Part shown: positions 1-64,000 of the stretch, piece by piece
Numbering within the stretch: the stretch's first letter is position 1
Layout of the letters: each line of letters starts with the position of its first letter
Source: Chloroflexota bacterium
GTDB taxonomy: Bacteria > Chloroflexota > Anaerolineae > Aggregatilineales > Phototrophicaceae
Assembly: GCA_016223085.1 (NCBI GenBank)
Contig: JACRPS010000002.1
Location: 1 to 64,000, forward strand
Direction of reading: 5' to 3'
Length of the DNA: 64,000 nucleotides
The notes under the pieces: model-generated
Database searches by the model: none
Told to the model about the DNA's origin: nothing
What the model saw: only the letters and a program-made list of their open reading frames with translations
Made by a program: the position numbers and the translations under genes

Positions 1-2
1 GC

Positions 3-875
3 GGGGCGTGGGATGATTTGGGGGAGAAACGCCAGGCGCTGGCCTACTACGAGCAGGCCTTGCCGCTGTATCGGGCGGTGGGCGACCGGGGCGGCGAGGC
101 GACGACGCTGAACAACATTGGCAAGGTGTGGGCTGATTTGGGGGAGAAACGTAAGGCGCTGGCCTACTACGAGCAGGCCTTGCCGCTGTATCGGGCGGTG
201 GGCGACCGGGGCGGCGAGGCGGCCACCTGCTTCAATATCGGTATGATTTATCGTGACTTTGGCGACCTGGACAGGGCAATCCAATATCTTGAACGCTGCG
301 TCGAGTTGGATGAGCAGGTCGAACATCCCGATTTAGAGAGTGATCGCCGCGTGCTGGCTCAGTTGAAACGCCAGCGCGACGGTGGGGGCGAACTCACCGA
401 AGAGGAGCAGGCCATTCAGGTTATGCAAATGCTGGCGCAGGTGTACCGGGAACAGGGCGCGGAGGCCGTGCGCCAGATGCTCAGGCGGCAAATCCCGGAT
501 GAAGTCATCGAGCAGCTTCTCGCGCAGTTGGCTTCAGACTCCCCTCTCCCTGACGCGGATGCGGAGGGGACGGGGGTGAGGGCTTCTTCCCCGTCCACCC
601 TCCCCGATGAAACGGTGCGACTGCTGGCGCAGAACACCGCCGCCGTGAAAACCGGCGCACCGGACAAACTCGACGACTGGCGAGCGACGCTGCAAAACCT
701 GCACGCCGATTTCGCCGGGCGCGGCGATGATTGGGCGATTGAGGTTGCCTTCGCCGCCGCGCTGCTGGCCGTGCTGGACGACCAACCCGCCGCCCTGCCG
801 GACGACAACCCTTACGCTCCGGTCGTGCGCGCGGTGGTCGCGGCCATCGCGGAATTCCGGCGCGGCGGGGGATAA
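3..875 (+). CDS. TPR-repeat protein, 5' end outside the window
   Basis: The reading frame is open to the left edge, so the true start lies upstream; the first visible residues are already inside a TPR. A 120-bp unit is repeated almost exactly (gattTGG at 15 and again at 135), giving two 40-residue tetratricopeptide units of the AYYEQALPLY...GDRGGEA type, followed by a third, diverged TPR ending near LERCVELDEQ. After that come a charged linker and a C-terminal helical region (YREQGAEAVRQMLRRQ). TPR proteins of this kind are protein-interaction scaffolds, often the C-terminal part of large regulators, but the effector part is not visible. Around 538-586 the linker is made of a palindrome-like repeat (CCCTCTCC...GGAGGGGACGG) read in frame. 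A terminator follows about 85 bp downstream. Confidence 0.85.
   Translation, partial: GAWDDLGEKRQALAYYEQALPLYRAVGDRGGEATTLNNIGKVWADLGEKRKALAYYEQALPLYRAVGDRGGEAATCFNIGMIYRDFGDLDRAIQYLERCVELDEQVEHPDLESDRRVLAQLKRQRDGGGELTEEEQAIQVMQMLAQVYREQGAEAVRQMLRRQIPDEVIEQLLAQLASDSPLPDADAEGTGVRASSPSTLPDETVRLLAQNTAAVKTGAPDKLDDWRATLQNLHADFAGRGDDWAIEVAFAAALLAVLDDQPAALPDDNPYAPVVRAVVAAIAEFRRGGG
538..586. repeat. CCCTCTCC/GAGGGG-type interspersed repeat inside the TPR gene
   Basis: The segment CCCCTCTCCCTGACGC...GGAGGGGACGGGGGTGAGGG has the same layout as intergenic elements in this window (for example 55109-55155) but is read in frame here, giving a Pro/Gly-rich linker between helical segments of the protein. 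Confidence 0.55.
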
Positions 876-962
876 ACCCAGCCAGGGGCTGGAAGTCCCC
901 TGGCTGAATCAAGCTGATAAGCCTGCTGGAAGCAGGCTCCAAGACCACGAACGACACCTGCC

Positions 963-986
963 AGCCGCCTTCGAGGCGGCTTTTTT
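963..986 (+). terminator. Rho-independent terminator after the TPR gene
   Basis: AGCCGCC-TTCGA-GGCGGCT forms a perfect 7-bp stem closed by a UUCG-like loop and is followed by five to six T. It lies between the convergent TPR gene and the nucleosidase gene. Two other hairpins precede it: AGCCAGGGG...CCCCTGGCT at 883-908 and GCCTGC...GCAGGC at 920-937. Confidence 0.8.
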
Positions 987-1022
987 CGTTCAGCCGGACG
1001 GCTTTCAGCGTCCGGCGGCGCG
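963..1022. repeat. Composite terminator repeat, copy 1
   Basis: The terminator hairpin is followed by CGTTCAGCCGGACGGCTTTC and a GCGTCCGGC arm. The same hairpin plus CGTTCAGCCGGA(N)(N)GCTTTC block recurs at 11359-11410 and 37198-37255, each time just after a gene on the + strand. Confidence 0.75.
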
Positions 1023-1038
1023 AACCGGCGCGTTTGGT

Positions 1039-1956
1039 TTATTTCGCTGCCCACGCTTCCAGAAAAGCCATCACCACGTCCGCCGAGTTATTGGCCGCGA
1101 TCTGGAAAAACGTGCCGATTTCGTTTTCGCCGGGGCCGCCGCCCGCCAGATCGGACAGGCTGCGGAAGATAATAAACGGCGTATCGTTGGCGTAGGCGAC
1201 CATCGCCGTCGCCGCGCTTTCCATGTCGAGCACGTTGGCCTGGAACACGTCAAAGGCGAATTGACGGAACTCGGCGTTGTCCACGAAGGTCTGCCCGGAC
1301 ACGCCGTTGCCGCCAACCACAATTTTGGGTTCGTGCGTCAGGCACACGTTGTCGGCATTGCACTTCTCCAGCGTCAACCCCTGCGCCACTTCCTCCGCTA
1401 CCTTTAGCATATCCGCGTCGGTTTCAAACCAGAACATCTCCACGCCTTCGGGGTTGGCTTCGGTGCGGACGTTAACGGTCTGCGGGAACATCATGCCGAA
1501 GTTGGGATAAGGCGTTGCTGCCCAGGGCGGCGGGCTGAACTCGCCACCGGCGGTTTCGCGGGCGAATAACATCTCCTGGTACTGCCCCCACTGCGCCGGT
1601 ACGGCCACGTCGCCCACGCTCAAATCCGGGTTCACGCCGCCGGCGATGCCGCTAAAAACGATGTGCGTGATATTAAAATGGTCGAGCAAAAGCTGCGTGT
1701 TCATGGCGGCGTTAATCATGCTCACGCCACTGAGGAACAGCACCACGTCGTTACCGGCCAGCCTGCCAGTGGTGAACTCCACGCCGTTGATACGGTACGT
1801 GTTCTCCACTTCCGTATTGTCGAGCAGCACGGTCATTTCCGGCGCGTAGGCGGACATCACGGCCACCCGCGCGGTGTCGTCCATCATCTCCTGGGCGGAG
1901 GTGATGCCGCTTCCCAGTACGAAGACCACGACGACGATCAGCAAACGTCTAAACAT
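1039..1956 (-). CDS. Exported MTA/SAH-nucleosidase-like protein (PNP/UDP phosphorylase family)
   Basis: The 305-residue protein starts with a signal peptide (MFRRLLIVVVVFVLGSG...SAQ) and continues as a phosphorylase-superfamily domain. It has the central SGIAGGV glycine loop, and near the C-terminus DMESAATAMVA followed by RSLSDLAGG, which match the substrate-binding Met-Glu and the catalytic (S/T)D of 5'-methylthioadenosine/S-adenosylhomocysteine nucleosidases. The start was chosen at 1956 because GAGGGAACG precedes it and the signal peptide begins there; an upstream extension of 46 residues is possible but looks non-coding. The family is normally cytosolic, so the signal peptide is unusual; extracytoplasmic nucleoside salvage is an inference. 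It is monocistronic, convergent with the TPR gene. Confidence 0.85.
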   Translation of the reverse strand: MFRRLLIVVVVFVLGSGITSAQEMMDDTARVAVMSAYAPEMTVLLDNTEVENTYRINGVEFTTGRLAGNDVVLFLSGVSMINAAMNTQLLLDHFNITHIVFSGIAGGVNPDLSVGDVAVPAQWGQYQEMLFARETAGGEFSPPPWAATPYPNFGMMFPQTVNVRTEANPEGVEMFWFETDADMLKVAEEVAQGLTLEKCNADNVCLTHEPKIVVGGNGVSGQTFVDNAEFRQFAFDVFQANVLDMESAATAMVAYANDTPFIIFRSLSDLAGGGPGENEIGTFFQIAANNSADVVMAFLEAWAAK

Positions 1957-2054
1957 CGTTCCCTCCTGTGGTGCGTAAAGGCCGAGCAGCCTGATTGTAC
2001 CCCTTGACGACCAGTGTCGCATCCTCAACCGAGAGTGGTGAAATCGTGGTCCTG

Positions 2055-2080
2055 TCGGGACACGGCATGCCGTGTCCCGA
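2055..2080. repeat. Perfect 26-bp palindrome of the GGGACACG family
   Basis: TCGGGACACGGCA followed by its exact inverse, between the divergent nucleosidase and htpG genes. It has the same half-site (GGGACACG) as copies at 12978-13005, 15429-15454 and 31521-31547. Confidence 0.8.
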
Positions 2081-2124
2081 GCAACAATCGGCAATCCTGT
2101 TTTAGCAATCGGGGATAGATACCT

Positions 2125-4059
2125 ATGGCCGAAACCTTTACGTTCCAGGCGGAAATCCAGCAGCTACTGGATATTCTCGTCCACTCGCTCTACACCGAGC
2201 GCGAAATCTTCCTGCGCGAACTGATCTCCAACGCTTCCGACGCGCTCAGCCGGATGCAGTTTGAACAGCTCACCAACCGCGACATCGTTGACCCGGACGC
2301 AGAACTGGCGATTCGCATCAAGCCGGACGAAAGCGCCGGCACGCTGACCATCAGCGATACCGGCATCGGCATGACGCGCGACGAGCTGGTGAACAACCTG
2401 GGTGTGATCGCCCGCAGCGGCGCGAAAGCCTTCCTGCAAAAGCTGAAAGAGTCGTCCGGCAGCGGCGCAGTCCTGCAGGACGTGATCGGCCAGTTCGGCG
2501 TGGGCTTTTACTCCGTGTTTATGGTGGCGGACCGGGTGCGGGTAGTGTCGCGTTCGTACCTGCCGGGTGAGCAGGCCTATGCCTGGGAATCGTCCGGCGG
2601 CTCCACCTACACCATCGAACCGGCTGAACGCGACCGGCGCGGCACGGACGTGATCGTGTACCTGAAGGACGACGCGAAAGAATTTTTGCAGACGTGGAAG
2701 TTGAAGGACATTATCCGCCGCCATTCGGATTACATCGCCTTCCCGATTTACGTCGGCGACGACCAGGAAGCCACCAACAGGCAGGTCGCCATCTGGCGGC
2801 AGGACCCGAAAGAGATCAAGCCGGAGCAGTATGACGACTTCTACAAGATGCTGACGCTGGACTGGGAGCCGCCGCTGCACCGGCTGCACATTCGCGCGGA
2901 CGTGCCGCTCCAGTTCTACGCGCTGCTGTACGTGCCGAGCAGCCCGGAGCGCAACATCCTCAGCCCGCGCAAGGAGCCGGGGTTGAAGCTGTACGCCCGC
3001 AAGGTGCTGATTCAGGAATACACCACCGATCTGCTGCCGGAGTACCTGCAATTCATGCAGGGGGTGGTGGACAGCGAAGACCTGCCGCTGAACGTCAGCC
3101 GCGAGAGCGTGCAGGCCAACAAGATCATGGTCAACCTGAAAAAGACGCTCACCGGGCGCGTGCTGGCGGACTTCAAGCGGCTGGCGCAGAAAAACCGTGA
3201 CGACTACCTGAAGATTTACGCCGCGTTTGGCCGTTTCATCAAGCAGGGTTTGGCGATCAGCCCGACCGACCGCGCCGACATCGAACCGCTGCTGTTCTTC
3301 AACAGCACGCGCAGCGAAAACCCGGAACAGTTCTTTTCGCTGGACGAGTATCTGGAACGGCGGGCAAGCAACCAGGACGACATTTATTACGTGATGGCGG
3401 ACGACTTTTACACCGCCAGCCGCAGCCCGCACCTGGACGCTTTCCGCCAGCGCGGCATCGAAGTGCTGTACTTCACCGACCCGGTCGATTCAATCATGCT
3501 GATGGGGCTGCCGGATTACAAAGGCCATAAGCTGCGCAACGTGGACGAGGCCGACATTGACCTGCGCGACGTGGGCGAACTGAAGGACGATACCACTCCG
3601 GCCCGCGACAGCCTGCCGGAAGACACCTTTAAGGCGCTGCGCGACCGCTTCGCCGCTGTGCTGGGTGAGCGTGTGCGTGACGTGCGCGAAAGCAAATCGC
3701 TGACCAACAGCGCGGCGCGGCTGGTCAGCGACGAAAACAGCGCGGCGCGGAATATGTACCGCGTTAACCGCCTGCTCGACCGTGAGGTGGAACTGCCGGT
3801 GAAACTGCTGGAACTCAACCCGCGCCACCCACTGATGCACAACCTGAGCCACATGATCGCGCAGACGCCGGAGAACTCGCTCATCAAGCTGGTGATCGAG
3901 CAGGTGTTTGAAACGGCGCTGTTGCAGGATGGCATCCATCCTGACCCGGCGGCGATGGCAAACCGCCTGACGCTGCTGATGGAAGCGGCTACCGGCACCC
4001 CCGCCGGGGAACTGGATTACGACACAGCGGAAGCGCCAGCATCAGAAGAACCGTCGTAG
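2125..4059 (+). CDS. htpG: Molecular chaperone HtpG (Hsp90)
   Basis: The 644-residue protein is a full-length bacterial Hsp90, a homodimeric ATP-dependent cytosolic chaperone. The N-terminal GHKL ATPase domain shows EIFLRELISNASDA, the Mg/ATP loop DTGIGMTRDEL and GQFGVGFYS. The middle domain has the catalytic-Arg loop region RESVQANKI, and the C-terminal dimerisation domain is present. The ATG at 2125 is the natural start because it lies directly before the conserved AETFTFQAEIQQLLDI. No CIRCE operator is visible upstream. The stop TAG sits in a TAGGGGCGGGC sequence that resembles the half-site of the interspersed palindromes. Confidence 0.98.
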   Translation: MAETFTFQAEIQQLLDILVHSLYTEREIFLRELISNASDALSRMQFEQLTNRDIVDPDAELAIRIKPDESAGTLTISDTGIGMTRDELVNNLGVIARSGAKAFLQKLKESSGSGAVLQDVIGQFGVGFYSVFMVADRVRVVSRSYLPGEQAYAWESSGGSTYTIEPAERDRRGTDVIVYLKDDAKEFLQTWKLKDIIRRHSDYIAFPIYVGDDQEATNRQVAIWRQDPKEIKPEQYDDFYKMLTLDWEPPLHRLHIRADVPLQFYALLYVPSSPERNILSPRKEPGLKLYARKVLIQEYTTDLLPEYLQFMQGVVDSEDLPLNVSRESVQANKIMVNLKKTLTGRVLADFKRLAQKNRDDYLKIYAAFGRFIKQGLAISPTDRADIEPLLFFNSTRSENPEQFFSLDEYLERRASNQDDIYYVMADDFYTASRSPHLDAFRQRGIEVLYFTDPVDSIMLMGLPDYKGHKLRNVDEADIDLRDVGELKDDTTPARDSLPEDTFKALRDRFAAVLGERVRDVRESKSLTNSAARLVSDENSAARNMYRVNRLLDREVELPVKLLELNPRHPLMHNLSHMIAQTPENSLIKLVIEQVFETALLQDGIHPDPAAMANRLTLLMEAATGTPAGELDYDTAEAPASEEPS

Positions 4060-4100
4060 GGGCGGGCGAGATTGCACCGCTCCCGGCCAGCTATTCGTAG

Positions 4101-4120
4101 GGGCGCAGGCGCCTGCGCCC
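4101..4120. repeat. Perfect 20-bp palindrome of the TAGGGGCG family
   Basis: GGGCGCAGGC followed by its exact inverse, preceded by CGTA, between htpG and the GNAT gene. It can form a strong hairpin, but no T-run follows. Confidence 0.7.
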
Positions 4121-4148
4121 GATTGACCACTACAGGAAGGGTCGTAAG

Positions 4149-4628
4149 GTGCTACCCCAATCGGCTCATATCGTGTGTTATTCACCCAAACACCGTCCTG
4201 CTATCCGCCAGATACTTGTAACCATCGGCTGGGAAGAACGGTATATCCAAGGGCAGCTTGAAGCGGTTGAAACCCTTGCGAGGGATGCTGAGCATGGCGG
4301 TGTATGGGTGGCTCAGGTAGGCGATAGCATCGGCGGTTATGTTTCGCTCCAGTTTTACGACTGGAATCGACTTGCCCAGCTACATGGCCTGGCTGTAGAC
4401 CCGATATTCCGCCGACTGGGACTGGCGGCGGCACTGGTGCAGCAGGCGGAGGAGTTCGCCCGGCAGAAAGGCGGCAGAGGAGTTTACGTAGATACGCCGG
4501 TCAGCAATACCGGAGCGCGTTTGTTTTATCTGGCGCAGGGTTACGTGCAGGATTACGTGATGACCGCCTATTACGATGATGATCTGGATGGGGTCACTTT
4601 TTTAAAGCTGTTTAACAGCAGCCCGTAA
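4149..4628 (+). CDS. GNAT-family N-acetyltransferase
   Basis: The 159-residue protein has the GNAT fold pattern. A first strand/helix segment (HRPAIRQIL) is followed by a central GGYVSLQFYDW strand and then by GLAVDPIFRRLGLAAALVQQ, which is the acetyl-CoA pyrophosphate loop (R/Q-x-x-G-x-A/G) of motif A. Motif B is FYLAQGYVQDY. It should transfer an acetyl group from acetyl-CoA to an amine; the substrate cannot be told. The start is GTG at 4149, preceded by AGGAAGGG at good spacing. It stands alone between htpG and an exported protein. Confidence 0.85.
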   Translation: MLPQSAHIVCYSPKHRPAIRQILVTIGWEERYIQGQLEAVETLARDAEHGGVWVAQVGDSIGGYVSLQFYDWNRLAQLHGLAVDPIFRRLGLAAALVQQAEEFARQKGGRGVYVDTPVSNTGARLFYLAQGYVQDYVMTAYYDDDLDGVTFLKLFNSSP

Positions 4629-4699
4629 GGGTCTACGGGTTAAGCAGGTCACCTGTGATCGGTCGGGCAGAAGCATAATGGTCATGCGAGGAACATGTT

Positions 4700-5449
4700 A
4701 TGAAAACACGCCTGATAGTCTTTCTCCTCGTTTTTTGCGCTACGCTCTCATTTGTCCGGGCGCAGGACAATGTGCGTGTCGTCGGCTCAGGCACGACCGG
4801 CACGATCACGCCGGACGAAACCGTCACGGGGGAAATACTGAACAGCGCGAGCGGCAGCGCCATTACGCCGATCAGCTTTATCGGTCGTAACGGCAGCAAC
4901 CGCGTGCAGGGCGATTTCGACGTGTGGTATTTTGACGCTGTGCCGGGTGAAAATTATGTCATCCGCGTCACGGCCACACGCGGCAACCTGAGACCAACGC
5001 TGCTGCTGGTGGCCGAAGGTCGCATCCCGACCATCTCGGCGCTGGATACCAACGCGGATGAAGATGCCAGCGCCGGCCTGTGCCTGTGGCAGGCTACCGG
5101 GCAGCAGTACGCCATCCTCGTTCACCGCCAGCCAGACACAACACAGTCTGGCGACTACGATCTGACGCTGACGGCGGCGACCGGCAACGATCTCAGCGGC
5201 GGCTCGGCCACGACGGTTTGCTCGGCAGGTACGTTTGTAACCACACTGCCAAACACGGTGGTGAATATTCGCGCCGGGAACGGCCTGCGCTTCCGGGTGA
5301 TCGGGCAGATGCAGCCGAACCAGCCGTACTGGCTATTTGGCCCGCCGGCGGCTGGCGGCTGGCGGCAGATCGGCTTCTTTGACGACGGCGAGGTGCGCTT
5401 CGGCTATGTATCCGAACGCTACACACGGATCATGGCAGGGGAAGCCTGA
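4700..5449 (+). CDS. Exported protein with PPC-like and SH3-like domains
   Basis: The 249-residue protein opens with a clear signal peptide (MKTRLIVFLLVFCATLSFVRA, cleavage near AQD). Residues about 45-155 look like a bacterial pre-peptidase C-terminal beta-sandwich: DVWYFDAVPGENYVIRVTA, then LRPTLLL and SGDYDLTLTA. The C-terminal about 60 residues (VVNIRAGNGLRFRVIGQM ... WRQIGFFDDGEVRFGYV) look like a bacterial SH3-like domain, usual in proteins that contact the cell envelope. No enzymatic motif is visible. The ATG at 4700 has GAGGAAC upstream. Role: probably an envelope-associated binding protein; this is inference. Confidence 0.75.
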   Translation: MKTRLIVFLLVFCATLSFVRAQDNVRVVGSGTTGTITPDETVTGEILNSASGSAITPISFIGRNGSNRVQGDFDVWYFDAVPGENYVIRVTATRGNLRPTLLLVAEGRIPTISALDTNADEDASAGLCLWQATGQQYAILVHRQPDTTQSGDYDLTLTAATGNDLSGGSATTVCSAGTFVTTLPNTVVNIRAGNGLRFRVIGQMQPNQPYWLFGPPAAGGWRQIGFFDDGEVRFGYVSERYTRIMAGEA

Positions 5450-5505
5450 CTGCGCTGCCGTCCACTTGTGAAGGCGGCTATTCGCCTCAGTATGCCAGAT
5501 AACCA

Positions 5506-5865
5506 TCATTCCCCAGCTGACCGCCGAGTGTGAAGGCGTTTCGGCGCGGTCAGCCGGTAGCTGTCCTCTACCAGATCAGCGATGTATTCCCAATCGAGTT
5601 CAACGTCCAGCCATACGCCAACCCAACCGTGATGGCCGACGTAGGGCGGTACAAAGAAGCGATCGGGGTCGGATTCAACCAGCACCTCCTGAAAACCGCG
5701 CGGCGCTTTGCACCACATCGAAGGTCGGTTATCCACCCGATGCTGCATGGCAAAAATTTTATCGCGCACGCGGAACGTCGGGTCGCCTACGCCGCCGCCT
5801 TCGGTGGCTTCCGGTAATGCCAGACAGATCAAACGCAACTGTGCCAGCCAATCGTTGCTCGCCAT
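5506..5865 (-). CDS. MmcQ/YjbR-like protein
   Basis: The 119-residue protein matches the small YjbR/MmcQ family, which has a CyaY-like fold and is often called DNA-binding although the function is not settled. Visible family features are LALPEATE near the N-terminus, TFRVRDKIFAM, a central strand, VLVESDPDRFFVPPYVG, HHGWVGVWLD, and the terminal VEDSYRLTAPKR. The start was placed at 5865 because GGAGG precedes it at 7 nt; the reading frame runs 56 codons further up but through sequence that looks intergenic. It is divergent from the phosphoribosyltransferase gene. Confidence 0.85.
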   Translation of the reverse strand: MASNDWLAQLRLICLALPEATEGGGVGDPTFRVRDKIFAMQHRVDNRPSMWCKAPRGFQEVLVESDPDRFFVPPYVGHHGWVGVWLDVELDWEYIADLVEDSYRLTAPKRLHTRRSAGE

Positions 5866-6025
5866 ACTTTCGCCTCCATGCAGTCGTGTCCGCTTGGCTC
5901 TGGTTGTCTCATTCCAAATTAGCACAAAAATTCTATCCGCGTCAACATCTTGCACGATAAACGATGAACGATAAACTTGAAACTGGTCAACTCGGCACTC
6001 ATAACCTGGAACTCGGAATTTCACC

Positions 6026-6625
6026 ATGAGCAACCAATCTTACGACTATTCCCGGCGCGCGGGCATCCGCCCGATTTCGTGGAACGATTTTCACGGGCTG
6101 TGCAAGGCGCTGGCGCAGGTGGTCGCGCCGTTCCAGCCGGAGATCGTCCTCGCAGTCGGGCGCGGTGGCTTCTACCCCGGCACGCTGGTGGCTCATATGC
6201 TGCAAGCCGAGATTTATCCGGTGCGCCTGTCGCGGCGCGTCAACGACGTGGTGACGTATGACAGCCCGCGCTGGCTGGCGCGCCCGCCGGAAGGGGTGCA
6301 GGGCAAACGGGCGCTGGTGGTGGACGAGATCAGCAGCACCGGCGAAACGCTGCGGATGGTGAAGGCCGAAGCCGAACGGCTGGGCGCGGCGAACGTGCGC
6401 TGTGCCGTGCTGTACGCCCATAGCTGGGGGACGGACGCGCCGGATTACATCGCGCTTATCTCCGACGAACTGCTGCTGAATCCCTGGGACCGGGAAATTT
6501 ATCAGGACGGCAGGTTTCAGTTCCACCCGGAATACATCGGCGCGCTGGCGCAGCAGGGACTCCCCGCCGACCCGGCGCTGCTGATCCCCGCCACGCCGTT
6601 TGCAATTGCCAAAACGACGGATTGA
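6026..6625 (+). CDS. Phosphoribosyltransferase-family protein
   Basis: The 199-residue protein has the type I phosphoribosyltransferase core. The PRPP-binding loop is VVDEISSTGETL, preceded by the strand GKRALVVDE, and an early loop VLAVGRGGFYPG matches the PPi loop of xanthine/guanine phosphoribosyltransferases. Such enzymes join a purine base and PRPP in salvage, though some members are regulatory. The C-terminal hood (LLNPWDREIYQDG) resembles archaeal and Chloroflexota HGPRT-like proteins. ATG at 6026; no strong ribosome site is visible upstream, where the sequence resembles the degenerate GAACTCGG tracts seen near 11300. The exact base specificity is unknown. Confidence 0.85.
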   Translation: MSNQSYDYSRRAGIRPISWNDFHGLCKALAQVVAPFQPEIVLAVGRGGFYPGTLVAHMLQAEIYPVRLSRRVNDVVTYDSPRWLARPPEGVQGKRALVVDEISSTGETLRMVKAEAERLGAANVRCAVLYAHSWGTDAPDYIALISDELLLNPWDREIYQDGRFQFHPEYIGALAQQGLPADPALLIPATPFAIAKTTD

Positions 6626-6742
6626 ACAGCCGAGGCGGCAGTATGACGACTGCCAACCGATGGTAAAGCGCCGGTCGAAAAATGGCCGTTCAACATGTAT
6701 AGTGAAGGCGTGAATGTCCGCCCACACCGAAGGAATGAGCCG

Positions 6743-9700
6743 TTGAGCCGCCGTTTATCTGATGTGCTGATTGCTGTCCTGCTGTTCGCGCTGCCGCTGG
6801 TGCTGTTCTGGCAGCAAACGCTGGGCGGGCGCACGCTGCTGCCAACCGAAAACCTGTACCAGTACGAACCCTACGCCACCTACCGCGAAGTGGTCAAAGC
6901 GCCGGCGATTCCGCACAACGCGCTGCTGTCCGATCTCGTTTTGCAGAATATGCAGTGGAAAGAATTCATCCGGCAGAGCATCGCGGCGCGGGAAATCCCG
7001 CTGTGGAATCCGCACCAGTTCGCTGGGATTCCGTTCCTGGCCGCCGGGCAGCAGTCGGCGCTGTACCCGTTCAGCATCCTGTATTACGTGCTGCCGCTGA
7101 CTGCCGCCTACGGCTGGTTCACGGTGGTGCAGTTGTGGCTGGCGGGCGTGCTGATGTTCCTGTTCCTGCGTGGGCTGGGCATCGGGCGCTTCGGCGCGTT
7201 GGTCGGCGGCGTGGTGTATCAGCTTAACGGCTTCTTCATCGCCCACGCCGTGTTCCCGATGATCGTCGGCGCGGCGGTGTGGCTGCCGCTGATTCTGCTG
7301 ATGATCGAGTTTATCATCCGGCAGAAGCCAATGTTTGGCCGACCGTCCAGCGTACCCTGGGTGATCGTTGGCGCGGCGGCGCTGGGCTGCAACGTGCTGG
7401 CCGGGCACGTCGAGATCACCTATTACACGCTGCTGATCGCAGCCTATTATGCGGCGGCGCGGCTGGTATGGGTGTGGTGGCGAACCCCTCCCCCCAACCC
7501 CCTCCCCGTACAAGGAGAGGGGGTAACGCCTCCCCCGTTGACGGGGGAGGTTGGGAGGGGGTCAAAATGGAAACACCTCATTTCACGTGCCGGGTGGCTG
7601 GTGGCGATGGTGGCGCTCGGCCTCGGCCTGGGCGCGGTGCAGTTTATCCCGCTGTTTGAATTCGCCAGCCTGAACTACCGCGATGGCCGCACCACGCTGG
7701 AGCAGGTGCTTGGCTGGGCGCATCCCTTACGCGACGTGGTACAGTTCGCCCTGCCCAATTTCTACGGCAATCCGTCGCATCACGCCTATTTTGACGTGTT
7801 CACCGGGCAGACCGTCCCCGCGACAGTGAACGCGCTGGGCGAGTCCATCACCACAATTGACTGGGGCATTAAAAATTACGTCGAAGGCGCGCTGTATCTA
7901 GGTATCCTGCCGCTGGCGCTGGCAGCGTTTGGGCTGGTGGCGCGGCGAACCCCTCCCCCTAACCCCCTCCCCGTACACGGAGAGGGGGAAAAGCCGGAGG
8001 TGGCTTCAGAAACCCCTCTCCCTGAGGGAGAGGGACAAAGGGTGAGGGCCTTACCGCCTTACCGTCTGATCTTCGCGCTGCTGGCACTGGCCGGGCTGAC
8101 GTTTATGTTCGGCCTGCCGACGTATGCGCTGCTGCATTACGGGCTGCCGGGTTTCAATCAGCTTCATTCGCCATTCCGCTGGATTTTCGCGGTGACGTTC
8201 AGCGTGGCGGCGCTGGCGGGCTTCGGGGCTGAGGCGCTGACATCCCTTACATCGGCTGTAAGGTCTGGCGTAGGGGAGGGTCTGAGACCCTCCCCTACGG
8301 GTTTCATCGTGCGGTGGGCGCGGCGCTTCGGTTGGGCGCTGATGATCGTGGGCGGCGTTACGCTGATCGCGTTGCTCCTCTCGCGGCTGTTTTACCCGCA
8401 GATCGAGCCGCTGGTGGAGCGCATTTTCCAATCGCTGGCGGGCGCAACCAAATCCTACGCCGACGCGCGTATGTTCTACAGCTATCAATTTACGAATGTG
8501 CTGACGTTCGGCGTGATGACCCTCGGCGCGGGGGTGGTGTTCTGGCGGGCGGCCAAACCCCTCCCCCCAATCCCCTCCCCGTATACGGAGAGGGGGGGCA
8601 TACGGACACGATATATCATGTCCCTACAGCAAATGCCGATATGGCAGGCTGTTGCCATCGGCCTGGTGGCGCTGGATTTGATGATCGCGTCGTGGGGCTT
8701 TAATCCCGCGTCCGACCCGGCGCTGCTGCATTTCACGCCGCCGGCGATTCAGTGGCTGCAACAGCAGCAGACCGATGGGCCGTTTCGTTATATCACACTG
8801 GATGATCCGACCAAGCCGCCACTGTTTAACGCCAACATGACGTGGCGCTACGGCCTGTACGACGTGCGCGGCTACGAGAGTATCATCCCCAGGCAGTACG
8901 TGGAGTTTATGCAGCAGCTTGCGCCGCAGACGCAACTGGACTACAACCGCATTGCGCCGCTGTACACGGCTTACCCGCCGGAATATAACTTCAGCTACGT
9001 GGACGCGCTCAAGTCGCCGCTGCTGGGGCTGCTCAACGTGCGCTACGTCATCACCCACAAAACGACGACACTGCTGGATGAACTAACAACCAGCAGCGAC
9101 CCGCGCCGGATTTCGCCTGCCTACCGCCTGGCGTATGAGGACGAAGCCGTGCGTATTTGGGAGCATGGTTATGCCCCGCGGGCGTGGGTGGCACACCTCA
9201 AAACGGGTGAACGCCCGGAAGTGGACGGCTATTATGGCATCGGCTTTGATGTGACCTGGGGAGGCGACACCGGGCGCGAAAAAATCCTGCACGCGAACCT
9301 GTATCAAGCGATTAATTCGTGGCTAATCGTGAGCGAGACGTATCTGCCCGGCTGGCGCGCCTTCGTGCGTCCGCGCGGCGGAAGCAGCGACTCGGAACGC
9401 CCGTTAGAGGTCGAGCGCGTATTCGAGAATTTCCAGGGCGTGAACCTGTCGCCGGACGTGCTGCGGGCGGCGTTTCAGCCGATCTACGACACGCTGCCAG
9501 ACGCGCAAAAACTCGCGCTGGATAACCGGCAGGTGACGGTGCGGCTGGTGTACAGTCCCGCGAGTTTTCAGGTGGGGCTGTTTGGCTCGTTCATCAGCGG
9601 CGTGGTGCTGGTATTTATGGCCGGGGTGTGGGTGTGGCGGCTGGTCGTCCGGCCTGAGAGGGCGGTCAGCGGCGCGGCGGTGGTCGCCAAAAACAGCCTC

Positions 9701-11260
9701 GCGCCGATCATCCTCAACCTGTTCAACCGGGGCATTGATTTTGGCTTCGCGTTTATCATGCTGCGCATCCTGGGGCCGGAAGGCGCGGGTATTTATTACT
9801 ACGCGGCGTTTATCTTCGGCTGGTTCGACATCTTCACCAACTTCGGCCTGAACGTGTTTTTGACCCGCGAAGTCGCCCGCGACCGGACGCAGGCGTGGCG
9901 TTACCTGTTTAACACCAGCGTGCTGCGGCTGGCGCTGATGCTGGTCGGCGTGGCGCTGCTGGCGGCGTTCCTGGCGGCGCGGCAGTCCTTGCCGGGCAGC
10001 GACCCGCTGACCCACGAGGCGGTGCTGGCAATCATCCTGCTGTATATCGGCCTGTTCCCGAATACCTTAAGCACCGGGTTATCGGCGCTGTTTTACGCCT
10101 TTGAGAAGGCGGAAATCCCGGCGGCGGTGACGACGGTGGCGACGATCAACAAGGCGGTATTTGGCGTGGCGGCACTGGCGGCGGGTTTTGGCGTGGTTGG
10201 TCTGGCGAGCGTGAGTATTGTTACCAACGTCGTGACGCTGGCCGTGCTGGCGTGGAGCGCAAGGGGGATGATGCGACCTCACCCCCCGGCCACCTCTCCG
10301 ACCGGTGTAGACCGGGGGGAAGAAGTCAAACGGCAGCGCGATGGCGCTGGTAGGGGCGAACCGCCGGTTTGCCCCTACGAAGATCGCTCCAGAGGTAGTC
10401 GCCTGTACCGACCCGATTTCCGGCTGATGCGCGGGATGATCGGCGAAAGCTGGCCGCTGATGCTCAATCACTTTCTGGCGACCATCTTCTTTCAGGTGGA
10501 CGTGGTGATTATCGAAGCGATCCACGGCGCGCGCATGGTCGGACAGTACAGCGTTGCCTATAAGTGGGTGGCCGCGCTGAACGTCATCCCCGCGTTTTTT
10601 ACGATGGCGCTGCTGCCGGTGATGTCGCGCCAGGCGCACGAAAACCGCGAGGCGCTGCGACGCAACTACCGGCTGGCGATCAAGCTGCTGGTCAGCGCGG
10701 CGCTGCCGCTGGCGGTGGTGTTTACGTTCCTGGCCTACGTGCTGACCGGCATCCTGGGCGGCGCAGAATACCTGCCGGACGGCGCGATTGCCACACAGTT
10801 GATGATCTGGAGCATCCCAATTGGCTGGATGAACAGCCTGACGCAGTATGTGCTGATCGCGCTCGATTTGCAGCGGCGCATCACGCGGGCGTTTTTTATC
10901 GCCGTGACGTTTAACATCGTGGCGAATCTGCTGTTTGTGCCGGAATACGGCTACCGGGCGGCGGCGCTGGCAACGATTGCGTCGGAAGCGGTGCTGCTGC
11001 TGCCGTTCGCGCTGCTGCTGCGCGGCGCGGTGGGGTCGGTGGGCTGGCTGCGGATTCTGGTAAAGCCGCTGGCCGCGACCGGCGTGATGCTGGCCGTGTT
11101 CCTGCTCGGCTGGAACGCGCAGCCGGTGCTGACGCTGATCGTCGGCACGCTGGCCTACCTGGCGGCCCTGCTTGCACTCCGGCCACTGGACGCGGACGAG
11201 TGGTCGCGGCTTCTGCCGCTGCTGCCAGCGCGGCTGCGGCGGGTGAGGGCAGAGGGATGA
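6743..11260 (+). CDS. Giant membrane protein: YfhO-like half fused to a Wzx-like flippase
   Basis: The N-terminal half (to about residue 960) looks like the YfhO family of GT-C-like membrane proteins: many TM helices, an extracytoplasmic loop with ENLYQYEPYATY, then a soluble domain (FRYITLDD ... GYESIIPRQYVEFM). The second half (from about 9670) is a polysaccharide flippase of the MATE/Wzx type: VAKNSLAPIILNLFNRG, GPEGAGIYYYA, and a dozen TM helices. A single frame covers both, so one chain could glycosylate and flip a lipid-linked glycan; that is inference. Five loops are made of interspersed-repeat DNA read in frame (7483-7566, 7949-8046, 8269-8299, 8556-8631, 10283-10378). TTG at 6743 follows GAAGGA at 8 nt; ATG at 6695 is an alternative lacking a clear ribosome site. 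A terminator follows. Confidence 0.85.
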   Translation: MSRRLSDVLIAVLLFALPLVLFWQQTLGGRTLLPTENLYQYEPYATYREVVKAPAIPHNALLSDLVLQNMQWKEFIRQSIAAREIPLWNPHQFAGIPFLAAGQQSALYPFSILYYVLPLTAAYGWFTVVQLWLAGVLMFLFLRGLGIGRFGALVGGVVYQLNGFFIAHAVFPMIVGAAVWLPLILLMIEFIIRQKPMFGRPSSVPWVIVGAAALGCNVLAGHVEITYYTLLIAAYYAAARLVWVWWRTPPPNPLPVQGEGVTPPPLTGEVGRGSKWKHLISRAGWLVAMVALGLGLGAVQFIPLFEFASLNYRDGRTTLEQVLGWAHPLRDVVQFALPNFYGNPSHHAYFDVFTGQTVPATVNALGESITTIDWGIKNYVEGALYLGILPLALAAFGLVARRTPPPNPLPVHGEGEKPEVASETPLPEGEGQRVRALPPYRLIFALLALAGLTFMFGLPTYALLHYGLPGFNQLHSPFRWIFAVTFSVAALAGFGAEALTSLTSAVRSGVGEGLRPSPTGFIVRWARRFGWALMIVGGVTLIALLLSRLFYPQIEPLVERIFQSLAGATKSYADARMFYSYQFTNVLTFGVMTLGAGVVFWRAAKPLPPIPSPYTERGGIRTRYIMSLQQMPIWQAVAIGLVALDLMIASWGFNPASDPALLHFTPPAIQWLQQQQTDGPFRYITLDDPTKPPLFNANMTWRYGLYDVRGYESIIPRQYVEFMQQLAPQTQLDYNRIAPLYTAYPPEYNFSYVDALKSPLLGLLNVRYVITHKTTTLLDELTTSSDPRRISPAYRLAYEDEAVRIWEHGYAPRAWVAHLKTGERPEVDGYYGIGFDVTWGGDTGREKILHANLYQAINSWLIVSETYLPGWRAFVRPRGGSSDSERPLEVERVFENFQGVNLSPDVLRAAFQPIYDTLPDAQKLALDNRQVTVRLVYSPASFQVGLFGSFISGVVLVFMAGVWVWRLVVRPERAVSGAAVVAKNSLAPIILNLFNRGIDFGFAFIMLRILGPEGAGIYYYAAFIFGWFDIFTNFGLNVFLTREVARDRTQAWRYLFNTSVLRLALMLVGVALLAAFLAARQSLPGSDPLTHEAVLAIILLYIGLFPNTLSTGLSALFYAFEKAEIPAAVTTVATINKAVFGVAALAAGFGVVGLASVSIVTNVVTLAVLAWSARGMMRPHPPATSPTGVDRGEEVKRQRDGAGRGEPPVCPYEDRSRGSRLYRPDFRLMRGMIGESWPLMLNHFLATIFFQVDVVIIEAIHGARMVGQYSVAYKWVAALNVIPAFFTMALLPVMSRQAHENREALRRNYRLAIKLLVSAALPLAVVFTFLAYVLTGILGGAEYLPDGAIATQLMIWSIPIGWMNSLTQYVLIALDLQRRITRAFFIAVTFNIVANLLFVPEYGYRAAALATIASEAVLLLPFALLLRGAVGSVGWLRILVKPLAATGVMLAVFLLGWNAQPVLTLIVGTLAYLAALLALRPLDADEWSRLLPLLPARLRRVRAEG
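7483..7566. repeat. In-frame repeat insert 1 in the YfhO-flippase gene
   Basis: CGAACCCCTCCCCCCAACCCC, CTCCCCGTACAAGGAGAGGG and a GTTGACGGGGGAGG arm form two linked hairpin-like units. In frame they read RTPPPNPLPVQGEGV and a Pro/Gly-rich continuation, placed between two TM helices. Confidence 0.8.
7949..8046. repeat. In-frame repeat insert 2 in the YfhO-flippase gene
   Basis: This has the same CGAACCCCTCCCC...CCGTACACGGAGAGGGGG unit as insert 1, followed by a second CCCCTCTCCCTGAGGGAGAGGG hairpin. It reads RTPPPNPLPVHGEGE and then TPLPEGEGQRVR. Only a few residues differ from insert 1. Confidence 0.8.
8269..8299. repeat. In-frame palindrome (insert 3) in the YfhO-flippase gene
   Basis: A perfect 15-bp inverted repeat around one G, with arm CGTAGGGGAGGGTCT. 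The same palindrome, differing only in the central base, is intergenic at 56709-56737. Confidence 0.85.
8556..8631. repeat. In-frame repeat insert 4 in the YfhO-flippase gene
   Basis: A CCCCTCCCC...CCGTATACGGAGAGGGG unit is joined to a GGACACGATATATCATGTCC near-palindrome, so members of two repeat families lie side by side in the coding sequence. They read KPLPPIPSPYTERGG and then IRTRYIMSLQ. Confidence 0.75.
10283..10378. repeat. In-frame repeat insert 5 in the flippase half
   Basis: A CCCCCCGGCCACCTCTCC...GACCGGGGGG element is followed by a GTAGGGGCGAACC palindrome (10350-10378). The coding product is a polar loop (RPHPPATSPTG ... GRGEPPVCPYED) between TM helices. Confidence 0.75.
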
Positions 11261-11266
11261 GGTCAA

Positions 11267-11340
11267 AGTACTGAGTGCTGAGTACTGAGTGCTGAGTGAA
11301 GTTCCAAGTTCCGAGTTTTAGGAACTGGCAACTGGAAACC
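11267..11340. repeat. Degenerate ACTGAGTGCTGAG tract, copy 1
   Basis: Short direct repeats (AGTACTGAGTGCTGAGTACTG and onward) pass into AAGTTCCAAGTTCCGAG and GGAACTGGCAACTGG. There is no coding sign. Similar sequence lies at 11425-11495 and, more weakly, at 5960-6020. Confidence 0.7.
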
Positions 11341-11358
11341 GACAAAGCAACGCCTTGC

Positions 11359-11380
11359 AGCCCCCTTCAGGGGGCTTTTT
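11359..11380 (+). terminator. Terminator after the YfhO-flippase gene
   Basis: AGCCCCC-TTC-AGGGGGCT followed by TTTT. It is the hairpin part of composite repeat copy 2 (11359-11410), whose second part is CGTTCAGCCGGAGGGCTTTC plus a GCCTCCGGC arm. Confidence 0.8.
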
Positions 11381-11410
11381 CGTTCAGCCGGAGGGCTTTC
11401 AGCCTCCGGC
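11359..11410. repeat. Composite terminator repeat, copy 2
   Basis: Hairpin plus CGTTCAGCCGGA block, parallel in order and spacing to the copies at 963-1022 and 37198-37255. Confidence 0.75.
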
Positions 11411-11424
11411 GGGCGCGCTGTTCT

Positions 11425-11484
11425 AACTTCCGCTTTTTACAACTGACAACTGAAGACTGATGACTGCCGACTGAAGACTGATGA

Positions 11485-11495
<11 letters not shown>
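11425..11495. repeat. Degenerate ACTGAAGACTGATGACT tract, copy 2
   Basis: Tandem 7-11 bp units such as ACTGAAGACTGATGACTGCC lead right up to, and slightly into, the 3' end of the GH13 gene, which ends at 11485 on the other strand. Confidence 0.7.
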
Positions 11496-12939
<1,444 letters not shown>

Positions 12940-12977
12940 GGCGAGTCGCTCTCCGCAGCCTGTGATACAATCGGGTT

Positions 12978-13005
12978 GTAGGGACACGATATATCGTGTC
13001 CTTAC
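12978..13005. repeat. GTAGGGACACG palindrome
   Basis: GTAGGGACACGATA and its near-perfect inverse (one mismatch near the end) between the divergent GH13 and zinc-ribbon genes. Confidence 0.8.
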
Positions 13006-13057
13006 AGACAGATTACAGCTTTTATCGTACCGGACAAGTGTTAGCAGCGCATTATTG

Positions 13058-13261
13058 ATGGACATGACCACGCCGCCAAAACCGCGTTCCCAACCGGAAA
13101 CGCCGGATGCTCCTGAGCCATCAACGCCGCTTATCCATACTCCCCTGCCGAATTACACGCTGTCTACCGTGTGCCCGGCGTGCAACGCGCCGACGGTGCG
13201 CCGCGCCTGCAAGGTGCGCTGCGACCGCTGCGGCTTCATGTGGGATTGCAGCGAATTGTAG
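13058..13261 (+). CDS. Small zinc-ribbon protein
   Basis: A 67-residue protein with a Pro-rich N-terminal tail (PKPRSQPETPDAPEP) and a C-terminal zinc ribbon: CPAC near residue 40, then CDRCGFMWDC at the end. Four or more Cys in CxxC pairs suggest one structural zinc. The function is unknown; small proteins of this kind may bind nucleic acid or protein. ATG at 13058 is followed by another in-frame ATG at 13064. The stop TAG ends at 13261, directly adjacent to the stop codon of the histidine kinase on the other strand. Confidence 0.7.
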   Translation: MDMTTPPKPRSQPETPDAPEPSTPLIHTPLPNYTLSTVCPACNAPTVRRACKVRCDRCGFMWDCSEL

Positions 13262-14920
13262 TTATTCTGAGCGCAGCGGCAGAGCGAGGGTGAAGAAGCT
13301 GCCCTTGCCGGGGCAGCTTTCGACGTTGATGGTTCCGCCATGTGCTACAGCGACGGCGCGAACGATGTTCAGCCCGACGCCGACACCACCGGACTGCAAG
13401 GAGCGCGCTTCGTCGCCCCGGTAAAACAGTTCAAAGATGTGCTGAAGCTGCTGCGGGGTGATGCCCATGCCGGTATCGCGGATTTCAATCAAAACGGACT
13501 TTTCAACTTGAGCCGTGCGCACGGTGATCGTTCCGCCGTCCGGCGTGTAATGGACGGCGTTCCGCAGCAGGTGCGCTACCGCCTGCCGGACACGCTCCCC
13601 ATCCACTCGCGCCGGCGGCAGGCCAGAGTCCGAGGTGAAGCGGAGCGTTTGCTGCTTCTGCCGGGCCAGTGGCGCAAATTCGGCCACTTCGCCGGCCACC
13701 AGCGCGTTGAGGTCGCAGGCTTCCACCGCGAGGTTTGCCAGGGGCAGCAGCGCGCGCAGGTTTTGCAGTTGTTCCGTCATATGGTGTATCGCGGTTTGTA
13801 TCTGGTCGAGCTTGGGTTGCAGGCGCATCCGGTCGGTTTCGTTTATCTTTCGTTCGATCAAGTGGCGGCTGGTTTCAATCGTCGCCAGCGACGTGCGAAA
13901 ATCATGCGACATCGCCAGCACAAAATTCTCGATCAGCGTCAGCCGTTCGCGTTCCAGCGCCAGTTGAATCTTCTGGTCTTCCGCCTGCAGGCGGGCGCTG
14001 ATATCGCGGGCGACACCGAAGATTTCAATTACCCTGCCATTTTCCATGCGGGCCGCGCTGTTGGATTCCAGCCATTTGTACTCACCTGACCGGGTTAACA
14101 CGCGCACCTGAAACGTTGGAGGTTTACCGCCGCCGATGGACTGCTGGATAAAACCGGCGGCGCTGGGCAGCTCATCAGGATGTAGAAAGTCAAGGAAATT
14201 TTTGCCGACGAGTTCCGCTTCGGTCCAGCCGAGCAGGGTTTCGGTCACACGATTCACTGCGAGAATTTTGCCATCCAGCGACAGGCTGTAGGCGATGTCC
14301 AGCATGTTTTCGATCAACGACCGGTAGCGCGCTTCGCTGGCTGCCAGCAGCGCCTGCTGCTCGGCCTGGAGGCGAACGCTGTAGTGCAAACCCAGCAGCA
14401 GCAGACTGCTGGTAATCAGATAAAACGTCAGCGGCCCGCGAGCCAACGTGGCAACATCCGGGTGAATAAACAGTCCATAAACCAGGATGCCAGAGATGTG
14501 CACAATCGCTAAACGTATGACCCAACTTCGGGGCAAAACCGTCATCGCAAACGCAAAAATGGCGATCAGATAATACAACTGTACCGACGCCTGCGTAGGG
14601 GACTGGCTGACTGACAGGGCAAAAATCAGGATCGTGCCGATCAGCGTCCCGATATGGGCCGCAAATCGGTAGTGCCCCTGACGACTTAAGCCATACAGAC
14701 TGAACGTCAGTGCCAGGGCGAGTATTTGGGCAATCAGGGTTTTTAGCGAGACCCCATAACTGAGGTGTTGGAGCACAAAAAAGAGGGAAAGTGCTAGTGC
14801 TAGGGCCAGCAGCAGCGCTGCCTGAAGGCGGGATTTCCGCCGTGCGTCAGTATCTTGAATCGGGGTGGTCGGCTCGATGAGGTACCCCCACAGCGGCGTC
14901 AGGGAGCGAAAACAGGACAT
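13262..14920 (-). CDS. PAS-containing membrane sensor histidine kinase
   Basis: The 552-residue protein has about six N-terminal TM helices (residues 33-180), a PAS domain (about 195-310, YRSLIENMLDIAYSLSLDGK ... GVARDISAR), a DHp helix with the phospho-acceptor His339 in AMSHDFRTSL, and a CA ATPase domain with the N box LLRNAVHYTP, G1 DTGMGI and G2 GVGVGLNIV. It should autophosphorylate in response to a membrane or cytoplasmic signal; no receiver gene is adjacent. The ATG at 14920 has GAAGGT about 11 nt upstream. It is divergent from dodecin, separated by about 240 bp. Confidence 0.92.
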   Translation of the reverse strand: MSCFRSLTPLWGYLIEPTTPIQDTDARRKSRLQAALLLALALALSLFFVLQHLSYGVSLKTLIAQILALALTFSLYGLSRQGHYRFAAHIGTLIGTILIFALSVSQSPTQASVQLYYLIAIFAFAMTVLPRSWVIRLAIVHISGILVYGLFIHPDVATLARGPLTFYLITSSLLLLGLHYSVRLQAEQQALLAASEARYRSLIENMLDIAYSLSLDGKILAVNRVTETLLGWTEAELVGKNFLDFLHPDELPSAAGFIQQSIGGGKPPTFQVRVLTRSGEYKWLESNSAARMENGRVIEIFGVARDISARLQAEDQKIQLALERERLTLIENFVLAMSHDFRTSLATIETSRHLIERKINETDRMRLQPKLDQIQTAIHHMTEQLQNLRALLPLANLAVEACDLNALVAGEVAEFAPLARQKQQTLRFTSDSGLPPARVDGERVRQAVAHLLRNAVHYTPDGGTITVRTAQVEKSVLIEIRDTGMGITPQQLQHIFELFYRGDEARSLQSGGVGVGLNIVRAVAVAHGGTINVESCPGKGSFFTLALPLRSE

Positions 14921-15070
14921 GCAGAATTTTTACCTTCGCATCTTCGGACATGAAGAGGTTGTAACTTATTATAGATTGCGTTTGTCACCAGGCGAATTAA
15001 GATACTGCGGCCATACATATAGAGCTTGCATACTCATGATGAACCGAAGTTGCGCGCTGGCCAGAGCCAG

Positions 15071-15099
15071 TGGACGGCCCAGAAAATCTTCAATACAAT
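15071..15099 (+). promoter_or_regulatory. Possible sigma-70-like promoter for the dodecin gene
   Basis: TGGACG, 17 bp, TACAAT, inside an AT-rich stretch (14921-15163) that is otherwise empty of genes; a TATAAATTGT continues from it. The -35 box is weak. Confidence 0.4.
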
Positions 15100-15163
15100 A
15101 TAAATTGTAGACCTGTAAACCGCGAGCCTTTCTTAAAAATACCCCTTGTGTTAGGAGCCGTTT

Positions 15164-15382
15164 ATGACCGAAAGTGTGTACAAAATCATTGAACTGGTGG
15201 GGACGAGCGAAACGTCGTGGGAAGAAGCCGCACGCAACGCCGTCGAACGTGCTGGAGAAACGCTGGACGACCTGCGCGTGGCCGAGGTGATGAAGCTGGA
15301 CATGAAGGTTGAAAACGGCAAAGTCGTCGCCTTCCGCGCCCGCGTCAGCGTCTCGTTCAAACTGCGGGAGAGCGCGGACTGA
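15164..15382 (+). CDS. Dodecin-family flavin-binding protein
   Basis: A 72-residue protein matching dodecin over its whole length: SVYKIIELVGTSETSWEEAA, then NAVERAGETLDDLRVAEV and the terminal strand FRARVSVSFKLR. Dodecins form hollow dodecamers that store or buffer riboflavin/FMN or CoA in the cytosol. TAGGAG lies 7 nt before the ATG. It is followed by a GTAGGGGCGAACC palindrome and converges on sdhB. Confidence 0.95.
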   Translation: MTESVYKIIELVGTSETSWEEAARNAVERAGETLDDLRVAEVMKLDMKVENGKVVAFRARVSVSFKLRESAD

Positions 15383-15396
15383 TTGGTGAGAAATGC

Positions 15397-15448
15397 GTAG
15401 GGGCGAACCGCCGGTTCGCCCCTACACTGGACACGATACGGCGTGTCC

Positions 15449-15454
<6 letters not shown>
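15397..15454. repeat. Tandem pair of palindromes between dodecin and sdhB
   Basis: A perfect GTAGGGGCGAACC palindrome (15397-15425) is followed by a GGACACGATACGGCGTGTCC palindrome (15429-15454). The second one overlaps the stop codon of sdhB on the minus strand. Confidence 0.85.
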
Positions 15455-16201
<747 letters not shown>

Positions 16202-16278
16202 CGTCTTTTAGCTCTTAGCCTCATTTACCATCATCACCGCCGGGGGCTAAAGCCGCCCGGCTAAGTCAAAAGACTGGA

Positions 16279-16336
16279 AGCCCACTGAAGGGGCTGAAAT
16301 CAAATCGGATGCTTTTTCCAGCCCCTTTAGTGGGCT
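16279..16336 (-). other. Long imperfect hairpin between sdhA and sdhB
   Basis: AGCCCACTGAAGGGGCTG (16279-16296) pairs with CAGCCCCTTTAGTGGGCT (16319-16336) with one mismatch and a 22-nt loop. A second hairpin (CCAGGGGTT...AACCCCTGG, about 16352-16373) lies closer to the sdhA stop. Together they could set different mRNA levels for sdhA and sdhB. Confidence 0.6.
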
Positions 16337-16396
16337 TGGTATTTTCCGGCAGCCAGGGGTTTTGAACCCCTGGCCGCGCTCAGTACTGGCGGCGCT

Positions 16397-18220
16397 CTAA
16401 TACACTCTTTCCTTGGGCGCGAAGCGGGGGTCAACCTCCGCCAGCGACAGGTCCACCTTCTTCTTGAAGTTCAGTTCGATCTCCATCGGCCCGGTCTGGT
16501 AGGGCGACGCCTGTTTGGGGCAGGCCAGCGTATGTACCAGCCAGTTCACATCGTCACGCTGCTGGAAATCCTCACGGCTGTGCGCGCCCCGGCTTTCGGT
16601 GCGGGCCAGCGCGCTCTGTGCGGTGATAGCGGCCAGATCGAGCATCGCGCCGAGTTCCCACGCTTCGATCAGGTCGGTGTTAAACCTGTAACCCTGGTCG
16701 TCAAACACCAGATCGGTCTGGTACTGGTGGCGCAGTTCTTCCACCGTGTCAATCGCCTGCTGGATGCCCTTCGCCTCGCGGAAGACGCCGACGTAATCCA
16801 TCATCGTCTTCTGCATCTTCGCGCGAATCTGGCCGGGGCGGATTTTGCCCTTGCTGGCGCGCAGCCGCTTGAACTCGGCTTCGATCTCCGCCGTCGGGTT
16901 GGCGGGCAGCGGAATCAGGTCGGCCTGCTTGACAAATTCGGCGATTTTCATGCCGCCGCGCCGACCGAACACCACCAGGTCAACCAGCGAGTTCGTGCCC
17001 AGCCGATTCGCGCCGTGACAACTCACGCAGGCGCATTCACCCGCGGCGTACATGCCCGGCAGCACCGTCCAGTTTTCGTCCATCACCACCTCGGCGTCCA
17101 CATTGGTGGGGATACCACCCATCGCGTAATGCGCTGTTGGCTGGATCGGCATCGGCTCTTTCACGGGGTCAACGCCCAGGTAGACGCGGCAGAAGTCGAG
17201 GATGTCCGGCAGCTTCTTTTCGATTTCCTCGCCGGTCACGCGGCGGCTTTCGCCGGCTTCCGCCAGGTAGCGGTTGACCGTTTCCGGGCGCACGTCGAGA
17301 TAAACGTAGTCCTTGCCCTGGATGCCGTTGCCGTCGCGGATTTCCAGGTAAATGGCGCGGCTGACCACGTCGCGGCTGGCGAGGTCTTTAATGCGCGGGG
17401 CGTACTTCTCCATGAAGCGTTCGCCGTGCCGGTTAATCAGCACGCCGCCCTCGCCGCGCACGCCCTCGGTGATGAGGATTCCCATTTTGTAGATGCCGGT
17501 GGGGTGGAACTGAAAAAACTCCATATCCTGCATCGGCACGCCCCGGCGGAACGTGACTGCCGCGCCGTCGCCCGTCAGGCTGTGGGCGTTGCTGGTGACC
17601 TGGAACATTTTGCCCCAGCCGCCGGTGGCAAACAGCGTGGCCTTGCCGTGAAACACGTGCAGTTCGCCCGTGCCAAGCTGCACCGCGACCACACCGACAC
17701 ACGCGCCCCGGTTCATCAGCACGTCTACCACGTGGTACTCGTCGAAGAACCGCACCTGATTTTTGATGCACTGCTGGTACAGGGTTTGCAGAATCATGTG
17801 GCCGGTGCGGTCGGCGGCGTGGCAGGCGCGGCGAACGGGTTTTTCACCAAAGTTGCTGGTGTGGCCGCCGAAGCGCCGCTGGCTGATGCGTCCTTCCGGC
17901 GTGCGGTCGAACGGCAGCCCCATGTGCTCCAGTTCGATCACGGCGTCAATCGCGTTTTCCGCCAGCACCTTGGCCGCGTTCTGGTCGGCCAGATAATCGC
18001 CGCCCTTCACGGTATCGTAGGCGTGCCACAGGGGGTTGTCCGGCTCGTGGTTGCCCAGCGCCGCGCCGATGCCGCCCTGCGCCGTGCCGGTGTGGCTGCG
18101 GGTGGGGTACAGCTTGCTCACGACGGCCACGTTGGCGCCACCCTTGCTGGCGTACAGCGCCGCCATCAGTCCCGCGCCCCCTGCGCCGACGATGATTGCG
18201 TCAAATTGGTGGGTTTGCAT
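16397..18220 (-). CDS. sdhA: Succinate dehydrogenase/fumarate reductase flavoprotein subunit
   Basis: The 607-residue subunit oxidises succinate to fumarate. The N-terminal Rossmann fold is [16 protein letters not shown], then [10 protein letters not shown] with the His that binds FAD covalently. Further down are HPTGIY, the substrate region REDF and [11 protein letters not shown], and the C-terminal helical domain ending in [15 protein letters not shown]. An ATG at 18220 is preceded by AGGAGA. It lies 64 nt after the fused membrane anchor gene, with a palindrome in the gap, and precedes sdhB. Confidence 0.97.
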
Positions 18221-18242
18221 TACATCGTGTCTCCTGTGTATC

Positions 18243-18272
18243 GCAGGGGCGGGTTTATAAACCCGCCCCTAC
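18243..18272. repeat. GCAGGGGCGGGTTTA palindrome in the sdh operon
   Basis: A 15-bp arm and its near-perfect inverse lie between the sdhCD stop and the sdhA start, just upstream of the sdhA ribosome site. Confidence 0.8.
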
Positions 18273-18284
18273 AACGTGAATTTC

Positions 18285-19307
18285 CTAAGGATGCAACTTC
18301 GCTACGGCTTCTTCAGCCATACGGATAGCCGTCTGATCAATCGTGCCGAGCAGCGCCAGCCCGCCAACCATCAGCAGAATCAGCGCGCCGATGATGCAGG
18401 TGTAGATCATGCCGCGTCGGATGAGCGTGCTGTCCGCCGTATAGTCGGTCAGCACGTAGCGCAGGCCGTTAAAGCCGTGAATCACCGTGAGCGCCAGCAG
18501 GGCGATGTCGTACAGCCGCCACACGGCAATACCGCCAACCAGATAGTTCCAGCGGTTGGCGACAAATTCCACCGACGTGCCGGTCTGGTTGACGACGTTG
18601 GTGCCAACGGTGACGTAATCCGCCGCCGTGATGTCAAACACGCCCTGGATGACGTGCATCATCGCCAGATGGCCGAACACCAGCGGCACGATCAGGAATC
18701 CCGACACGCGCATGTACGACCACCAGAATTTTTCCCAGCGGCTGCCCACCGGGCGGCGGAACATATTATCGGTTGGCGTTTCCTTACGCGGGGCGATCAC
18801 GCCGTGAATGCCGGAATACAGCACCCCCGCCACCACCGCCAGCACGATGCCAACGGCAAACGGAAGTTGCGACTCCAGCACGTCCGCGAACGGCAGAACG
18901 CGGCGTTCAGGGTCGTTGTAGAAGTTCAGCACATGGCCGAACATCAGGATAAACACCGGGATGAGCAACAGCACCGACGCGCCCAGCACAATCCAGGCAG
19001 CGCGTGCTTGGTAACGCCACAGGGCGGGACGGTAATCCAGAATGGCGATGCGCAGGCCGTTGAGGGCGTGGTAGACCACCGCCGCGATCAGCGCAAACTC
19101 GCCGATGGTGAACAGGGGTGTCTGGTAGACGGCAATCGCCTTCACGTACAGCGCCGGGTAAAACACCGACCACGAGGTGTCAATCACGTGGAGGGTTAAA
19201 AACAGTACGACACCCAGGCCGCTAATGCGGTGCAGCACCCAGCTCCATTGGCCGAGCGCGCCCCGATAACGCAGCGTCTCGGTGATGGTTAAGACGAGCG
19301 ATGACAA
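18285..19307 (-). CDS. Fused succinate dehydrogenase membrane anchor (SdhC-SdhD)
   Basis: The 340-residue protein carries two anchor-like halves. The first has WSWVLHRISGLGVVLFLTLH and YHALNGLRIAILDY; the second has FWWSYMRVSGFLIVPLVFGH and IHGFNGLRYVLTDY. Each half resembles a whole SdhC or SdhD cytochrome b subunit with its heme-ligand His, so the gene is best read as an in-frame fusion of the two anchors that bind heme and quinone. The start is TTG at 19307, behind a strong AGGAGG; the reading frame upstream of it shows no conserved sequence. It heads the sdhCD-sdhA-sdhB operon. Confidence 0.88.
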   Translation of the reverse strand: MSSLVLTITETLRYRGALGQWSWVLHRISGLGVVLFLTLHVIDTSWSVFYPALYVKAIAVYQTPLFTIGEFALIAAVVYHALNGLRIAILDYRPALWRYQARAAWIVLGASVLLLIPVFILMFGHVLNFYNDPERRVLPFADVLESQLPFAVGIVLAVVAGVLYSGIHGVIAPRKETPTDNMFRRPVGSRWEKFWWSYMRVSGFLIVPLVFGHLAMMHVIQGVFDITAADYVTVGTNVVNQTGTSVEFVANRWNYLVGGIAVWRLYDIALLALTVIHGFNGLRYVLTDYTADSTLIRRGMIYTCIIGALILLMVGGLALLGTIDQTAIRMAEEAVAKLHP

Positions 19308-19437
19308 GGGACTCCTCCTAAAAAACCGTTCTGGGGCATGAAAAACGTCGTAGTAAGTCGCGGGACAGAATAAGGCGCGATTATAACGCTCCGCCGATAC
19401 CGCGCAAAAATTCAACCGATTTCGTTTGTTCTGAATA

Positions 19438-20982
19438 TCACGCGGTTCTATCCTGGCGCTGTGGCAGCCGCACGCGGAACAGACTGCCCTGGCCGGCTTC
19501 GCTTTCAACTTCGATGTAGCCGCCGTGCCCTTCGATTACTTCCCGTGCAATTGGCAGCCCCAGGCCGAAGCCGGGGGTTTGTCTGGCGCGGTCTTCCCGG
19601 TAAAACCGTTCAAAAATGTGGTGGATGGTATCGGCGGTCATGCCAATCCCCGTATCACGGATTTCGACGATGACGGCTTCCAGCGTCACTACCGTCTGAA
19701 TGTGTACGCTGCCGGTCGGCGGTGTGAAACGCACGGCGTTGGATAAGAGCCGGGCAAACGCCTGATGCAGCAGTTCCTCGTTGCCCTCGATGAACAGCAG
19801 CCGGTCATCGGTTTCCAGTGTGATCTGTGGGGCGCCGGGCTGGGATGTAAGCTGAGCAACCAACTGTTGCAGCATCTGGTTCAGTGCGACGGGTGCAGTC
19901 TGGAATGCCGACATACTGTCCAGCCGGCTCAGTGTCAGCATATCATCGAGCAGTTTGGTCAACCGCTGCACCTGCTGCAGGATCGTCTCGCCATGCGCCT
20001 GCCGTTTCTCCAGCGAGTCGGTGCGCGCGTAGAGATACAAACTGGTGGTGATGATGGCCAACGGCGTGCGGAACTCGTGGGAAGCATCCAGCACGAAGTT
20101 CCGCAGGATTTTCAGACGTTCCCGTTCGACTGCCAGATCAAACGCCTGCCGCTGCGCCCGTATACGTTCCGTCACATCCTCAAAGACGATCATCACCGCC
20201 GTTTGACCCTGGTAAGGGAACGGCACCGCCGCCACTTCCACGTCAATTGTGACACCGTCGCGGCGGATGAGCTTTTCTTCAAACAGGCGCGGCGCTGGTT
20301 GATGGTTGGCTGCCAGCCGCAGAATCAGATCGCGGGTACGCGCGGCATAGTCGGGGTGAACAAATTCCAGGCCTGACTGACCGATCAGTTCGCCGGGGTG
20401 CGCTACTTTCAAAATCCGGGTGGCAGCGCCGTTGGCAAACAGGATTTTGCCGTCATAGTAGAGCACTACCCCGATGGGCAGCAGTTCAACCAGGCGGCGG
20501 TAACGTTCCTCACTTTCGTATAACGCGATTTCGACCGGCTGGCGGGTAGCGTGGCTGCGAATGGCTGCGACATGCAGCTTGCGCCCGCCCTGTACCAGGT
20601 GGGCGGCGGCGATTTCAACCGGCAGCACCGTGCCGTTTTTGTGGCGGTGGTAGCGCACCGGAATGCTGGTTTTCACCTCGGTGACAGCACGGCGGGTTTC
20701 GGTCGGCTCGGCAGAGAACTGGGTGTGGTTCATGCGCAGCATTTCGTCGCGCGAGTAGCCGTACAGAGCTTCCGCCGCGCCCGCCGCATCCAGCACGGCG
20801 CCGCTGGCGCTATCAATCGTAAAAATGGCATTCCAGTCGCGCTTCAGGATGTCCGCGAAGGCCTGTTCGCGGGCACGCGCATCGGCCAACCAGCCCTCGA
20901 CCAGCGCCAGCAATTCCTGACCGGCGGCCTCGTCGCGGGCGAAAGTGAGCAGTTGATCGCGTTGTTTATCGGTGAGGAACAT
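19438..20982 (-). CDS. Soluble PAS-PAS sensor histidine kinase
   Basis: The 514-residue protein lacks TM helices. Two PAS domains (about 45-145 and 160-275, the second with YRRLVELLPIGVVLYYDGK and FEDVTERIRAQR) are followed by a DHp helix with His302 in SHEFRTPLAI and a CA domain with LLSNAVRFTP, DTGIGM and GFGLGLPIA. It should be a cytosolic sensor kinase, possibly redox or ligand responsive through PAS. The ATG at 20982 is used; a TTG sits one codon upstream. It lies 15 nt after pncC on the same strand and about 130 bp before the sdh operon, so a link to pncC transcription is likely. Confidence 0.92.
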   Translation of the reverse strand: MFLTDKQRDQLLTFARDEAAGQELLALVEGWLADARAREQAFADILKRDWNAIFTIDSASGAVLDAAGAAEALYGYSRDEMLRMNHTQFSAEPTETRRAVTEVKTSIPVRYHRHKNGTVLPVEIAAAHLVQGGRKLHVAAIRSHATRQPVEIALYESEERYRRLVELLPIGVVLYYDGKILFANGAATRILKVAHPGELIGQSGLEFVHPDYAARTRDLILRLAANHQPAPRLFEEKLIRRDGVTIDVEVAAVPFPYQGQTAVMIVFEDVTERIRAQRQAFDLAVERERLKILRNFVLDASHEFRTPLAIITTSLYLYARTDSLEKRQAHGETILQQVQRLTKLLDDMLTLSRLDSMSAFQTAPVALNQMLQQLVAQLTSQPGAPQITLETDDRLLFIEGNEELLHQAFARLLSNAVRFTPPTGSVHIQTVVTLEAVIVEIRDTGIGMTADTIHHIFERFYREDRARQTPGFGLGLPIAREVIEGHGGYIEVESEAGQGSLFRVRLPQRQDRTA

Positions 20983-20997
20983 CAAAACGTATCCCGG

Positions 20998-21480
20998 TTA
21001 ACTCTTTTGCATCGTTTCCAGCACCAGCGCCAGGGCCGCTTCCGCACTGGCGTTTTTGACGGCTTCCCGGTCGCCATCCCAGACGTGGCGGTGGACGGTC
21101 AGCAACCCATCCGGCCCGGCCAAGCCGATGTAGGTTAAGCCAACTGGCTTTTCCGCGCTGCCGCCATCCGGCCCGGCAATGCCGGTAACGCTCACGGCCA
21201 CATCCGCGCCAAACAGTTCCCGCGCGCCCAGCGCCATCTCGGTCGCGGTCTGTTCGCTGACGGCACCATAGGCGATCAATGTGCCCTGGCGCACGTGCAG
21301 CAGCGCCTGTTTGATGCGGTTGGCGTAGGCGACCACGCCGCCGAGGACGTAAGCTGAACTGCCGGGAACGTTGGTCAGCCGATGCGCGATCAGCCCGCCC
21401 GTGCAGGACTCGGCGGTGCAGATGGTCCATCCGCGTGCCCGCAGGGCGTGACCGACCCGGACTTCTAACCGTTCTTCCAT
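20998..21480 (-). CDS. pncC: Nicotinamide-nucleotide amidase (CinA C-terminal domain)
   Basis: A 160-residue single-domain CinA/PncC protein that converts NMN to nicotinate mononucleotide in pyridine-nucleotide recycling. Family motifs are TAESCTGGLIAHRLT near the N-terminus, then SSAYVLGGVVAYAN, GAVSEQTATEMA and VSVTGIAGPDGGS, with KPVGLTYIG after it. The N-terminal molybdopterin-like domain of full CinA is absent, as in stand-alone PncC. The start at 21480 has AGGGGG 7 nt upstream. It is probably transcribed with the histidine kinase that follows. Confidence 0.93.
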   Translation of the reverse strand: MEERLEVRVGHALRARGWTICTAESCTGGLIAHRLTNVPGSSAYVLGGVVAYANRIKQALLHVRQGTLIAYGAVSEQTATEMALGARELFGADVAVSVTGIAGPDGGSAEKPVGLTYIGLAGPDGLLTVHRHVWDGDREAVKNASAEAALALVLETMQKS

Positions 21481-21533
21481 ATTATTACCCCCTGATGCAA
21501 GAGTACCCATATCCTAACGTGAACGGGACAAAT

Positions 21534-21566
21534 TTGTCATTTTTTTGCGCCTAACTGCGCTATAAT
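21534..21566 (+). promoter_or_regulatory. Probable promoter of the LysM lipoprotein gene
   Basis: A perfect TATAAT at 21561-21566, 37 bp before the ATG. The only -35-like hexamer, TTGTCA at 21534-21539, is 21 bp away, longer than usual, so the -35 assignment is unsure. Confidence 0.5.
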
Positions 21567-21602
21567 GTGGGATAAGTTGGATAATGAGGGATATAGCTCC
21601 GC

Positions 21603-22571
21603 ATGGGATACTGGGGCTGGCGGCCTCTGGCGGCCATATTCGTCAGCGTGTGGGTTGTCGGTTGCAGCGCCACACATGACGAAGCCCCCACTCTCCCCCC
21701 CTCCGCACCCCCCCGTGTCACCCTGACCGTTCGCGTACCCATAACGCCGCCGCCACTAATCGCGCAGACGATTCCCACACCTACCACCGTGCCATACACC
21801 AGCCCGACGCCGCTGGTGTACGTGGTGCAGCAGGGCGATACCCTGCTGAGCGTGGCGCGGCAGTTTGGTGTGCCGGTCACGGTGCTGGAGACAGCTAACC
21901 CCGGCCTCGATCCGCGTTCGCTCCAGATTGGCCAGATGCTGATTATCCCCAACCCTCAGTTTAACTCCGCCGGTTCACCCATTCTCCCGACGCCAACACC
22001 GCTGCCGCTGCCACTGTTCCCACCCACCTGCTACGACCTGCCGACCAACCGCATTGTGTGCCTGGGACGTGTGGAAAACCCGCTGAGGCAGCCGATCGGG
22101 CGGGTAACGGTGTGGGTGACACTGGTGGACAGGGATGGGCTGCGGCTGGCTGAAGCCGATGCCGGTGTGGAGCAGTCGGTGATTCCGGCAGGGCAGAGCG
22201 CGCCCTACCGGTTGCTGCTTCAGGCAGACTGGCGCGACTTCGGCGGTGCGACAGCCGCGCTGCGCAGTGCCGAACCTGCGAAAACAGCTTCCGTGTATCC
22301 GGCCATCGAGGACGAGCGCGGCCTATGGGTCAATGGACGCTACTCCCTGTCGGCGCGGTTACGCAATCCCTCGGCGCAGGCGATGCGTCTGGAGCGCGCG
22401 GTGCTTACGCTCAACAATCGCGCCGGACAGATCACGGGCTACCGGGTCGTGCCGCTAAGGCGCATACTCAATGCTGGCGAAACCTGGCTGTTTACCACAG
22501 ATATCCAGCCGTTGACTACCGAGCGCGATCTGACCCACACGCTGTTTATTGAGGCCGTGCTATTGAATTAG
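21603..22571 (+). CDS. LysM lipoprotein
   Basis: A 322-residue protein with a short hydrophobic N-terminus ending in VWVVGCSA, a likely lipobox with Cys21. A Pro/Thr-rich linker follows, then one LysM domain (about 73-118: YVVQQGDTLLSVARQFGVPV ... LQIGQMLIIPNP) that should bind peptidoglycan or a chitin-like glycan. The C-terminal 180 residues form a beta-rich domain of the FxLYD type (CLGRVENPLRQPIGRVTVWVT). It is probably anchored on the outer face of the membrane and holds the wall. The gene is divergent from pncC. Confidence 0.85.
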   Translation: MGYWGWRPLAAIFVSVWVVGCSATHDEAPTLPPSAPPRVTLTVRVPITPPPLIAQTIPTPTTVPYTSPTPLVYVVQQGDTLLSVARQFGVPVTVLETANPGLDPRSLQIGQMLIIPNPQFNSAGSPILPTPTPLPLPLFPPTCYDLPTNRIVCLGRVENPLRQPIGRVTVWVTLVDRDGLRLAEADAGVEQSVIPAGQSAPYRLLLQADWRDFGGATAALRSAEPAKTASVYPAIEDERGLWVNGRYSLSARLRNPSAQAMRLERAVLTLNNRAGQITGYRVVPLRRILNAGETWLFTTDIQPLTTERDLTHTLFIEAVLLN

Positions 22572-22580
22572 TATGGTTGC

Positions 22581-22612
22581 TGAGGGCGGGCATATTGGCC
22601 CGTCCCTACTGA
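22581..22612. repeat. Degenerate GAGGGCGGGC palindrome
   Basis: GAGGGCGGGCATATTGGCCC with a GTCCCTAC end, between two convergent genes. It is a decayed member of the TAGGGGCG family and may act as a bidirectional hairpin. Confidence 0.5.
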
Positions 22613-22625
22613 CCGGTCATCGGCT

Positions 22626-23918
22626 TCAGCCGAACTGGTAGACCCAGACGTTTTTGCCCTCGCACTGCGCACGTGGGCCTTTGCCGATCAGCGAAATACC
22701 GTATGTGCCGGCGCGTTCCTCGACGGCAAAATCGGCCAGCGCCAGTTCGCCATTGGCGAATACGTTGATGCGGTCGCCGATCAGGACAAACAGCAGGTGC
22801 ACCGGCTGGCTGATGTCGTATACACCGTCCGCCAGGCCAATATTGGCGTCCGCCCGTTCGGAGAAGCGGTCAATCACGCCCAGTTCGCCGGCGTTGGTCA
22901 GCACCACGTCCACGTAAGTGGTGGCATCGCCAGCAGCGTTGGTGCCGATGCGCGCCGTCAGGCTGCACTGTTCGTATTCGTCCAGGTTGCCGATGCTGAA
23001 GTTGAGTTCGCCGGCCATGACAATATTGGTGTTGGGGGAGCGCCGCGCCAGCGGGGTGAAGAAGTTGCCCTGGCCGTTGAAGAAGGCGCGGTCTTCCTGG
23101 AACAGCAGGCTGCCACCCTTCGGCACCAGCCCCAGTTGGCGCAGTTCCGCGATCACGGCGTCTGGTTCGCCGTTGTAATGCTCGACGCGCAGGTTCGCCC
23201 CGCCGTTTTTGCTGCCCTTGCCGCCGGAGGCTTCCCACACTGCCAGGTTATCAAACGACACGTCCACGTTGCCATCGTCAAAGGCGCCGGCGGTCAGACC
23301 AACAAACCCTTCGTCCAGATCGCTGTCGTTGGCCTCGGCCAGCAGCCGGCCATTGGCATACAGCGCCAGATAATCGCTGACACAGACGGCGATGATGTGG
23401 TTGTTGTCGCGCCCCTGATTGATAAACTTCGAAGTCTCCCAGTCCACTACCGGCACCAGTCCCTCGTCGGGGTCAGTCTGCTTAAAAATGCTGAAAAAAC
23501 CGTCACCCGCGATCTGGAAGAAATAACCGTTGCCATCGCCGTCACCCCGGCAGATAACGCCATAGCTGTTGTTCAGCACTTTGGAGTTCTGTTGGGTTTC
23601 CGCCTGGATTACCACATCGGTCAGGCTATCGCCGCCGGTCTGCCAGGTGTAATAGCTGCCGTTCACGCTGATGCGGTAAACGCCGTCCGCCTGCACGCCG
23701 CTGGAATGGTCGCCCTCAAAATCTTCCCAGTCTGGTGAGTTGTTAAAACGCTCATCCATCACCAGATCACCGAGCGTGACGGTGGTCGAACCGGCGGCCA
23801 GCAGTTCAGCAACCGCATCGGCATCGGCGGACGAAACCTGTTTTTTCTGCGCTAGTGCCGGCGTCAGCGAAGCCAGCAGCAGGGCAATCAGACCGGCCAA
23901 CAGGAACGCGCGTTTCAT
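22626..23918 (-). CDS. Exported concanavalin A-like (lectin-like) protein
   Basis: A 430-residue protein with a signal peptide (MKRAFLLAGLIALLLASLTPALA). Residues about 50-210 look like a laminin-G/DUF1080-like jelly roll: FNNSPDWEDFEG, SYGVICRGDGDGNGYFFQI and FVGLTAGAFDDGNVDVSFDN. A second, diverged jelly-roll-like region follows (about 250-430, ending in CEGKNVWVYQF). The 225-residue exported protein at 37283-37960 has the first domain with the same layout (FDRTTSWERY, LVCRADTTNNGDGYYFM, VDAAFDNLV). No catalytic residues are obvious; glycan binding is an inference. Confidence 0.75.
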   Translation of the reverse strand: MKRAFLLAGLIALLLASLTPALAQKKQVSSADADAVAELLAAGSTTVTLGDLVMDERFNNSPDWEDFEGDHSSGVQADGVYRISVNGSYYTWQTGGDSLTDVVIQAETQQNSKVLNNSYGVICRGDGDGNGYFFQIAGDGFFSIFKQTDPDEGLVPVVDWETSKFINQGRDNNHIIAVCVSDYLALYANGRLLAEANDSDLDEGFVGLTAGAFDDGNVDVSFDNLAVWEASGGKGSKNGGANLRVEHYNGEPDAVIAELRQLGLVPKGGSLLFQEDRAFFNGQGNFFTPLARRSPNTNIVMAGELNFSIGNLDEYEQCSLTARIGTNAAGDATTYVDVVLTNAGELGVIDRFSERADANIGLADGVYDISQPVHLLFVLIGDRINVFANGELALADFAVEERAGTYGISLIGKGPRAQCEGKNVWVYQFG

Positions 23919-24218
23919 CGGTTAAACCCCCTTTCATCCTTTCCGGTACTGTCATTGTATCGGATTTCGCACAAACGCACTTTGAGAAGCGGAGTGAAAT
24001 TGAAAGCGCGGCCAAACCTGGTGTCGCTGGAGAAAGCGTAGCACAGGCTGGTTGAGAGTCTCAGTAATAGATTGGTTGCTATGCCCGCGACAACAGAATA
24101 AACAATACCAAGCTGTAATATTTATGCTTCTCTTGGCTATGTTACTACATATTATAACGCCGTTAAAAAAGGTTATAACGAACGGTATTTATCTTCCTGT
24201 GCAAACTACTAAAATTGC

Positions 24219-24248
24219 TTGAGCAAATTTTGATTCTGTGGGTACAAT
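24219..24248 (+). promoter_or_regulatory. Candidate promoter of the diterpene operon
   Basis: TTGAGC, 18 bp, TACAAT, about 200 nt before the GTG of the cyclase. It is the best sigma-70-like match in the region and would give a long leader. Confidence 0.5.
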
Positions 24249-24316
24249 AGAGTCTTAGCGGATTCTGTTCCGTAAGCCAGCATCAAAGGTAATAAACAGG
24301 ACATTCGTTACCTCAA

Positions 24317-24339
24317 GGATATAGCAAGTATCTATATCC
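24317..24339 (+). other. Leader hairpin upstream of the diterpene cyclase
   Basis: GGATATAG, a 7-nt loop and CTATATCC form a perfect 8-bp stem within the predicted 5' leader. There is no T-run, so it is not a simple terminator. Its role is unknown. Confidence 0.45.
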
Positions 24340-24450
24340 GGGCAGCGATGGATGGCTTACACTTCGTGAAGAAGGTAAAGGTTTTAGCGGCTTCCGGCTT
24401 TATGAGCGTCGGTATGCATCCTCATTCAGGCAACGGTTGCAGGGGGAGCG

Positions 24451-25953
24451 GTGGTTACAACAGCTTACACAATCAGTGAACGGGAACTGCTGGCACAGGA
24501 AATCCGCCGTCTGCTGCGGGAACTGGGGGCGGGGAAAACCAGCGGCGTCGCCTATGATACCGCCTGGGCAGCGCGGCTGTCGGCGCGCTATCCGGGTTAT
24601 GGCTTCGAAGAGTCGCTGGAATGGTTGCGGCGCAACCAGTATGAAGATGGGACGTGGGGCGCGCCGCTGCTACAGTATCATGACCGTTTCATTTCCACCC
24701 TGGCGGCCATCGTCGCCCTGCGGGAAGTAGGCCGCGAACCCCGCGACCAGCGCCGCATCAAACGCGGCGAGGATGCGCTGTGGAAGCTGGTTGGTAAGCT
24801 GGGGCGCGATGACGCCGATACGGTCGGTTTTCCCGTGTTGTCGGCGGCCCTGCAGCAGGAAGCCACGCAGCTTGGTCTGGACGTACCGCTGCCGCCGATC
24901 CGGTTTGCCGAACCGTACCGGCGCAAGGTGAAGGCGCTGCTCAACCAGCCTTCCCGCGCCTGGCGCGCCAGCACCGTTACTTTCTCGCTGGAAGCCCTGC
25001 GCCATTCGCTGACTGATGATGATGATGTGCTGGAAGCCAACGACTCGGTCAGCGTGTCGCCATCGGCGACTGCCGGCTATCTGCTGCATTATCATAACGA
25101 CCGCGCCTTTGGCTATTTGCAACAGTTGCGGCAGCGCACTTCTACCGGCGTGATGCCGGCGCTGGCACCGATTGACGTGTTTGAGATCGCCTGGTCCCTC
25201 AGCCATTTCATTCGGGTTGGGGCGGTTGAGCCGGACGACCCTGACGTTCAGGCGGCGCTGGAGCATTTGTGGCAGGTGTGGTCGCCGAAGGTCGGCGTCG
25301 GCCATTCATCGTTCTTTGGGGTGCCAGACGTAGACGATACCGCAGCGGCGTTTGTCGCCCTGCGTTGGGGCGGCTACCCGGTCAATCCATCCGTATTTGA
25401 AGCCTACGAACTGGCGGAGCACTTCTGCTGCTACCCCGGAGAAACCAACCCCTCGCTCAGCGCCCACGTTCGTCTGCTGCTGGCGCTGCGCCTGTGCGAT
25501 GACCACCCCAGCTACGAAACGTGGATAGCAAAAGTGCTGGGGACACTCCAGCGGTTTGACGAAAACGGGTCGTGTTGGTGGGACAAGTGGCACGCCTCGC
25601 CCTATTATGTCACGGCCACCTCGTTATTTGCGCTGCGCGACATCGCTGATGACCTGGCGCGGTCGCGGCTGAAGTGGATTCTGCGGACGCAGAACGACGA
25701 TGGTGGCTGGGGCTACCTGGATGAATCCACCCCGGAAGAAACGGCTTACTGTCTGGAAGCCCTGCTGATGTGGGACCGCACGGTGGAACGAATTGAAACC
25801 AGCATTCTGGATGCTGCCGCCCAGTATTTAAGTGCGCACGTGGACGATCCTCAGTATACTCCGCTGTGGATTGGCAAGAGCCTGTACACGCCGCTGATGC
25901 CGGTGAAGGCCGCCATCTTAAGCGCGCTGTACAGCTATTTGAACTGGGATTGA
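24451..25953 (+). CDS. Class II diterpene cyclase (copalyl/kolavenyl/halimadienyl diphosphate synthase-like)
   Basis: The 500-residue protein has the betagamma alpha-barrel features of class II terpene cyclases. YDTAW at residues 35-39 is the N-terminal hallmark of plant and bacterial copalyl diphosphate synthases. DVDD at 293-296 is the DxDD acid motif that protonates geranylgeranyl diphosphate. Two QW-like turns are visible ([18 protein letters not shown]). The length equals that of bacterial single-module enzymes such as mycobacterial Rv3377c; squalene-hopene cyclases are longer and lack YDTAW. No class I DDxxD module is present. The GTG at 24451 follows AGGGGGAG. It probably makes a bicyclic diterpenyl diphosphate for the synthase at 28350. 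The histidine kinase starts 2 nt after its stop. Confidence 0.88.
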
Positions 25954-25955
25954 CG

Positions 25956-27392
25956 ATGGCAGGGGCCGGTTCGGGGACGGCAGGCGGGTTTCAAACCGTT
26001 GCGAACTGGGTGCGGCAGTGGCTGAAGCCGCGCTCGCACGACCGCGACGCTGCCTTCCGCGAACAGGTGATCCGCAGCACGCTGGCGATTGTGATTGTGC
26101 TGGATTTGCTCAGTTTCGCCTCGACCATCCTGATCTTCCGGGCACAGTGGTCGCTCATCTCTTTTCCAACGCTGCATCTGATGGCGCTGGTCATTTGCCT
26201 GCTGTCGGCGGTCGTGCTGCTGCGAGGGCATCTAGTACTGGCGGGTTGGCTGCTCACATTACTGTTTATTTTTGGCGCCAGCGGCGTGATTGCCCTTGCC
26301 CGCCAGGCTGAGACGATCATTGGCATTGTGCTGGGCATCGCGCCGTTTATGTTCGCGCCGATCATCGCCACGCTGGCGCTGCCGCGCCGCTATATTCTAC
26401 CGGTCAGCCTGATTGCAACAGCGTTCTACTGCCTGGTGTTGTTTGGCATTCCAGTAAGTGATTATCTGGTACAGGGACTTTACCCGGATCAGCATGTTAT
26501 TTCAGTGTTGATTTTGTTTCTCTTTGAAGGCGCGCTGCTGCGGCAACTTCGCGTTGAGTTTGACGCACGGCTGGACACGATCAGCCGGTCGCTGCGCGAA
26601 ACCGAACTTGCCAAGCAACAGGCGGAAGAAGCGCGCCAGCACGCCGAAGCGGCTGACCGCGCCAAATCGCAATTCCTGGCGAACATGAGCCACGAACTGC
26701 GGACGCCGCTGAATGCCATCATCGGCTATGATGAAGCGATGATCGCGGGCATGGTAGGCACGTTCACCCCCCGGCAGTTGGAACTGCTCGGCCACATCCA
26801 GAAGAACAGCCGCCGCCTGCTGGCGCTCATTAATGATGTGCTCGACCTGTCGAAGATTGAAGCCGGCACGCTGGAAGTGTTCCTTGCGCCGATGTCGCCG
26901 CGCAAGGTGATCGGTGAAACGGTTGAAGATTTAAGCAGCCTGGCTGCCCAAAAAAATCTCACGTTAACCGTCAGTTTTGCGGATAATCTGCCAGAGGTAG
27001 TGCTCAGCGACGCCAAAAAGATTGAGCAGGTGATTATTAATCTGGTTGGGAACGCAATCAAATTTACCGACGAAGGGGGTGTCACGGTACACGTGACAAC
27101 GGCGGACAGCCATCACTGGCAGTTCCGCGTGCAGGATACGGGCATCGGCATCCGTGCCGAAGCCCAAACGTACATTTTTGACCCGTTCCGGCAGGTGGAC
27201 GATTCGCCCACGCGCCGGTACAAGGGCACCGGCCTGGGGCTGTCAATCAGCAAACGGCTGGTGGAACGGATGGGTGGGACAATCACCGTTGAATCGGCGC
27301 TGGGGCGTGGCTCAACCTTTACCGTAACCCTCCCGACGGCCCGACTGTCCGCCAGTGCCAACGGGGAAAATTATGGTTCTTTGCAAAAATAG
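25956..27392 (+). CDS. Membrane sensor histidine kinase in the diterpene operon
   Basis: The 478-residue protein has about six TM helices (40-195), a coiled coil (about 205-240, rich in Glu/Ala) and a canonical kinase core: His246 in [14 protein letters not shown], the N box [14 protein letters not shown]1 DTGIGI and G2 GTGLGLSIS. The sensor part has no PAS and resembles the MASE-like multi-TM input regions. It starts 2 nt after the cyclase stop, so it should be co-translated with it; two stand-alone receivers follow. It may sense the membrane or a lipid, but the signal is not known. Confidence 0.92.
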
Positions 27393-27419
27393 CGCGTTTT
27401 ACGGCGCAGGGAGCGCATT

Positions 27420-27803
27420 ATGATGACCACTCAAACGCTGTCCGTGCTGCTGGTAGATGATGATCCTTACGTGTGTGACATCTTCCAACTGATTCTCCAG
27501 CACCACGAGCTGCCCTTAACGACCTTTGACAATGCGCAGCAGGCAATCCAGTATCTGCAAGCCCACAGTACGGACATTGTGATTCTGGATTTGTTCCTGC
27601 CAGAGATGGACGGCTACCGGGCGCTGGACGCCATCCGCCGGCTGCCCGGCGGGCGGCGCTGCAAGGTGATCGCCACTACCGCTTATTACACCCAGGACAC
27701 CGGCACGGAAGTGATGAACCGGGGGTTTGACGGCTACCTGCCGAAGCCGGTGCTGCCAGAGAAACTGGTGCCCTATCTGTATCGCGTGGCCGGCAGGTGG
27801 TAA
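27420..27803 (+). CDS. Stand-alone receiver-domain response regulator 1
   Basis: A 127-residue REC domain without output: acidic pocket DDD at 13-15, phospho-acceptor Asp57 in VILDLFLPEMDG, switch Thr in ATTAYY and the conserved Lys in PKPV. Such CheY-like proteins act by protein-protein contact or pass phosphate on. It lies 27 nt after the histidine kinase. ATG at 27420 and 27423 are both possible; GGGAG precedes them. Confidence 0.92.
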   Translation: MMTTQTLSVLLVDDDPYVCDIFQLILQHHELPLTTFDNAQQAIQYLQAHSTDIVILDLFLPEMDGYRALDAIRRLPGGRRCKVIATTAYYTQDTGTEVMNRGFDGYLPKPVLPEKLVPYLYRVAGRW

Positions 27804-27880
27804 ACCGGCGAAATCGTTCGCCAGTCATGGAGACTTAAAAACTGCCGGATGAGAGAATTGTTACCCGCAGCCATAAACCC

Positions 27881-27908
27881 TTGACTTCACTTGTTTTGCT
27901 ATTGTAAT
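27881..27908 (+). promoter_or_regulatory. Candidate internal promoter before receiver 2
   Basis: TTGACT, 16 bp, TGTAAT, in a 160-bp AT-rich gap after receiver 1, 55 bp before the ATG at 27964. It would drive receiver 2, the synthase and the HAD gene apart from the cyclase. Confidence 0.5.
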
Positions 27909-27963
27909 CAATTGAAAGACGCGGTATGCTGGCGCGGTCAAACCACTATCCAACTGGTCTCCT

Positions 27964-28353
27964 ATGGTTGATATTTCCGCGTGGGATGTCGTCGTCGTTG
28001 ACGATGAACCGGATAACATCGGGGTTGTCGAACTCGTGTTTCAGTTTCATGGTGCAACCGTACGGACGGCGACATCCGGTTCGCAGTGCCTGGCGCTGCT
28101 GGCCGCCCGGACGCCAACGCTGGTGCTGGTGGATATTCAGATGCCGGAGATGTCCGGTTACGAACTGCTGGAAGTGATTCGCCAGCATCCTGAATGGAAT
28201 TCGTTGCCGGTGATCGCCATCACCGCTCACGCCAAACGCGAAGACCGCGAGCAGATTATGACGGCAGGTTTTGACGGTTACATTGGCAAGCCGATCAGCG
28301 TGATGACGCTGATAGATGAGATTATTCAAATCGTTCAGGCACGAGGTTTATGA
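27964..28353 (+). CDS. Stand-alone receiver-domain response regulator 2
   Basis: A 129-residue REC domain: DDEP at 13-16, phospho-acceptor Asp57 in LVDIQMPEMSG, switch Thr in IAITAHA and Lys in GKPIS. It has no output domain. Its stop TGA overlaps the ATG of the terpene-synthase-like gene (ATGA), so translation of the two is coupled. In sequence it is of the CheY/DivK type and is quite different from receiver 1. Confidence 0.92.
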   Translation: MVDISAWDVVVVDDEPDNIGVVELVFQFHGATVRTATSGSQCLALLAARTPTLVLVDIQMPEMSGYELLEVIRQHPEWNSLPVIAITAHAKREDREQIMTAGFDGYIGKPISVMTLIDEIIQIVQARGL

Positions 28354-29330
28354 CCCATACCGCAGACAATTCGTTTGCCGAGCGCATCCGTGCCCGGTAT
28401 CCCGAAGGGCTGACCGGCGTGTTTGCCATCGGCGGCACGCGCACCACCTACCTGCTGGAGCGCAACCGCCACCAGCCCAACCCCGGACAAATCCGCGACT
28501 TTTACGACTACGCCGATTATATGCTCACCCGCTACCTGGAGTTTATCTCCCTGTTTATGGAACTGGGCGGGCAGAACATGGTGATTACCGCGCTGTCGCA
28601 TCACCGCTTCTATCACCAGGGCAACCAGTATGCCGAGTTTATCGCCCGTTCAACGTTGGACCTGATGAACGACCGGTCGGTAGCCTATTATCAGGCCAAC
28701 GGGATTGACCCCTACTTCGTCGGGATTGACACCCTGCTGCACCTGCCGCCGGAACATTCGGCGCACCAACTGGGCGCGAAGCTGCGCGATTTTCAGCAGG
28801 CGTGGCCGTACCGGGAGGGGCGGCGTAAGGTGATCTGGGAAATCGCGGCCATCCCGCTGTTTTCGTTCTGGAAAGCGCCGGAGGTGATGGAGGCGGAGCA
28901 GCAGCGCCAGTTGGAAGCGGCGCTGGCCGGCAACACCGATCTGGAGGACGTATACCAGACGCTGTACCGCTATTACGCGCGGGCGGTCTACGGCACTGAC
29001 CTGCCCATGCCGCACTTCTATCTCGGTTCGAACCGCAAGGGCAGCCTGCATTTGCGGTCGCTATTCCCGATTGCGCTGCTGTGCGGCGGCCCGTTCCGGC
29101 TGTTTTATACGCCATACCCCAGCCTGTTCACACCGAAGGAAACGCTGCGCGCGATGCTGGAAGATATGGCGTTTGGCAAGCCGGTGGTGCAGTTGAAGGG
29201 GAGCGATTACAGCGGTGAGTACACCACCGAACTGGCAAACGCCGAGTACGAGTATTACATGAGCCTGAGCGCTGACCCTCGCAGCACCGTCGGGCTGATA
29301 CGCGGCGCGGCAACGGACGACGAAGGCTGA
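28350..29330 (+). CDS. Candidate diterpene synthase of the tuberculosinol/kolavelool synthase family (cis-prenyltransferase fold)
   Basis: A 326-residue protein without signal peptide or TM helices. I compare it from memory with mycobacterial Rv3378c and the Herpetosiphon kolavelool synthase, enzymes that convert a class II cyclase product to a diterpene alcohol. Matching blocks are VFAIGGTRTTYLLE near the N-terminus (family: FDGTRRW), MELGGQNMVITAL with HRFYHQGNQYAEF, and GPFRLFYTPYPSLFTPKETLR near the C-terminus. The Asp of the DGTR block is Gly here. A class II cyclase in the same operon supports the assignment. The product could be a diterpene alcohol; an undecaprenyl-synthase-like or other role cannot be excluded. 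ATG overlaps the stop of receiver 2. Confidence 0.62.
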   Translation: MTHTADNSFAERIRARYPEGLTGVFAIGGTRTTYLLERNRHQPNPGQIRDFYDYADYMLTRYLEFISLFMELGGQNMVITALSHHRFYHQGNQYAEFIARSTLDLMNDRSVAYYQANGIDPYFVGIDTLLHLPPEHSAHQLGAKLRDFQQAWPYREGRRKVIWEIAAIPLFSFWKAPEVMEAEQQRQLEAALAGNTDLEDVYQTLYRYYARAVYGTDLPMPHFYLGSNRKGSLHLRSLFPIALLCGGPFRLFYTPYPSLFTPKETLRAMLEDMAFGKPVVQLKGSDYSGEYTTELANAEYEYYMSLSADPRSTVGLIRGAATDDEG

Positions 29331-29347
29331 GGGTGGTACGGAAGGCG

Positions 29348-30022
29348 ATGACAACTGCCTGGTTTCTCGACTTTGACGACACGCTGGCGACCGGCGCGAC
29401 CACGTGGGGCATCAAATACGCCCTGCCCCGGCTGATCGAACAGCACCGGCTGGTCTATGATGAGGCGGCGCTGTGGCAGGCCATTCTGGTTGCGCAGGAA
29501 AAAGCCAATCTCATCACGGACCCGCGCCCGGTGGTCGCGGAGTTATTTGAGACGATGGGCTGGCCACGTGATCTGCTGGCAGAACTGATTCAGGACGTGC
29601 AGACCGGCTACCGGCCCGAGCTGTTCCCGGATGCGCTGCCGTTTTTGCAGCAGTTGCAGCGGCGGCAGCAGCCGGTTTACGTCATTTCGAACAACCCCAC
29701 CGCGCCGCAGATTGCGCAGCGGCTCGGCCTCTCCCCCTATATCCGCCAGGTTTACACGCCGCAAGGCTGCCCCGGCACGCAGCCAAAACCCGACCGCAGC
29801 CTGTGGGATTTTGTGCTGGCGGCCAACCCGGAAGTGAAACCGCTGCGGGCGGTGATCGTCGGGGACGACCCCTGGTCGGATGGTGCGTTTGCCGCCGCCT
29901 GTGGGCTGGCATGCTGGATTGTGGACCGGGAGGAACGATTCGCAGGGGTAGACGGCAGGATTGCTGCCAAGCGGGTGAAGTCGCTGCTGGACATCCCGGT
30001 TGGCGTGGACGCAGCCGGTTAA
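29348..30022 (+). CDS. HAD-superfamily hydrolase at the end of the diterpene operon
   Basis: The 224-residue protein has the four HAD motifs: DFDDTLA (I, with the nucleophile Asp), VISNNPTA (II), the Lys of TQPKPDRS (III) and VGDDPWSDG (IV). The region between motif I and II forms a C1 helical cap. HAD enzymes of this kind are phosphatases or phosphoglycolate-type hydrolases. GGAAGG precedes the ATG at 29348, 17 nt after the synthase. It might remove phosphate from an isoprenoid phosphate or do unrelated housekeeping; the substrate is not shown by sequence. Confidence 0.85.
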   Translation: MTTAWFLDFDDTLATGATTWGIKYALPRLIEQHRLVYDEAALWQAILVAQEKANLITDPRPVVAELFETMGWPRDLLAELIQDVQTGYRPELFPDALPFLQQLQRRQQPVYVISNNPTAPQIAQRLGLSPYIRQVYTPQGCPGTQPKPDRSLWDFVLAANPEVKPLRAVIVGDDPWSDGAFAAACGLACWIVDREERFAGVDGRIAAKRVKSLLDIPVGVDAAG

Positions 30023-30076
30023 GGCGTGACCACCGGGCTGCTCGTTATTGCCGGATATTCCGTACGAACGGAGCGT

Positions 30077-30661
30077 TTAGCCCACCTGCCGGGCTTCGCT
30101 GAGATGGAGTTGTTCCAGGGCGGACACTACCCGCGACCGCACGTGATGGCTGGAATCGTTGGCGTACAGCCGGATGATATCGGCCACTTTCGGGTCGCCG
30201 ATGTTGCCCAGCGCCTCAATCGCCGTGTAACGGACGCTGGCCGAATCGGTGGTTTGGACGACACGCAGCAGGGGTTCAACCGCGCGCCGGTCGCGCAGCT
30301 TGCCTAACGCCTGCACAATCCATACCAGCGAGCAGGCGCTTTCATCATCAAACAGGTAATGCAGCAGGGGTTCGACCGCACGCCGGTCGCCGGCGTTGCC
30401 GAGGAACTGCGCGGCAGCGGCCTGAATCGCCGGGCTGCGCGACCGCAGACAGTCAATAAACGCCGGTACGGCCTTCGGGTCGCCAATCTCGCTCAGGAGA
30501 ATGATAATTTTCCAACGCTGCTGGTCGGTGCCGGCTGGGAGCGCCGCGGTGAGCGCGTCCACTGCTGCCCGGCCCAGCGCCGCCAACTGCTGCCTGGCGC
30601 GCCGGCTGCGGTCGAAGTCGGCGTTGACTAACTCCTCGATCAATTCTTCAATGAAGCCCAT
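30077..30661 (-). CDS. HEAT-repeat protein (PBS-lyase-type)
   Basis: A 194-residue, all-helical protein made of four to five HEAT-like units, each with the pattern LG-x-(I/A)GDP-x-A(V)(P)x(L/F): SEIGDPKAVPAFIDCL, LGNAGDRRAVEPLLHYL, LGKLRDRRAVEPLLRV and LGNIGDPKVADIIRLY. These are protein-binding or phycobilin-lyase-like scaffolds; the partner is unknown. AAGGAG precedes the ATG at 30661. Convergent with the diterpene operon, with a gap of about 54 bp. Confidence 0.85.
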   Translation of the reverse strand: MGFIEELIEELVNADFDRSRRARQQLAALGRAAVDALTAALPAGTDQQRWKIIILLSEIGDPKAVPAFIDCLRSRSPAIQAAAAQFLGNAGDRRAVEPLLHYLFDDESACSLVWIVQALGKLRDRRAVEPLLRVVQTTDSASVRYTAIEALGNIGDPKVADIIRLYANDSSHHVRSRVVSALEQLHLSEARQVG

Positions 30662-30747
30662 AACCAGTCTCCTTCGTTTGCCGTGTCGCCTCCCGGTTCA
30701 GATACTGTGTTTTCTGCCATCGGCCAGGCTGGAATGTTAACCCACTT

Positions 30748-31317
30748 TTAGCCGGTCGTCACCGAGAACCGCACCGCCATCCCGCCCGGCAGGTGTTTGG
30801 GGTCGGTTTCTTCCTGATGGATGGTCACGCCCTCGGTGCGGCGCAGGATTTCCACGTCCATCCAGGGCACCGGCTTCCACCACTGCGCTTCAAAAACGCC
30901 GGGGGCTAGCTGGCGCAGGTGGTCGGGTTTAACCGGCGCAATAAAATCCCACACGCCTTGCAACGACAGCCCGGCCAGCACTGGCAGAGCGGCCTGACAC
31001 CACGCCTGCGCCTGAACGAGAATCTGGCCGATGCCGGTTTGCTCGAATGATGCATCGAGGTCCTGGTTCATCACCCGCAAAAACGATTCGACGCTGTTGA
31101 TCGCGTCCTGTACTTCCTGAAGTCGTTCCGGCGATACGTTCCGGCTGTTCGACCGCCAGCAGATTTCGCTCAGGCGCTTCAGGTGGCACAGGATGTCATC
31201 AGGTGTGCCTACATTCGGGGAACCGGGGGCCGGGACGTACTGCCGTATCTCCGTCAGGTGGCGGCTTACAATATCTTTCAACTCATAACTGATGGTCTGG
31301 TGGAGCGTGTTGTTCAT
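30748..31317 (-). CDS. Hypothetical protein
   Basis: A 189-residue soluble protein that I do not recognise. The N-terminal two-thirds is helical (TISYELKDIVSRHLTEIRQY, LEVQDAINSVESFLRVMNQD) and the C-terminus has strands with paired Trp/Pro (AQWWKPVPWMDVEIL). The start is placed at 31317 because sequence further up looks non-coding; the ribosome site is weak. A helical bundle of signalling type is possible, but no motif supports it. Confidence 0.6.
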   Translation of the reverse strand: MNNTLHQTISYELKDIVSRHLTEIRQYVPAPGSPNVGTPDDILCHLKRLSEICWRSNSRNVSPERLQEVQDAINSVESFLRVMNQDLDASFEQTGIGQILVQAQAWCQAALPVLAGLSLQGVWDFIAPVKPDHLRQLAPGVFEAQWWKPVPWMDVEILRRTEGVTIHQEETDPKHLPGGMAVRFSVTTG

Positions 31318-31520
31318 TGGGTGCCCCGCGCTTCGGTTAGGTGAGACGACAGGAATCTTAGTGACGCTATTTGTCCATCTCACTATAGCATGAACGAACA
31401 GCAACAATGCCAAATCGTCTATGAATTTATTGCGAAATTAAGGTTTGAAAACCGTTTGTTTACGGTTAAACAACGGTGTGGGTCAGGAACAGATGTCCGG
31501 TTGGAATGCTGAGCAAGCCA

Positions 31521-31547
31521 TAGGGACACGACGCCGCCGTGTCCCTA
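31521..31547. repeat. TAGGGACACG palindrome
   Basis: TAGGGACACGACG and its near-perfect inverse, between the hypothetical gene and the 3' end of the thrombospondin-type-3 gene. Confidence 0.75.
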
Positions 31548-31561
31548 CGACCACATCTCTG

Positions 31562-33943
31562 TTATCGGCTTACCTGGCAATCACGCCAGATGAAGCTGTA
31601 TGGATCTGCGCCAGGGCGCACGCCGGGGGCGGTAAGCTGGAACTCGCCGGTGGTTAACCGCCAGACAGCGACCGTTCCCGCCGGTGTCTCGGCCCGTGCC
31701 AGCAGCGTATTCACGGCGGGCACGCCGACCGCCTGCACCTGTTCAGGCGTGACGATCAACACCAGCCGGCCTTCACTGCGGTCGTTGATCTGGTAGACGA
31801 AGTAAGACTCCGCCATGCAGTAGACGGCTGCCGACGCACCGCGATCTTTCGGATGCTGGTTGAGGCGGTTATCGCCCGGCGAAAACGGCGGTTCGTTGTA
31901 TGGGTTGGCGGGGAAGTCGTCGCACTCATCGCCAGCGCCATCCCCGTCGGCGTCGGCCTGGCTCGCATTCGCCAGCAGGGGGCAGTTATCCGCCCCGGTC
32001 ATGATACCGTCTCCGTCCACATCCTGGTTACTGACGCTGTCGCAGGCATCGCCAATCCCGTCGCCATCCCGGTCGGCCTGGTCCGGGTTAGCAACCGCCG
32101 GACAATTATCAACCGCGTTCTCGACTGTATCGCCATCGGTATCCCTGTTATTCACGCTGTCGCAGGCATCGCCAAGGCCATCACCGTCAACATCAGCCTG
32201 ATCGGGGTTAGCCACCGAGGGGCAGTTATCAACCGCGTTGTCCACTGTGTCTCCATCGTCATCACCGGTAGGGGTGCTGTCGCAGATATCCCCCACGCCG
32301 TCGTTGTCCATGTCAGCCTGATCGGTGTTCGCAACCGCCGGGCAGTTGTCAATGGCGGTGTCCACCGTATCGTTGTCGTCATCACCGGTGGGGGTGCTGT
32401 CGCAGGCATTACCCAAACCATCACGGTCCGTATCGGTTTGAGTCGTATTGGCAACCGCCGGGCAGTTGTCGGTGGCGTTGTCCACCGTATCGTTGTCGTC
32501 GTCGCCGGTGGGGGTGGTGTCGCAGACATCCCCCACGCCGTCGTTGTCCATGTCAGCCTGATCGGTGTTCGCAACCGCCGGGCAGTTGTCAATGGCGTTG
32601 TCCACCGTATCGTTGTCGTCATCGCCGGTGGGGGTGCTGTCGCAGACATCCCCCACGCCGTCGTTGTCCCTGTCGGCCTGATCGGTGTTCGCAACCGCCG
32701 GGCAGTTATCAACGGCGTTGTCCACCGTATCACCGTCATCGTCGCCATTGGGGGTGGTGTCGCAGGCGTCGCCCACGCCGTCATTGTCCTTATCCGCCTG
32801 ACCGGGGTTAGCAACCGCCGGGCAGTTGTCGGTGGCGTTGTCCACCATATCGTTGTCGTCGTCGCCGGTGGGAGTTGGGTCGCACAGATTGCCGAGGCGG
32901 TCGTTATCGGTATCGGCCTGATCGGCATTTGCCACAAACGGACAGTTATCGGCCAGGTTCGCGACGCCGTCGCCGTCCTCATCGGGGTCGCAGGCGTTGC
33001 CCAGACCATCGCCGTCCTGATCGGCCTGGTCAGCATTGGCGTTCACTGGACAGTTATCGCTGCCATCGGCAAGGCCATCGTTATCATCGTCCGGGTCGCA
33101 GGCATTGCCCAGGGCGTCGCCGTCCGAGTTGCTATCGCCGGCATTTGACAATAGTGGGCAGTTATCCACGAAGTCGGGAATACCGTCACCATCATCGTCG
33201 CTGTCACAGGCATCACCCAACCAGTCGCCGTCCAGATCGGCCTGATCGGGGTTAGGTACCCACATGCAGTTATCGCTGCCATCCAGCACTGTGTCATTAT
33301 CGTCGTCCGGGTCACAGGCGTTCCCCAGGCTGTCTCCATCCACGTTGGCCTGGTCATCATTTTTATTCAGGGGGCAGTTGTCGCTGGCGTCCGGCACGCG
33401 GTCATCGTCATCGTCGGGGTCGCAGGCGTCGCCCAGGCTGTCGCCCCAGCCCCAGAAGGGGTCGTAGTCCGTGTTCTTCTGGTCGGGGTTAGCGACGGTG
33501 GGGCAATTGTCGTTGGCATCGGCGATACCATCGCTGTCCGCGTCCGGCGGCGCACCCATCGTGATCGTGAGCGTGTAGGTGCCGCGCTGCGTACTCCCAT
33601 TGTTCAGGTCAAATTGGTAAGCGCCATTCTGATCGGTCGTAAACTGGGCAATATCCTTGCAACCACTCTCATTCCAGAATCCCTGACCAATCTCGATGCC
33701 GTTGGGACGGTAAATCCGCATGGCGAAAAACACGGATGAACACAGGTTGACGGTAATCGGCTGGCCGATCACGAGGTTAAACCGGTGTGTCACCTGCTGC
33801 ACCGCGCCGAGTTCACCGCTGGCGGTGAAGACCTGTCCCTGCTGCTGCGCCGGGCCGGCCAGCGCAGCCGAGATGGCGAACCCCAGCGACAGCAGGACAG
33901 CGAGTACAGCCCCAATAGCAGCAGTACGAGAACGATAAAGCAT
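31562..33943 (-). CDS. Exported thrombospondin type 3 (calcium-binding) repeat protein
   Basis: A 793-residue exported protein: signal peptide (MLYRSRTAAIGAVLAVLLSL), a beta-rich N-domain to about residue 145 with paired Cys, then about 16 thrombospondin type 3 repeats of the form DNCP-x-VANPDQ-x-D-x-D-GDGVGDACD, each binding Ca2+ through Asp side chains. The first repeats are 36 residues long and the later ones 40. A C-terminal domain of about 110 residues (YFVYQINDRSEGRLVLIVTP ... WRDCQVS) is unrelated to the repeats. It probably forms a rigid Ca-stabilised stalk on the surface. ATG at 33943 is preferred over GTG at 33955 because AGGAG fits its spacing. Confidence 0.92.
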   Translation of the reverse strand: MLYRSRTAAIGAVLAVLLSLGFAISAALAGPAQQQGQVFTASGELGAVQQVTHRFNLVIGQPITVNLCSSVFFAMRIYRPNGIEIGQGFWNESGCKDIAQFTTDQNGAYQFDLNNGSTQRGTYTLTITMGAPPDADSDGIADANDNCPTVANPDQKNTDYDPFWGWGDSLGDACDPDDDDDRVPDASDNCPLNKNDDQANVDGDSLGNACDPDDDNDTVLDGSDNCMWVPNPDQADLDGDWLGDACDSDDDGDGIPDFVDNCPLLSNAGDSNSDGDALGNACDPDDDNDGLADGSDNCPVNANADQADQDGDGLGNACDPDEDGDGVANLADNCPFVANADQADTDNDRLGNLCDPTPTGDDDNDMVDNATDNCPAVANPGQADKDNDGVGDACDTTPNGDDDGDTVDNAVDNCPAVANTDQADRDNDGVGDVCDSTPTGDDDNDTVDNAIDNCPAVANTDQADMDNDGVGDVCDTTPTGDDDNDTVDNATDNCPAVANTTQTDTDRDGLGNACDSTPTGDDDNDTVDTAIDNCPAVANTDQADMDNDGVGDICDSTPTGDDDGDTVDNAVDNCPSVANPDQADVDGDGLGDACDSVNNRDTDGDTVENAVDNCPAVANPDQADRDGDGIGDACDSVSNQDVDGDGIMTGADNCPLLANASQADADGDGAGDECDDFPANPYNEPPFSPGDNRLNQHPKDRGASAAVYCMAESYFVYQINDRSEGRLVLIVTPEQVQAVGVPAVNTLLARAETPAGTVAVWRLTTGEFQLTAPGVRPGADPYSFIWRDCQVSR

Positions 33944-34281
33944 AATTGCAGGCACTCCTGTGTGGTAAGCAGAAACGCAATATGATCCATCTTGCTATTT
34001 TAAGAGAAATGGCGGGCTAAAAACGTGAAAAGAGTTCCAATTTTATGAATTTTTTCCTGAAAACGTAAATTTTTGTGAAAAAAGTGTGTCACAGCGGCGG
34101 TAAGCACTGTTGTACCATTGCCCGGCATTCTTTTGGACGTATAATCTTTGTAAGGTCTCTAACGTTTTTCATAGATAACACTAATTGCGGCTGAACGGAG
34201 GATGGTTAATCTGTGAACAATCGAAGGCGTGGATGTGCCGGTTAGCATCCTGCGCCAAAGTTGTCTGAAAGCTGACAGGAT
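33944..34281. other. AT-rich divergent intergenic region
   Basis: This region lies between the divergent thrombospondin-type-3 and TolB-propeller genes. It contains the candidate promoter 34118-34145 and, near 34020-34080, A/T-rich tracts that could serve the leftward gene. No repeat element or RNA gene is seen. Confidence 0.6.
34118..34145 (+). promoter_or_regulatory. Candidate promoter of the TolB-propeller gene
   Basis: TTGCCC, 16 bp, a perfect TATAAT, about 135 nt before the ATG at 34282. Confidence 0.55.
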
Positions 34282-37107
34282 ATGAACCGATACGCGCGTT
34301 TCCAACTGCTGGTTGTTTTAAGTCTGTTGTTTCTACTGCTGTATGCTGGCATCGCTTTTGACCCCTCGCGGGCCAGGCAGGAGCAGCCAACCGCGGCGGC
34401 GGAAACAACCGTTGACCCGACTACCATCCAGAGCGAATCGCTGCCTACCGGCGCGCCTGATATGTCGGGACAGATCGTGCCGGAACAGACGTCGGTCGTG
34501 GACAGCGTGCCAACGGCGGAAGCCACGCGGGAAGTACCCCCGGTTGAAACCACCGCTGAAGCCGGCCCGGAAGCCACTCCTGAAGCCACCGCCGAAGCAA
34601 CCACCGTTCCGACACAGCCGCCGCCTGACGTGCCACCGCAAACCCGACCAGAAGTCACCGCAGCAGTGTTGGCGGAGGAAACCGCTGTTCCAACGCCAGT
34701 TGAAGCCCAACCGCGCGAGTTGATCGTTGTGCCGCAGGCCGCAGAGCCGGACGTTGAACTTAGTGTTACCTGCCCGGCGCCGGGAGTAGCGCGGTTTACG
34801 CTGCGCAACTCCGGCGGACCGATGACCAGCCCTGGCACCTATACCGTTTCCGACCCGCCGCGCACAGCCAGTTTCCAGCTTGCCACCGGCGCGTCCATCT
34901 CGTTTGAAGCTGCCGGTAACGCCACCGTGACTGCCATTTATAATTCGCCGTCGTCCGGCCAGGTCACGCTGCGGGCGACAGGGTCGTGTACGATTGAGCC
35001 GACCCGCACACCGCCGCCGACGAACACGCCCGGGCCAACCAATACCCCGCGCCCAACCAATACCCCGGGACCAAGCAACACCCCGCGCCCGACGAATACG
35101 CCGGGACCAACCCGCACGCCACGTCCGACCAATACACCAACGATTACGCTGACGCCATCCATCACGCCGACCGCGTCAAATACGCCCCTGCCGACCAATA
35201 CACCAACGATCACCCTGACGCCGACAGATACACTCACGCCGACGATCACCCTGACGCCAACGATCACGCTCACGCCGAGCATTACGCCCACGCCGTCCAT
35301 CACGCCGACACCGAGCAACACGCCCACGCCATCGAATACGCCGACCAACACCAACACCCCGACGCCGACGCATACGCCGACGCCAACCAATACGCCAACA
35401 GCAACGGCAACAGTGGCTGACCCGTTGATCGAACTGGGTGTGACCTGTCTGCGAGCCGCGCCCGGTCAGCCAGTACAGGCGCGCTTCCGGCTGCGGAACG
35501 TCGCGGCGGATATGACCTCGCCAGGAATTTATACAGTTCGTGAGCCGGGGCAGCCAGTATGGTCAGATGAGTTTTTGCTGGAAGCCAATGAAGTGTTTGA
35601 CATCATCGCTGCTGGCAACGCCACCGTCACCGCGCTGTACAGCTCGCCTACCTTCAAGGATGTGTTCCTCAGCGTGACTGGAACCTGTCTGCCGCCGGTT
35701 GGCGTAACGCTCACGCCGACGCCGACTCCTTCGATCACGCCGACGCGCCAGCCTCGGCCAACGGATACCCCACCACCGCCGCCTCCGCCGCCGCCACCAC
35801 CGCCGACGGATACGCCGGCACCGCCACCGCCGCCAACCAATACGCCAGTGCCACCACCACCGCCGACGAATACGCCGGCGCCGCCACCACCGACGCTGCC
35901 ACCGCCGACGGTCGTGCCGCCAACGGTGGTGCCACAGGCCGGCAGTCTGGTCTGCGCGGATGTCATTGAGACAGGTGGCAGTGGTTTCCCGTTGATTGAT
36001 ATGTCGGCCTGCGCGCCGGACACGGCAGAAATGGCACGCGCCCCCTGGACACCGATCACGGTTGCGCCGGCGCAGTGCCCGGATTGGCTGGTCTACCATA
36101 CCGACATGACCGGCGATTGGGAGATTTTCCGCCTGGGTGAACTGCCGGACGGCGTGCAGGCCGACCCGAACCTGTCGCGCGGGGTGGGCCGCCGGGTATA
36201 CGATCTGATGCCCAGCCGGTCGCCCGACCAGAAGTGGGTGGCCTTCACCAGCAACCGCGATGGCAACTGGGAAATTTACATCTCCGCAGTGGAAGAAGAT
36301 AACATCCAGCGCGTGACCTATAATACCAGCGCCGCCGATCTCGACCCGGCCTGGTCACCGGTCAACGGCCAGATTGTGTACGAGTCGAATCGCAACGGCA
36401 ACTGGGACCTGTACCTGTTCGATGTGGCAATCGGCGCAGAAACCCGCCTGACCAACGCGCCCGCCAACGAGGTCAATGCGTTCTGGTCCTACGACGGTCA
36501 GAAGATTGTGTTCCAGAGCGACGCCGAAGGCTTCTGGCAGATTTACGAACTGACGATTGCCACCGGCGCGGAACGGCGACTTAGCGACGGACAGGGGGAC
36601 GACCACGCGCCGCAGTACTCCAGCGACAACCAGCTCATCGCTTTCCGTTCCTTCCGTGATGGCGATAACAGCGTGCTGTACATCATGAACGCCGATGGCA
36701 GCGACGTAGAGCGCATCTCCGACACTGGCGGCTACGCGCTCAATCACGCCTGGTCGCCGGATGGCCGCCTGATCGCTTACCAGTCCAATCTGGACGGCGA
36801 CGACGATATTTACGTCTACGATCTGGACACCGGTACGACACGGCTGCTGACGGATAACACGATTGAGGACTACGCCCCGACCTGGTTCTGTTACTCGCCA
36901 GTGCTGGTGTTCACATCAGATGTGACCGGCGATTCGAACCTGTTCAGCAACCCGGCGCTGCCGATTGACGCGCCGCCGATACTGGTCGAAAACGAGGCCA
37001 GCCAGCTTACGTTTGCGCCGGAGGCCGACCAGTATCCGTTAGCCATGCCGCCGGAAGAAAACGCCAGCCGGGGCGACCAACTGCCCTCGCCGCTGAAGAA
37101 TAAATAA
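34282..37107 (+). CDS. Thr-Pro-rich surface protein with TolB-like propeller
   Basis: A 941-residue protein with an N-terminal membrane anchor or signal ([20 protein letters not shown]). A disordered Pro/Thr/Glu stretch leads to a beta domain (about 155-235), a long Thr-Pro linker, a second copy of the same domain (about 380-470), a Pro-rich linker and then a beta-propeller (about 600-900) with repeated (S)PD(G)Q/K(I/W)V(A/F)-x(S) motifs such as [20 protein letters not shown]. Propellers of the TolB/WD40-PD40 type bind proteins or sugars. The two beta domains share [21 protein letters not shown] and AAGNATVTA(I/L)Y-SSP. It is exported and should stand off from the cell on its linkers. Confidence 0.88.
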
Positions 37108-37197
37108 CGTGGAAGAAGCCGGGGCGACCCGACCGGTCGCCCATCTGATCGCCCAGGAGCTGGAAGCAGGCTGAAGAACCGGTTCATTCGGCTGGCA

Positions 37198-37219
37198 AGC
37201 CGCCTGGAAGGCGGCTTTT
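37198..37219 (+). terminator. Terminator after the TolB-propeller gene
   Basis: AGCCGCC-TGGA-AGGCGGCT followed by TTT(G)CG. It is the hairpin part of composite repeat copy 3. Confidence 0.7.
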
Positions 37220-37255
37220 GCGTTCAGCCGGATAGCTTTCAGCGTCTGGCGGCGC
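37198..37255. repeat. Composite terminator repeat, copy 3
   Basis: Hairpin plus GCGTTCAGCCGGATAGCTTTC and a GCGTCTGGC arm, with the same order as copies 1 and 2. It is preceded by an extra hairpin-like GAGCTGGAAGCAGGC as at 920-937. Confidence 0.75.
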
Positions 37256-37282
37256 GTGGTCGGGTAAGCCTGCGGCAGACGA

Positions 37283-37960
37283 TCACGGCTTGGCTGCCAC
37301 CGCCACGCTGACGCGATACGTCACCAAATTATCGAAGGCTGCGTCCACATCGCCGCTGCCAGAGGCAACCGATAGACCGGCGTAGCCGCTGCGGTAGGCG
37401 CTATCGTCCACCTCCGCCACCAGTTCGTTGTTGATATACAACGCCAGATGGTTGCCCACACACACGGCGCGCAGCAGGTTGTGGTCAATCTCCGGGCGAA
37501 TCGCGCTGGAACGCTGCCAGTCCACCAGCGGCAGCATCCCGTTGCCCTGTCCCTTTTGAATGGAATAATATCCGCTGGGAGTCATCATAAAATAATAACC
37601 GTCGCCATTGTTGGTGGTATCGGCGCGGCAAACCAGACCAAAACCGTTTTGATAGTTGGGCGTCAGCGGCGTCACTTCTACTTCCAGAATTACGTCGGTA
37701 TGTTCGGACCGGTTTAGCCCCCAGACGTAGCCGGGGTTCATGGTGTAGGCGCGGTAAACACCGTTTTCGACGCCCAGTTCCACGCCGTTTACGCCGGCGT
37801 ACCGTTCCCAACTGGTGGTGCGGTCAAACGTTTCGACCGACAGCCGCCGTCCCTGGACGATGCCAAAATCTGGCAGCAGCAACGTAAGACCGTCCTGCGC
37901 GGCAGCCGGATACAGGCTGACCAGCAGCAGGATCAGCCCCAGGAGTGATCGTTTATACAT
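37283..37960 (-). CDS. Exported concanavalin A-like (lectin-like) protein, short paralogue
   Basis: A 225-residue protein with a signal peptide (MYKRSLLGLILLLVSLYPAAA). The rest is one jelly-roll domain like the first domain of the protein at 22626: FDRTTSWERY, FGLVCRADTTNNGDGYYFMM, GYYSIQKGQGNG, LVDWQRSSAI and VDAAFDNLVTY. No catalytic residue can be assigned. The start at 37960 has AGGAGCGC 13 nt up, a little far. It converges on the TolB-propeller gene. Confidence 0.78.
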   Translation of the reverse strand: MYKRSLLGLILLLVSLYPAAAQDGLTLLLPDFGIVQGRRLSVETFDRTTSWERYAGVNGVELGVENGVYRAYTMNPGYVWGLNRSEHTDVILEVEVTPLTPNYQNGFGLVCRADTTNNGDGYYFMMTPSGYYSIQKGQGNGMLPLVDWQRSSAIRPEIDHNLLRAVCVGNHLALYINNELVAEVDDSAYRSGYAGLSVASGSGDVDAAFDNLVTYRVSVAVAAKP

Positions 37961-38136
37961 AATGGGTGCAGCGCTCCTGAATGCTAGGTGGCGATCACGG
38001 ATTACATTCAGGATAACCACTAATTCCGTAATGAAGGATTAAGAAATCGTTGTCTCCCCAGACAATAAGAGGCGACCAGGCCGATAGTACTATGTGGAGA
38101 TGGTCATTTCTTAACGCTTGTAACACGCGACAGCGA

Positions 38137-38910
38137 TCACAGCGGCCAGGTTCCGCCAGACAGGAAACCACCGTCTACCGCCAGCACGTGCCCCGTGACA
38201 AAGTTCGAGGCGGGTGACGCCAGAAACAGCGCCGCGCCAACAATATCCTCTGGCGTGCCCAGCCGACCGGCGGGGGTGTTGCCAATCACCCAGTTCAGCA
38301 CCGCTTCGTTTTCCCACAGCTTACGGTTTAGATCAGTGCGGATGAAACCCGGCGCGATGGCGTTCACCTGCACGTTGTCGCGCGCCCACTCCGCCGACAT
38401 GGTGCGGGTCATCTGCACGAGCGCGCCCTTGCTGGAGGCGTAGGACGCGATTTTACGCAGGCCGACAAACGATGACAGCGAGGCGATATTGATGATCTTG
38501 CCAGTTTGCGCGCTGACCATATGTTTCGCGGCGGCCTGACAGAGAAAAAACGGGCCGCGCAGGTTAACCGCCAGGATACGGTCGAAATCATCCGGCGTCA
38601 CCTCCAGCGTGGCGGTGCGGATATTCATGCCCGCGTTGTTGACCAGAATGTCCAGCCGACCGCGCCGGGCGATCACGTCCGCGATCATCTGCTGCCCGGC
38701 GGCAATGTCCTGCACGTCGAGTACGATGCCTTCCGCCGAGCCACCGCTTGCACAGATGCGGTTCACCGCCTCAGTGAGCATGTCTGCCCCCCGCGCGACG
38801 AGGACGACGTGCGCGCCGGCCTGGGCCATGCCCTCGGCAATCGCCAGCCCGATTCCCCGGCTGCCGCCGGTGATAACAGCCACTTTGGAGTCCAGACGAA
38901 ACCAGTCCAT
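38137..38910 (-). CDS. Short-chain dehydrogenase/reductase (SDR)
   Basis: The 257-residue enzyme is a classical SDR: the cofactor loop TGGSRGIG, the NNAG motif, catalytic Ser-Tyr-Lys in IASLSSF and YASSKGALV, and the C-terminal GFIRTDL. It reduces or oxidises an alcohol with NAD(P)(H). The highest family resemblance is to gluconate 5-dehydrogenase/3-oxoacyl-ACP reductase-like members, but the substrate is unknown. The start at 38910 is the natural MDWFRLDSKVAVITGG; GGGAA precedes it. Confidence 0.93.
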   Translation of the reverse strand: MDWFRLDSKVAVITGGSRGIGLAIAEGMAQAGAHVVLVARGADMLTEAVNRICASGGSAEGIVLDVQDIAAGQQMIADVIARRGRLDILVNNAGMNIRTATLEVTPDDFDRILAVNLRGPFFLCQAAAKHMVSAQTGKIINIASLSSFVGLRKIASYASSKGALVQMTRTMSAEWARDNVQVNAIAPGFIRTDLNRKLWENEAVLNWVIGNTPAGRLGTPEDIVGAALFLASPASNFVTGHVLAVDGGFLSGGTWPL

Positions 38911-39112
38911 CGTATTATTCCCGCTTTGTTCATCAAATACATCAGCTTTTTGCCACCGGCTGCAAGCAGCGGTAGCTGTCACCAAGTGTAACCGATCAAC
39001 CTGTTACCACCAAGTGGTAGGACAGGCTACAGGCAGACCAAAAGGATTGTAATCATGTGCAACCGGAACAAGGCGTTGCCATAACCTGATAAACTGCTGT
39101 TCCCAGAGGGAA

Positions 39113-39133
39113 GCAGGGGCGCAGCGCCCGACC
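39113..39133. repeat. GCAGGGGCGCAGCGCCCG palindrome
   Basis: A short GGGGCGC/GCGCCC inverted repeat between the SDR and the Rieske gene (38911-39188 holds no gene). Confidence 0.55.
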
Positions 39134-39188
39134 TTAAAAACAGGAACTTACAAACAGGTTACAAAATTTGCGCCGGTTGCCGCGCCCG

Positions 39189-40787
39189 TTATGAACTGCG
39201 CCGGGCATAGGCGACGAGATCGAAGCGGTCATCCCGCATCTGTTCCGGCGACAGCGGCAGTCTGTCACGCAGGATGTACTCGATGGCGTCCAGTTCCCGA
39301 TCATACCCACAGCCTGCCGCCGCCTGCAGCCGCCCATTACGAACGTAGAACGCGAGGAACTTCTCCTGTTCGGGCGTGCCGCCCCGGTAGATGATTTCGT
39401 CCCAGTTCTCGGCGTGGCCGACGTAGTTCAGCGTCAGCTTCCACTGACTTGTCCAGAAAAACGGCACGCGGCGGTTAAAATCCAGCGTGTCCCCCAGCAT
39501 GTTCCGCGCCGCCACGATGCCCTGCTGCTGCGCCACGCGCCAGTGTTCGATGCGCACGCCGCCATCGTGTCCATTGTCCCAGCGGGCAATATCGCCGGCG
39601 GCGAAGATGTCCGGGTCGGTCGTTTGCAACTGAGCATTTACCAGCACGGAACGGTCTTTTTCATGCAGCCGCAGGCCGGACTCGCGCAGGAAGTCGGTAG
39701 CCGGGGCAACCCCCACACCCACCACCACCATGTCCGCCTCCAGACGAGCGCCGCTGGAGAGTTCAACGCCGGTCACGTGCTCCCCTGCGCCACTGAAGCG
39801 CGCCACCCCTTCCCCCAGGTGGAAGCGCACGCCGTTGGCTTCGTGCCGCCGCTGGAACATACGGCCAATGTCATCACCCAGGATGCGGCCAAACGGCACC
39901 GCTTCCGGCGCGACGATGGTCACCGCCGTGCCGCGCCCGCTGGCGAGCGAGGCCGCTACCTCCATGCCGATAAAACTCGCGCCAATGACCACAGTCCGCG
40001 TCCCCGGCTGCGCTGCCTGGATAATCCGGTCGGCGTCCGACAGCGTCCGCAGGGTAAAGATGCCGCCAAGATCGGCACCGAGCACGTTGGTCAGGTGGCG
40101 GGGGGTCGCGCCGGTTGCCAGCAGCAGTTTATCGTAGCGAACCGGCTCGCCGGACTCGACAAAAACGGTGTGGGCCGCCGGGTCAATGCGGGTGACACGG
40201 ATGTTCAGGCGCAGGTCAATGTCGCGCGCCCGGTACCAGTCGGCGCTGCGCAGCGGAATCCACTCCGGTTTGGCGTGCCCATCCAGATAATCCTTCGACA
40301 GGTTGGGGCGGTCTACCGGGACGGTCGAAACGGCGCTGAGCAGCACAATCCTGCCGCCGAAGCCCGCCCGCCGCAGTTCTTCGGCAGCGGCGCTGCCTGC
40401 CGCCCCACCGCCGACAATCACAAACACGCGGCTATCGGTCGGCGCGGCCTGTCCCTGCGGTTCGGTGGCGTTATCGTGCGGCAGCGTCACAACCACATTG
40501 CCCGCCTCAATCTGAACTGGATAACGCGGCACGTCGTTCAGGGCGGGTGGTTCCAGCCGTGCGCCGCTGCGGATGTCAAAGCAGGCGTGGTGCCAGGGGC
40601 AGATCAGCGTATGGCCTTTCAGCACGCCTTCGTTCAGGGGCGCGCCGTAGTGGGTACATTTGCCGCCGAAAGCGTAATACTGTCCCTGCACCCGCGCCAG
40701 CACCACCGGCCTGCCTTCCAGTTCGATGCGGCGCATTTCGCCATCCTGTAACAGCGTCTCTGCCGGACCCACCGCGTGTTTCGACAT
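39189..40787 (-). CDS. Rieske-FAD reductase (AIF3/ferredoxin reductase-like)
   Basis: The 532-residue protein has an N-terminal Rieske [2Fe-2S] domain (C44, H46 in KCTHYGAPL; C63, H66 in CPWHHACF) followed by an FAD/NAD(P)H disulfide-reductase-like module with GGGAAGSAAAEEL for FAD, IGASFIGMEVAASLA for NAD(P)H and DIFAAGDIARW near the end. This arrangement is that of AIF-like (AIFM3) or Rieske-type ferredoxin reductases that move electrons from NAD(P)H to a redox partner. The partner is not in the window. ATG at 40793 is also possible, but AGGAG fits 40787 better. Confidence 0.92.
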   Translation of the reverse strand: MSKHAVGPAETLLQDGEMRRIELEGRPVVLARVQGQYYAFGGKCTHYGAPLNEGVLKGHTLICPWHHACFDIRSGARLEPPALNDVPRYPVQIEAGNVVVTLPHDNATEPQGQAAPTDSRVFVIVGGGAAGSAAAEELRRAGFGGRIVLLSAVSTVPVDRPNLSKDYLDGHAKPEWIPLRSADWYRARDIDLRLNIRVTRIDPAAHTVFVESGEPVRYDKLLLATGATPRHLTNVLGADLGGIFTLRTLSDADRIIQAAQPGTRTVVIGASFIGMEVAASLASGRGTAVTIVAPEAVPFGRILGDDIGRMFQRRHEANGVRFHLGEGVARFSGAGEHVTGVELSSGARLEADMVVVGVGVAPATDFLRESGLRLHEKDRSVLVNAQLQTTDPDIFAAGDIARWDNGHDGGVRIEHWRVAQQQGIVAARNMLGDTLDFNRRVPFFWTSQWKLTLNYVGHAENWDEIIYRGGTPEQEKFLAFYVRNGRLQAAAGCGYDRELDAIEYILRDRLPLSPEQMRDDRFDLVAYARRSS

Positions 40788-40839
40788 CGTCATTACTCCT
40801 CAATCAAGTCACTTTGAAAACCTATACGCTGAAAAAGTA

Positions 40840-42273
40840 CTAAACCGTTTTCGGGCTGTGGCGGTCGAGGTAGGATTCGGCAAACGTCAGGAAGCGGTAT
40901 ACGTCGGCGAAGTTCGACACGATGCCCAGCGATACCCGCACCGCGCCCGGCGACTTGTTGTCCATCACCATCAAAAACTGCTCAAAGGTCATGCGTTCCT
41001 CGTTCTGGAAACAGTCGCGCATCTCCTCGGCGGTCAGGTCGCCGGCGACTTCGCCCGCGCCGGGGTTGCAGAAGCACCCGGTACGCAGTGAGATGTTGTG
41101 AGCATTGGCTTCCGCCTCAACCTCGCGGAAATCAAAATGATGGCCGTCGGGATCGAAGAAGTTGATGGTGACCGTGCCGCCGCGCATCGTGGTTTCGACC
41201 GGCCCGTACAGCCGGATCAGCGGCGTCCCGTTGCTGTGGCGCAGGCTCATCAACTGCTCGATCAGCCAGCCCGCCAGGCACATCACCCGTTGGTGAATGG
41301 TTTCGATGCCGATGCCGGCGATGTGCTTGAGGCCGATTTCCACCGCCGGGATATTCAGGTAGTTGATCGTGCCGTCCTCGAAGGCCGCTTCTCCCTCTGC
41401 CAGGAAATAACCATCCCCCTGTACCGAAGCCAGCGTGATCGTGCCGCCGGCGAACCAGGGGCGGCGCAGCTTTTTCAGCGCGGCCTTGCGGGCGATCAGA
41501 CAGCCGATGCCGGTGGGATAACCGAAGATTTTGTAAAACGACAGATCAACAAAATCGGGCTGGCAGGCGCTCAGGTCAACCCGGTTGGTCGGCGCATAGG
41601 CGGCAAAATCCACCAGCACATCCCAGCCCTGCGCCTGCGCCAGTTGAATCCACGCCAGCGAGTGCTGCACGCCGGAGAAGTTGGACTGCGCCGGGTAGGC
41701 GAACAGGGTCTTGCCGGCGAACGGCGCATCCAGCAGCGCGCGCAGGGTGCGCTCATCAATCCGCAAATCGGGCGGCACGACGGGCACGTAGATCACCTCC
41801 GCGCCCTTCGCCCGCGCGAACTCGCGGATGCCGTTAACCGAGTTATGGTTGTCAAACGTCAGGATGAAGCGGTCGCCGGGCGCAAACGGGTAGGACTCGC
41901 CCACCAGCTTGAGCGCGCCGCTGGCGTTGGGTGTGAAGATACACACGTACTCGTCTGGCGCGGCGTTGAAGTATTCCAGCACGTACTGGCGGGCGCGTTC
42001 GTCCAGCTCGGTGGCGGCCTTCGAGGTGGGATTGCTGGAGTGGGGGTTGCCATACACCCCCCGGCGCAGGATGTCCATGTGCGCCGTGATCTGGCTGTCG
42101 GCATACAGGCTACCGCCAGTGTAATCGAGGTAGACATGCCCCTGCTCGTCCAGGCGGCTGTAATGCCGGGCGCGCAGGTCGTCCAGCGCGGCAGTGTGTT
42201 CGTAGGCCGGGTAAGCGCACAAAAATTCCTGATAGGCGGTGGGAAGACGGTCAGGCGGGAAACGGGGGGCCAT
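40840..42273 (-). CDS. Class V aminotransferase (cysteine desulfurase/MoCo sulfurase-like)
   Basis: A 477-residue PLP enzyme. Fold-type I marks are NPHSSNPTSKAA early, TPNASGALKLVGE, the PLP-Asp in VDFAAYAPTNRVDLS, the Schiff-base Lys in SFYKIFGYPTG and the active-site Cys loop SLRTGCFCNPG near the end. The Cys makes a cysteine-desulfurase or molybdenum-cofactor-sulfurase role plausible. It follows the PIG-L/CNB gene by 5 nt (stop TGA, ACCCG, ATG), so the two are surely co-translated. ATG at 42273 is preceded by GGAG; GTG at 42282 is an alternative. Confidence 0.9.
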   Translation of the reverse strand: MAPRFPPDRLPTAYQEFLCAYPAYEHTAALDDLRARHYSRLDEQGHVYLDYTGGSLYADSQITAHMDILRRGVYGNPHSSNPTSKAATELDERARQYVLEYFNAAPDEYVCIFTPNASGALKLVGESYPFAPGDRFILTFDNHNSVNGIREFARAKGAEVIYVPVVPPDLRIDERTLRALLDAPFAGKTLFAYPAQSNFSGVQHSLAWIQLAQAQGWDVLVDFAAYAPTNRVDLSACQPDFVDLSFYKIFGYPTGIGCLIARKAALKKLRRPWFAGGTITLASVQGDGYFLAEGEAAFEDGTINYLNIPAVEIGLKHIAGIGIETIHQRVMCLAGWLIEQLMSLRHSNGTPLIRLYGPVETTMRGGTVTINFFDPDGHHFDFREVEAEANAHNISLRTGCFCNPGAGEVAGDLTAEEMRDCFQNEERMTFEQFLMVMDNKSPGAVRVSLGIVSNFADVYRFLTFAESYLDRHSPKTV

Positions 42274-42278
42274 CGGGT

Positions 42279-43460
42279 TCACTCCGTACAGGGAACGTCA
42301 AGCAGTTCGGTTTCCAGTTTAACCGGCGGCTGGACGCGGACAAAATACTCGCAGCCAAACAGTTCCACCAGCATCGCTTCCGGGAACATGTGCGGGTCAA
42401 TCGGGTACTGCGTGCGGTGCGAGGCAACGGCGTGAATCTTCTGCTGGATATAGGCGGACACGTCAATGCAGGTGGTCGCGCCGGCGGCGGTGCCGACGCC
42501 ATCCTGCATTTGCAGTTCCGTCAGGGTGGCGTCCGCCCCACGACCGGCGAAGGCCGTCGGCGCGCCCGGCGAGAAGATCATGCAGGTGACGACCGACCGC
42601 GCGATCACGTGGGCGCTGCGCGGTTTGTGTTCCACCAGCGCCATTTCACCGAAGAAGTCGCCCGCGTTCAGATGGCTAAGCGTGGTCATGGTCCCGTCGG
42701 CCTCTTCGTGCAGCACTTCCGCCTCGCCGGACACGATGATGTACAGACAGTCGCCCACTTCGCCCTGTTCGACAATGTAAAAGCCGGGCGGATACCACTG
42801 CGTTGTCACAAAATCATTGGCATAGCGCAGCATCAGCGATTCCTGCGCGAACAGCGATAGTCCCTGAATAAAGCTGAGCGACCCCCGGTACTGGCCGCGA
42901 TTGCCTGCCAGCCATCTCACCAATTGGTCGAGGATTAAAAAGCGACGGTTGGGGAAAAAGCTGTGGTACAGGCGTGGAACGGCATGGGGCTGCAAGTCCT
43001 CCCGCCGGTGTTCGGGGTAGGCATCCGCATCGCCGGACACGGTGCAGGCCTGGGTCGTGGCGTGGCTGATGGCGATGTGGTCGGGGTGGCCGTAAGCGCC
43101 GGTGGGGTCGAAGGTCAGCACCACGTCCGGGCGAAAGCGGCGGATGGCGCGCACGACATCCCCGATCAAGGTAACCGGGTCGGCGTCCTGCAACTGGCCG
43201 TCCATATAGTCCCAGCACTCGACCTGCTGCACGCCCAGGTGCTTGCAGGCGCGCCGCAGTTCCTTCTCACGTACCGCGCCGAGCGTGCGCCGGGTGGCAG
43301 CGGCGGAGTCCTGAATCTGCCCGGCCTGGCCGCGCGTGGCGGAAATCACCATCAGTTCCGCGCCCTGATCGGCGTATTTTGCCAGCGTCCCGCCGGAGCA
43401 GAACGTTTCGTCATCCGGGTGCGCGTAAACACATAACAGACGCGGCGGTCGGCTGTTCAT
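42279..43460 (-). CDS. PIG-L/LmbE deacetylase with a nested cyclic-nucleotide-binding domain
   Basis: The 393-residue protein starts as a LmbE/PIG-L zinc deacetylase: AHPDDE (13-18) and GHPDH (124-128) bind zinc. At about residues 203-297 a cyclic-nucleotide-binding domain intervenes (QWYPPGFYIVEQGEVGDCLY, phosphate cassette FFGEMALVEHKPRSAHV at 270-286). The LmbE C-terminal block then resumes (DVSAYIQQKIHAVASHRTQY, 333-352, and GCEYFVRV). So the sensor is inserted inside the deacetylase fold. LmbE enzymes remove acetyl from GlcNAc-type sugars; regulation by cAMP or cGMP is an inference. GGAGGAG precedes the ATG at 43460. The aminotransferase follows in an operon. Confidence 0.9.
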   Translation of the reverse strand: MNSRPPRLLCVYAHPDDETFCSGGTLAKYADQGAELMVISATRGQAGQIQDSAAATRRTLGAVREKELRRACKHLGVQQVECWDYMDGQLQDADPVTLIGDVVRAIRRFRPDVVLTFDPTGAYGHPDHIAISHATTQACTVSGDADAYPEHRREDLQPHAVPRLYHSFFPNRRFLILDQLVRWLAGNRGQYRGSLSFIQGLSLFAQESLMLRYANDFVTTQWYPPGFYIVEQGEVGDCLYIIVSGEAEVLHEEADGTMTTLSHLNAGDFFGEMALVEHKPRSAHVIARSVVTCMIFSPGAPTAFAGRGADATLTELQMQDGVGTAAGATTCIDVSAYIQQKIHAVASHRTQYPIDPHMFPEAMLVELFGCEYFVRVQPPVKLETELLDVPCTE

Positions 43461-43619
43461 GGCTCTCCTCCCAGTAAACCTCATTCATCTTTCTATGGTG
43501 GGCAATTTGCGGGAAAAGTCAAATGGGTAGGCCGATGGAGAAATGATTATGCAGGCTTCCGCCAAGCCTTTGAACATCCGCGTTCGTGTCTGCCAGTCGC
43601 CGCAGCCTCTGACCCCGGT

Positions 43620-44189
43620 CTAATCCAGCCCGCGTTCTGGCGCAGGCTGCACGGGGACGTAAACGCGCGGCGTGGCGTTCTGGATGTACTCCAGGATGCG
43701 GGGGAGATTTTCTTCCGGCGAATACAGCGAGTCCGCCACCAGCGCGTTGTCCTTCCAGGGCTGGTAATAATCGCGCATCCGTTCCACGTCCTCCCAGCCG
43801 ACCGGCTTCCAGCCCGGCACGTACTGCACGCGCGTTTTCATCCGGTCACGCCAGACGGCGTCATCAGAACAGGTGCAGTAAATGGCGCAGAAGTTGGCCC
43901 TGTAGCGCGCCGCGATTTCGCTGGCGGTGGTGCGGAAGTGGTCGAGCGGAAAGGTCGCATCCAGAATCGCGCTTAACCCCAGCGACAACTGTTCGTCGGC
44001 CATGTCGAGGATGAGGTAATAACCGTCGCCGGTGGAGGCGTCGGCCAGGTGGTGATCGCGCAGGACGCGCTGCACCCGGTCCTTGGCAAATACCGGGACA
44101 TGCAGGCGGCGCGCGACCAGCCGCGCCAGCGTCGTTTTGCCGCTGCCGGGCATTCCGGCAAACAGGATAAGCGTTGGCTTCAACAGCAT
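43620..44189 (-). CDS. P-loop kinase-like ATPase
   Basis: A 189-residue protein with Walker A AGMPGSGKTTLA, an Arg-rich lid (DRMKTRVQY) and IYCTCSDDAVWRDR, as in small P-loop kinases of the zeta-toxin/AAA_33/gluconate-kinase group. It should phosphorylate a small molecule; the substrate is unknown. Its start ATG at 44189 is 4 nt after the stop of the lipoprotein gene, so they form an operon. Confidence 0.85.
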   Translation of the reverse strand: MLLKPTLILFAGMPGSGKTTLARLVARRLHVPVFAKDRVQRVLRDHHLADASTGDGYYLILDMADEQLSLGLSAILDATFPLDHFRTTASEIAARYRANFCAIYCTCSDDAVWRDRMKTRVQYVPGWKPVGWEDVERMRDYYQPWKDNALVADSLYSPEENLPRILEYIQNATPRVYVPVQPAPERGLD

Positions 44190-44193
44190 CGGT

Positions 44194-45255
44194 CTATTTA
44201 ATCTTCGTCCAGGTACGGGTTTGCGGGCCGCTGAGACGGTACACCCCCAGCGGTGAATCGATGTAAAAGGCGCCGGTGTCCTCGAACTGGATGGTGCGCT
44301 GGTCCTTGTTGATGGCCGAGGTCGCCCAGCCAATCGCCTGGCTCCAGCCGCCAATCGGCGCGTTGGTGGTGCAGTAAGCCCAGGCAAACATGTCCTGCGG
44401 TGCCAGCAGGCCGGACGGCGGCGCGCCGAAGCAGGTAAACGCCGTTGTGCCATCCCAGCCGTTGGTGTACGAGATGTACAGGCTGCGGTCGTTTTGCAGG
44501 CCGTAAACGGTATTCAGCCCGTTGGCGTTCACGTAAAGCATGATGCCACGCTCAAACGCCTGGAACGCGCCCGGCCCAATCGCGCCCAGTGCCGTCGCAC
44601 AGCCAGCATCCGGCGGGGCAAACTCGTTGCCAAAGAACCAGGGCACGGAACATTGAATCGTGATCGGCACGGAAGCGGTGATCTGCTGGCTGCCGCGCAG
44701 CGCCGTCAGCCGGTAGATGACCAGCCGACCTTGATTGCCGGGCACGGACACGGGAAGCTGGCCGGTGGGCACTACCGAGTAGGTCTGCACCACAGCGCCC
44801 TGTGCGTTCAACTGGTCAATCCGCGCCGCGTCAGACACTGTCTGCCACGACAGCACGATGGACGAGTTGGGCGCGACGTTGTTGGCACTGGCGGTAAATG
44901 AGATAATCTGCGGTGTGTCCGGCGTGGCCGAAGCGGTGAACGTCGCCGTCGGCGTGAACGTGGCGGTCGAGGTGGCGGTGGGTGTCACCGTGAACGTCGG
45001 TGTAATCGTAAAGGTTGGCGTAATTGAAGGTGTGAACGTGGCCGTTGGCGTTGGCGACGCAGTTGGCGTGGGAGTGGGCGTGCGCGACGGTGTTACGGTG
45101 GGCGTCGGCGTGGAGGTGGGCGGTGGCGTGTTGCTGGGCGTCAGACTGGGCAGCAGCGCCAATGTCGGCAAAGCGGCGATGTCGGTGGGCTGCTGCTGGC
45201 AGGCGGCCAACACAAGGATGATGACAAATAACGCGAAACAGGTTTTCGACGCCAT
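44194..45255 (-). CDS. Thr-Pro-rich lipoprotein
   Basis: A 353-residue lipoprotein: signal peptide with LAAC lipobox (Cys19), a Thr/Pro-rich linker of about 100 residues, an Ig-like beta domain (IISFTASANNVAPNSSIVLSW) and a C-terminal domain (about 210-353: PDAGCATALGAIGPGAFQAF ... TWTKIK) with several Cys. This C-terminal part resembles domains found after Thr-Pro linkers in Chloroflexota; no function is assigned. GGAGGCG precedes the ATG at 45255, only 34 bp from the divergent peptidase start. Confidence 0.78.
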   Translation of the reverse strand: MASKTCFALFVIILVLAACQQQPTDIAALPTLALLPSLTPSNTPPPTSTPTPTVTPSRTPTPTPTASPTPTATFTPSITPTFTITPTFTVTPTATSTATFTPTATFTASATPDTPQIISFTASANNVAPNSSIVLSWQTVSDAARIDQLNAQGAVVQTYSVVPTGQLPVSVPGNQGRLVIYRLTALRGSQQITASVPITIQCSVPWFFGNEFAPPDAGCATALGAIGPGAFQAFERGIMLYVNANGLNTVYGLQNDRSLYISYTNGWDGTTAFTCFGAPPSGLLAPQDMFAWAYCTTNAPIGGWSQAIGWATSAINKDQRTIQFEDTGAFYIDSPLGVYRLSGPQTRTWTKIK

Positions 45256-45289
45256 AAACCGCCTCCGGTATCGGAGCAGGTGAGCCGCT

Positions 45290-46276
45290 ATGCAAACGTG
45301 GTACGCAGTTGTAATCGTAATGATACTCGTTTCTGTCGCTGCCTGCCAGCCGACTATTGTCCCAACGGCAACAGCCACCGTGCCACCGGCCACGCCGCTG
45401 GCGCAGGCCAGCCCGCGTCCGACGCAGACGCCGCGCCCGATTCTCCAGCCAACCGACACACCCCTGATACCGACCATAGGGGCGAACCGTCGGTTCGCCC
45501 CTACTGGCGTAACCCTTATACCGATCATCCCCACGCCGGTGCTGCTGGCTGCTGCGCCAGCCCTGCCGCCGCAGGCGTTTCGTGTCGGCCAGTCGGCGGC
45601 AGGGCGTGACATCCTGGGCTGGCGCATCGGTACGGGTGAACGGGTGCTGCTGCTGGTCGGCGGTATCCACGCCGGTTACGAGGCCAATACCGTGATGCTG
45701 GTGCGGGAACTGATTGACCATTTCCAGCGCGCACCTGCCGACGTGCTGCCCGGCATCACGCTGATTCTGGTGCCGGTCGCCAACCCGGATGGCCTCGAAC
45801 GTGGGCGTGTGGCCGAGGGACGCTTTAACGGCAACGGCGTGGACCTCAACCGCAACTGGGGCTGCGAGTGGTCGGCGGAGGCGTACTGGAAAAGCAACCG
45901 GGTGAACCCTGGCAGCCAGCCGTTTTCCGAGCCGGAAACGCGGGCGCTGGCGGCACTGGTGGGCGAGGTGCGCCCGGCAGCCGCCGTGTTTTACCACAGC
46001 GCCGCGCATGGTGTGTTCGCCGGCGATTGTCAACCGGGGGGCGGTGTGTCGGGTACGCTGGCCGCCGTACTGGGCGAAGCGGCGGGCTATCCCTACGGCG
46101 AGCCGTTCAGCGCCTATCAGGTGTCCGGCACCGCGCCCAACTGGCTGGATGGTCAGGGTATCCCGGCGGTGGACGTGGAACTGACGGGCACGCGCGACAG
46201 TGAGTTTATCCCCAACCTGCGCGGGGTGATGGCCGTGCAGCGATGGCTGACGGGCGGCCTGGATGCTGGACGGTGA
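45290..46276 (+). CDS. M14 zinc carboxypeptidase-like lipoprotein
   Basis: A 328-residue lipoprotein (signal with VAAC, Cys19), a Thr-Pro linker and an M14 peptidase domain. Zinc ligands: HAGYEAN (HxxE) and the later His in YHSAAHG; substrate-binding NPDGLERG and DLNRNWG; catalytic Glu in VELTGTRDSEF. It should cut C-terminal residues from peptides, perhaps cell-wall peptides, at the outer face. The linker contains an in-frame GTAGGGGCGAACC-type palindrome (45477-45504), giving IGANRRFAPTG. The ATG at 45290 has GGAG upstream. Divergent from the lipoprotein gene. Confidence 0.9.
   Translation: MQTWYAVVIVMILVSVAACQPTIVPTATATVPPATPLAQASPRPTQTPRPILQPTDTPLIPTIGANRRFAPTGVTLIPIIPTPVLLAAAPALPPQAFRVGQSAAGRDILGWRIGTGERVLLLVGGIHAGYEANTVMLVRELIDHFQRAPADVLPGITLILVPVANPDGLERGRVAEGRFNGNGVDLNRNWGCEWSAEAYWKSNRVNPGSQPFSEPETRALAALVGEVRPAAAVFYHSAAHGVFAGDCQPGGGVSGTLAAVLGEAAGYPYGEPFSAYQVSGTAPNWLDGQGIPAVDVELTGTRDSEFIPNLRGVMAVQRWLTGGLDAGR
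45477..45504. repeat. In-frame TAGGGGCGAACC palindrome in the peptidase linker
   Basis: TAGGGGCGAACCG and its near-perfect inverse (centre GT), the same palindrome as 15397-15425. It is read in frame as a polar stretch within the linker. Confidence 0.85.
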
Positions 46277-46289
46277 TGGGACAGCGCCG

Positions 46290-47351
46290 CTACTCGCGCT
46301 TCTTCCCCAGCACATCTTCAATATACAGCATCCGCACGGCAACCATCAGCACCACCGTCAGCGGCGCGGCCAGTATTACCCCCGGCAGACCGGCCAGCGC
46401 GCCGAGGAAAAGCTGCGGGATGATAATGAGCGCGGGCGGCAGGGAGATCATTTTTTGCGCTACGATGGGGCTGACGATGTAGTTATCTATGCCCTGAACG
46501 ATCAGATACAGGACGGCGACCTGGAGCGCGGTGGCCGGACTCTGGGTTAACCCGACCAGAATGGCCGGGATGGCCGCCAGCAGCGGCCCCAGGGCTGGCA
46601 CAAACGCGGACAGCCCTTCAAGGATGCTTAAGGTCAGCACATAGGGTACACCGAGCAGCAGCAGCCCGATCGCCGCCAGAATGCCGGTGACAACCATCGA
46701 GATAAACCGGGTGATCAGCCACTGCGCCAGTTTGGTAAACATGGTCGAAAGCACGGCGTGGATGCGGTCGCGGCGGTTATCCGGGATGAGGTCCAGCAAG
46801 CCGTTTACATACAAGCCGGGGTCAATCGCCAGAAAGATGCCGATGAACAGCAGCACCAGCGCCGTGCCCAGAGCGCTGATGATGTTGGTTGCCACGCCGG
46901 TTACGGCGGCGATGATATCCCCGCCGCGCGCCAGAATCCGGTCAACCGGCGGCGCGTTGTTGACCAACTGCCGCCCCCATTCGTAGCGGCGCAGGCCATC
47001 CTCGATCTGCTGCACGGCGTCGGGGAGGGTTTCCGCCAACTGGTCAAGCTCCGCCGCCAGATTGGGCGCCATCGCCCCTACGCCCGCGCCGATCAGCAGC
47101 AGCAGTCCGACCAGCACCACCGCGAAGGCTGCTTTATCCGGCAGCGGCGTGTGCCGGCGCAGCAGATCGGTCAGGCCGCGCAGCGCCACCGCCAGCAGCA
47201 GCCCGGCAAACACCAGCAGAATCACGTCGAGCGTGGCCGCGCCGAGCAGCAGCAGCCCGGCCACCAGCGCGGCGATCACCACAGCCGTAACCGCCCGGCG
47301 GCGAAAAACCGTATTTGCGCCAGGAGAGTCTTCAACTTGAGTGGGGTTCAC
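46290..47351 (-). CDS. AI-2E-family transporter (PerM/YdgG-like)
   Basis: A 353-residue integral membrane protein of the AI-2E exporter-like family (UPF0118), with seven to eight TM helices. Family marks are PNLAAELDQLAETLPD in the loop after TM3, the GIFLAIDP loop, and YNYIVSPIVAQ-like DNYIVSPIVAQKMISLPPAL with the terminal LLxxPLTVVLMVAVR. Members export small molecules or act in osmotic Na+/Li+ exchange; the substrate here is unknown. The GTG start at 47351 is the only candidate upstream of the first helix. Convergent with the peptidase gene. Confidence 0.92.
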   Translation of the reverse strand: MNPTQVEDSPGANTVFRRRAVTAVVIAALVAGLLLLGAATLDVILLVFAGLLLAVALRGLTDLLRRHTPLPDKAAFAVVLVGLLLLIGAGVGAMAPNLAAELDQLAETLPDAVQQIEDGLRRYEWGRQLVNNAPPVDRILARGGDIIAAVTGVATNIISALGTALVLLFIGIFLAIDPGLYVNGLLDLIPDNRRDRIHAVLSTMFTKLAQWLITRFISMVVTGILAAIGLLLLGVPYVLTLSILEGLSAFVPALGPLLAAIPAILVGLTQSPATALQVAVLYLIVQGIDNYIVSPIVAQKMISLPPALIIIPQLFLGALAGLPGVILAAPLTVVLMVAVRMLYIEDVLGKKRE

Positions 47352-47543
47352 CTGCTATCCTCACGCGTATTCAACGGCCTGTACCGTTTAGCGTAAATGG
47401 TCTGTATTCGAACGGTATTAGATCAGGGAGGAGTGGTGACAAACGTCACCGCTGGTTGCGCAACGCCGCTGTCACCCCAGCGTAAAGAAGAATAAAGCGC
47501 AGATGCGATCGCGCCGTTTTGGTGGAAAGGGGAAGGAGATACC

Positions 47544-48395
47544 ATGCTCACCGTAACGCCGCAGGTGTATTATGCTCAACCCGGAGTTATGACTTATCCC
47601 GGCGAATTCGCGCCCTGTCTGGACGGCCTGCCTACTGACATCCCAGAACTGGTGAAGGTAGTGCAGGGCTTGATGGTGCATGTCTTCTGGGCGGAACGCT
47701 ACGGGCTGAACCTCTCCGACGAACGCAAGGCCGAGGTGCAGCTTCGCACCGTGCCACAGAAGATCCGCCGTCTGTTTGAACTGGACAACCGCCCGCTGGC
47801 TGTCACCCGTCCGCTGGAACGGAAGCTGGTCGGCAACTGCCGCGACTTCAGCCTGATGCTGTGCGCGCTGTTACAGCATCAGGGTGTGCCGGCCCGCGCC
47901 CGCGCCGGTTTTGGTACGTACTTTCTGCCCAATCATTATGAAGATCACTGGGTATGCGAGTACTGGGACGCGCAGCAGGGGCGCTGGATACTGGTGGACG
48001 CGCAGTTGGACGCGCTCCAGCGCGAGGTGCTGAAACCGCCGTTTGACCCGCTGGACGTGCCGCGTGACCATTTTATCACCGGCGACAGGGCATGGCTGAT
48101 GTGCCGCGAGGCAGGCGCGAACCCGCGCGACTTCGGTATCTTCGACATGCACGGCTGGGCCTTTGTGCGCGGCAACGTCATCCGCGATTTCCTGGCGCTG
48201 AACCAGATCGAAATTCTGCCCTGGGATGGCTGGGGCGGCATGGAGCGCACCGACGACGAGGCCGCCACGAAGAACGTGGACTGGATAGACCATTTGGCAC
48301 GGCTGGCGCTGGCCGGTGACGACGCTTTCCCTGCCGTGCGCACTGCCTACGAAGGCGATGATCGCCTGCAAGTGCCGGAGGGCTGGCAGCCGTAG
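47544..48395 (+). CDS. Transglutaminase-like protein
   Basis: A 283-residue soluble protein with the Cys-His-Asp triad of transglutaminase-like cysteine proteases: Cys99 in GNCRDFSLM, His135 in EDHWVCEYW and Asp152 in VDAQLD. N-terminal helices (ELVKVVQGLMVHVFW) precede it; a C-terminal helical tail follows. It is a member of the small family of uncharacterised prokaryotic transglutaminase-like proteins; substrates may be peptides or protein crosslinks. GAAGGAG precedes the ATG. About 110 bp downstream begins the SET gene. Confidence 0.85.
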   Translation: MLTVTPQVYYAQPGVMTYPGEFAPCLDGLPTDIPELVKVVQGLMVHVFWAERYGLNLSDERKAEVQLRTVPQKIRRLFELDNRPLAVTRPLERKLVGNCRDFSLMLCALLQHQGVPARARAGFGTYFLPNHYEDHWVCEYWDAQQGRWILVDAQLDALQREVLKPPFDPLDVPRDHFITGDRAWLMCREAGANPRDFGIFDMHGWAFVRGNVIRDFLALNQIEILPWDGWGGMERTDDEAATKNVDWIDHLARLALAGDDAFPAVRTAYEGDDRLQVPEGWQP

Positions 48396-48504
48396 TGACA
48401 TGGCGTCACTATGTCGCTGCAATCCATTTTAATTTTGTGTTTGACATTTCCTGCTACAATGGCTGCGAGTGGTTTTGCTAAAGACAGAAAGGGAATCCCG
48501 CATC

Positions 48505-49053
48505 GTGGACGACGCGCCGCACGCCTATTGTTCGCCCCGTCTGGAAGTCCGCCCGCTGGCCGAAAAGGGATATTACGGAGTCTTCGCCCGTGAGGCCATC
48601 CCTGCCGGCGAGCTACTGGTGATGTGGGCGGGGCGCTTGATGACCCGCGAGCAGTTCGACCGGCTGCCGCCGCTGCAACGCAGCCGCAGCGTGCAGGTGG
48701 AAGAAGAACTTTACCTCGTCCCCATGCGCACTGAAGCGGGGGATTTTGTGAACCATTCCTGCAATCCCAACGCCGGCCTCAGCGGGCAGATTGCGCTGGT
48801 GGCGCTGCGGGAGATTGCGGCGGCGGAAGAAATCACCTACGACTACGCCATGACCGATGGCAGCCCCTACGACGAATTTGACTGCTGCTGCGGCGCGCCA
48901 GACTGTCGTGGGCGGATCAGGGGCGACGACTGGCAGCGACCGGAGCTACAGGCGCGTTACCGGGGCTACTTTTCGCCCTATCTCCAGCGCCGCATCAACC
49001 GGCTGCACGCGAACCACCGTAACGGTGCGCAGCCTGTGACCGAAGCGGGATAA
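48505..49053 (+). CDS. SET-domain protein (bacterial lysine methyltransferase-like)
   Basis: The 182-residue protein is a near-complete SET domain: KGYYGVFAREAIPAGELL at the start, FVNHSCNPNAG (cofactor-binding NHS), and EEITYDYAM with the catalytic Tyr. A post-SET-like Cys cluster (DCCCGAPDCRG) gives a zinc site. It should transfer methyl from SAM to protein lysine. Start uncertain: GTG at 48505 is chosen with AAAGGG 11 nt upstream; GTG at 48469 would add 12 residues and has no ribosome site. The hypothetical protein follows 4 nt later. Confidence 0.88.
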   Translation: MDDAPHAYCSPRLEVRPLAEKGYYGVFAREAIPAGELLVMWAGRLMTREQFDRLPPLQRSRSVQVEEELYLVPMRTEAGDFVNHSCNPNAGLSGQIALVALREIAAAEEITYDYAMTDGSPYDEFDCCCGAPDCRGRIRGDDWQRPELQARYRGYFSPYLQRRINRLHANHRNGAQPVTEAG

Positions 49054-49057
49054 ATCC

Positions 49058-49609
49058 ATGTTCCACGACCGCACCAGCCCGGCGGAAACCTGGCCGTTCG
49101 ATCACCTGATCGCCACGCTGCTCAAGCAGTTCAAGCGCCCGCTCGCGGCGCATGGGGTCACGCTGACCGACGCCGAGGCGCAGCAGATCGGGCAGGCGGT
49201 GGCCGCGCGACAGTCATCTGACGAAACTGTCGCGCGGGTTCGCGCCGCGCTGGTGGAAGTAATTGCCGAAAGCGAAGCGGTGCTGGCGCGGTGGGGGCTG
49301 TCGTTTGCGGAGTCGCTGCAAACCGGCGTGGACGCACTGCCCGGCTGGGAAAGCACCGCCGAATTCCTGGCGCTGGCCGAAGAAAAGGCCAACGCGGAAA
49401 TCCGCATTGGCGCGGGGGCGGCGCTGCTGGCCGCGCTGGGCGATTTACGCTACGCCAACTATTTGTTTCAGCAGATCGAACGCGCGCCGGATGAGGTGGA
49501 AGCGATCATCGCCCGGCGCGTGTTATTCTTCGTCACCGGCATGGATGCTGGCACACCTGCCGGACTCGAACAGGCGCGGCAGTGGCTAAACCGCCGCGCC
49601 ATCACGTGA
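49058..49609 (+). CDS. Hypothetical protein in the SET operon
   Basis: A 183-residue helical protein with no motif I know. It begins TWPFDHLIATLLKQF, continues with amphipathic Ala-rich helices, and a central segment EKANAEIRIGAGAALLAALGD is the best block for a search. It starts 4 nt after the SET gene, so it is likely made with it. It could be a substrate or partner; this is inference. Confidence 0.65.
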   Translation: MFHDRTSPAETWPFDHLIATLLKQFKRPLAAHGVTLTDAEAQQIGQAVAARQSSDETVARVRAALVEVIAESEAVLARWGLSFAESLQTGVDALPGWESTAEFLALAEEKANAEIRIGAGAALLAALGDLRYANYLFQQIERAPDEVEAIIARRVLFFVTGMDAGTPAGLEQARQWLNRRAIT

Positions 49610-49637
49610 TGGCGGGGAAGTAACGACATCCCGCTGC

Positions 49638-51305
49638 TTACCGGATACGGCGCTCCCTGCCGCTGTTGTTGCCCAGCTTGTCGCGCACGGCGACGGTCGG
49701 AATGTCGCCACGTGTCACGGCATCGTAGAAGGCTTGATCGTAGGTACGGGTTTTGACAACCACCGGCATCGGCACGGCGTGGCCCATGATGATCGCCTGC
49801 TGGCGGGTGTCGAGCCGCGCCAGCACGTCGCGCAGGCTGTTTGCGCTGTTGATGCCGGTCAGCACCGCGTTGATGTCGCGCTCGTTGTCGAGCAGTGCCG
49901 TTACGCGCGTGCCGATCTGGCTCATCACTTCCTCGTCAATGCCGCTGGGGCGCTGATCCACAATCATCAGCGTGACGTTGTACTTGCGCATTTCGCGGGC
50001 AATCGTGCCAAAAATTGTCTGGTGCGCCACCGCCGGGTCAAGGAACTTGTGCGCTTCCTCAATCGTGATCAGAAGCTGCGGCGGTTCGTGCGCCTCGTCG
50101 CCCAGCGCCTTTTCCACCTTCTCGACGTACTTGCGGTGAATCCGCCGTGTCAGATAGTTGGCGACCAGGATGTAGGCTTCCAGTTCGTTACCGTAGCGCC
50201 CGAATTCCAGCACCACGTTTTGCCCGCGTTCCAGCAGTTGGATGATCTGCTCCACGCTGTCGCCAACGGTTTCTTCGATCAAAAAGTCCCAGCGTTCAAA
50301 CCGCTGCAGGCGGCGCTGCAAGGCGCTATAGGTGCCGCCGCCGATGTTGGTATTTTCGGTCACGTCGTCGAAGTCAAACGGGTCGTCCTTCAGCAGGCGG
50401 CGAATCCAGCCCTCGCCCCAGCGTTTGCGCAGCGTGTAAGCCGCATCAATCATGGCGTCGGACAGGCTCATCGTCGCCCGCAGCATGGCGATGTCTTCCG
50501 GCTCGATCTCGTCAAAGCCGAGCTTCACTTCAAAATCAAACTTGGCGTTACGCCGCCGCGACGAGTCGGCGTCCAGCGTGATGATCGTTACTTTGGCGGA
50601 GAAAAGCTGTTTCAGCCCTTTTGCCTTCGGGCCGCGCTCGTCCTGTACTTCCCAGCCGTAGTCGTTGTGCATGTCAAAGATCAGGCTGACGGCCTGGCCT
50701 TTCGAGATCACGCCGGCGATCAGCATACGGGTGAGAAAACTCTTGCCCGTGCCGCTTTTGCCAAATACGCCGACCGAACGCTCCACCAGCCGTTTGAGGT
50801 CGAGGTTGATCTGCGTCTGTTCCAGTTCCAGCGGCGTACCAACGTTAAAATGATGGTCGTCCTCTGAACCGAACACTTCATTTACATCCTTGACGGTGGC
50901 GTTATACACCGGCATGAAGTGGCTGGGAATCGTCTTCACCGGCTTCGGTTCGCCTTCTTCGATGGACAGCATCGGCGTGACGTGAATCGTGCCAAACGCC
51001 GCCGTGCCAACGTAAATATCGCGCAGGAAGGGGTCGGACAAATCCGGGGGGTTATTTTGAATTGCCGGGTTGGTGTTGTTCAGGGCGATGTCGGTAATCA
51101 TGCAGAAGAACTTCATGTTGTTCTGCCCGTGTACCACCACGTAGCGCCCGACAGCCAGTTCCTCGATGGTCTGCTCCCGGTCGAGTTTGACGACCAGCCC
51201 CTTGCTTAACGAGCCGCCCACGACCACGCCCAGGCGGGTCGTTTCGGGAGATGCTTCGCGCGGAAACCATTCGTCCAGATTGGCGGCATGGTCGGGGTAA
51301 ATCAT
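49638..51305 (-). CDS. HerA-like ATPase (DUF87 family)
   Basis: A 555-residue ATP-driven DNA translocase/helicase-like protein of the HerA/FtsK superfamily. An N-terminal HAS-barrel-like domain (GLVVKLDREQTIEELAVGRYV) precedes Walker A GKSGTGKS (182-189), Walker B with LLITIEEAHKFLDP and the Arg finger region DQRPSGIDEEVMSQIGTRV. In archaea HerA works with NurA in DNA-end resection; no NurA neighbour is seen here. ATG at 51305 has GGAGAAC upstream. It is divergent from greA. Confidence 0.93.
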   Translation of the reverse strand: MIYPDHAANLDEWFPREASPETTRLGVVVGGSLSKGLVVKLDREQTIEELAVGRYVVVHGQNNMKFFCMITDIALNNTNPAIQNNPPDLSDPFLRDIYVGTAAFGTIHVTPMLSIEEGEPKPVKTIPSHFMPVYNATVKDVNEVFGSEDDHHFNVGTPLELEQTQINLDLKRLVERSVGVFGKSGTGKSFLTRMLIAGVISKGQAVSLIFDMHNDYGWEVQDERGPKAKGLKQLFSAKVTIITLDADSSRRRNAKFDFEVKLGFDEIEPEDIAMLRATMSLSDAMIDAAYTLRKRWGEGWIRRLLKDDPFDFDDVTENTNIGGGTYSALQRRLQRFERWDFLIEETVGDSVEQIIQLLERGQNVVLEFGRYGNELEAYILVANYLTRRIHRKYVEKVEKALGDEAHEPPQLLITIEEAHKFLDPAVAHQTIFGTIAREMRKYNVTLMIVDQRPSGIDEEVMSQIGTRVTALLDNERDINAVLTGINSANSLRDVLARLDTRQQAIIMGHAVPMPVVVKTRTYDQAFYDAVTRGDIPTVAVRDKLGNNSGRERRIR

Positions 51306-51344
51306 GTTCCGTTCTCCACCTTTGTATCGTGAGAGGGATACTCA

Positions 51345-51372
51345 TTATAACATATGTTCTATGTTTTGTCGC
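51345..51372 (-). promoter_or_regulatory. Candidate promoter of the HerA-like gene
   Basis: Read on the minus strand: GCGACA, 16 bp, a perfect TATAAT (complement of ATTATA at 51345-51350), 40 nt before the start. The -35 box is weak. Confidence 0.5.
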
Positions 51373-51436
51373 CTGTTTTTTCCAACATGGGACTTATATG
51401 CTCCCTCTATAATACCGCTAATAACCGAATTAGACC

Positions 51437-51462
51437 GTAGTGGCGCACGACCGTGCGCTACG
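51437..51462. repeat. GTAGTGGCGCACG palindrome upstream of greA
   Basis: A 12-bp arm GTAGTGGCGCAC around GACC, inverse arm GTGCGCTAC; it ends 18 bp before the greA start. A member of the GTAG-family palindromes with a different inner sequence. Confidence 0.7.
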
Positions 51463-51479
51463 CCCAAAAAGGAATACCA

Positions 51480-51965
51480 ATGGCCGAACAACGCTTTGTA
51501 TTAACCAGAGACGGGTACGAACGGCTGAAGCAGGAACTTCAGGAACTGCAGGCGCGCGAACAGGAAGAACGGGAACGCCTGCAGGATGTAGTGTCCGACA
51601 GCGACCCCTCCGTCGAACACGCGGCTTATCAGGATGCTCGCACCATGCGCGAAGACATCGCGCAGAATATCCTCTATATTCAGCAGGTACTTAACCGGGC
51701 GGAAGTTCTGGGCGAAGACCCCGATCCATACCGGGTTGATCCCGGCGACCGGGTGATTGTGTGGGACATCGCCGCGCGGGAAGAACGGCGGTTTGACCTG
51801 CTGGGCAGCGCCGAGGTGGTGGTCAACGATGGCAAAGGCGTTTCGATTGAGTCGCCGGTGGGGCAGGCGCTGCTGGGCCGCCGTGTCGGTGACGTGGTGG
51901 AGGTGGACGTACCGGACGGCAAGGCGCGTTACGCGATTCGCCAGATCGAGCGGATTGCGGAATAA
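51480..51965 (+). CDS. greA: Transcription elongation factor GreA/GreB family
   Basis: A 161-residue two-domain protein that stimulates RNA cleavage by stalled RNA polymerase. The N-terminal antiparallel coiled coil (KQELQELQAREQEERERLQ, then VEHAAYQDARTMREDIAQN) has the acidic tip DSDPSVE, and the C-terminal FKBP-like domain includes GDRVIVWDIAAREERRFDL and the SPVGQALLGRRVGDVVEV signature. ATG at 51480 is preceded by AAGGA. Confidence 0.95.
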   Translation: MAEQRFVLTRDGYERLKQELQELQAREQEERERLQDVVSDSDPSVEHAAYQDARTMREDIAQNILYIQQVLNRAEVLGEDPDPYRVDPGDRVIVWDIAAREERRFDLLGSAEVVVNDGKGVSIESPVGQALLGRRVGDVVEVDVPDGKARYAIRQIERIAE

Positions 51966-51969
51966 ACAA

Positions 51970-51998
51970 AAGGGGAGAACTGTCGGTTCGCCCCGCAA
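51970..51998. repeat. Degenerate AGGGGAGAACTG...GTTCGCCCC palindrome
   Basis: A worn copy of the TAGGGGCGAACC palindrome, just after the greA stop (TAA at 51963-51965). Confidence 0.55.
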
Positions 51999-52018
51999 AA
52001 ATCGAAACCATCTAACCT

Positions 52019-52047
52019 GTAGGGGCATGTCGCCGACATGCCCCTAC
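52019..52047. repeat. GTAGGGGCATGTC palindrome
   Basis: A perfect inverted repeat with arm GTAGGGGCATGTCG, between greA and the convergent exported protein. It could end transcription from both sides. Confidence 0.75.
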
Positions 52048-52054
52048 GCCGTGT

Positions 52055-53785
52055 TTACCGTATCGTCGGGTCGCTGATCCAGATGTCCGGCGAGAACAGC
52101 GTCGCGCCTTCGATCAGCAGATTCGACGTGTAGCCATACGGGAACTCGTACACGTTCAGGCCGTTGTACTGCGACAGTACTGGCTTCGGCGCGCCGGTGG
52201 CGTTGTCGAACACCTGCGTCACCGGCTCGCACTGGGTCTGCGTCGTGTCGGTGCAGATTTCCAGCGCCACCTGCGCCGTGCGCGTGTTCGGGTTGTCCAG
52301 CAGGTAGGTGACACGGATGTTGTTCCACGACACCTGTGTCTTTTCGGCGCGCACGTCTTCCAGCGTCGGTATGGCCTGCGGCGTGCCCGCGTTGAGCAGG
52401 GCTTCCAGCGCGCCCGCGCCGGTGGGGGTGGGCGTGGGGCCGGGGCCATTGCACCACTTGGCGTCACAGAAGGTCAGCGGCTTCACGCCCTCGGTAGTTG
52501 GCAGGCGTTGGAAGGCGGCGGGGTCGAGCGTGGTCCAGCGCAAATCCACGTACACGGCGAAGTCTTCCCCGCTGACAAACATCATGGTTGAGTCGCCAAA
52601 GTTACGATACCACGCTTTAAACTTCGTGCCCGCCGGCATGATGCCCATGTACTGCGTCGCCGCCTGATCGAGATAGGTGAAGGCAAATTCCGATTCACCC
52701 ACGAAGCGCGTATCTTCCGCCGCCTGCGCCTCCGCCACTTCCGGCGCGGGCGGGTTTTCCGCGATCTGGTTGGCCGCCACTGCCGCCTGGGCGCAGAAGC
52801 CGGCCCCCGGCGGGATACTTTCAAGCGTTAGCGCGTAGGCCTGCTGCGCCAGCAGGACAAGATTCTGCACGTCCGGGTCGCAGGCCAGCAGCGGGTCAAC
52901 CCCCTGCCAGCCGCGCGGTCGTGGCGACCGACCCAGCGCGTCGGCCAGCAGTTCGAGGTCGTGTCGCAGGGTGCGGTAAGCCAGCGCCGGCGAATTGGGC
53001 AGCACACCAATCCAGCCATCCGGGCGCACGCCCAACCCCAGTTCCGCATTTGCCAGCGTGTCCAGGTCGAGGAATAAATCGCTCAGGAATGTCTGGGTCG
53101 TATTGTCCTTATTACCGCGCCATTCCGGTGGGCGGGTGTTGACGCCAAACTCCTCGTCTGCCAACCGTTCCAGATCGCCGCGCACCGCCAGCGTCAATTC
53201 TGGTAGCTGCGCTTCAAACTCCGGCGTGGAAAACGCCAGCCGCAGCACCTGCTGTTCGGCTTCAGCGGCGATGGTGGCGCAGTAGTCGGCGGCGGTTGTT
53301 GGTGTCTGGAAATTGTAGGTGAAGGCCGAGGTGAGGATTTGCACCAGATTCTGCACGGTGCGGTCGCAGCGTGTGATCGGCGGCCCGCCGCGCCACGTTT
53401 CCGGTCGCTGACCGACGCCGTAGTGTTCGTCGGCGGCCAGTTCCAGATCATGCCGGATGTTGCGGACAACGATGGCCGGGTTCTGCGTCACCGGCGCGCC
53501 AATCCAGCCCGGCGGGCGGTTCGGGCCGAAGATCGCTTCCGCCAACTGCTCGTTGTCAAACCACATGTCGGCGATAAACGTTGGGGAGTTGACGTTGTTG
53601 ACGTTAAACGTCCACCCCTCCGGGCGCACACCGGCGCCCAGCACGTCGTTTGCCAGTTGTTCCAGGTCGGCGCGGGTGTTAATCACCAGATTGTTGAAGT
53701 CCGACGTTTGCGCGGGGGGCGCTGCCGCCACCACGCCGAACCATACCAGCATCAGGCATACAAAAAGGACTCGATATCGTCGCAT
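52055..53785 (-). CDS. Exported protein with an unfamiliar six-copy repeat
   Basis: A 576-residue exported protein (signal MRRYRVLFVCLMLVWFGVVA, cleavage near AAPPA). It holds six copies of a motif of about 22 residues, consensus (R)xDLExLADexxGxxxRPxGWxG, at 38-58, 76-95, 111-132, 202-223, 240-259 and 274-295. These form two blocks of three, each block ending in a Cys-Asp-x-x-VQNLV helix (140 and 302). After a linker is a mainly beta C-terminal domain (about 350-440) and a Thr-Pro segment, then a final beta domain with several Cys. I know no name for the repeat. AAGG precedes the ATG at 53785. Confidence 0.72.
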   Translation of the reverse strand: MRRYRVLFVCLMLVWFGVVAAAPPAQTSDFNNLVINTRADLEQLANDVLGAGVRPEGWTFNVNNVNSPTFIADMWFDNEQLAEAIFGPNRPPGWIGAPVTQNPAIVVRNIRHDLELAADEHYGVGQRPETWRGGPPITRCDRTVQNLVQILTSAFTYNFQTPTTAADYCATIAAEAEQQVLRLAFSTPEFEAQLPELTLAVRGDLERLADEEFGVNTRPPEWRGNKDNTTQTFLSDLFLDLDTLANAELGLGVRPDGWIGVLPNSPALAYRTLRHDLELLADALGRSPRPRGWQGVDPLLACDPDVQNLVLLAQQAYALTLESIPPGAGFCAQAAVAANQIAENPPAPEVAEAQAAEDTRFVGESEFAFTYLDQAATQYMGIMPAGTKFKAWYRNFGDSTMMFVSGEDFAVYVDLRWTTLDPAAFQRLPTTEGVKPLTFCDAKWCNGPGPTPTPTGAGALEALLNAGTPQAIPTLEDVRAEKTQVSWNNIRVTYLLDNPNTRTAQVALEICTDTTQTQCEPVTQVFDNATGAPKPVLSQYNGLNVYEFPYGYTSNLLIEGATLFSPDIWISDPTIR

Positions 53786-53984
53786 CGCGTTGAGCCTTTG
53801 TTAGGTCGCATCTTCCACTTAATTATAGTCAGCAAGCGGGCAAAGGGAAAACCGCCCGCTTGTCCCATCGCAACGCCCTCGCTTGGCAGCGTTGGGCAAT
53901 CACCGCCGAATCGCCGTTCGCCAGCGCCGCCGCCTGTGGTAATATTCCCGCGCTGTTAACCAAGTATCGGAGAGATCATTGACG

Positions 53985-55097
53985 ATGAAACGTGGCTTCG
54001 TGATTGTCCTCGGCGCCGCCCTGCTGCTCGGCGCGCTGCCCCTCACCGCCCAGGAGCAGCCGGCGCTGCCCGTGTTTGCACCGAAGGAATGTGCTTACGT
54101 CCCCAACCAGCCCACCAGCGCCGCCTGCCTGAAACTGATGGCGGAACAGCCCAAGCCGGAATTTGAACGTATCCCGGAAGACCGCCAGACGTTGAGCACC
54201 TACGCCTTCTGGCGGGTTGGCCCGCACGCTGTAAACAAATATGATGCGCCCAACGGCAGCGTCATCGGCTACATTCCCGAAGGGTTTAACTTCGTCACCG
54301 CCACTGATCTGAGCGTGGACGGCTGGATGCAGATTGAAAGCGGCGAGTGGATTCAGCGTTCGGACGGCTATTACGTCAAGCCGTCGTCGTTCAGCGGGGT
54401 GCTGCTGCCGGAAGACTGGAATCAGCCCTTTGCCTGGGTGCTGGATACCACCCAAATCTGGGCTTCGACTTACCCCGGCGGTCCGTGGGACGAGGCCAGC
54501 GGCTACCTGACCAAACGTTACGATCTGGTCAACATCTTCGCCGAGGCCTACGACGCCGAGGGCTGGCGCTGGTACATGATCGGCCCGAACCAGTGGTTAA
54601 ACCAGAAGTTTGTCTCCAAAGTACTGCCGGTGGAACGGCCTGAAGGCGTCAGCGGGCACTGGGTGGCGATTGATCTGTACGAACAGACGCTGGTGGCCTA
54701 CGAGGACAACAGGCCGGTGTTTGCCACACTGATTTCGTCGGGACTGGACGGCTGGGACACCAACGAAGGGTTGTTTCATATCTGGGCGCGAATGCCCAGC
54801 GACCCAATGTCCGGTGCGACTGGCGCGCCCGATGCCTATGCGCTCCAACGGGTGCCCTGGGTGATGTACTTTGACGATTCCATCAGCCTGCACGGCACGT
54901 ACTGGCATGACCTGTTTGGCTACCGCCGCAGTCACGGCTGCGTGAACCTGAGCATCAGCGACGCGCGTTACCTGTTCGACTGGACAGCGAAGTCCGAACT
55001 GGATAATAACGGCGAGCCGATCACCGCCGTCTACGTCTACAGTTCGGGCGAGTACGGCGTCCCGCCCGGTGCAGTGACTGACAGCGCCTCGTCGTAA
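53985..55097 (+). CDS. L,D-transpeptidase (YkuD) with SH3-like N-terminus
   Basis: A 370-residue exported enzyme (signal MKRGFVIVLGAALLLGALPLTA). The C-terminal about 150 residues are a YkuD catalytic domain: HWVAIDLYEQTLVAYED, SLHGTYWHDLFG (catalytic His) and SHGCVNLS with the nucleophile Cys319. The N-terminal region (about 75-215) is beta-rich and SH3-like (VIGYIPEGFNFVTATDL, WIQRSDGYYVKPS). It should form 3-3 cross-links in peptidoglycan or attach proteins to it. The ATG at 53985 was chosen over TTG at 53979 because GGAGAG fits it better. Confidence 0.92.
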   Translation: MKRGFVIVLGAALLLGALPLTAQEQPALPVFAPKECAYVPNQPTSAACLKLMAEQPKPEFERIPEDRQTLSTYAFWRVGPHAVNKYDAPNGSVIGYIPEGFNFVTATDLSVDGWMQIESGEWIQRSDGYYVKPSSFSGVLLPEDWNQPFAWVLDTTQIWASTYPGGPWDEASGYLTKRYDLVNIFAEAYDAEGWRWYMIGPNQWLNQKFVSKVLPVERPEGVSGHWVAIDLYEQTLVAYEDNRPVFATLISSGLDGWDTNEGLFHIWARMPSDPMSGATGAPDAYALQRVPWVMYFDDSISLHGTYWHDLFGYRRSHGCVNLSISDARYLFDWTAKSELDNNGEPITAVYVYSSGEYGVPPGAVTDSASS

Positions 55098-55108
55098 TAG
55101 TTGGTAAA

Positions 55109-55155
55109 CCTCACCCTAACCCCTCTCCATCAAGTGGAGAGGGGAGGTGGCGCGA
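55109..55155. repeat. Intergenic CCCTCTCC/GGAGAGGG element
   Basis: CCTCACCCTAACCCCTCTCC, a short loop and GTGGAGAGGGGAGG: the intergenic form of the element that is read in frame at 538-586, 7483-7566, 7949-8046 and 8556-8631. Confidence 0.7.
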
Positions 55156-55229
55156 GCTGAAACGTTGCCGGATTGTGTATTCCGGTCGAAAATGGGGAAA
55201 TGAATCGGTACGACCTCCAAGGGGGGAAC

Positions 55230-55586
55230 ATGCAGCGCGATGAATTTTTGAACCCGTTAAATGCGATTATTCTGGCGTGCGAGGCCATCACCAACGAAGC
55301 GGACAGCGAACTGAACTTTTACCAGGAACGGTTTGTGGATTCAATGCTGCGCGCCGCCATCATCATGCGTGATCTGATTATCAGCATCCCGGACATGGGC
55401 AACGCCCGCGAAATCCTCAGCTACGAAGCGCGGTCGAACCTGGCCTCGATCATTGGCTATGCTGAAGTGCTGCTTGACCAGGTGGAAGGCAGGCTGTCAG
55501 CCACGCAGCAGCGGCACGTGCAGGCTATCCGCGCCAACGGCGCGCAAATGCTGAACCTGCTGATCAGGTTGATGAACAGCGCGTAA
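55230..55586 (+). CDS. Lone DHp-like domain protein with Tyr in place of the phospho-His
   Basis: A 118-residue soluble protein resembling only the dimerisation/phospho-transfer helices of a histidine kinase. Residues 64-81 read SYEARSNLASIIGYAEVL, matching the [18 protein letters not shown] of the kinase at 25956, with His replaced by Tyr65 and Pro by Asn70; GRLSATQQRHVQAI and LLIRLMN continue the second helix. No CA (ATPase) domain follows. It could be a phosphatase-like or dominant-negative partner of kinases, which is inference. ATG at 55230 has AGGGGGG close upstream; ATG at 55200 is an alternative. Confidence 0.65.
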   Translation: MQRDEFLNPLNAIILACEAITNEADSELNFYQERFVDSMLRAAIIMRDLIISIPDMGNAREILSYEARSNLASIIGYAEVLLDQVEGRLSATQQRHVQAIRANGAQMLNLLIRLMNSA

Positions 55587-55783
55587 CAACAAGGGTACAG
55601 CGCAAGAAATTGCTCGACCGCATCCTGCTAGCAATCAGGGTACTGGTTATATTGAAAGCTATAATAACGTGAGTTCGAGAGGGGGTTGGGGGAGGGGTAG
55701 AATGTAGAATGCAGGTCATTCAGTCCGGGGTTTACTGGTATAATCAGAACGTAAGTTCCAGTCACGTTCTGAGGTGAAAGACG

Positions 55784-56704
55784 ATGATTATCTCCGCCAG
55801 CTACCGCACCGATATTCCGGCCTTTTACGGCGACTGGTTCATGAACCGGCTCGATGCCGGGTACTGCCTGGTCGAAAATCCGTACAACGGCCAGCTGTAC
55901 CGTGTCAGCCTTCGCCGCGAGGACGTGAGCGCGTTCACCTTCTGGACGAAGAACCTCGGCCCGTTCATGAACATGCTGGCGGAAGTGCACCGGCGCGGTT
56001 ATCCGTTTCTGGTCGGCTACACCATCACCGGCTACCCGCGCGAACTGGAATCGTCGGTGGTGGAAACACGCCGTGCGGTCGAACACATGAAGTGGCTGGC
56101 GGCGGACTACGGCCCCCGCGTTCCCGTGTGGCGCTACGATCCGGTGCTGTTCACCTCGCTGACAACGTTCGATTTTCACCGGGAAAATTTTGAACGCCTG
56201 TGCGCGGCGCTGGAAGGCGTGACTGACGAAGTGGTCATTTCGTTCACGCAGATTTACCAGAAAACGCGGCGGAATACCGATTGGGCGGCGCGGCGCTTTG
56301 GCTTCACCTGGGAAAATCCGCCGGACGAGATCAAGGCGGCGCTGGCCGCCGAACTGGCGCAGATGGCCGCCGCGCGCGGGGTGCAGCTTACCATCTGCGG
56401 CCAGCCGGAATTCGCCGTGCCCGGCACGCAGGAAGCGCGGTGTATTGACGCCGGGCGTCTGTCCGACATTGCTGGCTATTCGATCACGGCAGGCAGCAAG
56501 AGTCACCGTGCGGTGTGCGGCTGCCACGCCTCGCGGGACATCGGCGCGTATGATACCTGTCCGCACGGCTGCGTGTACTGTTATGCCGTGCAGCGTCCGG
56601 CGAAGGCTAAACAGCACTACCGCCAGCATAATCCGTTTGGGGAATTTTTAGTGGAAAAGCATAACACAGAGATACAGAGATTCAGAGACACAGAGAGATT
56701 ATAA
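55784..56704 (+). CDS. DUF1848-family protein with a Cys cluster
   Basis: A 306-residue protein matching the DUF1848 family: starts MIISASYRTDIPAFYGDWFMNR, then FWTKNLGPFMNML in the middle and CGCHASRDIGAYDTCPHGCVYCYA near the end, with five or more Cys that suggest an Fe-S cluster of radical-SAM type (the family is described as related to radical SAM proteins). The C-terminal residues KHNTEIQRFRDTERL are encoded by a repeat tract (ACACAGAGATACAGAG), so the natural end is probably shortly before it. The role is unknown. Confidence 0.85.
   Translation: MIISASYRTDIPAFYGDWFMNRLDAGYCLVENPYNGQLYRVSLRREDVSAFTFWTKNLGPFMNMLAEVHRRGYPFLVGYTITGYPRELESSVVETRRAVEHMKWLAADYGPRVPVWRYDPVLFTSLTTFDFHRENFERLCAALEGVTDEVVISFTQIYQKTRRNTDWAARRFGFTWENPPDEIKAALAAELAQMAAARGVQLTICGQPEFAVPGTQEARCIDAGRLSDIAGYSITAGSKSHRAVCGCHASRDIGAYDTCPHGCVYCYAVQRPAKAKQHYRQHNPFGEFLVEKHNTEIQRFRDTERL
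56660..56700. repeat. ACACAGAGATACAGAG tract read as a protein C-terminus
   Basis: AACACAGAGATACAGAGATTC and AGACACAGAGAG: a direct-repeat family also found at 58660-58705 and 59418-59456 and, in reverse complement (CACCTCTGTGTCTCCG), at 56741-56778. Here it is read in frame as the last 15 residues of the DUF1848 protein. Confidence 0.75.
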
Positions 56705-56708
56705 ACCT

Positions 56709-56737
56709 GTAGGGGAGGGTCTCAGACCCTCCCCTAC
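56709..56737. repeat. GTAGGGGAGGGTCT palindrome
   Basis: A perfect inverted repeat of 14-bp arms, the same as the in-frame palindrome at 8269-8299 but for the central base. It lies within a region flanked on both sides by ACACAGAG tracts in inverted orientation. Confidence 0.85.
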
Positions 56738-56789
56738 GATCACCTCTGTGTCTCCGTGCCTCTGTGTTTATTTCTTATAAGGAACAACG

Positions 56790-58652
56790 ATGGCAACGAT
56801 ACCCTTTCTCGAACGGCTGAAACAGGAACAACCGCTGCTGGCGGACGGCGCGATGGGCACAATGCTCCACCAGCAGGGCGTGCCATTCACCGAGTGTTTT
56901 GACGAACTTAACCTGTCGCACCCGGAGCAGGTCGCCCGGATTCACCGCGCCTATCTTGAAGCCGGGGCGGAACTGATTGAAACCAACACCTTCGGCGCGA
57001 ATCGTTACAAGCTGGCGAAACACGGCCTGGAAGACCGCGTGTCGGACATCAACTGCGCCGGGGTGAAGCTGGCGCGGCAGGTGATTGACGCCAGCTTCCG
57101 CGACGACGTGTATCTGGCCGGGTCGGTTGGGCCGCTGGGCGTGCGGCTCAAGCCGTTCGGGCGGGTGGCGCTGGCCGACGCGCGGGCCGCGTTTGCCGAA
57201 CAAATCGGCGCGCTGGCGAGCGCCGGTGTGGATGTGATTCTGCTGGAAACCTTTGCCGACCGGCTGGAACTGCTGGAAGCGATTGCCGCCGCGCGCCAGG
57301 TCGCCCCTGACGTGCCGGTGGTCGCACAAATGACCTTCGCTCAGGACGACCGCACACTGCTCGGTGATCTGCCGGCGCAGGTGGCGCGCGATCTGTGGAA
57401 AGCCGGGGCGGATGTGATCGGTGTGAACTGCGGCGGCGGGCCAGAGCAGCTATCCCGCATCTTGCAGGCGATGCGCCAGGCCGCGCCTCATGCGATTGTC
57501 TCCGCCATGCCCAACGCCGGGATGCCGGAGGCGGTCGGCGGGCGTACCATGTACCCGGCCACCAGCGCCTATTTTGCCGATTACGCCCTAACGTTTAAAG
57601 CCATCGGCGCAAACATCATTGGCGGCTGCTGTGGCACCACGCCGGAGCACATCGCCGCCATGAGGAAGGCGCTCGACGACCCGGCGCGCCCGCTGCCATA
57701 TATCGCCGTGCTGGAACACGCCGGCGACGAACACACGCTCGTACCGGAACGCCCAACCGAACTGGCGCGCAAGCTGGCCGCCGGTCAGTTTGTGGTGACG
57801 GTGGAAGTCTCGCCGCCGCGTAGCTTCGTGCCACAAAAGCTGCTGGCTTCAGCACAACTGTTGCAGGAAGCCGGGGCGGATATGGTAGACGTAGCCGATA
57901 GCCCCACCGCGCGGATGCGGATGAGTCCCTGGGCAGTGTGTCACTTCCTGCAAACGCGGCTGAATCTGGAAACGGTGCTGCACTTTCCTACACGCGGGCG
58001 CAATCTGCTGCGCGTCCAGGGCGATCTGCTGGCGGCGCACGCGCTCGGCCTGCGCAACCTGTTTGTTGTCATGGGCGACCCCACCCGCATCGGCGATTAC
58101 CCGGAAGCCATGGACAATTACGATGTTGCGCCGTCGGCACTGATCGGCGTGGTGAAAAACAGGCTGAATCATGGTGTTGACCAGGCGGGCAACAGCATCG
58201 GCCAGCCGACGACGTTCACGGTTGGCTGCGCGCTCAACATGGGTGCGGCAGACCTTGACCACGAAATCGCCACCTTACACAAGAAGCTGGACAATGGCGC
58301 GGATTTTGCCATTAGCCAGGTGGTGTTTGACCCCGCCGTGATCGAACGCTTCCACCGGCGTTACGAGGAAATCGAAGGCCAGCCGTTCACGCTGCCGGTG
58401 TTGATGAGCGCCGCCCCGCTGTACAGCCTCAAACACGCGCTGTTTTTGCACAACGAAGTGCCGGGCATCAGCATCCCGGACGCGATTTTGAAGCGCATCG
58501 AGGACGCGGGCGAGAACGCACCTGCCGAGGGCGTAAAAATCGCCGGGGAAGTGCTGCGCGATCTGCGCGGGCTGGTGCAGGGCGCGTATATCATTCCCGC
58601 CTTTGGTAAGTACGAACTGGCCGCCGAGGTGATTGATACGATTAAAGTGTAA
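56790..58652 (+). CDS. Homocysteine S-methyltransferase/methylenetetrahydrofolate reductase fusion
   Basis: A 620-residue bifunctional enzyme of the YitJ type. The N-terminal barrel (to about 320) is a homocysteine S-methyltransferase: LADGAMGTMLHQ, ETNTFGANRY, and zinc-binding GVNCGGGPEQ and GGCCGTTPEH. The C-terminal half (about 325-620) is methylenetetrahydrofolate reductase: FVVTVEVSPPRSF, a FAD-barrel with NLFVVMGDPTRIGDYP, and FAISQVVFDP. It would make 5-methyl-THF and use a methyl donor to remake methionine. The start has AAGGAAC 5 nt upstream. It has no partner in the window. Confidence 0.94.
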   Translation: MATIPFLERLKQEQPLLADGAMGTMLHQQGVPFTECFDELNLSHPEQVARIHRAYLEAGAELIETNTFGANRYKLAKHGLEDRVSDINCAGVKLARQVIDASFRDDVYLAGSVGPLGVRLKPFGRVALADARAAFAEQIGALASAGVDVILLETFADRLELLEAIAAARQVAPDVPVVAQMTFAQDDRTLLGDLPAQVARDLWKAGADVIGVNCGGGPEQLSRILQAMRQAAPHAIVSAMPNAGMPEAVGGRTMYPATSAYFADYALTFKAIGANIIGGCCGTTPEHIAAMRKALDDPARPLPYIAVLEHAGDEHTLVPERPTELARKLAAGQFVVTVEVSPPRSFVPQKLLASAQLLQEAGADMVDVADSPTARMRMSPWAVCHFLQTRLNLETVLHFPTRGRNLLRVQGDLLAAHALGLRNLFVVMGDPTRIGDYPEAMDNYDVAPSALIGVVKNRLNHGVDQAGNSIGQPTTFTVGCALNMGAADLDHEIATLHKKLDNGADFAISQVVFDPAVIERFHRRYEEIEGQPFTLPVLMSAAPLYSLKHALFLHNEVPGISIPDAILKRIEDAGENAPAEGVKIAGEVLRDLRGLVQGAYIIPAFGKYELAAEVIDTIKV

Positions 58653-58659
58653 CACGGGG

Positions 58660-58705
58660 AAAGCGTAACACAGAGGCGTAGAGGTTCAGAGGCACAGAGA
58701 TAGAT
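58660..58705. repeat. ACACAGAGGCGTAGAGG tract
   Basis: GTAACACAGAGGCGTAGAGG and TTCAGAGGCACAGAGA after the fusion gene, followed by GCAAAGGCGCAAAGAGGCAA (58711-58735). They belong to the ACACAGAG family. Confidence 0.7.
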
Positions 58706-58779
58706 TCAACGCAAAGGCGCAAAGAGGCAAAGACGCAGGGTGTTATAATGGGCAGATCAGCAGGTAACGAGGGTTAACA

Positions 58780-59334
58780 ATGGCGCAGCGCGAACTGGAA
58801 AAACTGGTGACGGTGGATGAATTTGAGGTGTTTTTGTCACAATCGGAAAACGCCGAACGCCGTTTTGAACTGATTAACGGAGAGATCGTTGAGCGTATGC
58901 CGACCCAGTTGCACGGCGTCATTGTTGGTCTGATTATGGCGGCGCTGATTAATTTCACGCGGCCTCGTAAACTTGGGTGGGCTGCTACTGAAGTCAACCA
59001 TCAATTACCCGGCGATGAACATAACAGCCGTTTGCCCGATGTTTCGTTTTATCTGGGAATGATGCCGTTGGTCGAACGCGGCCCGATGACCCGCTTGCCG
59101 GATTTGGTGGTTGAGGTCAAATCCCCCGATGACAATTTCAACAAAATGCGCGCCAAAGCGGCCTATTATCTGGCGAACGGCACGCGCCTGGTGTGGCTGG
59201 TCTACACCGAAAAGCGGCTGGTGATCGTGCTGACGAAAGACGGCGAAGATATTTTGACGGTTGACGACACCCTCGACGGTGGCGAGGTCCTGCCCGGCTT
59301 CACGCTGCCCGTGCGCGACATTTTCCCCGAATAG
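58780..59334 (+). CDS. Uma2-family protein 1
   Basis: A 184-residue member of the Uma2/DUF820 family, PD-(D/E)xK nuclease fold: FELINGEIVERMPTQLHGVI, then RLPDVSFYLG with the catalytic Asp, PDLVVEVKSPDDN with E and K, and YLANGTRLVWLVY. Members are abundant in Chloroflexota and Cyanobacteria and their biological role is unclear. The last about 50 bp are almost identical to the second copy. ATG at 58780. Confidence 0.88.
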   Translation: MAQRELEKLVTVDEFEVFLSQSENAERRFELINGEIVERMPTQLHGVIVGLIMAALINFTRPRKLGWAATEVNHQLPGDEHNSRLPDVSFYLGMMPLVERGPMTRLPDLVVEVKSPDDNFNKMRAKAAYYLANGTRLVWLVYTEKRLVIVLTKDGEDILTVDDTLDGGEVLPGFTLPVRDIFPE

Positions 59335-59417
59335 CAGCTTTGCAGCATAATCTCCACCAACCTCTTTTTACTGCCTGCTGGAAGGACGATTTTGATTTCT
59401 GCCTATATTTAAAAGGC

Positions 59418-59456
59418 ATAACACAGAGGCTCAGAGTATCAGAGACACAGAGACAC
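59418..59456. repeat. ACACAGAGGCTCAGAG tract between the Uma2 genes
   Basis: AACACAGAGGCTCAGAGTATC and AGAGACACAGAGACAC, same family as 56660-56700 and 58660-58705. Confidence 0.75.
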
Positions 59457-59496
59457 TTTATAATAGAGATGCCGATGAGAAGATTGGAGCGCGGAG

Positions 59497-60072
59497 ATGG
59501 TCACACGGGAACGGCTCTACACAATTGAAGACTTATGGCAGTTGTCACATTCGCCGGAATATGACGAGATGCGGCTGGAATTAAACGAGGGAGAGTTAAT
59601 CGTTATGTCACCGGCCAGCGGCAAGCATGGGGTTATCGCCATACGATTCACGGTTCCGATTGCAACCTTTGTCAACGCGCATCAACTGGGTTATGTGACT
59701 GCCGCAGAAACGGGTTACATCCTGTATCAGAGTCCCGACCCGAACGGCAAAAACATCGTGCGCGCGCCGGATGTTGGTTTTATTGCGGCAGGTCGGTTGC
59801 CGGAAGGTCTGCCCGATGGATACGTGCCATTTGCGCCGGATTTAGCCGTTGAAGTCGTGTCCCCCAACGACGACGCCGACAACCTGCAATTAAAAATCCA
59901 GCAGTATTTACGGTACGGCACGCGGCTGGTCTGGGTGGCCTATCCCAAATCACAGACAGTCGTTGCCCATACGCCAACAGCGGTCAAGACATTTGGCATC
60001 AACGACACGTTCGACGGCGGCGAGGTGCTGCCCGGCTTCACGCTGCCCGTGCGCGACATTTTCCCTGAATAG
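59497..60072 (+). CDS. Uma2-family protein 2
   Basis: A 191-residue paralogue of the gene at 58780: LELNEGELIVMSPASGKHGV, RAPDVGFIAAG, PDLAVEVVSPNDD with E and no Lys in the usual place, and YLRYGTRLVWVAY. The K of the PD-(D/E)xK motif appears replaced by Val, so its nuclease activity is in doubt. The last about 50 bp are nearly identical to copy 1. GGAGCGCGGAG lies right before the ATG. Confidence 0.87.
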   Translation: MVTRERLYTIEDLWQLSHSPEYDEMRLELNEGELIVMSPASGKHGVIAIRFTVPIATFVNAHQLGYVTAAETGYILYQSPDPNGKNIVRAPDVGFIAAGRLPEGLPDGYVPFAPDLAVEVVSPNDDADNLQLKIQQYLRYGTRLVWVAYPKSQTVVAHTPTAVKTFGINDTFDGGEVLPGFTLPVRDIFPE

Positions 60073-60081
60073 CGCCCCGCT

Positions 60082-61608
60082 TCAAACGGCGACCGTTTCG
60101 CCGGTGGGCAGGTACGCCTCAAACGGCTGGCCTTCCTCGTGGCAGATCAGTTGAATGACATTGCGCCCGGAAGCCGCCGCCAGCGTCACCGTGCCGCCCG
60201 GTTCGACCCAGTGCCCCGCCATGTAGAATTTCCTTAACCCCGGCAGCGTCTTGTCAACGCCACGAATCAGCAGCGGCATGGTTTCCCTGCTCAACAGCCA
60301 GCCGCTGGTCGCGCCCTTCCAGTTGTTGGTGTAGCGTTCGTAGCTCAACGGCGTGGCCTCGTCCACATATTCGATCTGGCTGCTGAGGCCGGGATGCCAC
60401 CTGTCCAGCAGATCAATCATGATGTCCGACACCTGGCGCTGCTCCGTGTCGTAAATCTTGCGCCCGTACAGGTGCTGCCAGTAGCCGTAACCCGAGCGAA
60501 TCATGATCTCCACCACCGATTTACCGGCGGGGGCGAGGCTGGGGTCGAAGCAGTAGTGTTTCACGCCGACGTCGTGCCGTTCTTCGCCAATGACCAGCAC
60601 CGGCTTGTCCAGCAGATGAGTCACCCAGTGCGGCTCGGCAGACAGGTCGCACTTCACGCCCAGCGAAATCTGCACCTGGGAGTGCATCGGCAGGCTGCCG
60701 TCATACATCTTCCTGATTTTGCGGCTGACGTACTCCCCATCCAGCATGTCAAAGATCGTGGTGCGGCCATCGGCAGCGGAGATGACGTAATCCGCCGTAT
60801 GGACCTCATCATCATACAGCCGCACGCCCACCGCGCGCCCGTTTTCGGTCACGATTTTTTCAACCTGCGCCTCGTAACAGATTTCGCCGCCCAACGAAAG
60901 GTAGCGGCGTTCCAGCGCGCGGGCAAATTCGAGCGAACCGCCGACGGGAAAGCCGGCGTTGCCGGTGTGCATGTAGGCCAGCAGCGACATACCCATCATC
61001 GCCGGCGCTTCTTCCCAGGAGAACATCTGCACCACCGCCCGGCGCAGGAAGGGGTCCTTGAAGCGCAGCGCCAGGTCTTTCATCGGCAGCCGGCCCCAGC
61101 GCAGCAACGGCAGGACAAACGGCATCATCTTCATGCCCAGCCGCCGCCAGCCGTGCGCGCCCAGCAGCGACTTGGGCTGGTCGTACAGGCTGGACATATC
61201 AAAGCGTGTGAACTGCCGCACTCCACGACACAAGGCTTGAATCAGCGGCGCGTCCGCCGGTGACAGGTCAATCATGTGCTGTTCCAGGCGGTCGGGGTCG
61301 GCGTAGACGATCAGGGTTTTGTCGCCATCAGTGATGCGCTGGTACTCGTCGTGGTTCACCATCCGGCGGCCCTGCACTGCGCCCAGTTCCTGCCACATCC
61401 GGTTAAACGGCTGCCCCTCGCCGGAGCCAAACAGGTAGTGAATACAGCCGTCGAAGGTATAACCTTTGCGCTCCCAGGCGGTGCACAGGCCGCCGGGCAG
61501 GAAGTGCGACTCAAAGATGCGCGTGCGGTAGCCGTTCATCTGAGCATAACAGCCCGCCGCCAGTCCGGCAGGGCCGGCACCGATAATGATGATGGATTTT
61601 TGCGCCAT
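60082..61608 (-). CDS. CrtI-like FAD-dependent oxidoreductase (phytoene desaturase family)
   Basis: A 508-residue protein: N-terminal dinucleotide loop IIIIGAGPAGLAAGCYAQ, then the CrtI signature block SHFLPGGLCTAWERKGYTFD, AGFPVGGSLEFARALERRYL in the middle, and the C-terminal FAD loop FYMAGHWVEPGGTVTLAA. This is the pattern of phytoene desaturase/carotenoid isomerase-like enzymes and of all-trans-retinol saturase-like members; the substrate cannot be told. No other carotenoid gene is near. The start at 61608 follows from the conserved N-terminus. Convergent with the second Uma2 gene. Confidence 0.9.
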   Translation of the reverse strand: MAQKSIIIIGAGPAGLAAGCYAQMNGYRTRIFESHFLPGGLCTAWERKGYTFDGCIHYLFGSGEGQPFNRMWQELGAVQGRRMVNHDEYQRITDGDKTLIVYADPDRLEQHMIDLSPADAPLIQALCRGVRQFTRFDMSSLYDQPKSLLGAHGWRRLGMKMMPFVLPLLRWGRLPMKDLALRFKDPFLRRAVVQMFSWEEAPAMMGMSLLAYMHTGNAGFPVGGSLEFARALERRYLSLGGEICYEAQVEKIVTENGRAVGVRLYDDEVHTADYVISAADGRTTIFDMLDGEYVSRKIRKMYDGSLPMHSQVQISLGVKCDLSAEPHWVTHLLDKPVLVIGEERHDVGVKHYCFDPSLAPAGKSVVEIMIRSGYGYWQHLYGRKIYDTEQRQVSDIMIDLLDRWHPGLSSQIEYVDEATPLSYERYTNNWKGATSGWLLSRETMPLLIRGVDKTLPGLRKFYMAGHWVEPGGTVTLAAASGRNVIQLICHEEGQPFEAYLPTGETVAV

Positions 61609-61786
61609 GTGTGGACTCTTTCGTTTGCCCTTCACCGCGTTGGCCGCAGCCCGCCGGTGAACCCCCCTGATGTTACTGTAGTATACGCAAAAGGCCGCGA
61701 ATCGTTGCGGCAGAAGACCATTTCTTACAGAATCGGGCGTAGTTGCGGTAACATCGGGCGGGCTGATCGAAACAAGGAGTCTCTAT

Positions 61787-62194
61787 ATGCTGATCTATGT
61801 CGCCGGGCCGCTGTTTAACTCGCACGAACGCTGGATGGTGGAACGCATCACCGCCGCGCTGGAAAACGCCGGCTACCAGACGTTTGTGCCCCACCGGGAT
61901 GCCGGCGTGCTGACCGAGTTCAAAGAGGAAAACCGCACCCACATCTTCCGCACCGATATGGAAGCCCTGATGCAGTGTGACGCCTGCGTGGCGCTGCTCA
62001 CCGGCGCCGACCACGACTCCGGCACGTGCGCCGAAATCGGTTATCTGAACGCAAAAGGCATCCCGGTGTTTGGCATCACGGATGATATTCGCTGGCTGAA
62101 TAACTTCATCTGGGGCATGTGCAACGAAGGCAAATATCTGAAGAAAACCATTGAAGAAGTGCTGCCGCTGCTGGACGAACGGCTGAAGGTATAA
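61787..62194 (+). CDS. Nucleoside 2-deoxyribosyltransferase-like protein 1
   Basis: A 135-residue protein of the nucleoside 2-deoxyribosyltransferase/DNPH1 family: YVAGPLFNSHERWM at the start, Asp and Glu near TDMEALMQCDACVALL, and GADHDSGTCAEIGYLNAKG with the catalytic Glu. It should cleave or exchange the glycosidic bond of a (deoxy)nucleoside or nucleotide. AAGGAG precedes the ATG. The second gene follows after 14 nt. Confidence 0.88.
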   Translation: MLIYVAGPLFNSHERWMVERITAALENAGYQTFVPHRDAGVLTEFKEENRTHIFRTDMEALMQCDACVALLTGADHDSGTCAEIGYLNAKGIPVFGITDDIRWLNNFIWGMCNEGKYLKKTIEEVLPLLDERLKV

Positions 62195-62208
62195 AACGAG
62201 GGGGCATC

Positions 62209-62625
62209 ATGCGCGCTTACATCGCCGGTCCGCTGTTTAACGAAAGCGAACGCTGGTTTGACGAACAGATCGAAGCGGTTGCCCGCCTTGTGGGGCTGGA
62301 GACGTTTCTGCCGCACCGCGATGGCGATTTACGCCTGCACGGCCCGGACGACGTGCCACGCATTTTTGAGGAAGATCGCAACGCGATTGACCGTGCTGAC
62401 CTCGTGATCGCCAACCTGAACGGCGTCACGACTGACGACGGCACGGCCTGGGAACTAGGATATGCTTACGCCAGAGGTAAATATCTGATCGGCGTGTACA
62501 CCGACTGGCGCTTGCAGCACCGTTATCAGATCGTGAATCTGATGCTGGAATGTTCGCTGAACAAGCTGGTGCGGTCGCTGGACGAACTGGAAACGGCGCT
62601 GCGCGAATACGTCAAAAACAGGTAG
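62209..62625 (+). CDS. Nucleoside 2-deoxyribosyltransferase-like protein 2
   Basis: A 138-residue relative of the gene before it: IAGPLFNESERWFDE at the start, DRNAIDRADLVIANL, and DDGTAWELGYAYARGK with the catalytic Glu. The two proteins differ enough for different substrates. The TAG stop is the first part of a GTAGGGACATGG palindrome (62622-62650), so the repeat sits exactly at the end of the gene. Confidence 0.88.
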   Translation: MRAYIAGPLFNESERWFDEQIEAVARLVGLETFLPHRDGDLRLHGPDDVPRIFEEDRNAIDRADLVIANLNGVTTDDGTAWELGYAYARGKYLIGVYTDWRLQHRYQIVNLMLECSLNKLVRSLDELETALREYVKNR

Positions 62626-62650
62626 GGACATGGCGACGCCATGTCCCGAC
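62622..62650. repeat. GTAGGGACATGGCG palindrome at the end of a gene
   Basis: GTAGGGACATGGCG and its near-perfect inverse. TAG at 62623-62625 is the stop of the deoxyribosyltransferase-like gene 2. A second, GGGCGGCC-type palindrome follows at 62655-62683. Confidence 0.8.
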
Positions 62651-62733
62651 AACGGCAAGGGCGGCCACATCGGGCCGCCCCTGCCATCCACATCGGCGCT
62701 CATCATAGAGGTCGCGCCGGAAAGTTAGTTAGG

Positions 62734-63132
62734 TTAGAGCGTCATCAGGTAGGCCAGCAGATCGGCCAAATCCTGCCGGGATAGCTGATTGGCATATTGG
62801 CCGTACATCAGGTTCTGGAAACCGTCCACCACGAAGCTGCCGGGACTGGTGATGCTATTAAACAGATACTGCTCCGCCGACAGCCCTTCAATCCGGCTGC
62901 CCGCGCGCTGCGATAGGCCGCTGAGATTGGGCGCGATGCTGATTCCGCCGCGCGTGAAGCTCGCCCGCGAGGTGGTGTGGCAGCCGGCACAGGCCGGCGC
63001 GCCGTTTACGCCCTGGTGGAAGATTTCCGCGCCGCGCGCCGGATCGCCTGTGACCGGGTTTGTCAGCGCCTTCTGGTTGCAGGCCGCCAGCAGAACCACG
63101 ATCAGGGCCAGAACAAGAGCGATTCGGGACAT
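62734..63132 (-). CDS. Class I cytochrome c lipoprotein
   Basis: A 132-residue lipoprotein: signal MSRIALVLALIVVLLAAC with LAAC lipobox (Cys18), then a mono-heme cytochrome c domain with CAGCH (CxxCH) near residue 50, PNLSGLS and the C-terminal axial Met in QNLMYGQYANQLS followed by DLADLLAYL. It transfers electrons at the outer face of the membrane, perhaps to an oxidase not in the window. ATG at 63132 has GAAGG about 10 nt upstream. Confidence 0.92.
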   Translation of the reverse strand: MSRIALVLALIVVLLAACNQKALTNPVTGDPARGAEIFHQGVNGAPACAGCHTTSRASFTRGGISIAPNLSGLSQRAGSRIEGLSAEQYLFNSITSPGSFVVDGFQNLMYGQYANQLSRQDLADLLAYLMTL

Positions 63133-63295
63133 GGCGTTTGCCTTCACCTCACGGCCCGATGGCCGGTTGCAATGCCGCACGAACACCCTTATTAAACATC
63201 AGGACGTATTTTGGCTCGACCGGTGAAAGGCCGATTTTGCGGCGGGACTTCCTGGGGAGGGTGGGCTACGACTTTGGACGGAGTAGGGTAGGGCA

Positions 63296-63320
63296 GCGAG
63301 GGATTACGCATCCCTCGCTT
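63296..63320. other. AGCGAGGGAT hairpin
   Basis: AGCGAGGGAT-TACGC-ATCCCTCGCT, a perfect 10-bp stem between the membrane protein and the cytochrome c gene. It could end transcription of the membrane-protein gene, although there is no T-run. Confidence 0.55.
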
Positions 63321-63362
63321 GGCTGCACCTGAACTGTCAAAACGGAGCTATGGCGGAAGGTT

Positions 63363-63788
63363 CTACGCGATCCCCCGCCGGCGTTCGTACAGCAGGGCCA
63401 GCCCGGTGGCTACCGCGCCCAGCAGTTCCCACACTCCCACACCGATAAAGCCCAGCGGCGCTAACCCGCTGACAACGGCCAGCGTAAACACCGTGAACGT
63501 CACCAGACGGAACGGCACGGTCCAAGTGTAAAACGTCTTGAGATTGTTCAGCGATGCCAGCATGTAATAAATACCCATGTTGAGCGATGCCATCGAGGAT
63601 GCCGTGATAAACAGCAGCGTGTAATCCCCAGCGGCGCGCACGGTCCGGTCAAGCACCGGAAAGCCAAGCAGTTGCAGGGTGAACTCTGGCCGGATGAGGC
63701 CGACCAGCCCTAACAGGGCGGCCAGCACCCCGAACAGGAGCATCGTCAGGCTGGACAGGTTGCGAATCCGCAGTGAGGACAGATTCAT
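63363..63788 (-). CDS. Four-helix membrane protein
   Basis: A 141-residue membrane protein with four predicted TM helices (about 15-35, 55-80, 88-105, 108-130) and short loops; LIRPEFTLQLLGFPVLDR is the largest loop. It looks like the uncharacterised DoxX/small multi-helix type, but no family motif is clear. AAGG precedes the ATG at 63788, about 13 nt away. The function is unknown. Confidence 0.7.
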   Translation of the reverse strand: MNLSSLRIRNLSSLTMLLFGVLAALLGLVGLIRPEFTLQLLGFPVLDRTVRAAGDYTLLFITASSMASLNMGIYYMLASLNNLKTFYTWTVPFRLVTFTVFTLAVVSGLAPLGFIGVGVWELLGAVATGLALLYERRRGIA

Positions 63789-63863
63789 TGCAGAAATCCT
63801 TACGAACTGGATAAAATAGTGATGTTACAATGGGTGTGTACGGTTAGTATAAGGGGTGGTGAA

Positions 63864-64000
63864 ATGCCTGTACATCTCCAACTGAGCGACGACCAGCGGT
63901 ATTTGATCTACACCATCACCGAGCCACTGAGTCTGGACGAGCTGATGCTGGCTTACCAGCAGGAGCGCGTCTACCGCGATTCGCTGCCGTACACCGTGCA
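63864..64000 (+). CDS. Gene cut by the right edge
   Basis: Starts ATG CCT GTA CAT at 63864 with AAGGGG 8 nt upstream. The visible 45 residues (MPVHLQLSDDQRYLIYTI, then EPLSLDELMLAYQQERVY) are soluble and not recognised. The rest lies outside the window. Confidence 0.6.
   Translation, partial: MPVHLQLSDDQRYLIYTITEPLSLDELMLAYQQERVYRDSLPYTV

Follow-up and report, generated by a model that had tools for sequence, protein, structure and literature searches.

How do five stretches of repeat DNA come to be read as protein within a single membrane protein gene, and what determines the places where they are kept? The question is raised by a gene in the window (the whole stretch of 64,000 nt of DNA analysed here), which derives from a 6.03-Mb genome in 37 contigs (G000). 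The gene encodes a 1521-aa protein with the Pfam domains YfhO, Polysacc_synt and Polysacc_synt_3. The initial annotation had proposed that it contains five frame-preserving inserts between transmembrane (TM) helices, all made of one and the same intergenic repeat DNA.

The five inserts and their repeat classes

The gene and its inserts (I1 to I5) are located as follows:
6695..11260, plus strand: fusion of a YfhO-like GT-C membrane protein with a polysaccharide flippase (1521 aa, single ORF)
7483..7566, plus strand: I1, inverted pair of triplex-like motifs (7484-7521 on the minus, 7528-7561 on the plus strand), reads RTPPPNPLPVQGEG... (loosened motif scan)
7948..8052, plus strand: I2, inverted pair of triplex-like motifs (7949-7986 on the minus, 8014-8048 on the plus strand), reads RTPPPNPLPVHGEG... 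(loosened motif scan)
8269..8299, plus strand: I3, double-foot palindrome GTAGGGGAGGGTCTGAGACCCTCCCCTAC, peptide VGEGLRPSPT (palindrome scan)
8553..8632, plus strand: I4, triplex-like motif (8557-8594 on the minus strand) and degenerate GTAG...CTAC palindrome (8601-8628) (repeat and motif scans)
10278..10385, plus strand: I5, GC-rich hairpin and double-foot palindrome (10350-10378), peptide GRGEPPVCPY (palindrome scan, fold)

A single ORF of 1521 aa indeed spans all five inserts, and the nearly identical peptides of I1 and I2 were found as they had been described. The single repeat family had to be rejected. Instead, the inserts belong to two repeat classes without relation to each other, or combine them. 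I1, I2 and the first half of I4 are triplex-like motifs (a pyrimidine arm and two purine arms). GTAG...CTAC palindromes make up I3 and the second half of I5 and, in degenerate form, part of I4. Genome-wide repeats are read in frame in the loops, as the initial annotation had held, only not those of one family.

In AF2 models (mean pLDDT 89.3 and 88.1), all five inserts are predicted as coil between helices, with ten-residue mean pLDDT values of 48 to 78, in agreement with the proposed placement between TM helices. The predicted coil covers residues 264-288 for I1 (block pLDDT down to 54), 416-455 for I2 (down to 53), 524-534 for I3, 621-641 for I4 (down to 52) and about 1194-1241 for I5 (48-54). 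Low-occupancy blocks of the orthologue alignment lie at the same five sites (aa 268-287, 424-451, 523-538, 622-634 with 638-644, and 1197-1235). By helix count, and with the N-terminus taken as inside, all five loops would be cytoplasmic; for this count we assumed the topology of GT-C/YfhO proteins, in which the soluble domain and the first large loop face the outside.

The window contains 14 palindromes with an arm score of at least 11, not all of which belong to repeat families; Markov controls gave 0, 0 and 0. Window copies related to the inserts, with one further double-foot palindrome, are:
12977..13006, no strand assigned: palindrome of the GGACACGATATATCGTGTCC type, as in I4 (repeat and palindrome scans)
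15397..15425, no strand assigned: copy of the I5 palindrome class (repeat and palindrome scans)
45476..45504, no strand assigned: copy of the I5 palindrome class (repeat scan)
52019..52047, no strand assigned: double-foot palindrome (palindrome scan)
56709..56737, no strand assigned: second window copy of the I3 palindrome, 97% identical (repeat and palindrome scans)

Over the 6.03 Mb of the genome, the narrow pattern GTAGGGGC...GCCCCTAC has 336 matches and a wider pattern 635, compared with 0 and 1, respectively, for the reversed patterns. The wider pattern is matched 0 to 112 times in the 16 genus mates. As in double-foot REPs, the elements carry 5' GT[AG]G and 3' C[TC]AC at the hairpin ends and occur dispersed in high copy number. 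In 76 copies of 28 nt, the foot positions are paired in 74, 65, 75 and 74 of 76, the pattern having fixed the feet (up to one substitution) and left the inner pairs free. The arms of these copies stay complementary by means of different pairs; position 7/22, for example, is G-C in 39 and A-T in 31.

The loosened triplex motif occurs six times in the window, five of them inside the YfhO-flippase gene, and not at all in five Markov controls, the pattern having been loosened after inspection of the inserts. The sixth motif is the only one outside the gene:
55108..55143, minus strand: triplex-like motif (loosened motif scan)

The strict published consensus (CCCTCNCCCN3-6GGGNGAGGGN3GGGNGAGGG) is absent from the window and from the orthologue loci (L001-L079). 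A simple pyrimidine-rich pattern (class A) has 29 matches in G000 and 0 to 61 in the genus mates, with 0 to 3 for the reversed control.

Recurrence in orthologues and other host genes

For the orthologues, the best 80 of 121 confirmed places were taken. These correspond to 79 distinct loci (L001-L079), so that the alignment holds 80 genes including that of the window. The gene is one main open frame in 78 of the 79 loci (some cut by a contig end) and is split over two frames in L066; the best named orthologue is found in an Aggregatilineales MAG. For the sequence outside the loops, comparison with the three nearest relatives (L001, L048 and L002) gives a dN/dS of 0.17-0.20, which shows that the gene is under purifying selection; with L013 the value is 0.29. 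Inside the loops, dN/dS is 0.41-0.75, at a near-saturated dS above 1.

The orthologous loops have median lengths of 24, 28, 22, 24 and 22 residues, compared to 43, 53, 37, 43 and 61 in the window gene. They are at least 10 residues shorter than in the window gene in 69/76 (I1), 66/78 (I2), 52/79 (I3), 63/79 (I4) and 77/80 (I5) of the rows, the window row included. An exact empty site of a recent insertion was not found. The initial annotation had reasoned that orthologues with the same loops made of unrelated DNA would speak for ancestral loops and against insertion. The loops are indeed shared, and their positions are therefore ancestral; yet they are mostly shorter, and a minority of them are filled with other repeats, so that this check gives a mixed outcome.

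In the same 80 genes, 44 palindromes were detected, 30 of which lie in the five loops and are distributed over 15 of the 80 genes; codon-shuffled versions gave nine palindromes in all. Of the 14 outside the loops, one is a run of N. The clearest exceptions to loop confinement are palindromes near residue 839 in L019, L067 and L074. Four loose classes of motif were defined, namely A, B (GTAG palindrome), C and D (CACAGAG/ACGCAAAG), and their patterns were applied identically inside and outside the loops. The motif density in the loops exceeds that of the rest of the gene 48-fold for A, 55-fold for B and 42-fold for D, and class C has three matches in loops and none elsewhere; the corresponding Fisher p values ignore relatedness. 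Leaving out the window gene, L001, L002 and L048, the ratios are still 30 (A), 42 (B) and 36 (D).

At least one class motif is present in a loop of 25 of the 80 genes, that of the window among them, and when the labels (site by class) are mapped by parsimony onto a tree built from the masked alignment, 65 changes are needed (52 without the window clade), a count that includes losses, decay and doubtful labels. Both are upper values, as the classes are loose and overlapping and some matches are doubtful; the 15 genes with strong palindromes represent the stricter count. The class D matches of L002 and L048 at I2, for instance, are class A DNA, as are some two-substitution B matches (e.g., L001 I2, L011 I4 and L012 I4), and a few matches such as L007 I1 look like chance. 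Single elements can be followed between relatives: the first half of I2 is common to the window gene, L002 and L048, and L001 holds the same element at I3. L003, L004 and L007 have in-frame copies of the CACAGAG class in their loops.

In low-occupancy columns of the alignment, repeats make up 1319 of 7392 nt in the loops and 0 of 8310 nt elsewhere, a comparison that is partly circular because the inserts themselves create such columns. With looser column cuts, 8/10662 and 52/17220 nt outside the loops are repeat. The low-occupancy regions outside the loops vary by means other than repeats. The alignment block 918-941 is of low occupancy and contains no repeat motif. An earlier BLAST comparison of loop segments with 0.85 Mb of flanking DNA was weak (39/392 loop versus 135/2361 control segments with an outside match) and its controls were flawed (some overlapped loops, and C105 alone had 30 matches); the motif classes were used instead.

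The inserts are not limited to this gene. In L001-L079, loosened triplex motifs number 22 in the orthologue (313 kb), none in other genes (450 kb) and seven in intergenic DNA (165 kb), and B elements number 17, four and nine, respectively. Per kb, the query gene is compared to intergenic DNA at 0.070 versus 0.042 (A) and 0.054 versus 0.055 (B), based on gene calls from our own hexamer model, which places only one of the query gene's two palindromes in the gene, so that the intergenic counts may include coding copies. Among 96 B elements sampled in G000 (around listed sites and in the window), 13 lie in frame in coding DNA, although two of these calls (L094 1694 and window 32268) look like chance. 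A different gene model places 12 in other genes of G000, the same two included, and with that model contig-end rows were set aside (5/59 in L001-L079).

The in-frame hosts comprise DnaG, biotin carboxylase, aldehyde dehydrogenase, a THUMP-like methyltransferase, DUF2298 and PMT_2 membrane proteins and glycyl-tRNA synthetase (GlyRS), where the copy lies between the alpha and beta domains. In DnaG of G000 (L122:6134-6161), a double-foot palindrome is read as VGARHAVPLP in a linker. When DnaG is aligned from 13 of the 17 genomes, the element site corresponds to a linker that is variable in length and content, and the relative L182 seems, by eye, to keep a degraded palindrome copy.

PMT_2 proteins of G000 were picked regardless of repeats (51 matches, 43 above the Pfam cut-off). 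At least one in-frame element is found in 14 of these 51 ORFs, all 14 above the cut-off. In the PMT_2 stretches, PMT_2 coding DNA (92.2 kb) has 29 elements, other genes (63.2 kb) have three and intergenic DNA (19.7 kb) has 33, which makes PMT_2 coding DNA 6.6 times denser than the neighbouring genes (Fisher p 1.9e-4); in the PMT_2 listing of 45, most class C rows fall inside B elements that are also listed. A crude topology predictor placed 33 PMT_2 inserts 17 times inside, eight times outside and six times within a helix, leaving two unplaced. This inside:outside ratio equals the predictor's background, so a cytoplasmic rule can be proposed for the query gene only. For the query protein, the same predictor agrees with the helix count in putting the four YfhO sites and I5 inside, but it does the same for the periplasmic domain (residue 800), and adds helices.

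The YfhO/flippase paralogues give a mixed picture: two of four stretches in G000 are without an A or B motif and L229 and L231 have some, and none was found in eight paralogue stretches of relatives. The GT-C preference may stand for polytopic membrane proteins in general.

Probable spread and survival, and rival explanations

The most probable explanation, which we favour with fair confidence, is that the repeats spread, survive in flexible loops and decay into linker. Small repeats of at least two unrelated classes, each in many copies, would spread through Anaerolineae genomes, and selection would remove most insertions into coding DNA. Frame-keeping insertions would survive where 10-40 extra, mostly unstructured residues are harmless, presumably without effect on fitness. 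Such tolerant places may be the five YfhO-flippase loops, other GT-C membrane glycosyltransferases and the linkers of some soluble proteins. The inserts would then decay by mutation into ordinary linker and the same loops be refilled later, so that the loops would be old and their content young. I1 of L002 and L048, which looks degraded by eye, and the apparently degraded copy in DnaG of L182 suggest this direction from gain to decay.

Two observations sit less easily with tolerance. From G000, L080-L122 and the PMT_2 loci, 39 elements were taken that have 110 or more open codons on each side; 24 of them are 28 nt long, and 23 of these start at codon position 1. Of the remaining phases of this palindrome, one is closed by TAG and the third is stop-free; because this third phase is open, stop codons do not explain the bias, and neutral tolerance does not predict it either. 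In addition, the query gene is about as repeat-rich as intergenic DNA, which might argue against mere tolerance.

It could be asked whether the inserts are selected. The mRNA (or DNA) structures between the TM helices would in that case act as translational pauses or control elements for the membrane insertion of GT-C proteins, a reading we regard as unlikely. The predicted RNA folds of the inserts (-26 to -60 kcal/mol) would suit it, as would a gene density about equal to that of intergenic DNA, the confinement to five loops with near absence from other variable regions, and the presence of unrelated structure-forming classes at the same places. However, at least 55 of the 80 orthologues have no class motif in any loop, and the structures are therefore not required. 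Moreover, the loops evolve fast (see the dN/dS and dS above), class D is by eye not palindromic, and linkers of soluble proteins serve as hosts as well. Equally improbable to us is the more far-reaching form, in which the GT-C proteins of this clade would use hairpin and triplex repeats as replaceable cytoplasmic loop cassettes in a fixed codon phase, kept for pausing or membrane insertion, with unrelated families captured at the same sites. Far less credible still is that the loops are ancestral low-complexity linkers that converged by composition, with no insertion at all. In favour of such convergence, the loop positions are common to the orthologues and few parts of the protein vary as much as the loops. 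Against it, hundreds of copies of these palindromes are scattered through the genome, their arms are complementary through differing pair types and codon-shuffled genes do not produce them. The I3 element is furthermore present in the next relative and, at 97% identity, at position 56709.

Single-strand transposition of the palindromes is plausible; they may be mobilised by an HUH/Y1 single-strand transposase. A target duplication of at least 3 nt, as MITEs would show, was found in 0 of 102 copies (1.3 expected). Flank matches of 2 nt occur in 8/102 (4.8 expected), and the bases flanking the element are T/G or C/A in 45/102 (about 31 expected). The genome has two short Y1 genes, whose proteins both contain an HUH motif and YxxxQ (YIASQ and YIENQ, located by motif and not by alignment). 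A longer form of the element, E1, lies close to both genes, at distances of 44 and 66 nt from their domain matches. It has 59 and 57 half-site matches in G000, one in G052 and none in the other 15 genus members. The longer forms E1 and E2 (17 of 19 composites; two halves) have imperfect outer inverted repeats around a central palindrome, a MITE-like build.

A possible, though rather doubtful, reading that is compatible with spread and decay is the RAYT/REPtron, in which a dedicated TnpAREP moves the double-foot palindromes and in-frame insertion is a by-product. TnpAREP subclass 2.4 is described with both double-foot REPs and in-frame REP insertions (PMC6006769), and here E1 adjoins both short Y1 genes and the 3-nt target duplication is missing. 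In both short Y1 proteins, however, Gln occupies the place where TnpAREP has Asn, as in IS608 TnpA and not as in E. coli TnpAREP. G052 holds 112 palindromes without a short Y1 match, albeit in a draft of 590 contigs. The number of short Y1 genes was also rejected as a predictor of palindrome copy number, as the two do not correlate over the 17 genus members (Spearman -0.15, p 0.55). In a larger set, 3-nt flank matches occur in 0/39 intragenic-like elements and in 3/99 others, compared with 1.4 expected for the 99, and the triplex-like inserts would be left unexplained.

A longer Y1-like domain is present in all 17 genomes, and such long-frame matches recur across the genus. In L082, a Y1_Tnp-like domain lies at 501-611 of a long open frame, of which 616 aa are covered. 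Around the Y1 genes of relatives (L129, L131, L133, L134 and L135), there are separate 22-23-nt GC...GC hairpins, unlike the GTAG palindromes.

Relation to known repeats and further repeats of the window

The double-foot REPs of TnpAREP subclass 2.4 are reported to have GTAG at one end and CTAC at the other, to be high in copy number and to lie in frame in tnpAREP genes; loops and linkers are proposed there as tolerant sites, and Asn at the place of IS608 Gln131 is given as the TnpAREP residue (PMC6006769). The palindromes described here share the ends, the high copy number and the in-frame insertion. In contrast to that account of subclass 2.4, the main hosts are GT-C membrane proteins rather than the transposase gene, two element classes share sites, and neither short Y1 protein of G000 is a TnpAREP with Asn.

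GTAG repeats have been listed in Chloroflexi, and intragenic GTAG/CGTC REPs in many species, some genes having two inserts, with DNA replication genes among the hosts and loops or linkers suggested as sites (PMC3733652). The likeness lies in palindromes within protein genes and in a replication host (here DnaG), but the GTAG REP superfamily, as defined in that paper, has GTAG unpaired at one end, whereas here it pairs with CTAC. The word 'membrane' does not occur in the main text of PMC3733652. The Rickettsia palindromic elements, to which the initial annotation had likened the inserts, are mentioned in the same paper as palindromic repeats in frame in unrelated protein genes (PMC3733652); the parallel holds at the level of in-frame insertion.

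The intrastrand triplex motif TMECO is presented as a C-rich arm, a loop and two G-rich arms, occurring in inverted pairs and always intergenic in E. coli MG1655 (PMC4666352). The motifs found here follow a loosened form instead of the strict TMECO consensus, are triplex-like by sequence pattern and are read in frame. The enterobacterial RU-1/2/3 are likewise small mobile sequences (103-168 bp) with open frames inside genes, though recurrence at orthologous loops is absent from the abstract (PMC2759123).

In-frame REPs are thus already known. A search of titles and abstracts, with few subscription papers, returned no account of repeats that come back at equivalent loops in orthologues of a membrane protein, and none of a GT-C preference; within that search, both this preference and the repeated use of one loop niche by unrelated repeat classes are new. 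The five copies in one gene are the most obvious case of a wider habit in this bacterial group. Scattered reports of in-frame REPs can hereby be turned into a measurable process, in which one orthologous protein supplies natural replicates, its five loops serve as marked acceptors, several repeat classes act as donors and the variable regions provide the negatives. It illustrates a route by which non-coding repeats become protein sequence. Annotators should be aware that a database peptide like VGARHAVPLP or TPPPNPLP may stem from repeat DNA that is read through, and need not mark a domain.

The window also contains other repeats. CACAGAG-type repeats lie at 56655, 58659 and 59412. Another family comprises three 44-nt hairpin-like copies beside GGCTTTT, at 975-1018, 11369-11412 and 37209-37252. 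A tandem array with 120- and 108-nt units (13 copies) extends over 31915-33445; its minus strand reads acidic repeats, which we take to resemble calcium-binding repeats. From 35002 to 35934, the sequence repeats with a period of 18 nt and is of low complexity, with many CCG and ACG triplets.
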